NCBI RefSeq assembly: GCF_040581405.1
Contig: NZ_CP137160.1
Coordinates: forward strand, 1-42,425
Direction: 5' to 3'
Source: Komagataeibacter sucrofermentans DSM 15973
Lineage (GTDB): Bacteria > Pseudomonadota > Alphaproteobacteria > Acetobacterales > Acetobacteraceae
DNA length: 42,425 nt
Shown: positions 1-42,425 of the stretch, piece by piece
Layout: the number at the start of each line of letters is the position of its first letter
Numbering within the stretch: position 1 is the first letter of the stretch
Notes under the pieces: generated by a model
Database searches by the model: none
Told to the model about the DNA's origin: nothing
The model's input: the letters and a program-made list of their open reading frames with translations, nothing else
Translations under genes and position numbers: made by a program

Positions 1-1101
1 ATGACGATAGAATCTTCTCCTTCCTTGTTCGACATTGTGCCTTCTCTGGCTGTGGAAGGTGATGATCGCACGCCCCTCCTTCCAGTCCGCCATCCAAATC
101 AGGATCTATTCATCTGTGACGTGCTCGATGCCATTCCCAAAGATGATATGGCGTCAATGGAGCATCCAGTTTTTTCGCTCTCGACCAAGCCAGACAACCG
201 GATGCGACGCTATGAACACAATGGGAATATCATAGAGATCATCCCGTCTGGCAAAGGGCTGGCAACGATCCATGACAAGGATATCCTAATCTACTGCATC
301 TCTCAGCTCGTTGCGAAAATGAATCACGGCGAACAACCAGGCCGAACACTCCGCCTTCAAGCCTATGACATGCTGGTCGCTACCAATCGTCAAACCAGCG
401 GAGCAGGCTATAGGCTACTGACCGACGCGTTGACACGTTTGCGCGGAACAACCGTGCGAACCAACATTCAAACAGGCGGCATTGAAGAAACGCGAATTTT
501 CGGTTTGATCGAAGAAGCTAGAATCACCCGTAAGACGTTTGATGGCCGAATGCTTGATCTTGAAATCACTCTGTCAGATTGGGTCTATCGTTCAGTCATC
601 AGCAAGAATGTCCTAACTCTTCACCGAGACTATTTCCGACTTCGTAAACCGTTCGAACGACGCATGTACGAACTAGCCCGCAAACACTGCGGTATGAAAG
701 ATGAATGGAAGATCGGATTAGAGCTGCTGCAAAAAAAATGTGGCTCAAATAGCCCGCTTCGCGTCTTTCGATCCTTGGTTAAGAAAGTTTGTGCGCATGA
801 CACCAGTCATGCTCATTTTCCTGACTATGCCATCACAATGGCCGACGACATCATTCTATTTCGCAACCGTTTGAGCCTTAAAACAAAGGTCGATGTTATC
901 GCCCCTATGAGGGATGCTCCCTACATCGACCCCGAAACCATGCATGACGCTAAAACCGTTGCGCCAGGATATGACATCTATGCTCTCCATGACGAATGGG
1001 TTTCATGGTGGCACGACATGGGAAAACCAGAGCTTAAAAGCCCTGCCGGAGCCTTTATTGGCTTTTGTAAAAAACGGCACGAACGCAACCCAATACGCTG
1101 A
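1..1101 (+). CDS. repA: Replication initiator protein RepA (RPA family)
   Basis: This 366-residue protein should bind the origin iterons and start plasmid replication. Residues 28-130 carry blocks typical of alphaproteobacterial plasmid RPA-type initiators: RHPNQDLFICDVLDAIPKDD, MASMEHP, GLATIHDKDI, IYCISQLV and YDMLVATNRQTSG. A winged-helix-like C-terminal part follows. The ATG at base 1 is itself the last iteron (ATGACGATA), so RepA bound there would cover its own start; autorepression is an inference from that geometry. The partition genes lie downstream in convergent orientation. The family assignment is firm. The start is well supported because the iterons run up to it across the circular junction. 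Confidence 0.93.
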   Translation: MTIESSPSLFDIVPSLAVEGDDRTPLLPVRHPNQDLFICDVLDAIPKDDMASMEHPVFSLSTKPDNRMRRYEHNGNIIEIIPSGKGLATIHDKDILIYCISQLVAKMNHGEQPGRTLRLQAYDMLVATNRQTSGAGYRLLTDALTRLRGTTVRTNIQTGGIEETRIFGLIEEARITRKTFDGRMLDLEITLSDWVYRSVISKNVLTLHRDYFRLRKPFERRMYELARKHCGMKDEWKIGLELLQKKCGSNSPLRVFRSLVKKVCAHDTSHAHFPDYAITMADDIILFRNRLSLKTKVDVIAPMRDAPYIDPETMHDAKTVAPGYDIYALHDEWVSWWHDMGKPELKSPAGAFIGFCKKRHERNPIR

Positions 1102-1123
1102 TTCCGGCATACGCCAGCAAGTG

Positions 1124-1171
1124 TACATGCCTACATGCAAACATGACCGCACGTAAACATGCCTACTTGCC
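1124..1171. repeat. Octamer array A, 8-base period (candidate centromere)
   Basis: Consecutive octamers from 1124 carry the word ACATGC or a close variant at 1125, 1133, 1141 (ACATGA), 1157 and 1165 (ACTTGC), with a degenerate unit at 1149. The spacing is always 8 bases. The array lies between repA and the ribbon-helix-helix gene and covers that gene's stop codon. Confidence 0.75.
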
Positions 1172-1453
1172 CACAGGACTTTCTCCCATCTTGCGTAGCC
1201 AGTCGTTAAACGCGTCGGCCATCGCATCCTGTAAACTCATCCCATGCTTTCTGGCGGTCATATGCATGGCAAATGACATTTCCGGACTAAAATAGCCGGT
1301 CATGGCTTTCTTGCCCTGACGGCTCGGCGCAACCTGCTTGCTGGCTGTACCAACAACATTGGTAGCAGCAACCTTGCCTTCTGATGCAACTGCAACCGGC
1401 GATATTGCGGAATCACGATCCCGCAACGACAGTAGAGACCCCTTCCGGCTCAT
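1163..1453 (-). CDS. Ribbon-helix-helix partition protein (ParB/ParG-like role)
   Basis: This 96-residue basic protein is likely the centromere-binding partner of the adjacent ParA. Residues 1-48 look flexible and rich in Ser, Ala and Lys. Residues 50-92 (GYFSPEM, then an Ala/Met/Leu helix, MSLQDAMADAFNDWLRK) resemble an antitoxin-like ribbon-helix-helix domain, where a short strand pairs in a dimer and two helices follow. Its ATG overlaps the parA stop as ATGA, so translation is coupled. Octamer arrays flank both ends of the gene and parA, and are the natural candidates for its binding sites. The role is inferred from context; a conventional ParB (HTH plus CTPase) is absent. Confidence 0.75.
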   Translation of the reverse strand: MSRKGSLLSLRDRDSAISPVAVASEGKVAATNVVGTASKQVAPSRQGKKAMTGYFSPEMSFAMHMTARKHGMSLQDAMADAFNDWLRKMGESPVGK

Positions 1454-2103
1454 GCACTAGCTCTCCGCTTCCTTGATGATTGCATGTTTACATGCTTGCA
1501 TGTCCACTTGTAAAGCAGCCTTACCTCATCAGACGCCTTGCCTTTAGGCTCTACTTCCATTGCAGTTTTCCCTTCCGCCGCAGCATGACGGAAAACTGCA
1601 CGATCAGCGATAATATGTGGACATGCGTTCAGTCCGTAACTTTGTACGAGTTGTGTGGCCTCCTCATACATACGTGGAGCAGTCGGACTTCCCGCTGTAA
1701 AAACGACGAAGGCTGGTTTGCCACGCATTTTTATAAGGCTGGCAGTCGTTTTGATTGCTGCAAGATCGAACGCACTCGGCCGACATGGAATTAATACCAA
1801 ATCGGCGACTTCAACGGCAGCACTAGCCGCACTATCAGCGTGAGGCGGAGTATCAATCACGATGAACTCAGCACCCTGACTCATTGCCTGTCCGATCTTA
1901 GCCGCGAGACGAGGCGGAGCACTGTCAATTACAACCGGCGGAGCATCCTTACGCCATGCGGCCCATTGGCTCGCCGTCGCCTGTGGGTCCACATCAATCA
2001 CCAATGCTGTATGGCCAGCATCCTCAGCCGCAGCAGCCAGATGCAAGGCCAGAGTGGTTTTTCCAGCCCCACCCTTCTGGCTGATAATCGCTATTGTTGG
2101 CAT
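1450..2103 (-). CDS. parA: ParA-type partition ATPase
   Basis: This 217-residue Walker-type ATPase should drive plasmid segregation. The N-terminus shows the deviant Walker A box KGGAGKTT, with signature Lys10 and Lys15. VIDVDPQATASQWAAW and VIDTPPH give the Walker A' and B regions. Its length fits the small ParA/ParF class that lacks an N-terminal DNA-binding domain, and such proteins usually pair with small ribbon-helix-helix partners, as here. A longer reading from 2127 is possible, but the ATG at 2103 gives the standard N-terminus MPTIAIISQKGG. That start lies inside an octamer array, which suggests autoregulation. The C-terminal tail (TCKHVNMQ) is encoded by another octamer array. Confidence 0.93.
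   Translation of the reverse strand: MPTIAIISQKGGAGKTTLALHLAAAAEDAGHTALVIDVDPQATASQWAAWRKDAPPVVIDSAPPRLAAKIGQAMSQGAEFIVIDTPPHADSAASAAVEVADLVLIPCRPSAFDLAAIKTTASLIKMRGKPAFVVFTAGSPTAPRMYEEATQLVQSYGLNACPHIIADRAVFRHAAAEGKTAMEVEPKGKASDEVRLLYKWTCKHVNMQSSRKRRASA
1482..1513. repeat. Octamer array B, 8-base period
   Basis: GCATGT, ACATGC, GCATGT and ACTTGT begin in register at 1482, 1490, 1498 and 1506. The array lies in the 3' end of parA and encodes the residues TCKHVNMQ. It sits just upstream of the ribbon-helix-helix gene. Confidence 0.7.
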
Positions 2104-2147
2104 GTGAACGTCCTTACATGACCTCATGTTTGCATGTGGTCATACGT
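2100..2147. repeat. Octamer array C, 8-base period, over the parA start
   Basis: Units begin at 2100 (GCATGT), 2108 (degenerate), 2116 (ACATGA), 2124 (TCATGT), 2132 (GCATGT) and 2140 (TCATAC), all 8 bases apart. The array includes the parA start codon and extends upstream. It is therefore placed as the operator of the partition operon and possibly part of its centromere. Confidence 0.75.
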
Positions 2148-2185
2148 GAAAATCTGCTCTATCTACAAGAGAGAATGACAGAAAA

Positions 2186-2821
2186 TCACTCCCACATTTT
2201 CCGTGCGATATCCTGCTCCTCGGCGCCGACGGCATCGGCGTAGATGGCGGTGGTGGAGAGCTGGGCGTGACCGAGCCATTTCTGCACCATGTTGAGGGGG
2301 ATACCGCTGGAGACGGCGGCGACGCCGAAGGCATGGCGCAGGCCCTTGGGGGAGGCGGCCGGGCCGGACAGGCCGGCGGCGTCCATGACCGCGTGCACCG
2401 CCCGCCAGCCGGTCATGCGGGACCAGGGCCACAGCCGGGCGGCCGATCCACGCCCTCGCCTACGCTGGGCCTCGCGGATGCCATGCACCAGATCCAGGGC
2501 CTCGAGCAGGGAGGGGGGCACCGGCACGGCGCGATAGATCCCGTCCTGGCGCTTCTTGAGCGTAGCGAACACCAGCACGCCGCCGGCGAGGTCCACCCGG
2601 TCCGCCGTCAGGGCGAGGGCCTCGGACAAGCGACAGCCTGACCAGGCCAGGGTCATGCACAGCGTGCGGGCCTCGCGCGGCGCCTGCTCGGCCGCGCGCA
2701 GGAACCGCGCCCGCTCGGCAACCGTGAGGTATTTGCGGCTCCCGTCGCGGTCGAACAGCTGCATCCCGCCAGGGGCGCCTGCCGGGGTCGCCCGCTGTCC
2801 CGGTTTTCGGGTGCCGCTCAT
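2186..2821 (-). CDS. Short tyrosine recombinase
   Basis: This 211-residue protein is a minimal tyrosine recombinase with a full catalytic set: Arg64 in SGCRLSEAL, a Lys in the beta hairpin near residue 90, KGLRHAFG with Arg162, LGH with His185 and the nucleophile Tyr194 in TAIYAD. The usual His of the HxxR box is Lys159. Almost no N-terminal core-binding domain is present, since the catalytic part starts near residue 30, so it is shorter than XerC/D (about 300). Its ATG overlaps the stop of the WGR gene (ATGA), which makes the two a unit. Plasmid dimer resolution or integration are the likely roles; the site is unknown. Confidence 0.85.
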   Translation of the reverse strand: MSGTRKPGQRATPAGAPGGMQLFDRDGSRKYLTVAERARFLRAAEQAPREARTLCMTLAWSGCRLSEALALTADRVDLAGGVLVFATLKKRQDGIYRAVPVPPSLLEALDLVHGIREAQRRRGRGSAARLWPWSRMTGWRAVHAVMDAAGLSGPAASPKGLRHAFGVAAVSSGIPLNMVQKWLGHAQLSTTAIYADAVGAEEQDIARKMWE

Positions 2822-3114
2822 CCGGCCGTCCTGTCGCGGTAACCCCGCCGGCGCTTGGCCCGAAGCTGACGGGCGAGGGCGTCGAGCGCCTGCCCGACAT
2901 CGTCATGCAGCTCGCAGATCTGCCGGCCGACCGTTCCGATCCGCCCCCACTGCCGCACCAGGGCGGTGCCGCCGAACAGGTCGGGCTGCAGTGACAGATG
3001 GTAGAAGCGCCAGCAGTTGGCGGCCGGATCCACGCGCACCAGCGCCGCCGTTTCGGGGAACAGCGGCAACTGGCGAGGCGGCCGGACAGGGGCCTTCGGG
3101 GCAGGTCTGGGCAT
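2818..3114 (-). CDS. WGR-domain protein
   Basis: This is a 98-residue protein. Its central part reads as a WGR domain: FYHLSLQPDLFGGTALVRQWGRIGTVG, with the eponymous Trp-Gly-Arg. WGR domains are nucleic-acid-binding modules best known from PARP and MolR proteins. Here the domain is free-standing and precedes a tyrosine recombinase with a 4-base overlap. A DNA-binding accessory or directionality role in recombination is an inference from this coupling. The start at 3114 gives MPRPAPK; an upstream in-frame ATG at 3138 would add eight residues. Confidence 0.78.
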   Translation of the reverse strand: MPRPAPKAPVRPPRQLPLFPETAALVRVDPAANCWRFYHLSLQPDLFGGTALVRQWGRIGTVGRQICELHDDVGQALDALARQLRAKRRRGYRDRTAG

Positions 3115-3126
3115 GATTTCCCGAAA

Positions 3127-3213
3127 AGTGTAACACATATCACCCGCCCCGGACAGGAAAACCGCTGCAATCGCGGGGCCGGCCGGCCCGATTCAGGCCC
3201 GGCCTGTTACACT
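3127..3213. promoter_or_regulatory. Inverted repeat and palindrome upstream of the WGR-recombinase pair
   Basis: AGTGTAACA at 3127-3135 and TGTTACACT at 3205-3213 are perfect inverted copies 69 bases apart. Between them, GGGCCGGCCGGCCC at 3176-3189 is a 14-base palindrome. The set lies just upstream of the WGR gene (start 3114). It could be an operator or a recombination site; the sequence does not decide. Confidence 0.45.
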
Positions 3214-3254
3214 ATTGCCTATAGCCCTTTGAAACACCGGAAAATCGCGCGTAA

Positions 3255-3592
3255 TCATGGAAGACGGTCACCCGACAGACCGAGAAAAACTGACAAAGCT
3301 TGATCAACCTGACGCAGAGACGCAGCCTCCAGATGCCCGAAACCCTGACCGATCTTCTCCCGTGGCAGGGATATCGCCCAATCAACCATCACCTGCGACA
3401 GGCTGCGTAAGCCGTTCGTCGTGCTGGTACAACCGTAATCCGGAACAAAGGCCAGTTCTGCACGATGCTGGTCAACCTCAGCACGGTCATAGCTGGCGGG
3501 TCGGAAAAGGCGTCGGCCTGCACCCCAAGGACCGGACGCGGTTCGCCATAATCACCATTAACGGCAATCGTCACCAGATCACCACGTTTCAC
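3255..3592 (-). pseudogene. PemK/MazF-family toxin, frameshifted
   Basis: The 5' half encodes VKRGDLVTIAVNGDYGEPRPVL and then a TVLRLTSI block, the N-terminus of a PemK/MazF/CcdB-fold endoribonuclease toxin. Near 3412-3423 the frame is lost. The expected C-terminus (NGLRSLSQVMVDWAISLPRE, then IGQGFGHLE) continues in another frame to a TGA at 3255. The total of 338 bases is one short of 113 codons, consistent with a single-base deletion. The GTG start at 3592 overlaps the antitoxin stop as GTGA. As sequenced it makes a truncated product that lacks the C-terminal half, so it is probably inactive. Confidence 0.78.
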
Positions 3593-3890
3593 GCCGTCCA
3601 CCCATCCCGGAAATCGTCCTCCTCGAAAAGCGCGTCCAGTGCGCGCAAGACGAGAGCTTCATCACTCGCCGGGGCGCACGCCAGCACCGCTACTTCACGG
3701 GACTGCCGCCGCGCTTCTGCCTCGAAAGCACGACGCTCCCGCCCCGCCACATAGCGCGCATGAAATCCCGCAGCACATCGGCAGCAGGCCGTTCATCCGC
3801 ACTGGTTGCAGCCGTGAACGCTGCCTTCAGCGCCGGGTCAATCCGGAAGTTGAAAATCTCCACCTTCGGATGAGAGCTATTCCGGGGCAT
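3589..3890 (-). pseudogene. PemI/MazE-type antitoxin, frameshifted
   Basis: From the ATG at 3890 (strong site GGAGG five bases upstream) the protein starts MPRNSSHPKVEIFNFRIDPA, a ribbon-helix-helix-like N-terminus. After RDFMR the frame breaks near 3752-3758, in a GCGCGC run. The family-like tail (YVAGRERRAFEAEARRQSRE, then DEALVLRALDALFEEDDF) continues in a second frame to the TGA at 3589, which overlaps the toxin start. The length of 302 bases is one short of 101 codons. In the intact frame the 5' part reads through to GSVVLSRQKRGGSPVK, which is not family-like. Confidence 0.75.
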
Positions 3891-3976
3891 CATAGCCTCC
3901 TGATCTAAGGTCAGAGACTTATTATGCAATTGCATTCTGCTTCCCCCCAGAGCGGGGATAGAACACTTCTCTGAAA

Positions 3977-5305
3977 TCATCGCGTGTGTGACTGGGCCCT
4001 GAGTCTCAGGGCAGCATAAATGGGCATGTCTCCAAGTGCGCCGGCTACGACCATCGCAGCAAAACTCCCGGATAAAAGCGGCATTATCAACTCGGACGAA
4101 CCTGTCATTTCCATAACCAGAATAATCCCGGTCAGCGGTGCACGAACGGATCCGGCGAACATGGAGGCCATGCCGACAATCACAAAAGGTGCGGTCGCCA
4201 GAGGTGTATCAGGACTTAATGCCTGTGCCACAACACTACTCCCCAGACCGGAAAGTGCCCCCAGGGCCAGCATGGGGGCAAACAGACCTCCAGGTGTTGC
4301 AGCGGCATAAGACAGGGCCCCAAAAATCAGCCGAAAAGCCAGTAGTGCCGGAATCTGATGTAATCCGATCTCGTTGTTTATGGCCGTCTGCGTGATCCAC
4401 TTTCCCCCTCCAGCCAAGTGCGGTGCAAGACAAACCACCAAACCGGCCAAACCTCCCACCAGAACAGGCCTGACTGAGATGCTGATAGGCAGCCTCCCGG
4501 CCAGACGGAGCACTGCCATGGTCGTCCGGTTGTATCCGACAGCAACCAGGCCCGTCATGACCCCGGTCATGACGAAAAACAGCTGTTTGGCAAGCGATTC
4601 TGGAAGGATCAGAGGAGCGACACTAAAGACCGTCTGGCTACCCAGCATGCCCCGGCTGACCAGAATGGCCGAAATGGATGCCCCCAATGCGGCACAAACC
4701 ATTCTGATTTCAAACCGGCCGACCAGTTCTTCCAAAACGAAAACAGCACCGGCTGCCGGCGCATTGAAAGCGGTCGCCAGCCCTGCTCCCGCGCCTGCAG
4801 CAAGGAGGGCAAGGCAGTCTGTCTTCTCCAGACAGAGCAGCCTGCCAAACGTATGAGCTGCAGTCGCTCCCATCTGCACACTGGGCCCTTCACGTCCCAA
4901 GGCAAGCCCACTTCCGATCGCCAGCAGGCCACCCACGAATTTGACGGGCACCACCCGCCATGGCGCAGGCGGTGACGCACTCAACAAGACAGCTTCCACA
5001 TGCGGGATGCCACTTCCTGCTGCAAGAGGGGCAAAATGACGAACGAGACCTGAAGCCAGCCATGCAGCTGCGCCAGATCCGATGATCAACAGCACGCCTT
5101 CGCAAGAAAAGCCATGCTGAAGCGACACTTCCATTCCCATATCTGTCCGGACGGCCTCCAGCCATTCCAGCAACAAGCGGAAGATACCACAGATCATACC
5201 GGCAGATGCCCCGATCACGACAGATGCCGCAGACAGGAACACCAGACTGCAGACATTTTCCGGTTTCCCTGATTGTGGAACCGGATTGGACAGAGGAAGC
5301 AACAT
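3977..5305 (-). CDS. ClC-family H+/Cl- antiporter (first copy)
   Basis: This integral inner-membrane protein of about 442 residues has the three ClC selectivity signatures: GSGIPHVEAVL, GREGPSVQMG with the external gating Glu, and PGGLFAPMLALGA. It also has the internal Glu pair in FVLEELVGRF, at the place of the proton glutamate of E. coli ClC. Keeping both glutamates argues for a proton-coupled antiporter, not a channel, and the sequence is not fluoride-type. I prefer the ATG at 5305 (MLLPLSN). The open frame continues upstream to 5503, but that part overlaps the 3' end of the neighbouring ClC gene and looks non-membrane. Proton/anion exchange would suit extreme acid resistance. Confidence 0.9.
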   Translation of the reverse strand: MLLPLSNPVPQSGKPENVCSLVFLSAASVVIGASAGMICGIFRLLLEWLEAVRTDMGMEVSLQHGFSCEGVLLIIGSGAAAWLASGLVRHFAPLAAGSGIPHVEAVLLSASPPAPWRVVPVKFVGGLLAIGSGLALGREGPSVQMGATAAHTFGRLLCLEKTDCLALLAAGAGAGLATAFNAPAAGAVFVLEELVGRFEIRMVCAALGASISAILVSRGMLGSQTVFSVAPLILPESLAKQLFFVMTGVMTGLVAVGYNRTTMAVLRLAGRLPISISVRPVLVGGLAGLVVCLAPHLAGGGKWITQTAINNEIGLHQIPALLAFRLIFGALSYAAATPGGLFAPMLALGALSGLGSSVVAQALSPDTPLATAPFVIVGMASMFAGSVRAPLTGIILVMEMTGSSELIMPLLSGSFAAMVVAGALGDMPIYAALRLRAQSHTR

Positions 5306-5390
5306 GATTTCATATTTCTTTTCTTGTTGGTGAATCTGCCCAACAGAATGCTGATCAGCCGCTCGATCAGGAACCCAGTTCAGAATAAAA

Positions 5391-6806
5391 TTATTTTTCC
5401 AATCTATCGTGAGATACCTGTCGCGCCATTTGCTCTGTTTTTTCCAGAAATCCCGTAGCCAGTGCCGAATAAAGCGGTCTGGGACAGACCATGCGGGATA
5501 CACCGAACGACAGGAAGGCCGTGGCCAGCAGGGCTAGGGTCACCTGCTGATTGTCACATATTTCCATCACGATGATGGTTGCCGTCAGCGGTGACTGGGC
5601 AACGCCACAAAAATAGGCAGCCATACCCAGCAGTACAACGCCTCCAGGCGACGTATGAGGCAGAAACTGCTCGGCCCATCCTCCCATTCCTGCACCGATC
5701 GCAAGGGAAGGTGCAAACATGCCGCCAGGAATGCCAGAGCAGAAAGTAATCAGCATGGAGATATACTTCAGAAGAAAGAAAGACGCAGGATAATGCAGAC
5801 TTCCATCCACTATCCCACGCGCCTGCAGATAGCCCGTACCATAAGTCGCACCATCTGATGCCAGTCCGATCAGAGCCAGTAACAGGCCGCATAGCGCCAC
5901 AAATACAAGAGGGAATCGACTTGAAAACCGGCCAAGAAAAGCCGGTAGACCTTTTGAAAGGCGGATGACAAGACGGGCGAAAATCCCCCCCGCCAATCCA
6001 CCACTTACACCACATACCAGAACGGCCAGCCATGCGCGTCCTACCGGAATAAAAACATTCGTCCGACCAAAATATGTATAGTTCCCCAACAGGGCAATTG
6101 CTGTAATCCCCGAAAAAATAATAACAGTCAGAGTACGCCCCGACGCCTTCTGTTCAAAGGAGTGCGCCAGTTCTTCAATCGCAAACACAACACCGGCAAG
6201 AGGCGTATTGAAAGCGGCAGCCATGCCGGCAGCCCCCCCTGCGAGGATCATACCATGCCTGGTGACATCATTATGCTGCCCCATGGCACGCGAAAATGCG
6301 TGCATGATGGAAGCGCCGATCTGGACACTCGGCCCTTCACGACCGATCGAGGCACCACAGATGAGACCCAAGCATGTCATCAGGATCTTGCCCAGCGCAA
6401 TGCGCAAGGTCAGGATCCGGTCCACAAGCACGAAATTATGCATATGCAGGGTTGCGATTGTCTGGGGAATTCCTGATCCCTGAGCACCATTGAACAACAG
6501 GCGTGTCAGCCAGGAAATGGCAACAAGCCCGAGCGGGGCAATCACCAGCATGGACCATGGGTTTCTGGCGACAACATGATAACGCAGCTCGGCCGCCCAA
6601 TCCCCGATATGGGCAAAGATTACGGAGATAATGCCAATCAGCACGGCCCCGGTACAATACATGATGGTTCGATGCCACTTCAGGGTCCTGACCCGCGCCA
6701 GACGCCGCATCCGACGGGCCCGCCTGGAACGGGTAGTAGCTATGGAAGCCTCATTATTGTCGTTCTGGGCTACGCCGGGAGAGAATAAAGGGGACATACT
6801 GACCAT
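5391..6806 (-). CDS. ClC-family H+/Cl- antiporter (second copy)
   Basis: This 471-residue membrane protein begins with a basic cytoplasmic N-terminus of about 45 residues (RSRRARRMRRLARVRTLKWHR). It then shows GSGIPQ, GREGPSVQIG, AFNTPLAGVVFAIEELAHSF and GIPGGMFAPSLAIGAG. Both the gating Glu (GREGP) and the internal Glu pair (IEEL) are present, as in proton-coupled ClC exchangers. It lies 85 bases upstream of the first copy on the same strand, so the two are probably co-transcribed. Their sequences differ clearly, so this is not a recent duplication, and a heterodimer is conceivable. An alternative start is the ATG at 6797. Confidence 0.9.
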   Translation of the reverse strand: MVSMSPLFSPGVAQNDNNEASIATTRSRRARRMRRLARVRTLKWHRTIMYCTGAVLIGIISVIFAHIGDWAAELRYHVVARNPWSMLVIAPLGLVAISWLTRLLFNGAQGSGIPQTIATLHMHNFVLVDRILTLRIALGKILMTCLGLICGASIGREGPSVQIGASIMHAFSRAMGQHNDVTRHGMILAGGAAGMAAAFNTPLAGVVFAIEELAHSFEQKASGRTLTVIIFSGITAIALLGNYTYFGRTNVFIPVGRAWLAVLVCGVSGGLAGGIFARLVIRLSKGLPAFLGRFSSRFPLVFVALCGLLLALIGLASDGATYGTGYLQARGIVDGSLHYPASFFLLKYISMLITFCSGIPGGMFAPSLAIGAGMGGWAEQFLPHTSPGGVVLLGMAAYFCGVAQSPLTATIIVMEICDNQQVTLALLATAFLSFGVSRMVCPRPLYSALATGFLEKTEQMARQVSHDRLEK

Positions 6807-6945
6807 GGGAAATAATTTTCAGAATTACGAAAAGTTCAGAAAACAGACCAACCACAAATTTTGCCAGAATGCACGGAAGATCTGGACGTGGTCGATCAGG
6901 AAATGGACGGACCTGGACCGGCACAGCCTCTACCTAAAATGACAG

Positions 6946-7917
6946 TCAAAGAAACGTCTCTCCTGCATGATCTGTAAAGAGTCCGGCCTCGCGGACATAG
7001 GCTGCGAGGACATCGGTGGAGCGGTGGCGGGAGACGTCCTTGAGCCGGAAGAGACTGGCCCCGGCCCGCGCGCCTGAGGTGAGGAAGCCTGCGCGCAGGG
7101 AATGCCCCCCGAAGCGGGCCGGGTCGTAGCCTGCGGCCTGGGCAGCGCGCTGGACCACGCGGGCCACGGTGCGGTCGCTGATCGGGCCTGCGCTGGCCTG
7201 ACCGCGCACCACGTCACGGAATACGGCTCCGTCCGTAATTCCGGCCGCCTCCAGCCAGGCCTCGAGCAGGGCGACGGGCCGGATGCGGCGTCCTTCGGGA
7301 ATGGCGATGCACACGCCCCGCCCCTCGGGATCGGTCTTGGTTGCCCCGAAGCGCACGGTCATGCCCTCTGGGGTGCGGTCGAGCTGGTCGCAGCGCAGCC
7401 CGGCCAGTTCCGAGCGGCGGAAGGCCCCGGCCATGCCGAAGGCCAGCAGCGCCCGGTCACGGATGGCCTTCAGGTTTGTCGCCGGCAGGGCGGCCAGCAT
7501 GGCCTGCAGCACCCGGTCATCGGCAGCCTGCTTGCGGCGCGGGGCGGTGCCGGCCTGACGACGGATGCCGGCGATCACTTCTGCCAGCACGCCCGCCTGT
7601 GGCTGGGCCTGGGGCGGCACGCAGCCGGCCTGACGATGGGCAAAGGCGATGGCCGCCAGCCGGCGGCCGATCGATGACGGGCGCAGGCCACGCGCGGCCT
7701 CATGGGCAAGGAACAGTGCCACCAGCCGGGGATCGGCGGGCAGCGCGCCCTGGTCCCGGGCGTGGCACCAGGCGGTGAAGGCGGCCCAGTCGCGCCGGTA
7801 GGCCAGGCGGGTGGCGGGCGCCCGGCTGGCGCGGGCATAGGCGCGGGCCTGGGCCAGCGGCGCGGCCAGGGAAGTGTCCCTGCCGGCCGGGCCAATCCCG
7901 TTAGGATCGATAATCAC
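6946..7917 (-). CDS. Tyrosine recombinase / phage-type integrase
   Basis: This 323-residue protein has an N-terminal SAM-like core-binding domain (about residues 20-120: ATRLAYRRDWAAFTAWC, then LRPSSIGRRLAAIAFAH) and a complete catalytic domain: Arg168 in FRRSELAGL, Lys194, HSLR (His272, Arg275), His298 in SRHRS and Tyr307 in AAYVR. The start is a GTG at 7917; no ATG is available nearby. A perfect 13-base inverted repeat with a 4-base spacer lies 50 bases upstream and may be its site. It could be a plasmid multimer resolvase or the integrase of a lost element. Confidence 0.9.
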   Translation of the reverse strand: MIIDPNGIGPAGRDTSLAAPLAQARAYARASRAPATRLAYRRDWAAFTAWCHARDQGALPADPRLVALFLAHEAARGLRPSSIGRRLAAIAFAHRQAGCVPPQAQPQAGVLAEVIAGIRRQAGTAPRRKQAADDRVLQAMLAALPATNLKAIRDRALLAFGMAGAFRRSELAGLRCDQLDRTPEGMTVRFGATKTDPEGRGVCIAIPEGRRIRPVALLEAWLEAAGITDGAVFRDVVRGQASAGPISDRTVARVVQRAAQAAGYDPARFGGHSLRAGFLTSGARAGASLFRLKDVSRHRSTDVLAAYVREAGLFTDHAGETFL

Positions 7918-7966
7918 GATAGGGCGGTTTCCTGCGGCTTTCGGGCTCGCCAGAGCCTAGCGCAGA

Positions 7967-7996
7967 CCTGTCCGGTAATCCATATTACCGGACAGG
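7967..7996. repeat. 13-base perfect inverted repeat, 4-base spacer
   Basis: CCTGTCCGGTAAT (7967-7979) and ATTACCGGACAGG (7984-7996) flank CCAT. Arms of this length with a short spacer are the usual form of a tyrosine recombinase core site, and the recombinase gene starts 50 bases away. No T-tract follows, so it is not a typical terminator. An operator for the recombinase gene is the alternative. Confidence 0.6.
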
Positions 7997-8080
7997 ATTA
8001 GGCCTGGAGGGATTTTCATCCACGTCACCTGTGGCTGCACGCACAACGTGGCAGAACCTTGCGCAAGGGCCTACTTCTGG

Positions 8081-8122
8081 CTAACATGATTAAGGTTTTA
8101 ACAAAAACCTTAATCATGTTAG
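8081..8122. promoter_or_regulatory. 19-base perfect palindrome in the fic leader
   Basis: CTAACATGATTAAGGTTTT (8081-8099) is repeated in perfect inversion at 8104-8122 around the spacer AACA. It ends 32 bases before the preferred start of the Fic gene. It may be an operator for a dimeric regulator (possibly the winged-helix tail of Fic itself) or a strong hairpin in the leader RNA. Confidence 0.6.
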
Positions 8123-8154
8123 GAAAATCCGGTCTCAGGAAAAGGTTGGCCAGG

Positions 8155-9348
8155 ATGAAGCGTGAGGATCTGGCCGGCGGGATCCGGGAATGTCTGCAGC
8201 GGCTACCCGCCCCCTATGCCCAGCATTACGGGGTCGTGCCCCCGTCGCCGCCTGAAGCGGGCGTTATGCTGGGCGATGCCGCCGCCCGCCATGGGCAGGC
8301 TTTGTCCGCCCTGGGTGAAATCGCCGCCCTCGCCCGTACCCTGCCTGATCCGTACCTGATCAGCCGCGTCCTGAGCCGTCAGGAAGCCCTCAGCAGTTCT
8401 GCCATGGAAGGCACGCACAGCACCCTCAATGAGCTGCTGGTGGTCGATGAAGACGACCAGGACGCTTCCCATGCCACACGGCAGGTCCGCGACTATGCGC
8501 GCGCCCTGGAGCAGTTCCTGCCACAGGCCTGCAGCGAAGGCCCGGCCCTCTTCCGCCTGCCCACCGTGCTGACGCTCCATCAGGCGGTCATGCAGCATGA
8601 CCCGGCCTATCGCAGGACACCGGGCACCCTGCGCCGGGACGTGGTCTGGATCGGCGGGACAGGGCATATCGCCTATTCGACCTATAACCCGCCTCCTCCC
8701 GACCAGGTGGCAGCCTGTCTGGAGGCCTCCCTGAACTACATGCAGGCCGACGGGATGCAGCAGATGACCCAGTCCCTCATCACCCGGCTGGCCATCGCCC
8801 ATGCCCATTTCGAGGCCGTGCATCCGTTCAGCGATGGCAATGGCCGGGTTGGCCGCCTGCTACTTCCGCTGATGATGGCCGCTGACGGCCAGGTCCCCCT
8901 GTATCTTTCCCCCTATATCGAGGCCCACAGACAGGACTATTACGCGGCGCTCAAACGTGCCCAGCAGCGGCTCGACTGGCCGCCCCTGATCGGGTTCCTG
9001 TCAGACGCCATCATCCGGACCGTTACCGAAGTGCAGGTCACCCGGCAGGCAACCCAGGCCCTGAAGGCCACATGGCGGCAGCGCCGGGCTTTCCGCAAGG
9101 GCTCGGCCGCGCTGCGCGCGCTGGACCTGCTGACCGATTATCCCGTCCTGACGGCCAGTCGCCTTGGCCATCTGCTGGACATCACGCCCCCGGCCGCCCA
9201 GACGGCCCTTGCCCAGCTCTGCCAGGTCGGGATCCTGACCGAACGTACCGGCTATGCCCGCAACCGGATCTATGCTGCCGAAGAGGTGCTCACGATCCTC
9301 AATCGCCCCTTCGGGGAAGAACCGGCACTGCCAGACCCATCATCATAA
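8155..9348 (+). CDS. Fic-family AMP-transferase with built-in inhibitory helix and winged helix
   Basis: Fic proteins transfer AMP (or other phosphoryl groups) to hydroxyl side chains of target proteins. The catalytic motif HPFSDGNGRVGR starts near residue 223. An N-terminal inhibitory motif of the (S/T)xxxE(G/N) type is visible as Ser81 to Glu85-Gly86 in SSSAMEGT, which makes this a self-inhibited class II enzyme needing no separate antitoxin. Residues 325-390 look like a winged-helix DNA-binding domain (ASRLGHLLDITPPAAQTALA). I chose the ATG at 8155 (397 residues, MKREDLAGG). The open frame extends to 8059, but that would translate through the 19-base palindrome. Confidence 0.9.
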   Translation: MKREDLAGGIRECLQRLPAPYAQHYGVVPPSPPEAGVMLGDAAARHGQALSALGEIAALARTLPDPYLISRVLSRQEALSSSAMEGTHSTLNELLVVDEDDQDASHATRQVRDYARALEQFLPQACSEGPALFRLPTVLTLHQAVMQHDPAYRRTPGTLRRDVVWIGGTGHIAYSTYNPPPPDQVAACLEASLNYMQADGMQQMTQSLITRLAIAHAHFEAVHPFSDGNGRVGRLLLPLMMAADGQVPLYLSPYIEAHRQDYYAALKRAQQRLDWPPLIGFLSDAIIRTVTEVQVTRQATQALKATWRQRRAFRKGSAALRALDLLTDYPVLTASRLGHLLDITPPAAQTALAQLCQVGILTERTGYARNRIYAAEEVLTILNRPFGEEPALPDPSS

Positions 9349-9605
9349 AAGGGCCTCGCTGCACAATATCCGTTTTGACAGCTTCAATAGAAATGGCTGG
9401 AAGTCTGTCCCATTCAGGCTTCCCGACAAAAACCGACATATAGCCCTTATTCTTGCATAGCTTTGCTCTGTCTCAATATGACTATAGTCTGTTTGATACG
9501 GATCTAATACGAATGGGAAAAATGGGGGGGTAACAGAATGTCGGTTATCAAGCGACAAGGCTGGCAAAGCAGTCATTCATGGGAACATTTGTGAGCTTTT
9601 CGTCG
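9349..9605. other. Intergenic region, no gene seen
   Basis: About 257 bases separate the ends of the convergent Fic and NIPSNAP genes. I see no coding sequence and no clear hairpin with a T-tract. A run of seven G lies near 9525-9531. Confidence 0.5.
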
Positions 9606-10226
9606 TCACCGTAATGGCGAGAAAGTTTCCGGTAAGCAAAGGCAGGACTGGGCATGAATAATTTGCTCAGGCCCTCCTTTTGGCGGCCAAAGTCCGTCCA
9701 CGTAATGTTGCTGACGCAGAATATTGCGTTGTTCAAAGCTGTCGAAGGCCCAGATATGGCAGATGCGTGACGCACCATCCAGCGCGAACATGTTGGTGAT
9801 CAGGTGGCGGGTATAGGCTTGTGCAGGCTTCAGAGCACTCTGCCACGCTTTCAGGGTCGGTTCCAACCCTCCAGCTTTTAAACTGTAAGTTCGGATTTCA
9901 TAGAGTCCACCACATTCACCAAACTCCGGGGGTTTAAGAAACGGAAAGCCTTCAAACGCCTCAGCTTCTATTAAAACGTCGTTCATCTTGATACCGAAGG
10001 GCGTTCTGGACTCCAGTGTTCTGTGCCGCGCCTTAAGCAAGGCATCCTGACAGGAAAAGGAACGCAGCAGGAGTAGCGTTCCAAGTTCACCGATCTCCGT
10101 TCGCCATACCCCTGTGAGGCTTCCCGCAACAGGATTCAGGGTATCCGAGAACCGTGCTTTCAGGAGACGGGAGAGGGCTGGCACTCCCAAAACATCCGTC
10201 CGAAAGCGAATCATTTCATAGATCAT
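9606..10226 (-). CDS. NIPSNAP-family protein
   Basis: This protein of about 206 residues has two ferredoxin-like repeats. The first begins MIYEMIRFRTDVLG. The second holds the family-typical GGLYEIRTYSLKAGG, followed by HIWAFDSFEQRN and a final proline-aromatic stretch. NIPSNAP proteins have the dimeric alpha/beta-barrel fold and their bacterial reactions are mostly unknown. The ATG at 10226 overlaps the stop of the YciI-like gene (ATGA), so the two are translationally coupled. The reading frame is open upstream to 10316, but that part overlaps the neighbour. Confidence 0.82.
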   Translation of the reverse strand: MIYEMIRFRTDVLGVPALSRLLKARFSDTLNPVAGSLTGVWRTEIGELGTLLLLRSFSCQDALLKARHRTLESRTPFGIKMNDVLIEAEAFEGFPFLKPPEFGECGGLYEIRTYSLKAGGLEPTLKAWQSALKPAQAYTRHLITNMFALDGASRICHIWAFDSFEQRNILRQQHYVDGLWPPKGGPEQIIHAQSCLCLPETFSPLR

Positions 10227-10567
10227 GAGTGTTCTTCGGATGGGAATAGAGATTGCAGTTCCACGGGCGGTTTGCCGGTCGATAGGTTGGACAGGCAACC
10301 GAACAGCGGATCCCACTCTTCAATTCGAAGATCACAGATCAAACCTTCCGGCGAGAACGGATCCCGAGCCACCATCGCTTCAATCTCCTGCCGATTGGCA
10401 CCTTTCATGATCAGAAAACCTGACCGCAATGGGGTGCCTTTCAGCGGACCAGAAGCCAGAAGACTACCTTCCTGAATGAGGCGCTTGAGATACAGCACAT
10501 GCGCCACGACATGCTGCCCCCACCCGTCGCCGTCCGGATGATCCATTCGCACAAGATAAATAGGCAT
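10223..10567 (-). CDS. YciI-family protein
   Basis: This small protein of about 114 residues starts MPIYLVRMDHPDGDGWGQHV and carries the YciI pattern: an early beta strand, a His-containing helix (VVAHVLYLKRLIQEG), GPL, and FLIMKGANRQEIEAMVARDPF. YciI and NIPSNAP share the dimeric alpha/beta-barrel fold, so this gene pair encodes two related folds. The start at 10567 has a GGAG site about nine bases upstream; an ATG at 10582 is possible. A LysR gene starts divergently 116 bases away and probably controlled this pair before IS66 broke it. Confidence 0.85.
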   Translation of the reverse strand: MPIYLVRMDHPDGDGWGQHVVAHVLYLKRLIQEGSLLASGPLKGTPLRSGFLIMKGANRQEIEAMVARDPFSPEGLICDLRIEEWDPLFGCLSNLSTGKPPVELQSLFPSEEHS

Positions 10568-10832
10568 TCTAAAGAGCTCCATCGGAGAAGATGCTTGCCG
10601 ATCAATCAGCAGGCTCAACATATTCCTCTTTTTTAAGAGATAAATTGTCGATAGAAGATGTCAGTCACAACTGAGGATGATGAATGCTTGATCGTTTGAC
10701 CAGTATGAAGGTTTTCATCAAGGTTGTGGAACTGGGTAACCGGCCGTTTGAGGCCGCCTTATGATTGAGGATTGTGACTGGTAACTTACCGTCGTTAACG
10801 ACGTCGTTATTGACGTCATTTGAGAGGTAAGA

Positions 10833-11192
10833 ATGACCCAGGAAATCCTGATTGGCGTTGAACGCCGCCGCCGCTGGTCGGATGAACGGAAGCTGGCGAT
10901 ACTGGCTGAAGTTGGTGTGGATGGAGCAAGTGTATCGGATGTGGCACGTCGACATGACCTGACCCGCCAACATCTTTACCAATGGCGGACGTCATTCCGT
11001 CAAAGACTATCTTCCCCAGATCAGTCTGTGGCGTTTGTTCCTGTTGCTTCAGTGACGACACCTGCTGTGGCATCTGGCGGTGATCCTGACGAACTGGCCA
11101 TAGTGCTGCGCAATGGCCGTAGTATCAGGGTGACGGGACATCCTGCCGAAGATCTTCTGGCCCGGGTCATCCGGATTGCGGAGACGGCATGA
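10833..11192 (+). CDS. tnpA: IS66 accessory protein TnpA
   Basis: This 119-residue protein begins with a helix-turn-helix of the transposase-8 type (RRRRWSDERKLAILAE, then SVSDVARRHDLTRQHLYQWR). The second half ends in a block typical of IS66 OrfA (ELAIVLRNGRSIRV). It is required with TnpB for IS66 transposition in studied members. Its stop overlaps the tnpB start as ATGA, the usual coupling in this family. Short GTCGTTA/GACGTC repeats at about 10790-10820 precede it and may be part of its promoter. Confidence 0.93.
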   Translation: MTQEILIGVERRRRWSDERKLAILAEVGVDGASVSDVARRHDLTRQHLYQWRTSFRQRLSSPDQSVAFVPVASVTTPAVASGGDPDELAIVLRNGRSIRVTGHPAEDLLARVIRIAETA

Positions 11193-11536
11193 TTGGCGTG
11201 GGCAACGGCGTGCGTGTCTATCTGGCCTGCGGGGTGACCGATATGCGCAAGGGCATATCGGGTCTGGCAGCACTGGCACAGGACGTGCTGCGTCAGAACC
11301 CGACATCAGGGGCGCTCTTTGCCTTTCGTGGTCGCCGTGGGGACAGGATCAAGCTTCTGATGTGGGACGGTCAGGGGTTCTGTCTTTATTACAAGGTGCT
11401 TGAGAAGGGACGTTTTCCATGGCCGTCTCCGGCAGAGGGCGTTGCACGCCTGACGACAGCACAGATGGCCATGCTGTGGGAAGGCATGGAGTGGAGACGC
11501 CCTTCCTGGTCTGCACCACCGTCTCGCGTGGCCTGA
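11189..11536 (+). CDS. tnpB: IS66 accessory protein TnpB (Orf2)
   Basis: This 115-residue protein contains the conserved IS66 Orf2 pattern: VYLACGVTDMRKGISGLA, GALFAFRGRRGDRIKLL, WDGQGFCLYYKVLEKGRF and WP near the end. Its exact biochemical role in transposition is not established. It overlaps tnpA by four bases and precedes tnpC by 63 bases. Confidence 0.94.
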   Translation: MIGVGNGVRVYLACGVTDMRKGISGLAALAQDVLRQNPTSGALFAFRGRRGDRIKLLMWDGQGFCLYYKVLEKGRFPWPSPAEGVARLTTAQMAMLWEGMEWRRPSWSAPPSRVA

Positions 11537-11599
11537 TTTTTATGGCGTGAGAGTGCAGAACATTTTGAATTTTCTTAGGTTTTCTGCTATTTTTTCATA

Positions 11600-13210
11600 A
11601 TGACGTCTGCACCTGCGGTCCTGCCTGATGATCCGGATACCCTGAGGGAAATGATTGTTTCCCTGCAGACCGAAGTGGCTCGGCTTTCTGCGTCAGCCCG
11701 TGCGTATGAAGCTCTTGTCCAGTCTCTCAAAATCCGGATCGCACGTCTTCAGAAACAGAAATTCGGGGCCAGTTCAGAAAAGATAGACCGTGAGATTGAA
11801 CAACTCGAACTGCTCCTTGAAGATGTAAAAATCGCCATCGCGGCAGCCGATCCTTCTCCTGATATCAGGGAGCATGATGTCAGCGATGATGCACTCTCTC
11901 CCCCACGGCAGCGTGGCAAACCAAAGGTTTCTGACACGACACCACGGGAGCGTATTGTTCTCGACCCAGGTGAGGCCTGTCCTGCCTGTGGCGGTCCCCT
12001 GCGTCTTGTAGGCGAAGATGTCACCGAAATACTGGACTTTATTGCGGCAAAACTGAAAGTTGTCGAAACGGCACGGCTGAAGAAATCCTGCCGTCACTGC
12101 GAAACACTGGTGCAGCCTGAAGCACCGTCGCGCCCTGTCCCACGGGGGATGGCTGGCACCGGGCTTTTAGCCCATATCCTGGTCTCGAAATTCGATGACC
12201 ACATTCCGCTTTATCGTCAGAATGAGATCTTTGCCCGTCAGGGTGTGGACATTCCCCGTTCAACCCTGATCGACTGGTGTGGTCAGGCCGTTGCCGTTCT
12301 GCGTCCTCTGACAGATCTGATCCGTCAGGATGTCGTAAAGGCAGACCTGCTACATGCTGATGATACACCCATCCAGGTTCTTGACCCCCGTCTGCGTCAG
12401 GCTGGCAAACCCCGGGGCGTGAAGGAAGGGCGGATCTGGAGCTATCTGCGCGATCCCCGCCCATGGGGAGGGAGTGATCCGCCCGCCGTGGCCTACTGGT
12501 TCTCTCCCGATCGCAAGGGGATCAATCCCCAGACCCATCTGGCACAGTTCCGGGGCATTCTGCAGGCTGACGCCTACGCCGGGTTCAGGGATCTGTATAA
12601 ACCAGACGCAACAGGAACCGTGCACGTGCGCGAAGCGGCCTGCTGGGCTCATCTCCGCCGGGCCTTCCATGATGTCTGGAAGGGCAGTGATTCGACAATC
12701 GCAAGGGAAGCACTTGAACAGATCGGAGAGCTCTACGATATCGAGCGCCAGATCACCGGACACCCGGCCCCGTATCGTCTGGCTGTCCGACAGGAACAAA
12801 GCCGCCCCCGTGTCACAGCATTCCACGCATGGTGCGAAACACAGCTTGCCCGTATCCCTGGAAAGGGGGAACTGGCAAAAGCGATCCGTTATGCGTTCAA
12901 CCGGTGGAAGGCCTTTACCCTGTTCCTCGAAGATGGTCGTGTCGCCATCGACAACAATCCTGCCGAACGCGCCATACGGCCCGTATGCGTGGGGCGAAAA
13001 AATTATCTCTTTGCCGGATCCGACACCGGGGGCGACAACATCGCTGATGCCATGACGCTTATCGAAAGCGCAAAACTCTCCCGGCTTAATCCGCACGATT
13101 ACCTCGCCGACGTCCTGGCCCGTATCAACGAGCACAAGATCAACCGGCTCCACGAACTGTTGCCATGGAACTGGAAACCCGTGAATACACTGCACAGACA
13201 GGCCGCATAA
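11600..13210 (+). CDS. tnpC: IS66 transposase TnpC (DDE)
   Basis: This 536-residue transposase has the usual order. First comes an N-terminal coiled coil (about 20-90), then a zinc-finger-like part with CPACGG and CRHC pairs (about 125-175). The DDE catalytic core has LHADDTPIQVL near residue 252, ADAYAGF near 322 and NNPAERAIRP near 455. A short C-terminal IS66 domain (NPHDYLADVLARI) closes it. Full length and uninterrupted, it ends 27 bases before the right end of the element. Confidence 0.96.
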   Translation: MTSAPAVLPDDPDTLREMIVSLQTEVARLSASARAYEALVQSLKIRIARLQKQKFGASSEKIDREIEQLELLLEDVKIAIAAADPSPDIREHDVSDDALSPPRQRGKPKVSDTTPRERIVLDPGEACPACGGPLRLVGEDVTEILDFIAAKLKVVETARLKKSCRHCETLVQPEAPSRPVPRGMAGTGLLAHILVSKFDDHIPLYRQNEIFARQGVDIPRSTLIDWCGQAVAVLRPLTDLIRQDVVKADLLHADDTPIQVLDPRLRQAGKPRGVKEGRIWSYLRDPRPWGGSDPPAVAYWFSPDRKGINPQTHLAQFRGILQADAYAGFRDLYKPDATGTVHVREAACWAHLRRAFHDVWKGSDSTIAREALEQIGELYDIERQITGHPAPYRLAVRQEQSRPRVTAFHAWCETQLARIPGKGELAKAIRYAFNRWKAFTLFLEDGRVAIDNNPAERAIRPVCVGRKNYLFAGSDTGGDNIADAMTLIESAKLSRLNPHDYLADVLARINEHKINRLHELLPWNWKPVNTLHRQAA

Positions 13211-14265
13211 TCAAGGCGGCCCAGAGCGGCCGGTTACGGAACTGGGGTCTTTTGCCGCGGCCGCTCAGCGTCTGACCTTATCGCCGCAGATGGTGGCCAA
13301 ACATATAGAGGCTCTGGAGCGTCATCTTGGCACGCGCCTGCTCCATCGGACGACACGTCGTCAGAGCCTCACAGAAATAGGGAGTCTTTACTGCGAGCAA
13401 TGTCATCTCGTCCTGAAGGCTGTCGAGCGTGCTGATAATCTTGCCGCCAACACGCTGGGCGAACCACGTGGTACACTTGCTGTCAGCGTACCAGTTACCT
13501 TCGGGCGGACCATGTTCCCCATGTTTCTACATAATTTTCGGAAGAAATTCCCGAAGGTACGATTACAAGTATCCCTTACGGATCAACTGGTTCATCCGAC
13601 GCTGGATGGCCATGAAGCTGTCATTCGTATTGGCGAGCCAGATCCCGATCTTACGGTCGTCAGTCGCCCTCTGGCCTCATATTCCCTCACGGTCTGCGCA
13701 GCGCCTGCCTATCTCGAAAAATTTGGCGCTCCGGACAGTCCTGAGGAACTCGCCCGGCATCAGTGTCTTGTCTACGAAAACTCTGCAAATTCTGTACGAA
13801 CAGCATGGCACTTTATACGAAAGACCTGCACACGATCTGTCATGGTTTCTGGCACTGTGACGTCCAACGACTGGGGCTTTCTATTGGCCCTCACCTTGTC
13901 AGGAGAGGGCATAGTATTGGGTTCTGAACAGGCCTTGAAGCCCGAACTTGATTCTGGCCGCCTTGTCCGCATTCTATCCCAGTGGAGAGTTCCTGGTCGC
14001 CCGATGCATCTGCTTTACAATGCCGGCCCTGCTATGACCCCAAAACTGCGGAGTTTCGTTATCGAAGTTCAAAACGCCTTTCCGCCATGACATCTGAGAT
14101 ATCCTACGATGCTCCGGCGCGTCGAAAGGTCCATGCTCTTCGACGGTACGCTCAAGCCCACACGGCAAGCTGCCAGCTGATTTCACAGTTTGAAAGATGC
14201 CCCTAACAGATTTCATCTCCACTCAAAGCCAGAAAATTCCGGATCCCAAAAGACAGACAATCTAT

Positions 14266-15093
14266 TCATCGTAGTTTACTCACGAAATATCTGAGATGAT
14301 CTGCAATAAAACTGGCTACAAAATAATAGCTGTGATCGTAATCAGGACGAAGATTCAGGATGAGTTCCTGCCCTGCATTCTGTGCGGCTTCCTGGAACAG
14401 TTCTGGCCTGAGCTGTTCTTTCAGAAACTGGTCCGCCAGACCCTGATCTATCAGAACAGGCAGTCTTTCCTTCGCTGTCCGCACAAGTTCAAGCGGGTCA
14501 TAGGCTGCCCAACTGGCACGATCCGGCCCCAGATAAGCACTGAATGCTTTTTCACCCCATGGTACCTGCGTTGGTGCCACAATGGGTGAAAAGGCTGACA
14601 CAGAACGATAGCGGCCAGGATTACGCAGCGCGATCATGATGGCGCCAAATCCACCCATCGAATGTCCCGCAATGCCTCGCTGCTGCGTAACCGGAAAGCT
14701 CGCCTCAATCAGCGCAGGAAGTTCCGTGACGACGTAATCATACATCCGATAATGCACAGCCCACGGCTCCTGCGTCGCATTGAGGTAAAATCCGGCACCC
14801 TGTCCAAGATCGTACGCATCGTCATCAGCCACACCCACGCCCCGTGGACTGGTATCCGACGCGACAATGGCGATGCCCAGTTCTGCGGCCACGCGTTGCG
14901 CGCCAGCCTTGCCAATGAAATTCTGCTCCGTACATGTCAGACCGGAGAGCCAGTAAAGAACGGGAACCTTTTCAGTTTTTGCCTGCGGCGGCAGGTAGAT
15001 CGCGAAGTTTGCTTCCACACCCAACGACACGGACTTGTGTCGCCAGACTTCCTGCACGCCCCCAAAAGAGGCGTGTGTTTCCTTGCGTTCCAT
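14266..15093 (-). CDS. fghA: S-formylglutathione hydrolase
   Basis: This esterase-D-family alpha/beta hydrolase of about 275 residues performs the last step of glutathione-dependent formaldehyde oxidation, hydrolysing S-formylglutathione to formate and glutathione. Visible are WLSGLTCTEQNFIGKAGAQ, SPRGVG and the nucleophile elbow GHSMGGFGA. The Asp and His of the triad are expected in GLADQF and DYDHSYYF. The ATG at 15093 gives the usual N-terminus. It is the last gene of the frmR-frmA-VOC-fghA operon. Confidence 0.95.
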   Translation of the reverse strand: MERKETHASFGGVQEVWRHKSVSLGVEANFAIYLPPQAKTEKVPVLYWLSGLTCTEQNFIGKAGAQRVAAELGIAIVASDTSPRGVGVADDDAYDLGQGAGFYLNATQEPWAVHYRMYDYVVTELPALIEASFPVTQQRGIAGHSMGGFGAIMIALRNPGRYRSVSAFSPIVAPTQVPWGEKAFSAYLGPDRASWAAYDPLELVRTAKERLPVLIDQGLADQFLKEQLRPELFQEAAQNAGQELILNLRPDYDHSYYFVASFIADHLRYFVSKLR

Positions 15094-15117
15094 GGCTCTC
15101 ACTGCCTTTTGCGCATG

Positions 15118-15519
15118 TCAGTTACCGTCCGTGAAGGTATAAGTGCAGATCTTGTTCCCTGCCGGATCCCGGAGATAGGCAGCGTAAGCGCCCGGTAAGT
15201 GGCTTCGCGGACCGGGTGCGCCTTCATCGGCTCCCCCATTGGCAAGACCTGCGGCATGAAAAGCCTCCACTTCGGCGGGTGTCGCTGCTGCAAAACCGAT
15301 GGTGACACCGTTGCTTGAGGGCGCTTCACCGTTGCCTGGACGTGCAATGATGAAGGCTGGCTTTTCGCGGCCATACAGAATCCACCCATGCCCGAACGGC
15401 CCCAGGTTTTTTATGCCCAGAGCCGCAAGCGCGGCGTCATAGAATTTCGCGGATACCGCAGTATCCACTGCCCCAAGAAAAACATGAGAGAAAACACCGT
15501 CACCGGAAATAACTGCCAT
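15118..15519 (-). CDS. VOC-superfamily (glyoxalase-like) protein
   Basis: This 133-residue protein shows the vicinal-oxygen-chelate pattern: FSHVFLGAVDTAVSAKFYDAAL at the start, a central GREKPAFIIARPG and YAAYLRDPAGNKICTYTF at the end. VOC proteins bind a divalent metal and act on thiol adducts such as hemithioacetals. Its place between frmA and fghA suggests work on a glutathione adduct, but the substrate is unknown. The ATG at 15519 has a strong AGGAG site; an upstream in-frame ATG at 15546 is less likely. Confidence 0.88.
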   Translation of the reverse strand: MAVISGDGVFSHVFLGAVDTAVSAKFYDAALAALGIKNLGPFGHGWILYGREKPAFIIARPGNGEAPSSNGVTIGFAAATPAEVEAFHAAGLANGGADEGAPGPRSHLPGAYAAYLRDPAGNKICTYTFTDGN

Positions 15520-15578
15520 GATCGTTCTCCTGTAATTTCCAACCATTGGAAATGATGTTGCGCGGTGAGACGCAGACC

Positions 15579-17005
<1,427 letters not shown>

Positions 17006-17023
17006 GAACGCTTACTCCCGAAT

Positions 17024-17064
17024 ATACTACCCTTGAGTATCCTTTTCATACTATGGGGCAGTAT
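17024..17064. promoter_or_regulatory. Two tandem FrmR-type operators
   Basis: ATACT-N7-AGTAT occurs twice: 17024-17040 (centre ACCCTTG) and 17048-17064 (centre ATGGGGC). The two are 24 bases apart, start to start. AT-rich inverted arms around a C/G tract are the known operator form of the CsoR/RcnR/FrmR family. They end 19 bases upstream of the frmR start, so bound repressor would cover its promoter. Confidence 0.85.
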
Positions 17065-17069
17065 GTAAG

Positions 17070-17547
17070 GGATATAAGGAACGTGCTTGTCATATGATCC
17101 GATCACAATTCCGTATTGCTGAAATTTTCACCATAACGTCCATGGGTTGCCTGTCTGTGTCTTGGGATCATTCAATAGGTGCAATCAGTGAGATCCAGAC
17201 AATCTCTGCAACGAGGCTTTGAAGCGCTGATGTCCGCTATTTGGCAAACAACCTTGTGGTCCAAACGACCGAGATGAGGCGTAAGCTGCCATCCTACTTT
17301 TGATAAATGTCATTATCAGAGGTAGCGATGCGCGACGGATTTCTACGTCAAACCTGCCGATCAAAGAAATGGTCCATACACTACAAAGAGGACACTTCCG
17401 GTAGAGCTGCTCCTTCTTTCACATCAAACGCCCAAACACGAAATTCCTGACAGGTCCGTTTTACGCCACTCGGGAGGACCTTACTCCATCGCCATGTAAC
17501 TTACATACCTCGGTCTCCGCCAATCCCGGTGCGATTCAATTCATAAA
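17070..17547. other. 478-base region without a recognisable gene
   Basis: No reading frame of useful length or recognisable product is present on either strand between the formaldehyde operon's promoter and the end of the lipoprotein gene. Base composition is intermediate. It may hold decayed coding sequence, but I could not identify any. Confidence 0.5.
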
Positions 17548-18171
17548 TCAAGGCGTACATTGATTTTTATTCAATACCCCAAACCAAGAAACGAATGGAA
17601 CTGTCTGCCCATCAATGGTTGTTATTTTTTGCACGGTAACTGCCACAGCATTGTCTTCTTTGGTTGCATTATATCCAGCCACTATATACCAGTTTCCTGC
17701 AGGAAGATTATTAAAATTAAAATGCCCTCTCGATGGGCAAGTATTAGGGCCATCTGCAGGGCACGAAATATGAGGAATAAATGGCATAACCGAAGATTCA
17801 ACCCATCGGGGATCATTCAATGTATGATAGCTATGCAACAAGTAGTAATGTTTCATTTTTTCTGAAAGATTATACATATAATCATTTTCGGGAAGAAGGT
17901 CTATTGTAAAATTTCGAGAAGGGTTATCGTGATATGAACTTTCTATTGGATAAGAATCATATGTTCCATTAGGAACTTGATAGTTATGATATTTTTCAAA
18001 ATATCCTCCACTAACACATCCTTTAATAGAAGCACTCCCTTTTTTCTTTGCCCATGATACTTCATTTATATTTAATGGTATTTTTGGTGGCGTAGGCTGC
18101 ACACAACCAAAAAGAAGAAGCGACGAAGATATTGCAAAAAACAATCCTTTAACATTGTTATTTTTTGTCAT
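17548..18171 (-). CDS. AT-rich putative lipoprotein after the exoprotein gene
   Basis: This 207-residue protein has a short basic start, a hydrophobic stretch (GLFFAISSSLLLFGC) and a lipobox-like LFGC with Cys23, so it is probably a lipoprotein. The mature part is rich in Tyr, Asn, Pro and Ser, contains four further Cys (GCVSGG, ISCP, NTCPSRG, NQCTP) and has a beta-domain-like stretch (FNFNNLPAGNWYIVAGYNATK). I recognise no family with confidence. Its start overlaps the last 14 bases of tpsA, and both are AT-rich compared with the rest of the operon. A surface accessory, or an immunity or effector cassette of the exoprotein, are possible roles. Confidence 0.7.
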   Translation of the reverse strand: MTKNNNVKGLFFAISSSLLLFGCVQPTPPKIPLNINEVSWAKKKGSASIKGCVSGGYFEKYHNYQVPNGTYDSYPIESSYHDNPSRNFTIDLLPENDYMYNLSEKMKHYYLLHSYHTLNDPRWVESSVMPFIPHISCPADGPNTCPSRGHFNFNNLPAGNWYIVAGYNATKEDNAVAVTVQKITTIDGQTVPFVSWFGVLNKNQCTP

Positions 18172-21100
18172 TTTCTATCCTTTCTTGATCTGTCAAATTT
18201 TTATTGCTTGGCATTGCCTTTACCGCATTTGACTCGTTGTACGCAGCCTTGACCGACTTTTCGAAACTATTCGTTAGGGACAAAATCTCGCCCGCTTCAT
18301 TCGTATCAAAATCATTACTGATCGCATGGTTTGCAGTTGATGGATCACGGGACACGACACCTGACGTAGATCCGGAATTAATTGTGATATTTGACCCAAT
18401 AGAAGAGAGGCTGTTCGATGAAGTCATACCAATTACTGGTGCCGCAAATCCGCTTACATTAGCTCCTCCATCAAAAGTTTTTCTTTTTGTATTTTCTATT
18501 CCTTGATCCGGTCCTGTATTCCCTCCACTCCCCAGATTACCGTATGAGATACTGGCAGATGCGCCGGCATATTCTGATTTATTCTGTTCATCATTCGCCG
18601 TCAGGCTACCCGTTGTAACCATGTTGCCGGATGCCGCCGTGCTTTCCATGACGCCGGCATTGAGGGTCGTGCTGCTGGCAACATCGACATCAAGGCCGCC
18701 CTGACCTGCATAAAGCCCGGAAAGGCCACTGGCTTCCGTCGAGGCGTAAGTGTCAGACAGAACCCCTGCCGAGGCATTGACCGAAAAACCCATCTCCCCG
18801 CCCGTGCCATAGACGGGAACGGCAAAGCTGAAGCCTGCGCTCTCATTCGTGCTGAGATAGCTTGCCGTATTCTGTGCCGAGGTAATATTCAGGTTACCCG
18901 CCGCCACATCTACGGAACCACCGGATACCCTGGCCCCGTCCAGCGTGGTCGTCCCCGCCCCATTATCGATGCTCACATTCTGCGCACCCGTGACCGTCGT
19001 ATCTACCTGTGTCGTGCTTTGTGAATTCGTGTGGGAATGGGAGGCACTGAGTTGCCCCGTAACACTGACCCCCCACTGCAGATTGGCGTTCAGCGAGGCC
19101 GTCGCGCCGACAAAAGCGGACAGGGCCGTCTGGCTGGTAGTCGTATGCGTGGTGTCCTGTCCCGACTGGAGCTGGATATTGCCCGGCGCCGCCAGCGTGA
19201 CACTCTCACCTGACAGGCTCGCGGCCGTGGCGATGATATCCCCGGCATTGCTGTCTGTCGCAGGCTGCGCCCCGGTCGCAGTCATGGTCAGTCCATCGCC
19301 AGCTTCTGCTTCAGATCCCTTTGCCGTGGTCGAAATAGTTTCGGATGTCTTGCTGTCATGCTCGAATCCGACTTCCGCCTGTACTCCTACCAATTCTATG
19401 TTGGATTTCGTTACGTCTGATGTTGTCGCGGCCAGCTTGGTATCCACGAGCGTGGCCACAGTCTTCCCGATACTGACGCCGCTCTCCGCAGTTGACAGGG
19501 CATCCAGTGACTGGGTCGCCATGTCCTTGTCGCTGGCAGTCTGGGCCGCCGACAGGGCCAGATTGGCGGCCTGTCCGACAAGGGAGGTATCCGACAGTCC
19601 GACCTGCACGCCAATGAACTTGAAATCGCTGGTCTGCTTCGTGCTGGATACATCAGACAGTGCGTTGAGCAGGACAGAGGATCCGGTTACGTTCAGATCC
19701 TTCGCGGCAACAAGATCAGAAGCGTTGATGACTACTGGGCCGCCGCCGGTAGCAGACAGGGTGCCCCCAGTCGCCACAATCATGCTCGGAGTCCAGGTCG
19801 TGCTGCTGTCACTGACGCTTTCTTTGGAAGATCCGAACCCAACCCTAGCCTTGGCACCGTCAGTATCAAAATAAAATCCTTTACTTTCCTTATCGTAATA
19901 TGACTGCGCCGTGCTCTGGAGCGCATTCTCCGTAAGACTGCCACCTGCCTGAAGCGTGACATTGCCGCCGCCTGCGACAGTGCCCGCCACGGACATGTCC
20001 TTGCCCGAGACCATGGTGACATTGCCATTGGCCGCCACCGTGCTGCCGACCTGGTCGGTGGAACTCTCGCTCGAGGTCGTGGTGGTCCTGTTCAGGAAGC
20101 CGTGCTCGACGGTGCGGGTATAGGAGGACTGGCTGTCGGTGACCGCGTTGAGGTTCACGTTGCCCGTCGCCATCAGCGTGGCCGACTTCCCGGCCGCGAC
20201 CGTGGCGCCCGCCAGGGTGAGGTCGCCGCCGAGGGCGGCCGCCGTCAGGTTCCCGCCCGTGCTGACCGACGCCCCAAAATTCTCCGTCTCGGCCGCGCGG
20301 TGGCTGTAATCATGCTGCTCGATGTCCTGCGACGCGCTCGCCGCAACCGAACCCAGCGTGATCCCCTGCCCTGCCACAAGCGTGGTATCGCCCAGCGCGC
20401 TGAGCGACCCGCCATCAAACGTGATGTCCTTCGCCGCATGGATCTGCGCATCGCCCCCCGAGGTGATGGTGCCCTGCGCGCCCAGTGACTGCGCCTTCCC
20501 GCCATCGACCATGAAGGTATTGAGCTGGTCCTCGTTGACGACCGAGCCGTTCAGCGCCGCCAGCGCCACGCTGCCGCCCGACAGCGTCCCGCCGGCATTG
20601 ACGATATCCCCGCTGGTCGCGGTCAGCGACAGCGCGTTGCTGGCGTTGATCGTGCCGGTATTGTTGATGCTCGAGCCGGTCAGCGACACGTTGGTCGCCG
20701 AGATCTCCGCCCCGTCCGTAAGCGTCGCCTGGCCTGGGGCCAGATACAGCTTCGGCGCCAGCACACTGCGCCCGTCCACCGTCTCGGGCACATACCAGAC
20801 AATGTTCTGCGTCAGCGCCGCCTGCTGGCTGGCCGTCAGCGCTGCGCCAAAGGTCAGGTCAAGCGCATTGGATTCCGAGACCGCGTTGTTGAGCAGCAGT
20901 TCCATCTGCTCGTTGGCCGTCTCGTAGCTGCTGCCAAGGAAGGTCTGGCCCGTCGACGCCACGATCTGCTGCTGGATGAACTCCGTATCGAAATACGAAT
21001 CCCCCAGGAACTCGTAATCCGCCGTGTTGTCGCCCAGCCGGTTGACCAGGTATTGCGAGCCATAGAAGCCGCTGAAGGTCGCGTATTTCGGGTTGGTCTC

Positions 21101-24100
21101 GATCAGGTAATGCGCGCTGGGGTCCGGATCGGCGATGAACAGCGCGCTGCCGCCCGGAATGGCCGAGATCACCGTCGGGATGGTCGGGTCGCTGCTGGTG
21201 GCAAATCCCGGCAGCGTCATCGCGGCTTCCTGGGCCGTCGCCGACGCCTTCACCTGCGCGGTCTCGACCCCCTGATAGGCCAGGGTGCCGCCCGTGGTGG
21301 CGGGCGCCGCCGCACTGCTCCGCGTGCCGGCCGCCCCCGCGACCCCGGTGCTGACATCCGCCAGGGCCGCCGTCGCCCCGCCGTTCAGCGCGGCGTCAGC
21401 CGCAACCCCGGACGCAGACGAAGCGGCAGCCACCGGAGACAGGCCGCCCGGCGTCTCGCCGGTATAGCTGGTATATTCACTGGAACTCGCGTTGGCGATT
21501 TCCGTCTGGTTGTTGATCGTGCCCGTGAAGGTGCCCGTGATATTGTCTTTTGCAACGATGGTGCCGGTCGGGCCGTAATAGGTCTCGCTCGAACCCCATT
21601 TTTCCTTGGGCTGCGGAGCGGCCGTCCAGTAATGGCCGACCGTAATGAGGCCAAACTTCTTCTTGTGCCTTACGGCCGACGTCGACCCGCCCTTGAAGGC
21701 CGGGTCGGACTGACTGGTCCAGCTACAGCCGTAGAAGGCCTTGCAGGTTACATAGAAAGCATGCTGGACGGCGTAGCCGATATTGTCGAGGCTGCCCCCG
21801 CTGAGATTGATGTCGCGCCCCGCCGCGATATGGCTGGCATCGTTGATGATGCCACCTGTGGTTGTAATATCCACATCACGCCCGGCCGAGATCAGGGAGG
21901 CGGCGTTGTTGAGCGTGGCACGACCACCATCTTCCTGCACATAGATCGTGCCGCCCTGGGAATGACCGACAAGCTGGCCCGTGCCCTGTGCGCCGGTCAC
22001 GGTATCCAGCAGGCCTGCCGGCACGGGAATATCGACATTGCTGCCGCCCGCGTAACTATGGCTCCACAGGACGGCATTGGCGACGACCGTCACCCCGCCC
22101 AGGACATCATTGGTGACCGTGCCAGCGTTGATCAGGACATCCCCGCTGGCGCTGTCAGCCACGATCTCGCCGGAGCGGTTGAACACGGCGGTGGCCGCCC
22201 CGCTGGCGCCATTGCCGATCCCGATCGACCCGTTATCCGAAAGGATGGCCCCAAGCTGGTTGGTCAGGGTGCCGGGCAGGTCCAGGGCCACACCGGCCAC
22301 ACCATCAATGAGGCCGGTATTGGTGATCGCCCCGCCCGAGGAGACGTCCAGGACGCCGCCTTCGGCCATCAGGGCGCCGTTATTGGTGACCGATGCCGCC
22401 GTGATGGTGACGTTGCCCCCGGCCAGCACGCCGCCACCGGCCTCGGCCGTGTAGTCGCCCCCGACCCGCAGCAGCGTGTCGCCCCCGGACTGGAACAGCA
22501 TGCCACTGTCGAGGTCCCCCGTGAGCGTCACGGCCAGCGTGTTCCCTGCGACCAGCTGCGCAGCACCACCGAGCGAGGTCGTATCAAGCGATAGATTGCC
22601 CGCCGCCTGCACCACGCCGTCCGTATCGCTGAACCCGGTCATCGCGCTGCCGCCAGCATTTGCAAGCGACAGGGTATTCTGGCCGGAGCGTTCGATCACG
22701 CTGCCGCCGTCATTGTCCAGCCCGTTCGCCACCAGGGTCAGGTTGCCCCATGACTGCAGCGTGCCGCCCGCGTTATTGATGCTGGCGGCCGCCTGCGTGC
22801 CGCCGGCGGAGAGCAGCAGGCTGCCATCGGCCGCGTTGACCAGGCCGCCCGACCCGTTGGTCAGGCTGTCGGCAACCAGCGTGATATCCTGGCCCGCCTG
22901 CAGCGCGCCACCGTCATTGGCAAGCTGCGCCATCGCGCCGCCGCCTGCATTGCGGACATCCAGCGTGCCGCCGGTGCTGACGATCCGGCCGGCGCTGGTG
23001 TTATCGAGCGCCGCCGCCGCCAGCGCGACATTGCCCGCGCCCTGGATCGCACCGCCTTCATTGCCCACTGCGCCGGTCGTGGTGACGCTCACGGCGCCCG
23101 CACCCGAGATGACCGCGCCGGATGTGTTGGTCAGGCTGGCCCCCGAAAGGGCGACCGCGCCATTGCCCCCGATCCGTCCATCGGTATCGTCGATCGCGCC
23201 GCCACTCTTCAGGGTCACGCCCTGCGTGCCGTAGACCAGGCCGGAATTCGACACGGAGCCGGACAGGGTCGCGTTCATCTGGTCGGACGCCACCAGCGTC
23301 CCGGTATTGGCAAGGGAGGCCGCGTTGAGGTCCACCAGGCCAGCCAGCGCACCGATCTCGCCGCTATTGGTCACGCCCTGCGCCGCAAGGGTGACATCGC
23401 CCTGCGAGACGAGCGTGCCGCCATTGGCCAGGGCCACCTGCGTCGTGACGTCGAGGGTGGCGCCACGGCCTTCGGCCTCGATCCGCCCGGCATTGGACAG
23501 GCCATCACCGCTGCCCGTTCCGGTCAGGACGAGGGAGAGCACGCCGTTTTCGGTCGCCATCAACCCGCTGGAAGCGGTCGTCAGGCCAGCGGCCGTAAGG
23601 CCCAGCCCCTGCCCGCCCACCAGCGTGCCCGCAACAGCCATGTCGCCCGCCGCCACCACGGACAGGCCCTGACCGGCACTCATGACGCCCGTGGCATCAT
23701 CGGACCAGGTCCCCGTCACCAGCGACAGGTTCCCGGCCGCCTTGACCGCGCCACCGGCGTTCGAGAAAGCCAGGGCGGATGCGGGCGCGCTGTCGGCATC
23801 CAGCGCGATGTTGCCATCGAGTGCGAGGATGCGGCCATTGTCATTGCCGATCGTGCCGGCCGCGATCGAGACACTCCCGGCCGCCTGGATGATGCCGCCC
23901 GACGTGTTGTCCAGTGTCGCCATCAATGTGGCGGGAGACCCTGCGGAGAGCGTGACGTTGCCGCCCACGCTGACCAGGGTGCCGGCGGTGTTGGCGAGGC
24001 TGGCCGCCGCAATGGTCAGGTTGCCACCCGCCTGCACCGCGCCGCCGCGGTTATCAAGGGCGGTCAGCGGCGTCGTGGCATCGCCATTGCGGATCCCGAT

Positions 24101-27100
24101 GGCGCCTCCCGCGAGGATCGTGCCGGCTTCGTTATCGAGGCCTGTGGCGGAAAGCGCGAGGCTGGTCCCGGCCTGGATCGTACCATTGTCATTGGCGACC
24201 TGTGCCGCCGTCAGGGCCAGCGCGCCCGCAGCCCCCGTGCCGATGGTCCCGCCCTGATTGGACGTTGTGCCCCCTGACCCAAGCGTCAGTCCGGTCGCAC
24301 CATACAGCGTGCCGGTATTGATCAGGTCATCCGTCGTGGACACGTCAAGCCCTGCCGCAGTCGCGATCAGGCCGCTATTGGTCAGACCTGCCGCCGAAAG
24401 CGCGCTACTACCGGCAAGTGAGGCGATCTCACCGCTATTGAGCAGGAGGCCGTCGGCGTCGACGCTCTGGTTCCCCTGCGAGATGATCGTACCCGTGTTG
24501 GCGAGCGACGTCGCATCAACCTTCAGGACACCGGCGACATCCGCGTCCTCGATGGCGCCAGCGTTGGACAGGGCGGGCGATGCCGCATTCCCATGGACGG
24601 CAATCATCGTGTCACCGGCGAGGGCGCCAATGGTGCCCTTCGCGCCATTGACCAGGCTGGCCGCCGAAAGGCTTAGCCCGTCACCCGCCGTAATCGCCCC
24701 TTCGTTATCGGCCGCCCCCGTGACCGACAGGTCAAGCGCGGTTCCTGCCTGAAGGGCAGCCGATGTGTCACTGGCATACTGGCCGGTCGCAAGCGTCAGC
24801 GCGCCACCCGCCTGGACCGCGCCATCCGTATTGGTGAACAGCCCCTGCCCCGACCCGTTATCGGTGATGGCAACAGAACCGGTTTTCCCGACCAGGCCAC
24901 CGGATGTATTGTCAACGCTCACCGCGCTGATCGTGAGGTCATTGCTGGCCTCGACCAGGCCCGATGCGTTCGTCAGGTGGTCAAGGGCCGCACCCGTCGC
25001 ATCGCGGGCAAGGGTGACGGATGTCCCGCCCAGCACTGTCCCGCCGGTATTGTCGAGCGCGGTCGTCACGATGGACATGAGGGCGGCTGCCTGCAGCCAG
25101 CCGTTATTATTGGCGACACTGGCGGCATCGATGTTCAGGCCACCATCCGTCGCGATGATTTTGCCCCCGGTATTGTCGAGGCTGGCGGCGGCAAGCTGCA
25201 CCACGCCCGTATCACTGCCAAGCTGCCCGCCCCTGTTGGACAGGGCGCCACCCGCCGCAAGGCTCAGGCCGCCTGCCCCATATAATGTACCCGTATTGGT
25301 CACCGTACCGGCCGTGCGCACGCCAAGCGTGCCGGCGGCAAGGATGCTGTCACTGTTGGCCAGCGTGGCGGCGTCGATCGTCAGGCTGCCCGATGCCGAC
25401 TGGGATTTTATGACCCCCGTATTGGCCAGGCCACCAGTCCCCGCCGCGTTGAGGGTAAGGTTGCCCGCGGTTGCAAGCAGCAGGGCGGATGCTCCGTTGG
25501 CGATGTGGTCCGCCGTCACGGTCACGCCCGTGCCGCCACCCAGCGTGCCTTCGTTATCGACCGCCCCCGTGGCGGTGACGGCAAGGGCCTGCTGCGCCGT
25601 CAGCGAAGCCGTGGTGTCGGATGTATAGCTGGCCAGTGCAGCAGTCAGGCTGCCCCCGGCCTGGATGGCCCCGCCATTATTGGTGACGGCCTGCGCTGAC
25701 AGCGTCATGTCACCCGACTGGTCGAGGATCTTCCCGCCCGTATTATCCAGCGCCCCCACGGCGGCAATCGAGGCCAGACCGGTCGTGCTCGATATCTGGC
25801 CACCGGCATTGGACAGCGTGCTGGCGCTGGCCAGCGTCAGCCCCGCCTGGGCTGCGATCGTGCCGGTATTGGCGAGCGACCCTGCCCGGGCGGACAGGGC
25901 GCCACCGGATGCGCCGATGCCGCCACTGTTATCGAGCGCACCGGTCGCAGAAAGCGACAGCGCGCCAGCCCCGGCCGTCACCGTCCCGCTATTGCCGATC
26001 GCAGCCGCCCGGGCGGCCAGGGTCGTACCGCCGCCAATGGTCCCGCTGTTATTCAGGGCGCCGCCTGCCGCCAGCTGCATCCCGCCACCTGACTGCAGCG
26101 TCCCGGCATTGCTGACCTGCCCGCCCACCTGCGCCTGCAGGTTGCCCGAAGCCGCCATGGAACCGTTGAGCACAAGGTCGCCGGCATCGGTCAGCGTCAT
26201 GTCGCCTGCATTGGCCGCCATGGTGCCGTCAACCCGCACGCCGGCGCCGGCCTCGTTGACCACCATGTAGATCCGGTTGGCGTACATCCCGCCAAGGGCC
26301 GCCGTATCAATCGCGAATTCCGGTGCGGCCGTGCCGTCGGACGCCAGCGGATGGGCCGCGTTGGTGCCGTAATCGACCCGGTTGCGCCCGGCCACGATAG
26401 TGGCCGTCTCCGCATTGACCTGCGCCTTGAGCGTCACCGAGCGCGACAGGATGTCGAGCACCGGCACGGTGGTGAAGTCTCCGCCCTTCCCCTCGAAGGT
26501 GATGTTGCCGCCCCGGACGACGATATCCTTCAGGTTGCCGCTGGCATCCATCTCCGGCGTGCCGGTGGCAAGGGTCACATGGGCGGTGTTGATGAACCCG
26601 CATCCCGCACAGGTGATGCCGTTGGGGTTGGCCACCACCACCGAGGCCTGGTGCCCCGCCACTTCCGTATAGCCCAGCATCTGTGTCGGCAGGGTGCCGG
26701 TCACCTCGTTGAGGATCAGGCTGGCGGCATGGCCGTCAAGATTGGTGTTGCCATACACCACGCCCCCGATCTTCGTCTCGGTCGCCGTGGTGGCGTTGTT
26801 CAGGATCACACCGCTTTCGGGCACGCCATACTGGATGAAGTCATTATGCGACACGCCCGCCGCGTTGGGGGTGGCGATATTGACCTGGTCGATGCCGTTC
26901 TGGGTCTTGTCCAGCGTCGGCTCGGGGCCGCCGGCATGGGGATCGACCACGATCTGCGGCTCCGCCTGCTGGGCGGATGCGGCGGACACGGTCGAGGCCA
27001 GGAACAGGGAGACGGCGGCAAAGACATGCACGCAGCGCTGAAGACGTGACGGACCCGGAATGATATCGGGTGCGGCAACCCTGCGGGGCGTCTTCATCAT
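18158..27100 (-). CDS. TpsA: filamentous haemagglutinin/CdiA-type exoprotein without toxin tip
   Basis: This 2980-residue exoprotein is secreted by the adjacent TpsB. Residues 1-43 form a long signal peptide ending ASA. The TPS domain follows, with NPNGI at 158-162 and a CAGC motif after it. Residues 300-1770 are haemagglutinin repeats of the type LDNTGG / LANTGT, a long beta helix. Near 1780-1790 there are Cys (VTCKAFYGCSW), and near 1990-2090 a segment conserved in CdiA-like proteins (YLIETNPKYATFSGFYGSQY, then FGAALTASQQAAL, NIVWYVPETV). FHA-2 type repeats run to about 2850. The tail (SNITINSGSTS, then AISNDFDTNEAG) matches the part that precedes the pretoxin domain in CdiA, and there the protein stops. 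It overlaps tpsB by four bases. Confidence 0.93.
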   Translation of the reverse strand: MMKTPRRVAAPDIIPGPSRLQRCVHVFAAVSLFLASTVSAASAQQAEPQIVVDPHAGGPEPTLDKTQNGIDQVNIATPNAAGVSHNDFIQYGVPESGVILNNATTATETKIGGVVYGNTNLDGHAASLILNEVTGTLPTQMLGYTEVAGHQASVVVANPNGITCAGCGFINTAHVTLATGTPEMDASGNLKDIVVRGGNITFEGKGGDFTTVPVLDILSRSVTLKAQVNAETATIVAGRNRVDYGTNAAHPLASDGTAAPEFAIDTAALGGMYANRIYMVVNEAGAGVRVDGTMAANAGDMTLTDAGDLVLNGSMAASGNLQAQVGGQVSNAGTLQSGGGMQLAAGGALNNSGTIGGGTTLAARAAAIGNSGTVTAGAGALSLSATGALDNSGGIGASGGALSARAGSLANTGTIAAQAGLTLASASTLSNAGGQISSTTGLASIAAVGALDNTGGKILDQSGDMTLSAQAVTNNGGAIQAGGSLTAALASYTSDTTASLTAQQALAVTATGAVDNEGTLGGGTGVTVTADHIANGASALLLATAGNLTLNAAGTGGLANTGVIKSQSASGSLTIDAATLANSDSILAAGTLGVRTAGTVTNTGTLYGAGGLSLAAGGALSNRGGQLGSDTGVVQLAAASLDNTGGKIIATDGGLNIDAASVANNNGWLQAAALMSIVTTALDNTGGTVLGGTSVTLARDATGAALDHLTNASGLVEASNDLTISAVSVDNTSGGLVGKTGSVAITDNGSGQGLFTNTDGAVQAGGALTLATGQYASDTSAALQAGTALDLSVTGAADNEGAITAGDGLSLSAASLVNGAKGTIGALAGDTMIAVHGNAASPALSNAGAIEDADVAGVLKVDATSLANTGTIISQGNQSVDADGLLLNSGEIASLAGSSALSAAGLTNSGLIATAAGLDVSTTDDLINTGTLYGATGLTLGSGGTTSNQGGTIGTGAAGALALTAAQVANDNGTIQAGTSLALSATGLDNEAGTILAGGAIGIRNGDATTPLTALDNRGGAVQAGGNLTIAAASLANTAGTLVSVGGNVTLSAGSPATLMATLDNTSGGIIQAAGSVSIAAGTIGNDNGRILALDGNIALDADSAPASALAFSNAGGAVKAAGNLSLVTGTWSDDATGVMSAGQGLSVVAAGDMAVAGTLVGGQGLGLTAAGLTTASSGLMATENGVLSLVLTGTGSGDGLSNAGRIEAEGRGATLDVTTQVALANGGTLVSQGDVTLAAQGVTNSGEIGALAGLVDLNAASLANTGTLVASDQMNATLSGSVSNSGLVYGTQGVTLKSGGAIDDTDGRIGGNGAVALSGASLTNTSGAVISGAGAVSVTTTGAVGNEGGAIQGAGNVALAAAALDNTSAGRIVSTGGTLDVRNAGGGAMAQLANDGGALQAGQDITLVADSLTNGSGGLVNAADGSLLLSAGGTQAAASINNAGGTLQSWGNLTLVANGLDNDGGSVIERSGQNTLSLANAGGSAMTGFSDTDGVVQAAGNLSLDTTSLGGAAQLVAGNTLAVTLTGDLDSGMLFQSGGDTLLRVGGDYTAEAGGGVLAGGNVTITAASVTNNGALMAEGGVLDVSSGGAITNTGLIDGVAGVALDLPGTLTNQLGAILSDNGSIGIGNGASGAATAVFNRSGEIVADSASGDVLINAGTVTNDVLGGVTVVANAVLWSHSYAGGSNVDIPVPAGLLDTVTGAQGTGQLVGHSQGGTIYVQEDGGRATLNNAASLISAGRDVDITTTGGIINDASHIAAGRDINLSGGSLDNIGYAVQHAFYVTCKAFYGCSWTSQSDPAFKGGSTSAVRHKKKFGLITVGHYWTAAPQPKEKWGSSETYYGPTGTIVAKDNITGTFTGTINNQTEIANASSSEYTSYTGETPGGLSPVAAASSASGVAADAALNGGATAALADVSTGVAGAAGTRSSAAAPATTGGTLAYQGVETAQVKASATAQEAAMTLPGFATSSDPTIPTVISAIPGGSALFIADPDPSAHYLIETNPKYATFSGFYGSQYLVNRLGDNTADYEFLGDSYFDTEFIQQQIVASTGQTFLGSSYETANEQMELLLNNAVSESNALDLTFGAALTASQQAALTQNIVWYVPETVDGRSVLAPKLYLAPGQATLTDGAEISATNVSLTGSSINNTGTINASNALSLTATSGDIVNAGGTLSGGSVALAALNGSVVNEDQLNTFMVDGGKAQSLGAQGTITSGGDAQIHAAKDITFDGGSLSALGDTTLVAGQGITLGSVAASASQDIEQHDYSHRAAETENFGASVSTGGNLTAAALGGDLTLAGATVAAGKSATLMATGNVNLNAVTDSQSSYTRTVEHGFLNRTTTTSSESSTDQVGSTVAANGNVTMVSGKDMSVAGTVAGGGNVTLQAGGSLTENALQSTAQSYYDKESKGFYFDTDGAKARVGFGSSKESVSDSSTTWTPSMIVATGGTLSATGGGPVVINASDLVAAKDLNVTGSSVLLNALSDVSSTKQTSDFKFIGVQVGLSDTSLVGQAANLALSAAQTASDKDMATQSLDALSTAESGVSIGKTVATLVDTKLAATTSDVTKSNIELVGVQAEVGFEHDSKTSETISTTAKGSEAEAGDGLTMTATGAQPATDSNAGDIIATAASLSGESVTLAAPGNIQLQSGQDTTHTTTSQTALSAFVGATASLNANLQWGVSVTGQLSASHSHTNSQSTTQVDTTVTGAQNVSIDNGAGTTTLDGARVSGGSVDVAAGNLNITSAQNTASYLSTNESAGFSFAVPVYGTGGEMGFSVNASAGVLSDTYASTEASGLSGLYAGQGGLDVDVASSTTLNAGVMESTAASGNMVTTGSLTANDEQNKSEYAGASASISYGNLGSGGNTGPDQGIENTKRKTFDGGANVSGFAAPVIGMTSSNSLSSIGSNITINSGSTSGVVSRDPSTANHAISNDFDTNEAGEILSLTNSFEKSVKAAYNESNAVKAMPSNKNLTDQERIENDKK

Positions 27101-28842
27101 ATCTTCGCTCCAACCTGAAACAGCGGGATCAGCCCTTCCGAGGGAAGCGGGCCGGTATACATGGAATGGGTCAGGGAGACGTTCCAGAAGAACGGCCCCG
27201 TGGTCTTGCGCAGCCCCAGGCCACCGCCCGCCATCTCGCCGCCCTTCAGCGCAGGCGGCGTGGAGGAGGAGGCAAAACCCGCGCGCACGACGCCGACATC
27301 AAGGGCGGCGTAAAGCTGGGTGCCCTCGATGACCTGGTGGCAGATGAAGGCGAACTTCCCGCACTTCAGGCCCTTTGTGGGCAGCTGCCACGAGAAGTCG
27401 TTGCGCATGTAGCCGCCGTCATTGCCCAGCAGGACCTGCTCGAGGAAGCCGCGCACCGAATAGGGGCCACCCACCTGCAGTTCATTAGTGGGAAACTGGT
27501 CGCGCGTGCTGTATTCGCCGTGCAGCGTGGTATGCCACAGCACGCCGCGCGCAAGCGGCTTGTAGCCGTCAATGTCGAGCGAGGGCTTGAGGTAGGAGGA
27601 ATGCGGGTCCTGCCAGCCTGGACGGATGAAGTTCGACCACGTGCCCGCGCCATCCACCGCGACCTTGAGGCCACCGGTGATGTACCACACCCCGCCCCAG
27701 CCCTTGAGCGATTCACTGACCTGCACGTTGACGAAGGCCTGCCGCGCCGTCTCGGTGTCGATCACCGTATGGTTGATCTCCGAGCCGAACGACTTGCGCT
27801 CGTAGCTGGCCTGGAAGGTGGTCACGCCGATACGGTTGCGCAGCAGCACGCGCGAGATGCCCAGCCGCCAGTCCCGTCGGCCGCCGCCAAGGTGGTAGAT
27901 GTCGCTGAGTGTTGCGAGCGGATAGTCATCCTGCGAGCGCCACCACGACCCGAACACGGTCCAGTAGCCGAACGGGATCGACCCGTTGACCGACAGGTAG
28001 GACGTGCCGCGCTGCCCGGCATGGCCGACAAGCGAATGGTCGTATTCCACTGACCACAAATCCAGCAGCCCCAGCGGGTTTTCCGCCGTGAGCATGGCAT
28101 GGCCCGTCTCCTGGCCGGTGATCTGCTGGCCGTAATTGTCGAACCAGACCTGGCCGTGCAGCACGCCCCGCTTGGGCGCAGTCACCACCACGGTGGACGC
28201 CCCCGCCCTGCCGCCGGGGGCGATGCGCATGCGCGCGCCCCAGTGGCTCAGCCGGTTCATGTCCTCGATCCCCTGTTCCAGGTCCCGCAGGTTGAGGATC
28301 TTCCCGTGCAGCCCGGGGAAGGCCATGACGGTCGCCAGCCGGGCCGGGCGGCCCTGTAACTGGATACCCGCCAGTTTCCCTTCGATCACCACGATCCGCA
28401 GGTGCCCGCTGGAAAGCTTCTGCTCGGGCAGGTAGGCCCGCGAGGTGATGAAACCCTGGCGGATATAGGCGGCATTGAGCGCGTTGATCAGTCCGTTGAG
28501 ATCGCGCACCGACATGCAGGTGCCGACATGGGGACCGGTGATCGCATCGCTCAAAGCGCGCGAGAGGTGCTGCGCACCTTCGACCGTGATGTCATGCACC
28601 GTAACACAGGTTTTTGATGCCTGTGGCAGGGCGGACGGCCTCTGGATCTGGATGTCGTTTGACGGTGGCGGCAGCGCGTCAAGCTGCTCCTGGTGCTGCT
28701 CGAAGCGCTGGAACTGGTCCTGCGACGAGCCCGGCCCCGCCGGCATCACGCCGCCGGGCAGGCCCGGCACCTGGGCCATTGCCACACCGGGCAGCGCCAT
28801 CATGGCCGCCGCCGCCCCAACCTGCCAGCGCATCACGCGCAT
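27097..28842 (-). CDS. TpsB: outer-membrane two-partner secretion translocator
   Basis: This 581-residue protein of the FhaC/ShlB family exports TpsA across the outer membrane. It has a signal peptide (to about MAMA), a Pro/Gln-rich linker, a POTRA domain near 80-160 (CVTVHDITVEGAQHLSRAL, then INALNAAYIRQGFITSRAYL), a second POTRA-like part and a 16-strand barrel. The barrel contains the conserved VRGF tetrad of the inward-folded loop (GGPYSVRGFLEQ). Its stop overlaps the tpsA start, as expected for a fixed pair. An alternative start lies at 28833. Confidence 0.94.
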   Translation of the reverse strand: MRVMRWQVGAAAAMMALPGVAMAQVPGLPGGVMPAGPGSSQDQFQRFEQHQEQLDALPPPSNDIQIQRPSALPQASKTCVTVHDITVEGAQHLSRALSDAITGPHVGTCMSVRDLNGLINALNAAYIRQGFITSRAYLPEQKLSSGHLRIVVIEGKLAGIQLQGRPARLATVMAFPGLHGKILNLRDLEQGIEDMNRLSHWGARMRIAPGGRAGASTVVVTAPKRGVLHGQVWFDNYGQQITGQETGHAMLTAENPLGLLDLWSVEYDHSLVGHAGQRGTSYLSVNGSIPFGYWTVFGSWWRSQDDYPLATLSDIYHLGGGRRDWRLGISRVLLRNRIGVTTFQASYERKSFGSEINHTVIDTETARQAFVNVQVSESLKGWGGVWYITGGLKVAVDGAGTWSNFIRPGWQDPHSSYLKPSLDIDGYKPLARGVLWHTTLHGEYSTRDQFPTNELQVGGPYSVRGFLEQVLLGNDGGYMRNDFSWQLPTKGLKCGKFAFICHQVIEGTQLYAALDVGVVRAGFASSSTPPALKGGEMAGGGLGLRKTTGPFFWNVSLTHSMYTGPLPSEGLIPLFQVGAKI

Positions 28843-28862
28843 TCCGGACTATGCGGCCGGCT

Positions 28863-29510
28863 TCAGGCAGGCGCTTTCTGGCTGGACCAGGTCTCGATTG
28901 CGCCAAAGGCGTCGGAGAAATGGCTCATGTCATAATTGATCGTCACCGTGCCGCCGCCCTGCGCGGGCACGCGGCTGACGCGGATGTGGCCGGTCCTGCC
29001 CGCCTTCAGTGCCGTGATCATGGCGGGCGTCGCCTGCAGCGTCGACAGGCAACCCGATGCGTTGCACACCAGATAGGGCAGGCTGACCGGCTTGCCGTTA
29101 TCCATCGACAGGGTGGCAGGCTTCGTGAGGTCGAAGCCCAGCGGGGTCATGATGCTCAGCTCGTAGGGGCGCGCGGTGATCGCCACCCTGTCGGTCGCGG
29201 CCCGGGCGACGATCACCATGCCCAGCGGCACGGCCTTGCCCTGCTGCTGCATGCTCAGCTGCTGGGCCGCCACGCACAGCGAAGCCGCGCGTGTCGCGGG
29301 CGCATAGGTGCAGTTGGCCTGCCAGGCGCCAAAAGCCTGCTGCGTGGTGATCGGCGAAGGCTGGGCCGGGGCCTGCGGAGAAGCAGAGGCCCCTTTTGCG
29401 GGCGATGGCGCGGCAGACGGGGCCGGGACCGCTGCCGTTCCCGCAGCATGGGATACGCCCGTCAGGGAAGCAGAAAAAAGAAAAGCACAAGCCACGGCCC
29501 TGAACTGCAT
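28863..29510 (-). CDS. Invasion-associated locus B (IalB)-family protein
   Basis: This 215-residue exported protein has a signal peptide (ending SHAAG) and a Pro/Ala-rich linker to residue 50. An IalB-type domain follows: FGAWQANCTYAP, LCVAAQQLSMQQQGKAV, SIMTPLGFDLTKPATLSMD and LPYLVCNASGCLSTLQA. Conserved Cys pairs probably form disulphides in the periplasm. IalB proteins are widespread in alphaproteobacteria, including non-pathogens, and the biochemical role is unclear. It is the first gene of the operon, 20 bases before tpsB, which suggests a function in secretion or surface assembly of TpsA. Confidence 0.88.
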   Translation of the reverse strand: MQFRAVACAFLFSASLTGVSHAAGTAAVPAPSAAPSPAKGASASPQAPAQPSPITTQQAFGAWQANCTYAPATRAASLCVAAQQLSMQQQGKAVPLGMVIVARAATDRVAITARPYELSIMTPLGFDLTKPATLSMDNGKPVSLPYLVCNASGCLSTLQATPAMITALKAGRTGHIRVSRVPAQGGGTVTINYDMSHFSDAFGAIETWSSQKAPA

Positions 29511-29898
29511 CAGTAACCTCCCGAACGGTCAGCCTGACCGGCGATGACCGGTCGGTCCTGTATTGAATGGAACGTCGCCTTTAAAACGACATATTTCGTC
29601 ATTCATGGATACAGTTTGACATGGAAGGCAGCAACAGAAGAATTCATTCAACTAGCGGTTGAATAACGGCATACCTCATACATTTTATGTGGAAATATCC
29701 TGATACAACCAACAAATATGCACTGTATTCGTCTATACAATACATAATGTATAATAGTTATTTATTTTTGGTCTGAAATTTTCATTTCCAAAGACAGTCA
29801 TCGTGGCAGCCAGACCGCAGCGCAGCTGCTCTCCGCTTTTTCTTGCCGATCTGCCCAAAATAAACTAAGTTTGTATGACCAAGTCAATGAGGGATGCC
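29511..29898. promoter_or_regulatory. AT-rich divergent promoter region
   Basis: About 390 bases separate the ialB operon from the Phd-VapC module. They are strongly AT-rich from 29620 to 29790 against a GC-rich surround, with no gene. It must hold the promoter of the exoprotein operon and that of the antitoxin. I cannot assign exact -35/-10 boxes with confidence. Confidence 0.5.
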
Positions 29899-30144
29899 AT
29901 GCGTGTCGTCAATATCCATGAAGCCAAGACCCACCTGTCCCGGCTGATCGATGCCGCCACAAAGGGTGAAAGCTTCATCATCGCCAGGGCCGGCAAGCCG
30001 GTTGTGCGGGTCAGCCCTGTCTGTGCCCCTGAGGAACAGCACAGGCAGCGTCTGGGCTTTCTGACTGGCAAAATCCAAGTCCCGGACGATTTTGATCATA
30101 TGGGACACGAAGAGATCGGCGTGCTGTTCGACGGGCAGGCATGA
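29899..30144 (+). CDS. Phd/YefM-family antitoxin
   Basis: This 81-residue protein starts MRVVNIHEAKTHLSRLIDAATKGESFIIARAGKPVVRV, the standard Phd/YefM N-terminal DNA-binding fold. A toxin-binding tail follows (FLTGKIQVPDDFD). I chose the ATG at 29899, which has GAGGG five bases upstream, over the in-frame ATG at 29875. Its stop overlaps the toxin start as ATGA. It should neutralise the PIN toxin and repress the operon. Confidence 0.92.
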   Translation: MRVVNIHEAKTHLSRLIDAATKGESFIIARAGKPVVRVSPVCAPEEQHRQRLGFLTGKIQVPDDFDHMGHEEIGVLFDGQA

Positions 30145-30527
30145 GGCTTCTGCTCGATACCCACCTGCTCCTGTGGGCAGCCGGAAACCCGGGGAAACTC
30201 TCCGCCGATGCCCGGACATTCATGGAAGACCCTCTGAACATCCTGATGTTTAGCGCCGCAAGCCTGTGGGAAGTCACGATCAAGGCCGGGCTTGGCCGGG
30301 CAGACTTCCAGGTTGATCCGCATCTGTTGCGTCGTGGCCTCATCGAGAACGGGTATGAAGACCTCCCCGTCACCAGTCAGCATGCCGTGGCAGTTGGACA
30401 GCTTCCCGATATTCATCGCGACCCTTTTGACCGTATCCTTGTCGCCCAGGCCACGGTCGAAGGGCTCCTCCTCCTGACCCATGATCCACTCGTGCAGTCC
30501 TATCCAGGCCCCATCAGGGCCGTCTAA
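30141..30527 (+). CDS. PIN-domain toxin (VapC-type, Phd-linked)
   Basis: This 128-residue PIN-domain ribonuclease has acidic metal ligands in LLLDTHLLLWAA, SAASLWEVTIK and DPFDRILVAQA, then LTHD. The DTHLLLWA form is typical of PIN toxins paired with Phd/YefM antitoxins, as here. It overlaps the antitoxin by four bases. All expected acidic residues are present, so it is probably active. Confidence 0.93.
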   Translation: MRLLLDTHLLLWAAGNPGKLSADARTFMEDPLNILMFSAASLWEVTIKAGLGRADFQVDPHLLRRGLIENGYEDLPVTSQHAVAVGQLPDIHRDPFDRILVAQATVEGLLLLTHDPLVQSYPGPIRAV

Positions 30528-30620
30528 AAAGAGCAGCAGCACTCTCTTCTCCTTTCCTGTGACCGCTACCGGGAGCCTGGGCGGGTGGTGCTGCCAGACA
30601 GCATGTGGTATTTTGAAAGA

Positions 30621-30781
30621 GGCGCGTAGAAACGCCTTTTCCAAAAGGGCGGCCTCCTTGTCGGGTGGCCTGCCCAATACAACACCCGGACTATGTCCAG
30701 CGGTGAACAGGGAGACCTGTCTGCCGTAGTGGAAATAGGCAGGGCGTGCTTTTGCCCTTTTGGAACACGTTTCTACCCGCC
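30621..30781. repeat. Imperfect long inverted repeat in a non-coding stretch
   Basis: The sequence at 30621-30650 (including GTAGAAACG and TTCCAAAAGGGC) recurs inverted at 30754-30781 with a 2-base gap and few mismatches. The pair is about 160 bases across, inside the gene-free stretch 30528-30868. It could be a small non-autonomous element with terminal inverted repeats or a large RNA hairpin. I found no clear target duplication. Confidence 0.5.
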
Positions 30782-30868
30782 CGACGCCAGGGCGGGCAGG
30801 AGGCGTGTGCCTGATTGCCCGCTTTCCCGGCTGTCGTCACAGGACAGGCGTGAAAAAAGGACGGACAG

Positions 30869-31144
30869 ATGGCAGGTTCAGGAATAAAGCAGGCCCGTGA
30901 CCTTGAGATCATGGATACAGACGCCATGACGGTAGCCCTCCTGCGCGAATACGGACTACCTGGCGCCAGGGAACGGGCGCGCCATCACGTTGGCCGGTGT
31001 GTCGAGGCTGGCCTTGTGGATGACGCCGCCTTCTGGATGCGCGTCAGCAACCAGCTCGAAAACCTGGCCTCCTCGGACTATGGTCCCGGAAACCTTTTCA
31101 CGCCTTCGGGGCAGATCAGCCCGACTGCCACGCGACTTGGCTGA
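30869..31144 (+). CDS. Small hypothetical protein upstream of the Rrf2 regulator
   Basis: This 91-residue protein has a helical core (AMTVALLREYGLPGARERARHHVGRCVEAGLVDDAAFWMRVSNQ). The AAFWMRV-type end slightly recalls the small DUF6961-like proteins of alphaproteobacteria, but I am not sure. An AAGGA site lies eight bases before the ATG. Its TGA overlaps the regulator's ATG (TGATG), so the two are coupled. No catalytic motif is visible. Confidence 0.65.
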   Translation: MAGSGIKQARDLEIMDTDAMTVALLREYGLPGARERARHHVGRCVEAGLVDDAAFWMRVSNQLENLASSDYGPGNLFTPSGQISPTATRLG

Positions 31145-31551
31145 TGCACCTCACCTTGCGTACCGACTACGCCTTCCGCGTGCTGATCCATCTGGCCCGC
31201 CATGGACACACACAGAACCGCATAACGGTCCGGCACATCGCCGAGCGGCACAATATCTCCCATAACCATCTCGTGAAGGTCGTCAACGACTTGTGCCATC
31301 ATGATCTCCTGGTGGGAACCCGGGGGCGGAATGGTGGCGTCAGCCTGGCCCGCTCCCCGAAAGACATCAATGTCGGGCATGTCATCCGCCTCATGGAAAC
31401 CGAAGGTGAAGTCATGACCGGCTGTGCGCCGCTTCAGGGCAGACCCTGCATCCTGGCAGATGCCTGCCGTCTCCGTCACCTGACCAGACAGGCAACCGAT
31501 GCTTTTATGGCCATCCTCGACGGCATGAGCGTGCATGATCTCCTGTCCTGA
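31144..31551 (+). CDS. nsrR: Rrf2-family iron-sulphur regulator, NsrR-like
   Basis: This 135-residue winged-helix protein starts MHLTLRTDYAFRVLIHLA, with the recognition region ISHNHLVKVVNDL typical of NsrR and not of IscR. Three Cys (94, 102, 108; spacing 8 and 6) match the cluster ligands of Gram-positive NsrR. NsrR senses nitric oxide through its [4Fe-4S] cluster and represses NO-detoxification genes. No such gene (hmp, norB) is on this plasmid, so its targets are probably elsewhere. Confidence 0.85.
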   Translation: MHLTLRTDYAFRVLIHLARHGHTQNRITVRHIAERHNISHNHLVKVVNDLCHHDLLVGTRGRNGGVSLARSPKDINVGHVIRLMETEGEVMTGCAPLQGRPCILADACRLRHLTRQATDAFMAILDGMSVHDLLS

Positions 31552-31559
31552 CAGGACGC

Positions 31560-32228
31560 TTATGACCCATCCGGCCGGACGGTCAGGACACAGGACTGGT
31601 CCACCTTCGTCTCGTTGGCCGTTTTCTGGCAGCCAGCGATCCGGTCCCGACTGGCGTCCACAAGCCGGTTGGCCCGGACCATATGCCGCAGGCTTTCGGG
31701 ATTGTCGGCCTCCATCATCAACGCACCAGATTCCCACCGATCCTGTCCGCCCACGATAAAGGAGGCCACCCGCGTCCCTAGTGACGATGGTAGGAGATAG
31801 GTCAAGGCAGGCGAGAACCCGATCCCGACAGCCAGACAGGCCAGCCCGACCTTCAGCACCCACCAGTTCTGACGGTCCTGGGTACGGGCCTGTCCGACAA
31901 TGTCGGTCAGTTGCTGCCGCTCCACCTGAACCGCACGGATCGCGGTATGAAAGGCGGCCTGCATGTCCTGACAGACGGAAAGCCCTGCCTGTCGTACCCC
32001 CTGCCCATAGGCCTGCGGCGTCATCTTCAGCGTCGGACTGGCCTCGATCGCCTTCATGCGCGCGCCCACGTCGTTCAGGGCCTTGACCAGCCTGGCCAGG
32101 TCCGGCGTGTAGTCAGGCGGCCGGTTGTCCCGCCATGCCTGGGGCAGCGCTTCCACGCTGCGCCGGAGCACCGTCATTTCGGCGCACAGATCCTCAAAGG
32201 CGCGCGCGGCCGGATCCGTCTCGCTCAT
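31560..32228 (-). CDS. DUF6118-family membrane protein
   Basis: This 222-residue protein begins SETDPAARAFEDLCAEMTVLRRSVEAL, a family-typical helical N-terminus. Long helices with coiled-coil character follow, then a hydrophobic segment near 125-150 (WVLKVGLACLAVGIGFSPAL) and a C-terminal part with RVASFIVGGQDRWESGALMM and SCVLTV. Proteins of this family occur in alphaproteobacterial plasmids and islands near mobilisation genes; the function is unknown. The ATG at 32228 is preferred over 32246. It converges on the nsrR-like gene with nine bases between stops. Confidence 0.75.
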   Translation of the reverse strand: MSETDPAARAFEDLCAEMTVLRRSVEALPQAWRDNRPPDYTPDLARLVKALNDVGARMKAIEASPTLKMTPQAYGQGVRQAGLSVCQDMQAAFHTAIRAVQVERQQLTDIVGQARTQDRQNWWVLKVGLACLAVGIGFSPALTYLLPSSLGTRVASFIVGGQDRWESGALMMEADNPESLRHMVRANRLVDASRDRIAGCQKTANETKVDQSCVLTVRPDGS

Positions 32229-32238
32229 GATGGAAAGC

Positions 32239-32282
32239 CCCCTCATCCAGATTCAGTTTTCCGGCACGTCCAGACGATCATC
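32239..32282. repeat. 44-base direct repeat, copy 1
   Basis: This stretch is identical to 33911-33954. It contains the stop codon and last codons (RLDVPEN) of the fragment gene that ends at 32253. The second copy does the same for the antitoxin gene ending at 33925. The copies are 1672 bases apart and enclose two toxin-antitoxin modules. Confidence 0.9.
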
Positions 32283-32489
32283 ATCCTGACCAGCCTCTTG
32301 CGTTCCGGCCCTTTCCTGCTTCCCGAAAAGCAGCCGCCTTCGCCCTTCTTCCATTGCCAGGAGCGTAAGCCTGTTTGGCCGACTGTCTGAAGCCGCGTTC
32401 TGAATAGTCCGTCGCAATCTTTCCGCATTACGCGGACTACTCAGAAGATGCGCTGTCTCCTGACAAACGGCTTGTTCTTCTTCCTGCAC
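32253..32489 (-). CDS. Fragment resembling a YefM antitoxin C-terminus, with a shared 3' tail
   Basis: This 78-residue frame starts at a GTG with a GGGAGG site about seven bases upstream. Residues 9-30 (QETAHLLSSPRNAERLRRTI) match the ETxYLLxSPxNxxRL pattern of the YefM C-terminal half, and the N-terminal DNA-binding half is missing. The last residues (DDDRLDVPEN) come from the 44-base repeat and are the same as the end of the antitoxin at 33925. It therefore looks like a recombined remnant. It follows the VapC gene by 31 bases and might still be translated. Confidence 0.5.
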   Translation of the reverse strand: MQEEEQAVCQETAHLLSSPRNAERLRRTIQNAASDSRPNRLTLLAMEEGRRRLLFGKQERAGTQEAGQDDDRLDVPEN

Positions 32490-32520
32490 AACATCCCTCC
32501 CCCGGTAGCCTGCCCCCCGA

Positions 32521-32913
32521 TCAGGCAGCCCGTTCCAGCCCCAGATGTGTCACAAACGGATCAAAGTCCCGGTCACTGTAAAGAAGCCGATACCCGCTTA
32601 CGATGCATCGTGTGGCAATCAGGGTATCAATGGTCTTCCGGATGGTGATGCCTCTGCCGCGCAGGTCACGAAAATATCGTGCCGCCTCGATCATGACATC
32701 ACGTCCCCCGATCTCCACCAGATCCAGGGCACCAAGCATCCGCCGTGCCGTGTTGAAATCCCGCTCACTCGCAAATCCCTGGAGAACTTCCGTCATCATC
32801 AGATCCCCAATGGCGACAGGTTCTTCTCCCAGAAGCCGGTCTAGAACATCAACCTGTGGCGTCACCGTACCCCGGAAAAAATCGATCCAGACCGAGGAAT
32901 CCACCAGGATCAT
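32521..32913 (-). CDS. vapC: VapC-family PIN toxin
   Basis: This 130-residue PIN ribonuclease has the acidic residues in ILVDSSVWIDFFRG, MMTEVLQGF, TIDTLIATRCI and SDRDFDPF. Its start overlaps the VapB stop (ATGA). The set of acidic ligands is complete, so activity is likely. VapC enzymes usually cut initiator tRNA or rRNA; the target here is unknown. Confidence 0.93.
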   Translation of the reverse strand: MILVDSSVWIDFFRGTVTPQVDVLDRLLGEEPVAIGDLMMTEVLQGFASERDFNTARRMLGALDLVEIGGRDVMIEAARYFRDLRGRGITIRKTIDTLIATRCIVSGYRLLYSDRDFDPFVTHLGLERAA

Positions 32914-33104
32914 GCGTCGGAACGCATGGCATCAAGATCACCCTGCCAGTCGAGCTTCCCCCGCAAGGTACGGAGTTCCCGCTGCTGCTTCAGCCTGATC
33001 AGCGTCCGCAACCCGAGTTCGACCGCTTCCTTCTTGGTTTTGACACCAGACGCCTTCAGCGCATCTGTCATGAGGGCATCGTCAATGATGATGTTTGTTC
33101 GCAT
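32910..33104 (-). CDS. vapB: VapB-family antitoxin
   Basis: This 64-residue protein starts MRTNIIIDDALMTDALKASG, then VKTKKEAVELGLRTLIRLKQ, the classic VapB form (strand and two helices, then a toxin-binding tail with ELRTLRGKLDW). The ATG at 33104 has a GGAG site nine bases upstream. It overlaps vapC by four bases. Confidence 0.93.
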   Translation of the reverse strand: MRTNIIIDDALMTDALKASGVKTKKEAVELGLRTLIRLKQQRELRTLRGKLDWQGDLDAMRSDA

Positions 33105-33168
33105 GATGTGTATCTCCAATAGAAATCATACACATTAAATCATCCGCTCTCAAGCATGCCGCAGGACA

Positions 33169-33591
33169 TCAGGTATCCTCCCACGGATTGAGAACCCGCA
33201 CACCAGCCGCCTCGAAAGGCGACACGTCGCGACTGGCCACGACATAACCACGGGATGCGGCAGTCGCGGCAATATAGCCATCTGCCTTGCCAATCGCCCG
33301 ACCCTCTGACCTGGCCCGCACCATCAGTTCGGCATAGGCCTGGGACGCCGCCAGATCGAACGACAGGACACGCCCCGCGAACAAGGGCAATACCTCCTGT
33401 TCCAGCCGCTCATGCAGTACAGAACGCCGCCGACCGGTCGGCATCGCCCCGATCCCGAAACGCAGTTCCGCCACCGTGACGGCAGACAGGAAAAGCGTCT
33501 CGATCGCCTGTCCATCGATCCAGGCCAGAACACGCGGCTCCGGGACGGGCTTCCACGGCTCCGAGATCACATTGGTATCGAGCAGGATCAT
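33169..33591 (-). CDS. FitB/VapC-type PIN toxin
   Basis: This 140-residue PIN protein starts MILLDTNVISEPWKPVPEPRVLAW, the FitB-like subtype. Acidic residues are in LDTNV, VAELRFGI and GKADGYIAATA. It ends in the usual NPW motif (VLNPWEDT). It overlaps the FitA-like antitoxin by four bases. A PIN-domain nuclease held inactive by its partner on operator DNA is the known picture for FitAB. Confidence 0.93.
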   Translation of the reverse strand: MILLDTNVISEPWKPVPEPRVLAWIDGQAIETLFLSAVTVAELRFGIGAMPTGRRRSVLHERLEQEVLPLFAGRVLSFDLAASQAYAELMVRARSEGRAIGKADGYIAATAASRGYVVASRDVSPFEAAGVRVLNPWEDT

Positions 33592-33839
33592 TCGAAGGAC
33601 ATCGGCTCGGCCGGGGTCTGATCGCGGGTCTGCAAGGCCGCAATATCCTGATCACACATACCGGCCTCCCGACCGATGGACGCCAGAAGCGATCCCAGCC
33701 GGACCCGCTGCGGCGGCCGGACGGCCGCTTCCAGAATGGTCCGGATCTCTGCTTCCGTACTGCGCCCATGCAGCATGGCCTGCGCCTTCAGCGCCCGATG
33801 CGTCTCTTCCGGAAGATTACGAATAACCACAGAAGACAT
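33588..33839 (-). CDS. FitA-type ribbon-helix-helix antitoxin
   Basis: This 83-residue protein starts MSSVVIRNLPEETHRALKAQA, then GRSTEAEIRTILEAAV, a canonical FitA/VapB ribbon-helix-helix. The tail LGSLLASIGRE is the toxin-binding part. The ATG at 33839 has an AGGAG site; the longer frame from 33881 is unlikely. A palindromic AT stretch (ATGATATCATAAATATCATT, about 33862-33881) just upstream may be the operator. Confidence 0.92.
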   Translation of the reverse strand: MSSVVIRNLPEETHRALKAQAMLHGRSTEAEIRTILEAAVRPPQRVRLGSLLASIGREAGMCDQDIAALQTRDQTPAEPMSFE

Positions 33840-33910
33840 GACAGGACTCCTCATTTCCTGGAATGATATCATAAATATCATTTCGATATCTTTCCAGAAA
33901 AACCCGACAT

Positions 33911-33954
33911 CCCCTCATCCAGATTCAGTTTTCCGGCACGTCCAGACGATCATC
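33911..33954. repeat. 44-base direct repeat, copy 2
   Basis: Identical to 32239-32282, in the same orientation. It covers the 3' end of the ribbon-helix-helix antitoxin gene at 33925. Confidence 0.9.
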
Positions 33955-34188
33955 GTCCCTGATCTGCCCCCTTGTTCCGATCCGCTCCAGAAGAGCTTTG
34001 GCACGAGCAGGCGTGGTCCGTGTCGCCCGTGCGGAAAAATACCGTTCCGCTTCTGCCTGCCCACCCAGCCGGGCCGCGACAGCCGTCGCAACAAAAAGGT
34101 TCATGCTGACACCTGAAAGCGCCGCCTGACGCGTTGCGGCTTCCCGCATATCTTCCGGAAGCCGAAGCTGGATTTTACTGCTACTCAT
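33925..34188 (-). CDS. Ribbon-helix-helix antitoxin of the PIN_3-type module
   Basis: This 87-residue protein starts MSSSKIQLRLPEDMREAATRQA, then SMNLFVATAVAARLGG, a ribbon-helix-helix DNA-binding domain of the Arc/HicB type. It is followed by a basic tail. The gene comes after its toxin, the reverse of the usual order, with a 4-base overlap. The last codons lie in the 44-base direct repeat, so the original C-terminus may have been replaced. Confidence 0.82.
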   Translation of the reverse strand: MSSSKIQLRLPEDMREAATRQAALSGVSMNLFVATAVAARLGGQAEAERYFSARATRTTPARAKALLERIGTRGQIRDDDRLDVPEN

Positions 34189-34607
34189 CCTCTCATCCTT
34201 CGCAAAAGAACACCTGGCCGCACTGCTGGAATACCGAACCGTGATACAGCCCGCTGCATGTCTTTCAGATTGAACGTGGCGATCGCATCCGCATTTCCGT
34301 TGATCGCTGTCTCAACCACAAGTTCATCATCACCGTGCGCTCCTGTCGGTCGCCACCTGTAATCAAAAGAAACCGGCACGCAGCACCCTGCAAGTCCATC
34401 AAGAACCTCCAGAACTTCATCCCCCTGAACGCCCATTCGAAAAAGGTTTTCAGAACGACGCAACACCGCCTCGTATTCGACCAGGAGGGTCGTGGAGAGC
34501 AGCAGACTGAAATTCCTATCCAAGGCCCCCAGCAAAAGCTGCCGGGACGCTCCGTCCGGTGACATGAATCCCGAAAGAACAACATCCGTATCAAGAACAA
34601 CGCGCAT
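34185..34607 (-). CDS. PIN-family toxin (COG1569-like)
   Basis: This 140-residue PIN protein starts MRVVLDTDVVLSGFMSPDGASRQLL and contains TTLLVEYEAVLRR, HGDDELVVETAINGNADAIATFN, all typical of the toxin family annotated as putative toxin component, PIN family. Acidic ligands are present. It is upstream of and overlaps its antitoxin. Its ATG lies 46 bases downstream of the traA stop on the same strand, so it may be read through from traA. Confidence 0.9.
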   Translation of the reverse strand: MRVVLDTDVVLSGFMSPDGASRQLLLGALDRNFSLLLSTTLLVEYEAVLRRSENLFRMGVQGDEVLEVLDGLAGCCVPVSFDYRWRPTGAHGDDELVVETAINGNADAIATFNLKDMQRAVSRFGIPAVRPGVLLRRMRG

Positions 34608-34653
34608 AGTGACATCATATATGACGTCACTGCTTAACGTAAATCAAAATCTC

Positions 34654-37600
34654 CTACATCCCCATATCCATATCCCGCCCCCTGGAACGCGACAGCGAGC
34701 GCGTGCGCTGCGGCTGCAATCCATGATCGAGCGTCGATCCCTTCCGGACGCCCAGTTCATGCCCCTTCTGCCGCAGGAGGGATTCAAGCTGCACGTCCCG
34801 CTTCAGCTCCCTGAGCGCCACACCCTGCTGCTCGCGGCTCAGCCCGTCCCACGCCTTCACGAACCGCGCCGCCCGCAACTCGGGGGAATGCCGCACCTTG
34901 TCCTCGTGTTCCAGCCCCTCGACCAGCCTGCGCGCCCGTGCCGGCCCTTCCAGCCCGTACAGGGCCTGCCGGATCTCCGGCTCATGCTTCACGGCGGTTT
35001 CCAGAGCGATCACCGCCCCGGGCCGTAGCCGTTCGAGGGCCGTGCTGGCGTCAAGCCATGCCTTCTTCTGGTGCTCCAGCACCGGCAGCTCCTGCTCCAC
35101 CATGCGCCCGATGTCCCGCACCGCCCGCGCATACTGCTCCACCGCCTGGTGGAGCGGATCACCACCCGGCACAAACCCGCCCAGCCCGGCAGGCACCTGC
35201 GCGCGCTGCACACGCGGCAGCCGCAACCCGGCAAAGGGCGAGGCGGGAGCTTCACGCTCAACCCCACTTTCCCCCTTACTGGCCCCGGCATCCACCCCGG
35301 CCGACACGTCTTTTTCCGCCGTCTGGCCACGCCCCCGCACGGACAGGTCCAGCCCGTCGAACATCCCGCGTTTCCGCTGCGCCGGTGCCGGATCTAGCGT
35401 ATGGACAGCTTCGGCCTGCCTGTCCTTCTGGGGGCCAGAGGCCGTCTCGCTGCGCTCCACCACGATCTCGCTCTCGGGGACATGCAGCCCGCGCCGTCGC
35501 GCAAACCCGGCATCCCGATCCCGGACATGCGGGTAATCCAGCGTGGTATCCTTCAGCCGCTCGCGCGACAGCCGCCGCACCAGCCCGTCCCGGTCGCCCA
35601 CATCATCCCGGCCCCAATGAACGGACACGCTCTCCCGATGGCGCGACAGCGCCACATAGGCCCCATGCCGGTCCATGCTCCCCGTCGCCAGCACATGCGC
35701 CCGGTCCACCGTCACACCCTGCGATTTGTGGATGGTGGCGGCATAGCCATGATCCAGCGCGTCATAATCCGCCACCGACACGGACACGACCCGGCCACGT
35801 CCGGCTCCCTCCTTCCCATCAAGCTGGACCGATAACGCCAGATCCCCAGCCTCAGCCGACCCCACGATACCCCGCACCGTCCCCAGCGTACCGTTCTTTA
35901 CCCCCAGCTCCCGGTCATTGCGCAGGAAGTAGATACGCTCCCCGTCCGCGAACACCCGCTCGCCCTGGGCGGTCGGCACCAGCACATCATCACCCAGTTC
36001 ACCCGCGTCCCGCCGGATCTCCCGCGCCGCCTCGTTCAGCGCCCGCACATCGACACGCCGATGCGCCAGCATGATCTGGCTTTCCTCTGGCGCGGCCTGA
36101 CGCGCTTCATCCCATCCGGCCACCACCCCGGCCCGCGCCTCTTCCAGCGTGTCATGACCGCGCACCAGGCCGGCCGCCTCATAGCGCCCCAGCGCCTCAT
36201 CCGTCCGCCCGGTCGCCAGCTCCTTCGTGGCCACCTGCTGCCAGCCTTCACGCTGCCGGCGCACGGTCGTGATTTCCACCGACCCGACCCGCTCGGCCAC
36301 CGCCCGGAACGCACCGCCGGCCTCGATCGCCTGCAACTGCTCGGGATCGCCCACCAGCACCACCTTGGCCCCGGCCCCGCGCGCGGCAGACAGCACCCGC
36401 TCCATCTGCCGTGAACCCACCATGCCGGCCTCATCCACCACCAGCACGTCCCCACGTTCCAGCCGGTCGAACCCACGCGCCCACGCACGCTCCAGGGAGG
36501 CCAGCGTCCGGCTTTCGATCCCGGACCCCGCTTCCAGACCTTCCGCCGCGATCCCCGACAGCGCCGCCCCGCGCACCCGGTACCCGGCCTCTTCCCATGC
36601 CGCGCGGGCGACACCCAGCATGGTGCTCTTCCCCGTCCCGGCATACCCGACCACGACGGACAGGTCGCGGGACTTCGTGACCTCGCCCACCGCCAGCGCC
36701 TGCTCGTCCCCAAGCCCGTCCCGCGCCATCGCCACCCGACGCACCGCCAGCGGCACCGCATGACCCTGGGACCGCCCCATCGCAAGCGATGCCTCTTCCA
36801 GACGCTGCTCGACCCCGATCATCTCCCGTGTGGAAAACCGCTCCCGCCCATGCCCGTCTTTCCCAATGACAACCAGATCCGGACACGCTTCCACCTGAAC
36901 CATGACAGCACTGAACTGCGCGGCATCCGCCGTATGCCGGTCCACGAACCGCGCCAGGTCCTGGCGGGTGAATGTGCTCTGCTGTCGGGTCAACGCCTCC
37001 AGCGCCACATGCGGTTCGGCCAGCAACCTTTCGCCATTGCGCCGCGCGATCTCCAGATGGTCGGCAACCCGCTCACACGGTTCGCCGCGCTCCGGCCGGC
37101 GTGACCCTGCGGGTCCGATCTTGTTCTGCGGCTCAAGGTCGATCCCCTGTGCGGCAAACGACCGATGGTCGATCCGCACATCCAGGTCCAGCCCGGCCAG
37201 CCGTTCATTGGCGAGCGACGCCCATCGCTCCCGCCATGTCAGCAGCAGATCCTTGTCATTCCATGAACGCTCTTTCGCACCAAACCCGATGGAAGGCTGA
37301 TCCTGCTCCAGACCTTCATGCCGCAGCCGTGCCGCCGCGATCAGTCGCGCCGTTCTTCCAGCCGCTGCAAGCGCTTCTCCAGCGTCGAGAGCTTCAGCAG
37401 GATGCCGCGCTGCGTCTCCCGGATTTCCGCCAGCAGACGGATCATGAGCTTGAGTGGATCGTCGTCCCCTTTCTGCTCCATCAGGTCCAGGATCCGGCGT
37501 GATGTCGTATGCGCCCCTGCCGCCTCGTTCAGGATGCGGGATTCCGTCTCGTCTTCCATGCACAGCCTCTCCGGTTCTGACTTCGATCCGTCGTGTAGAC

Positions 37601-38025
37601 AGCATCACATGGGCATGGGGCTTCGCCTGTCCATCTTCGCCAATATCCCAATGCACATTGAGATCAGCCACCATGCCGCGTTCCACGAACTGCTCGCGCA
37701 CAAAATCCCGTGCCAGCGCGATCCCCTGCGCCTGGGTCATTTCGCGCGGGATTGAAAACTCCACCTCGCGGGCAAGCTGGGCATCCTTGCGCTTCTCGAT
37801 CGCCTCGACCTCGTTCCATAGGGTCGCACGGTCGAGAAACCGCTCCGGCGCGCCGTCGGGCAGCAGGATCTCGGAATGCACCACGCCGCTCTTGTTGGAA
37901 AAGTCATGGTCGCGATCCAGCCGCAAATCATGCAGGCGGGACGCTGCACGATAGGCCGCCGCCGCCACGGCGCTCCGGCCGGTGGCGCGGCTGATGACCT
38001 TTGCATGCAGGTGATAGATCGCCAT
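34654..38025 (-). CDS. traA: Ti-type conjugative relaxase-helicase TraA (MobQ)
   Basis: This 1123-residue protein should nick oriT, unwind and pilot the plasmid strand. The N-terminal relaxase has MAIYHLHAK, the likely nucleophile Tyr25 and the metal-binding His125, His137 and His139 (HWDIGE, KPHAHVM). The RecD-like helicase part carries Walker A (GYAGTGKST, about 457-465) and Walker B (LVVDEAGMV, about 526). Later come the helicase motifs GDPEQLQAIEAGGAFRA and GYAATIHKSQGVT and a Ti-TraA-like C-terminus. Residues about 156-229 are Gly/Pro/Arg-rich, are not family-like, and overlap a separate small gene in another frame. No type IV secretion genes accompany it. Confidence 0.95.
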   Translation of the reverse strand: MAIYHLHAKVISRATGRSAVAAAAYRAASRLHDLRLDRDHDFSNKSGVVHSEILLPDGAPERFLDRATLWNEVEAIEKRKDAQLAREVEFSIPREMTQAQGIALARDFVREQFVERGMVADLNVHWDIGEDGQAKPHAHVMLSTRRIEVRTGEAVHGRRDGIPHPERGGRGAYDITPDPGPDGAERGRRSTQAHDPSAGGNPGDAARHPAEALDAGEALAAAGRTARLIAAARLRHEGLEQDQPSIGFGAKERSWNDKDLLLTWRERWASLANERLAGLDLDVRIDHRSFAAQGIDLEPQNKIGPAGSRRPERGEPCERVADHLEIARRNGERLLAEPHVALEALTRQQSTFTRQDLARFVDRHTADAAQFSAVMVQVEACPDLVVIGKDGHGRERFSTREMIGVEQRLEEASLAMGRSQGHAVPLAVRRVAMARDGLGDEQALAVGEVTKSRDLSVVVGYAGTGKSTMLGVARAAWEEAGYRVRGAALSGIAAEGLEAGSGIESRTLASLERAWARGFDRLERGDVLVVDEAGMVGSRQMERVLSAARGAGAKVVLVGDPEQLQAIEAGGAFRAVAERVGSVEITTVRRQREGWQQVATKELATGRTDEALGRYEAAGLVRGHDTLEEARAGVVAGWDEARQAAPEESQIMLAHRRVDVRALNEAAREIRRDAGELGDDVLVPTAQGERVFADGERIYFLRNDRELGVKNGTLGTVRGIVGSAEAGDLALSVQLDGKEGAGRGRVVSVSVADYDALDHGYAATIHKSQGVTVDRAHVLATGSMDRHGAYVALSRHRESVSVHWGRDDVGDRDGLVRRLSRERLKDTTLDYPHVRDRDAGFARRRGLHVPESEIVVERSETASGPQKDRQAEAVHTLDPAPAQRKRGMFDGLDLSVRGRGQTAEKDVSAGVDAGASKGESGVEREAPASPFAGLRLPRVQRAQVPAGLGGFVPGGDPLHQAVEQYARAVRDIGRMVEQELPVLEHQKKAWLDASTALERLRPGAVIALETAVKHEPEIRQALYGLEGPARARRLVEGLEHEDKVRHSPELRAARFVKAWDGLSREQQGVALRELKRDVQLESLLRQKGHELGVRKGSTLDHGLQPQRTRSLSRSRGRDMDMGM
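37341..37559 (-). CDS. Small coiled-coil protein encoded inside traA in another frame
   Basis: This 72-residue acidic and basic helical protein starts MEDETESRILNEAAGAHTT, then has DPLKLMIRLLAEIRETQ and a heptad-rich end (LLKLSTLEKRLQRLEERRD). Its ATG is preceded by GGAGAGG six bases upstream, an excellent ribosome binding site. The amino-acid make-up is that of a real coiled-coil protein, whereas the overlapping TraA residues look like out-of-frame translation (RRDGIPHPERGGRG). The gene seems to have been placed into traA while keeping the traA frame open. The function is unknown; a role in mobilisation is suggested by position only. Confidence 0.72.
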   Translation of the reverse strand: MEDETESRILNEAAGAHTTSRRILDLMEQKGDDDPLKLMIRLLAEIRETQRGILLKLSTLEKRLQRLEERRD

Positions 38026-38055
38026 GAACGCGATCCTATCACACCACTTAAGCGC

Positions 38056-38085
38056 ACGTCACGAAGTGACGTATAAGCGCGCACT
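38056..38085. other. Candidate origin of transfer (oriT)
   Basis: ACGTCAC-GAA-GTGACGT (38056-38072) is a perfect 7-base inverted repeat. It is followed directly by ATAAGCGCGCAC (38073-38084). In MobQ plasmids (RSF1010/R1162, Ti) the relaxase site is an inverted repeat followed by a TAAGTGCGC-like nick region. The place between divergent traA and traC is that of the Ti oriT. The nick position is not proven. Confidence 0.7.
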
Positions 38086-38187
38086 CACATTTTACTGCGC
38101 CAAAAGGGTTGGTTTGTCTGGATGAGTGACGCGGTTCTCGCCTGTGTGGTAGAGTATGGCACAGACCAGCAGGACAGGGGACCGGAA

Positions 38188-38481
38188 ATGCGCAGGCCAC
38201 GGGACATTGATGCGGAACTGAAGGCGCTTCAGGAAAAGGCGAAGCAGCTTAAGGCGCAACGGACCCTCCAGCTCGGCGAACTGGTCGAGGCGACGGGAGC
38301 CGATACCCTGTCGATCGAGGCGCTGGCCGGGGTGCTGCTTGCGGCTGTCGAACAGGCGGACGGCAAACCCGAAGCCGTTGCGAGGTGGACCGAACGGGGG
38401 ACGGCGTTCTTTCAGGCCGGCGCAAAAAAGGGCGGTCGGAAAGGAACCGGAAACGATCAGAACGGAGCTTCTGGCGCTTGA
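38188..38481 (+). CDS. traC: TraC-like conjugal transfer protein
   Basis: This protein of about 97 residues has a coiled-coil start (RRPRDIDAELKALQEKAKQL), then LGELVEATGADTLSIEALAGVLLAAVE and AFFQAGAKKGG. It resembles the small TraC/TraD accessory proteins of Ti-type mobilisation regions, divergent from traA across oriT. The ATG at 38188 has an AGGGG site; the frame is open from 38122. A run of six A (38424-38429) lies near its end, where a one-base loss would join it to the next frame. Confidence 0.8.
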   Translation: MRRPRDIDAELKALQEKAKQLKAQRTLQLGELVEATGADTLSIEALAGVLLAAVEQADGKPEAVARWTERGTAFFQAGAKKGGRKGTGNDQNGASGA

Positions 38482-38785
38482 AAGACGGATCAGGAAGCAG
38501 GCGGCCCTGATCCATCGCCATCAGGCACGAAAGGCACGCACCGACATGCGCGACTGGGCGAAGGCGCGACGGGAACGCACCCATCATCTGATCGAACTGG
38601 GCGGCCTGGTCCAGAAGGCGGGACTGGTCGATCTGACCGATGATGACCGCGCTACCCTGCTCGGGGCCTTCCTGGACATTGCGGGGCAGCTTCGGGAGGG
38701 CAGGAATACCGCGTCAGGCGACCTGAAAACACGCTGGAGGCGTGCGGGGCTTCATGCCTTCGACAGGGACCGGGAACAGGACTGA
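38339..38785 (+). CDS. traD: TraD-like conjugal transfer protein, start uncertain
   Basis: The recognisable part (TELLALERRIRKQAALIHRHQ, then RRERTHHLIELGGLVQKAGL and VDLTDDDRATLLGAFLDIAG) is typical of small TraD proteins of alphaproteobacterial plasmids. It overlaps traC in the +1 frame. No ATG or GTG precedes the conserved part; only TTG at 38339 and 38378 are available. The true protein may start at a TTG, arise by frameshift from traC, or the sequence may have an error in the A6 tract. Its last 150 bases recur at 39859-40009. Confidence 0.72.
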   Translation: MRLSNRRTANPKPLRGGPNGGRRSFRPAQKRAVGKEPETIRTELLALERRIRKQAALIHRHQARKARTDMRDWAKARRERTHHLIELGGLVQKAGLVDLTDDDRATLLGAFLDIAGQLREGRNTASGDLKTRWRRAGLHAFDRDREQD

Positions 38786-38863
38786 CGACGCAACACGATC
38801 ATCTGATCTGTCCGCTATCGAATGCAAACGAAACCCTGAACCAGAACGGGAGAACCGAGGTCC

Positions 38864-39475
38864 ATGTATTACGGCAAGAACGCCTTTTCTCTGCTCCTAC
38901 GTTACACCCTTGCCCATGAGATCGAAGAGTGGGGCTGGGACATCGGCGACCATACATATGGTGCCAAGGGTTCTCCCATCATCATAGAAGCCGAATATGC
39001 CGGCCTGAAGATCGGGAAATACTGCTCGATTGCCCGCGAGGTGCTGATGATCCTGGGCAATCACCGACCGGACACGATCACCACCTACCCGTTCAAGAAC
39101 CAGTGCAATTTCTGGCCCGAAGCGGCGGATGCAACCGATGACCATTCCACCAAGGGGGATATCGTCATTGGCAACGACGTCTGGATCGGCGCGCGGGCCA
39201 ACATCATGTCGGGTGTCACCATAGGATCAGGCGCGATCATCGCCACGGCGGCCGTGGTGACCAGGGACGTGCCGCCATATGCCATCGTGGGCGGCAACCC
39301 GGCCCGGGTCATCAAATACCGCTTCCCCGAAAAGACCATCGGGCGTCTGCTTGCAGTCGCCTGGTGGGACTGGCCTGAAGCATTGATACGAGAACGGATG
39401 CCCCTCCTGATGAGCGACGATATCGACGCTTTCCTGCGCGCTTTTGAAAAAGGACCCGCACAGGAAAAATCATGA
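38864..39475 (+). CDS. CatB-related O-acetyltransferase (hexapeptide repeat)
   Basis: This 203-residue left-handed beta-helix acetyltransferase resembles xenobiotic (Vat/CatB) enzymes that acetylate chloramphenicol or streptogramins. It starts [25 protein letters not shown]. It has [13 protein letters not shown], the catalytic-region [15 protein letters not shown] and hexapeptide turns [19 protein letters not shown] and [30 protein letters not shown] is at the end. Its real substrate could also be a sugar or lipid. It is inserted between traD and a partial copy of traD, so it is cargo. Confidence 0.9.
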
Positions 39476-39807
39476 TGCAAAAACTGTTTTTGCTCCTTGT
39501 TGTCCTGCCGATCCTCTTCCGGCCTGCTTCAGGCTTTGCCCAGGGCAGAGGAGACTGGCTGCCTCGGTCGGACGTTAAATCTCCCTATGCGGCCTTGTCT
39601 GTTCCGACAGCACTGAAGCCGGTGCCGGATTCTCTGGCGAGCCTGTTGACCAAAGGCTATCGGATCATGACCACAGCGGATTATGGCGGCTCAGGAGCCC
39701 TCTTCACGCTGGTCTGGCAAAGGCAGACCGTAATCTGTGTTCTGACAGCGCCTGTGCCAGGCACGGATCAGAACGTCCCGACATCGCGCTGCTGGGCCCT
39801 GAACTGA
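39475..39807 (+). CDS. Small exported hypothetical protein
   Basis: This 110-residue protein has a clear signal peptide ([23 protein letters not shown], cleavage after FAQ or nearby). The mature part of about 85 residues has two Cys near the end (VICVLTAP and SRCW), possibly a disulphide. There are two adjacent ATGs (39472 and 39475), and the first overlaps the stop of the acetyltransferase gene, so translation is coupled. I recognise no family. The pair may have moved together. Confidence 0.7.
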   Translation: MQKLFLLLVVLPILFRPASGFAQGRGDWLPRSDVKSPYAALSVPTALKPVPDSLASLLTKGYRIMTTADYGGSGALFTLVWQRQTVICVLTAPVPGTDQNVPTSRCWALN

Positions 39808-39858
39808 GTTGTGCAGGCCGGACAGATTGGAAACCGTGTCTTACGCGACATCCCCTGG

Positions 39859-40009
39859 CTGACCGATGAGGACCGCGCAACCCTGTTCGGAGCCTTCCTG
39901 GATATTGCAGGGCGGCTTCAGGGCGGCGATGATACTGCTTTGGTTGACCTGACAGCACGCTGGAGACGTGCGGGGCTTCATGCCTTCGACAGGCACCGGA
40001 AACAGGACA
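39859..40009 (+). pseudogene. Partial second copy of the traD 3' end
   Basis: About 150 bases match 38634-38782 with scattered differences. The encoded part (WLTDEDRATLFGAFLDIAGR, then RRAGLHAFDRHRKQD) equals the C-terminus of TraD. The 5' part of traD is missing and the stop has been lost, so the frame runs on to 40065 into the MucR-like gene. Similarity continues weakly past the end (ACACGATCATC). It marks the other border of the acetyltransferase insertion. Confidence 0.78.
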
Positions 40010-40030
40010 GGACAACAGGCAGACGTGACC

Positions 40031-40534
40031 ATGACCGACCACGAGACACGATCATCCGGAGCTGACACAGTGTGCGAGCTTACGACCCGGATTGTCACAG
40101 CCTATGTCAGCAGTCACACGGTTCCGGCGGATACCCTGCCAGGCCTCATCGCCACGGTGTTTCAGGCGCTCGGAAGTCTGGGACAGGCGACGACCGGAAC
40201 ACCGGATCTGGTGCCGGCCGTGCCCGTGAAAAAATCCGTGTTCCCGGATTACATCGTCTGCCTGGAGGACGGAAAAAAAATGAAGATGCTCAAGCGTCAC
40301 CTTCACACCGTCTATGGCCTGACGCCCCAGCAATACCGGGCAAAATGGGGCCTGCCGGAAAGCTATCCGATGACCGCCCCATCCTATTCGGCACAACGGG
40401 CTACCCTGGCACAGGAAATCGGACTGGGGCGGACCATCAAGGCGACACCGGAACCTTCGCACGTACCGGACGCTGAAGTTCCGGTCACGCGCCTGCCAGA
40501 GAAGAAACGCGGACGCAGGCCAAAACTGGCCTGA
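40031..40534 (+). CDS. MucR/Ros-family transcriptional regulator
   Basis: This 167-residue protein has the MucR layout: an N-terminal oligomerisation part (ELTTRIVTAYVSSHTVP), then VPAVPVKKSV and the zinc-finger-like DNA-binding domain (CLEDGKKMKMLKRHL), YGLTPQQYRAKWGLPESYPM and a basic tail (EKKRGRRPKLA). MucR proteins bind AT-rich DNA and act as H-NS-like silencers. The ligands Cys77, Asp80 and His90 are present, but the usual second His (HLxxH) is Val94, with His92 nearby. The start at 40031 is chosen because the upstream frame belongs to the traD remnant. Confidence 0.9.
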   Translation: MTDHETRSSGADTVCELTTRIVTAYVSSHTVPADTLPGLIATVFQALGSLGQATTGTPDLVPAVPVKKSVFPDYIVCLEDGKKMKMLKRHLHTVYGLTPQQYRAKWGLPESYPMTAPSYSAQRATLAQEIGLGRTIKATPEPSHVPDAEVPVTRLPEKKRGRRPKLA

Positions 40535-40559
40535 AGGTCCAGACCGGGAGAAACGGGAC

Positions 40560-40733
40560 ATGAAGACGGATCATACCGATCGCGACGACTGGGAAGCCTG
40601 GAAGGACGAAGCCACACGCCGGGCACTGGCCGAGGCTGATGCCGGATTGTTCATCAGTGGTGAAGCGGTGAAGGCATGGGCGGCCAGCCTCGGGACCGAT
40701 CATCCCCTTCCCCTGCCTGAACCCGGGCAATAA
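40560..40733 (+). CDS. Small antitoxin-like protein
   Basis: This 57-residue protein has a good ribosome binding site (GGGAG region upstream). It reads KTDHTDRDDWEAWKDEATRR, then ADAGLFISGEAVKAWAASLG and TDHPLPLPEPG. The second half resembles the end of CopG/RHH antitoxins (VxxWxxSxGTDxxLPxPE). The N-terminal strand of a normal DNA-binding domain is not clear. No toxin gene follows, so it would be an orphan. It is 25 bases after the MucR-like gene. Confidence 0.6.
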   Translation: MKTDHTDRDDWEAWKDEATRRALAEADAGLFISGEAVKAWAASLGTDHPLPLPEPGQ

Positions 40734-40929
40734 GGGGGACGCTCTCGCACACCGCAGGAAGGTGACGCAGAGTGCAATGGTTACGACTATCCCTGATGCA
40801 TTGATGGAACGACCGTTTCACGACCCTACGGCTACCCTTGTGACGACCCATCGACATACCCGAGGCCGACATCGCGCCTACCCATAAGTAGTTGTTCTTC
40901 ATACACCATTGCACCACTGGTGCGGATGC
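40734..40929. other. Intergenic region between convergent genes
   Basis: About 196 bases with no convincing gene. A minus-strand frame of 87 codons across 40654-40917 has no recognisable product and runs into the small gene at 40560. Confidence 0.5.
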
Positions 40930-41352
40930 TCAGGCACCTGCCTGCCGGATCTGGGCGATCATTTCATCGGCTGTGATCTCTCCGCGCTGGCGTGCATCCA
41001 TGATTGCGGTGAGCGCCCTGTCATGAGGGAGCACATGCGGATCATCAGGTGTCGCCGTATGAGCGGCCCTGCCATGCGGGGCCGGAAAGGTTATGCCCGT
41101 CACATCGGGATTGCGCGTAAACATCCCGGCCAGGATCTGGTCTGCCTGCTGGATGTAATTGCCTGGGACATCCCGGGATACGCGCGCGGAGCCGGCCGAG
41201 GTGGTGATGTCGAGGCCGGCGACATGCGGCAGGAGATCGAGGATGCGCGTCAGGGCTTCGATATCCTGCTGTGTCAGCAGGGTTCCCCCGTCCCCGACCA
41301 CGAGCAGCTGCCAGGGCCGCTTTTGTGGCAGTGTTCCGGGACTGTCCTTCAT
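40930..41352 (-). CDS. Unrecognised protein coupled to a Phd-like antitoxin
   Basis: This 140-residue protein reads PWQLLVVGDGGTLLTQQDIEALTRILDLL, then AGLDITTSAGSARV, QADQILAGMFTRNPDVTGIT and a final helix ITADEMIAQIRQAGA. There is no match to RelE, Doc, PIN or other toxins I know. The start overlaps the stop of the Phd/YefM-like gene (ATGA) exactly as a toxin gene would. A new toxin type, an accessory or a partner that replaced the toxin are all possible. The composition is that of a normal folded protein and the coding bias fits its neighbours. Confidence 0.7.
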   Translation of the reverse strand: MKDSPGTLPQKRPWQLLVVGDGGTLLTQQDIEALTRILDLLPHVAGLDITTSAGSARVSRDVPGNYIQQADQILAGMFTRNPDVTGITFPAPHGRAAHTATPDDPHVLPHDRALTAIMDARQRGEITADEMIAQIRQAGA

Positions 41353-41540
41353 GACGATGACCCTTTCTCCGGAACGTCTTTGATGCCCTGCTGCTTTCTG
41401 AGCAGGGCCTCATAATGCTCCACGGACATGATGACGAAACGCGGCTTGTGGTGCCTGGTGATGACTACAGGTGCAACGGCGGCCGCTTCGAAAAGATCGC
41501 TGGCATTGCGGGTCACGGCGCTCGCTGGAAACGCTTTCAT
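41349..41540 (-). CDS. Phd/YefM-family antitoxin
   Basis: This 63-residue protein starts MKAFPASAVTRNASDLFEAA, then VVITRHHKPRFVIMSVEHYEALL, the standard Phd/YefM fold with the central arginine-phenylalanine strand and the MSVEHYEAL helix. The C-terminal toxin-binding tail is short. It overlaps the following unrecognised gene by four bases. Confidence 0.88.
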   Translation of the reverse strand: MKAFPASAVTRNASDLFEAAAVAPVVITRHHKPRFVIMSVEHYEALLRKQQGIKDVPEKGSSS

Positions 41541-41885
41541 GGAGCATGATCCAGATATGACGGATTATCTGGGATATACAGGAAACCCGTATTTCCTGCC
41601 AGAAAGTCGGGAAAAGGAGGCCTGGACGGACGAACAGGAAATGGCCAGCCCATCAATACCCGACAAGGCCCGCAGAGCGCCCTGGGAGGCCGCACAAAGC
41701 GCAATTCCCTTATCTCGCCACCCGACCACACAATAACACCTGTACGGCCATCCTGTGGCGTCTGGTGGGCATGTTGTGACACGTGAGCCGCTGAATGATC
41801 GCCTGAACGCCGGTAAGTCTTGAGCAGATTGCGGTCTTGCCCGGTTCTTCTGTTGTTGCAGGCGTCGGGCGAGCGCGGAGCGGGA
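41541..41885. other. Region without a convincing gene
   Basis: Between the Phd-like antitoxin start and the hairpin run there are overlapping minus-strand reading frames of about 130 codons. Their products are rich in Arg, Ser and Pro, have no recognisable domain and run into the hairpins. I regard them as non-coding. The stretch is probably the upstream region of the antitoxin gene and the outer flank of the origin. Confidence 0.5.
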
Positions 41886-42096
41886 GCCCTGTAGGGCGCC
41901 GAAGGCGCCGACGCGGGAGAGGAAGGTGCTGGTGGAGAGACGATGCGGCAACGCATCGTCAGATTATGATTTCGCGCCGTAGGCGTGTCCGTTTAGCGCA
42001 GCCCTGAAAGGGCGAGCAGGGGGATGCCGGGTGGGAGATCGCGCATAGCGCGATCGGGGCGGCCGTAGGCCGCGAGCCGGCGGGGGCGGAGCCCCC
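41886..42096. repeat. Run of short GC-rich hairpins next to the origin
   Basis: At least eight perfect short inverted repeats are packed into 211 bases. They are GCCCT-GT-AGGGC at 41886-41897, GGCGCC-GAA-GGCGCC at 41895-41909, GACGATGCG / CGCATCGTC around a GCAA loop at 41939-41960, CGCC-GTA-GGCG at 41975-41985, GCCCT-GAA-AGGGC at 42001-42013, GATCGCGC-ATA-GCGCGATC at 42037-42055, GCGGCC-GTA-GGCCGC at 42059-42073 and GGGGGC-GGA-GCCCCC at 42082-42096. Most have three-base loops. No T-tract follows any of them, so they are not ordinary terminators. A single-strand initiation site, a structured RNA or a mosaic palindromic repeat family are possible readings. Confidence 0.8.
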
Positions 42097-42147
42097 AAGA
42101 GGCGGTGCTTGGAGGCAATTTGGCTGCAAATTTCAGGAAATAAAAAG

Positions 42148-42260
42148 TTATCCACAGCATTGGAGTGTTTAAATAGGTGTTAAAGTGGTGTTACGGATTT
42201 TTATAATTCAAATAACATACTGAATAATAAAGGTTTTATCGGGAGATTCTATCGTCCTGT
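42148..42260 (+). other. Replication origin: DnaA box and AT-rich unwinding region
   Basis: TTATCCACA at 42148-42156 is a perfect consensus DnaA box. It is followed by about 100 AT-rich bases (42160-42245) and then by the iterons. DnaA box, AT-rich element, iterons and initiator gene in that order is the classic layout of an iteron plasmid origin. The actual unwinding site cannot be read from the sequence. Confidence 0.8.
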
Positions 42261-42269
42261 GAATCCACT

Positions 42270-42425
42270 ATGACGATAAACCGAATCCACTATGACGATA
42301 AACTGAATCTAATATGACGATAGCGAGTATGCGTAATTGAAATGACGATAAGCTCAATCTGAATCTAAAATGACGATAATTGGCTTGCGTATTTGAAGTG
42401 ACGATAGTAGCTATCTGTAATTGAA
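42270..42425 (+). repeat. Origin iterons, 9-base core ATGACGATA
   Basis: Copies of ATGACGATA start at 42270, 42292, 42314, 42342 and 42370. A one-base variant, GTGACGATA, starts at 42398, and a further copy starts at base 1 of the window. The spacings are 22, 22, 28, 28, 28 and, across the joined ends, 28. Some units also share flanking words: GAATC before the first two, and GTAATTGA before the copies at 42342 and at base 1. An inverted partial copy (TATCGTC) lies at 42250-42256. These are the expected RepA binding sites, since they lead directly into repA. Confidence 0.92.

Follow-up and report, generated by a model that had tools for sequence, protein, structure and literature searches.

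A small gene nested in traA

The window analyzed here is an entire contig of 42,425 bases, one of five in its genome. It carries on the reverse strand a traA gene (34654..38025, 1123 aa) for a Ti-type MOBQ relaxase/helicase, with matches to PF03389 (residues 17–309) and AAA_30. The assignment to Ti-type TraA is based on TIGR02768, which gave 1026 bits against a curated cut-off of 590, and on NF010464, which also scored above its cut-off. A 72-codon frame had been predicted to lie fully inside this gene. We found that the corresponding ORF (37341..37559, reverse strand) is indeed wholly contained in traA and is read in the +1 frame relative to it, starting with an ATG at TraA codon 156. Its 72-aa product is acidic and has two predicted helices. 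The sequence GGAGAGG, likely the ribosome-binding site of the small gene, is present six bases 5' of the ATG, as predicted, at 37566..37572 of the same strand. The Shine-Dalgarno strength of this ATG, rank 8 among 70 internal ATGs in traA (6 of the 70 reach −7.1), is unexceptional when taken alone. In both TraA-nest plasmid records examined with gene tables, the small frame is unannotated.

TraA residues 156–229, which are encoded by the same bases, had been described as rich in Gly, Pro and Arg. Their composition (18% Gly, 19% Ala, 14% Arg, and 11% Pro, versus 10, 13, 12, and 3% elsewhere in TraA) agrees with this description. So does their location, between PHAHVMLSTR, on the side of the HUH motif, and GFGAKERSWNDKDLL.

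Upstream of traA, a likely oriT region (38040..38095, no strand assigned) contains an inverted repeat, CGTCAC/GTGACG, followed by TATAAGCGCGCACT, which by eye appears to resemble the MOBQ oriT consensus in PMC3832669. TraD-like proteins are encoded next to this region. Two nearby stretches, 38339-38785 and 39811-40065, code for almost identical protein ends (by eye, LTD[DE]DRATL.GAFLDIAG...RWRRAGLHAFDR) and flank a hexapeptide acetyltransferase gene (38864-39475), making up a duplicated piece of the mobilisation region near the likely oriT. Elsewhere on the contig, a 2980-aa ORF at 18158-28842, scanned in pieces, has filamentous-haemagglutinin and TPS domains and lies beside a ShlB/FhaC-type partner; these domains mark the two as a pair for two-partner secretion, here on a contig of plasmid size.

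The inserted stretch in related plasmids

A 501-base query spanning the place of insertion matched 119 plasmid records, of which 39, all of them listed (H1-H39), are from acetic acid bacteria, as judged by the organism tally and the listed rows. The whole query was present in 7 of the 39 TraA records. In the other 32, the two flanks lie ca. 288 bp closer to each other; absence of the insert was read from match lengths (flanks spanning ~208–213 bases), with a single record, Acetobacter ascendens L004, aligned base by base. In L004, the five residues SVDEN, located between PHAHVMLSTR and GFGAKERSWND, replace ~100 residues of the window's TraA, in line with the expectation that other TraA proteins hold little sequence at this place. 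The alignment to this one relative sets the limits of the inserted stretch at 37288..37576 of the reverse strand (~288 bp net). Most of its length is taken up by the small gene, the rest being the likely ribosome-binding site and a short tail in the traA frame. The original prediction that a small gene had been inserted into traA is thus supported in that most close TraA genes lack the stretch holding it, but the inserted stretch is longer than the gene itself.

By record name, the TraA-nested form occurs in Komagataeibacter, Novacetimonas, Gluconacetobacter entanii, and Kozakia, and a distant form is found in Acidisoma sp. L85 (L084). The 32 of 39 records without the small gene indicate that TraA-type transfer can do without it.

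No relative was seen in which the small frame is broken by stops while traA is kept, among loci most of which were found via the small frame itself; of the seven plasmid records with the full insert, two (L002 and L003) were examined base by base for frame breaks. Stops in the small frame were likewise absent from all 20 TraA places of the order-level search described below. The sole broken copy seen, L001 10-408 (NZ_CP019879.1 30147-30545), has both traA and the small frame broken. It belongs to a second, truncated traA start on plasmid pKNA04, annotated MobA/MobL; the same plasmid also has a full-length copy (L002), in which the small frame is intact.

Substitution patterns in the nest

Codon-position analysis of the TraA group was done with 39 loci (20 distinct sequences) selected by script for an intact small frame. 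In traA upstream of the nest, variable sites at codon positions 1, 2, and 3 numbered 9, 5, and 53 (53 of 67 at position 3). Inside the nest, the corresponding numbers were 19, 6, and 2, i.e., 19 of 27 sites were at traA codon position 1, which is the third position of the small frame, and 2 of 27 at position 3. Changes relative to the consensus followed the same pattern. Upstream, the traA frame had 58 synonymous and 11 nonsynonymous changes (crude N/S 0.08). The nest read in the traA frame had 2 synonymous and 29 nonsynonymous changes (crude N/S 6.4), compared with 25 and 6 in the small frame (crude N/S 0.11) and 6 and 25 in the third frame (crude ratio 1.55). Counting sites and assuming independent changes, the share of position 3 differs between nest and upstream at p = 8e-11 (Fisher test), and the synonymous share in the small frame gives p = 1.6e-8 (binomial test). 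Comparison of synonymous sites in both frames, which had been proposed as a check, thus showed that changes in the nest are mostly synonymous for the small frame and mostly not for traA. The high traA-frame ratio reflects constraint in the small frame and should not be read as positive selection.

The same flip was observed in hosts of a second kind, PF03432-type relaxase genes (see below). In 11 such genes of 582–590 codons, of which 3 share one small protein, the nest, taken from its conserved core onward, had 37, 24, and 16 variable sites at host positions 1, 2, and 3. Comparison stretches gave 20/7/40 (the next 300 columns), 42/29/64 (the preceding 300), and 56/36/116 (the first 600). The difference was significant both against the stretch after the nest (p = 2.7e-6) and against the first 600 columns (p = 1.1e-7). 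The evidence for selection therefore covers the TraA group and the 590-aa PF03432 group. Sequences within each group are related to one another.

At a longer distance, between the window and Acidisoma, the small frame is identical at 33 of 67 positions (49%), with the same layout, the TraA frame at 28 of 63 (44%), and the third frame, which has stops, at 21 of 63. Since both frames are kept over this distance, the TraA residues over the nest are not free either.

It could be argued that TraA alone is translated and that a GC-rich linker insert merely happens to leave the small frame open. GC-rich genes commonly have alternative phases that stay open over long distances, and the traA frame, too, is 44% identical at the longer distance. 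Yet variation in the nest avoids traA position 3 (2 of 27 sites), 25 of 31 changes are synonymous for the small frame, the bias is repeated in the second relaxase group, and the nested proteins are homologous across the groups. We consider this explanation hardly credible, and a chance ORF or mere GC-rich linker is rejected on the codon-position tests in both groups. The observed small frame is thereby confirmed as more than a product of chance. The claim that one stretch encodes two proteins is supported by the small-frame-biased substitutions together with homologues that have the same layout.

The small frame could instead act in cis as a translational regulator of traA, through internal initiation or ribosome traffic, with the protein being incidental. 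The presence of a start and a Shine-Dalgarno sequence within the traA message would fit such a role. We regard it as very unlikely, however, because residues are conserved from end to end of the frame (at 49% identity) and between the relaxase kinds, which points to a functional protein.

A family nested in two kinds of relaxase genes

The window protein alone had matches in 18 of 397 family-level genomes. Of 395 order-level genomes, 32 were hit by a seven-member profile, A1, at 44 places in total. Each of the 44, as well as one further place (G636, belonging to the same class but to a different family), sits within a longer ORF of the same strand and is read in its +1 frame (45 of 45, some of the host ORFs being cut by contig or fetched-stretch ends, with the shortest at 245 codons). 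The constant phase is likely explained by stops in the other phase, as seen in the window and Acidisoma copies, such that only +1 keeps the relaxase open. Among 18 representatives, 13 have an upstream ATG whose Shine-Dalgarno duplex reaches −7 kcal/mol or lower, a count that has no matched background, and several hosts have more than one candidate start for the nested gene.

The hosts fall into two BLAST groups with no link at E 1e-5: 20 are TraA (PF03389) and 25 are PF03432-like relaxases. A further correction to the original prediction is that the gene is part of a wider family in two kinds of relaxase gene. In a Pfam scan of 13 hosts of the second group, the PF03432 cut-off was reached by 6–7, 4–5 matched below it, and 2 had no match. 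The cut-off was reached by L021, L041, L046, L047, L045, and L049, and also by L065 and L101, which were scanned in addition to the 13; L019, L020, L048, L050, and L051 matched below it. The two hosts without a PF03432 match (G009 and G415) share 48–53% identity with one another and with the host of G079, for which there is a match. An LPD7 domain (PF18821) is found downstream in two nested-gene PF03432 relaxases (L050 and L065).

A second family member is located on the window genome's own 2.9-Mb contig (G000:C1:1356509-1356730; L045, L054, L064). Its host is a PF03432 relaxase gene of 642 aa from the chosen ATG, in an open frame of 694 codons.

Beyond the order, the class search with A1 yielded, besides the window genome, a weak, un-nested hit in one of 384 genomes (G804, E 0.002). 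G636 was first matched by profile A2 in a phylum sample (E 5.2e-5), which makes it an independent hit; its strong score in a second class search arises by construction, its own protein being in the profile. Un-nested weak matches in the phylum sample were G1051, G1112, and G1130 (E 0.0017-0.0045). These three and G804 were not accepted as family members, having weak scores and lying outside relaxase genes, and were taken as chance coiled coils. Besides G000 and G636, the second class search gave weak hits in G725, G791, G540, G612, G506, G040, and G578 (E 0.0016-0.048) and G619 (0.048). As judged by these profile searches, the family is scarce beyond the order.

Inside a PF03432 relaxase gene of Methylobacterium bullatum (L101 2501-3736), a frame of 71 aa is nested in +1 and has a strong Shine-Dalgarno sequence. 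This frame is possibly a very distant family member or an independent nested gene, and was left out of the counts with a profile E of 0.47. A search for plasmid-borne relatives of PF03432 hosts gave 11 rows from 8 distinct records; in the 7 records examined, no family hit fell below E 0.4. A tblastn search of plasmids with two PF03432-group small proteins gave no match, which may be due to the masking of low-complexity sequence by BLAST.

Homology of the nested proteins

Small proteins of the TraA and PF03432 groups were aligned by hhalign with a probability of 96.5% (E 8.9e-10). A second-group HMM scored two TraA-nested proteins at 36.6 and 31.8 bits, compared with 2.5 and 7.5 bits for the reversed sequences and 10.7 for the best of 2000 shuffles. 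These homology scores are somewhat favoured, as some second-group members were found with profiles containing the window protein. The window protein by itself retrieved four members of the second group (G272, G379, G079, and G226), with E values of 3e-4 to 3e-3. By these sequence comparisons, the small proteins of the two relaxase groups are homologous.

No match to the window protein was found up to E 1 in Pfam, NCBIfam or PHROGs. Other members gave scattered single matches, with best E values of 0.0037 in Pfam (15 members, best 25 of 26 families) and, for 7 members, 0.0085 in PHROG and 0.023 in NCBIfam. A fold search with the two-helix model gave best E values of 1.7 in the PDB and 5.7 among viral structures, and was uninformative, as expected for a two-helix model. 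The small genes look like an overlooked family, with no convincing known-family match in the libraries searched. Bacterial overlapping genes are seldom this well backed, i.e., by a codon-position flip in two host genes together with homology of the nested proteins.

Origin of the nest

The chances seem even that this is a portable overlapping family that passed between MOBQ TraA and PF03432 relaxases, with different landing places but always in +1. If true, expression and inheritance of the small gene would be locked to whichever relaxase carries it. A single ancient nest, already present in an ancestor shared by the two relaxase kinds and not moved between them, is the less favoured, though plausible, reading. 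It would account for the same relative frame in 45 of 45 places and for the lack of a standalone relative among the 44 order-level places, and MOBP relaxases are called closely related to MOBQ in PMC3832669. The two host groups are different Pfam families of HUH relaxases that may be distantly related, which makes an ancient nest less unlikely. Position argues against common descent in place: the TraA nest starts at codon 156, just after the HUH motif, but the match in the PF03432 group begins at codons 264–615 of the open frame (24 of 25 hosts, the remaining one being cut by a contig end). In addition, apart from the small gene, TraA genes that carry it are very close to those that lack it.

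The predicted product and its possible role

AlphaFold2 predicts two helices in the window protein, at residues 2-28 and 35-71, with a mean pLDDT of 81.5, and a similar model was obtained from the single sequence. Four family proteins for which properties were computed have a pI of 4.9-5.4 and are without a membrane segment. The product would thus be an acidic, soluble helical hairpin or dimer.

We think it probable that the family represents a real protein-coding gene in the +1 frame of a relaxase gene, whose product is a relaxosome or transfer accessory made within the relaxase message. Ribosomes would start at the internal Shine-Dalgarno sequence and ATG on this message, such that the small protein would be made and inherited together with its relaxase. 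It may then join or regulate the relaxosome, or the hand-over of the relaxosome to the coupling protein/T4SS, as an accessory factor of the MobB/TraH type. The TraA residues over the gene would serve as a flexible Gly/Pro/Arg-rich linker. We infer the accessory role, by analogy, as the best explanation because of the strict tie to relaxases of two kinds and because nested mob genes are known from other plasmids.

A different function, that of an entry-exclusion or fertility-control protein carried on the relaxase gene and taking no part in the relaxosome, appears unlikely. In its favor, mbeD of ColE1, for which the annotation is 'MbeD family mobilization/exclusion protein', is a nested gene of similar size with the same frame relation to its host, and the small gene is optional among TraA genes; but homology to MbeD was not detectable, and the four proteins computed are without a membrane segment. 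If the product is a relaxosome or transfer accessory, a testable question is why accessory genes stay inside the relaxase gene, for example, for coupled dosage or for cis-acting assembly. A TraA-silent change can remove the small gene alone, because the T of its ATG (37558, reverse strand) falls on the third base of a TraA His codon.

Comparison with known relaxase-nested genes

MobB of RSF1010 is longer than the window protein and has a membrane part. According to PMC2200642, mobB lies within mobA/repB in a different reading frame, and MobB is essential for RSF1010 mobilisation. Like the window gene, it is nested in a MOBQ relaxase gene, a likeness by description. For ColE-type mobA, 'internally encoded MobB and MobD' are mentioned in PMC9282650.

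The small mob genes mbeB and mbeD of ColE1 are nested in the MOBP relaxase gene mbeA, both in +1 like the new family (the mbeA frame is our own reading, being absent from the gene table of the ColE1 record). MbeD has 77 aa. MbeB has 172 aa with a hydrophobic stretch, unlike the window protein. Comparison by hhalign with MbeB and MbeD gave probabilities of 0.7% and 0.3% (E 0.08 and 0.24), i.e., no relation. PF04837 and PF04899, which match MbeB and MbeD themselves, were absent among the Pfam matches listed for the scanned family members (G636 not being among these).

In IncP plasmids, traH is nested in traI, and TraH is an acidic relaxosome-stabilising protein. In R751, a frame at L096:19103-19495, unannotated in the record, is by coordinates in +1 in traI and is presumably TraH. 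It differs from the window protein in lying near the 3' end of traI and in coding for a Pro-rich protein of 130 aa, and the hhalign probability of 0.1% indicates no sequence relation.

Among the open-access literature matches listed, no title or abstract start described any gene lying inside traA or inside a relaxase gene of an acetic acid bacterium, and the accessible parts of PMC7690428 and PMC12857230 hold nothing on nested genes. The family would work like mobB, mbeB/mbeD, and traH, as a member of the same functional class, with no homology detectable by profile comparison to MbeB, MbeD, or the TraH-like frame of R751. While nested genes in the relaxase genes of RSF1010, ColE1, and IncP plasmids are already known, a nested family common to two kinds of relaxase is new.
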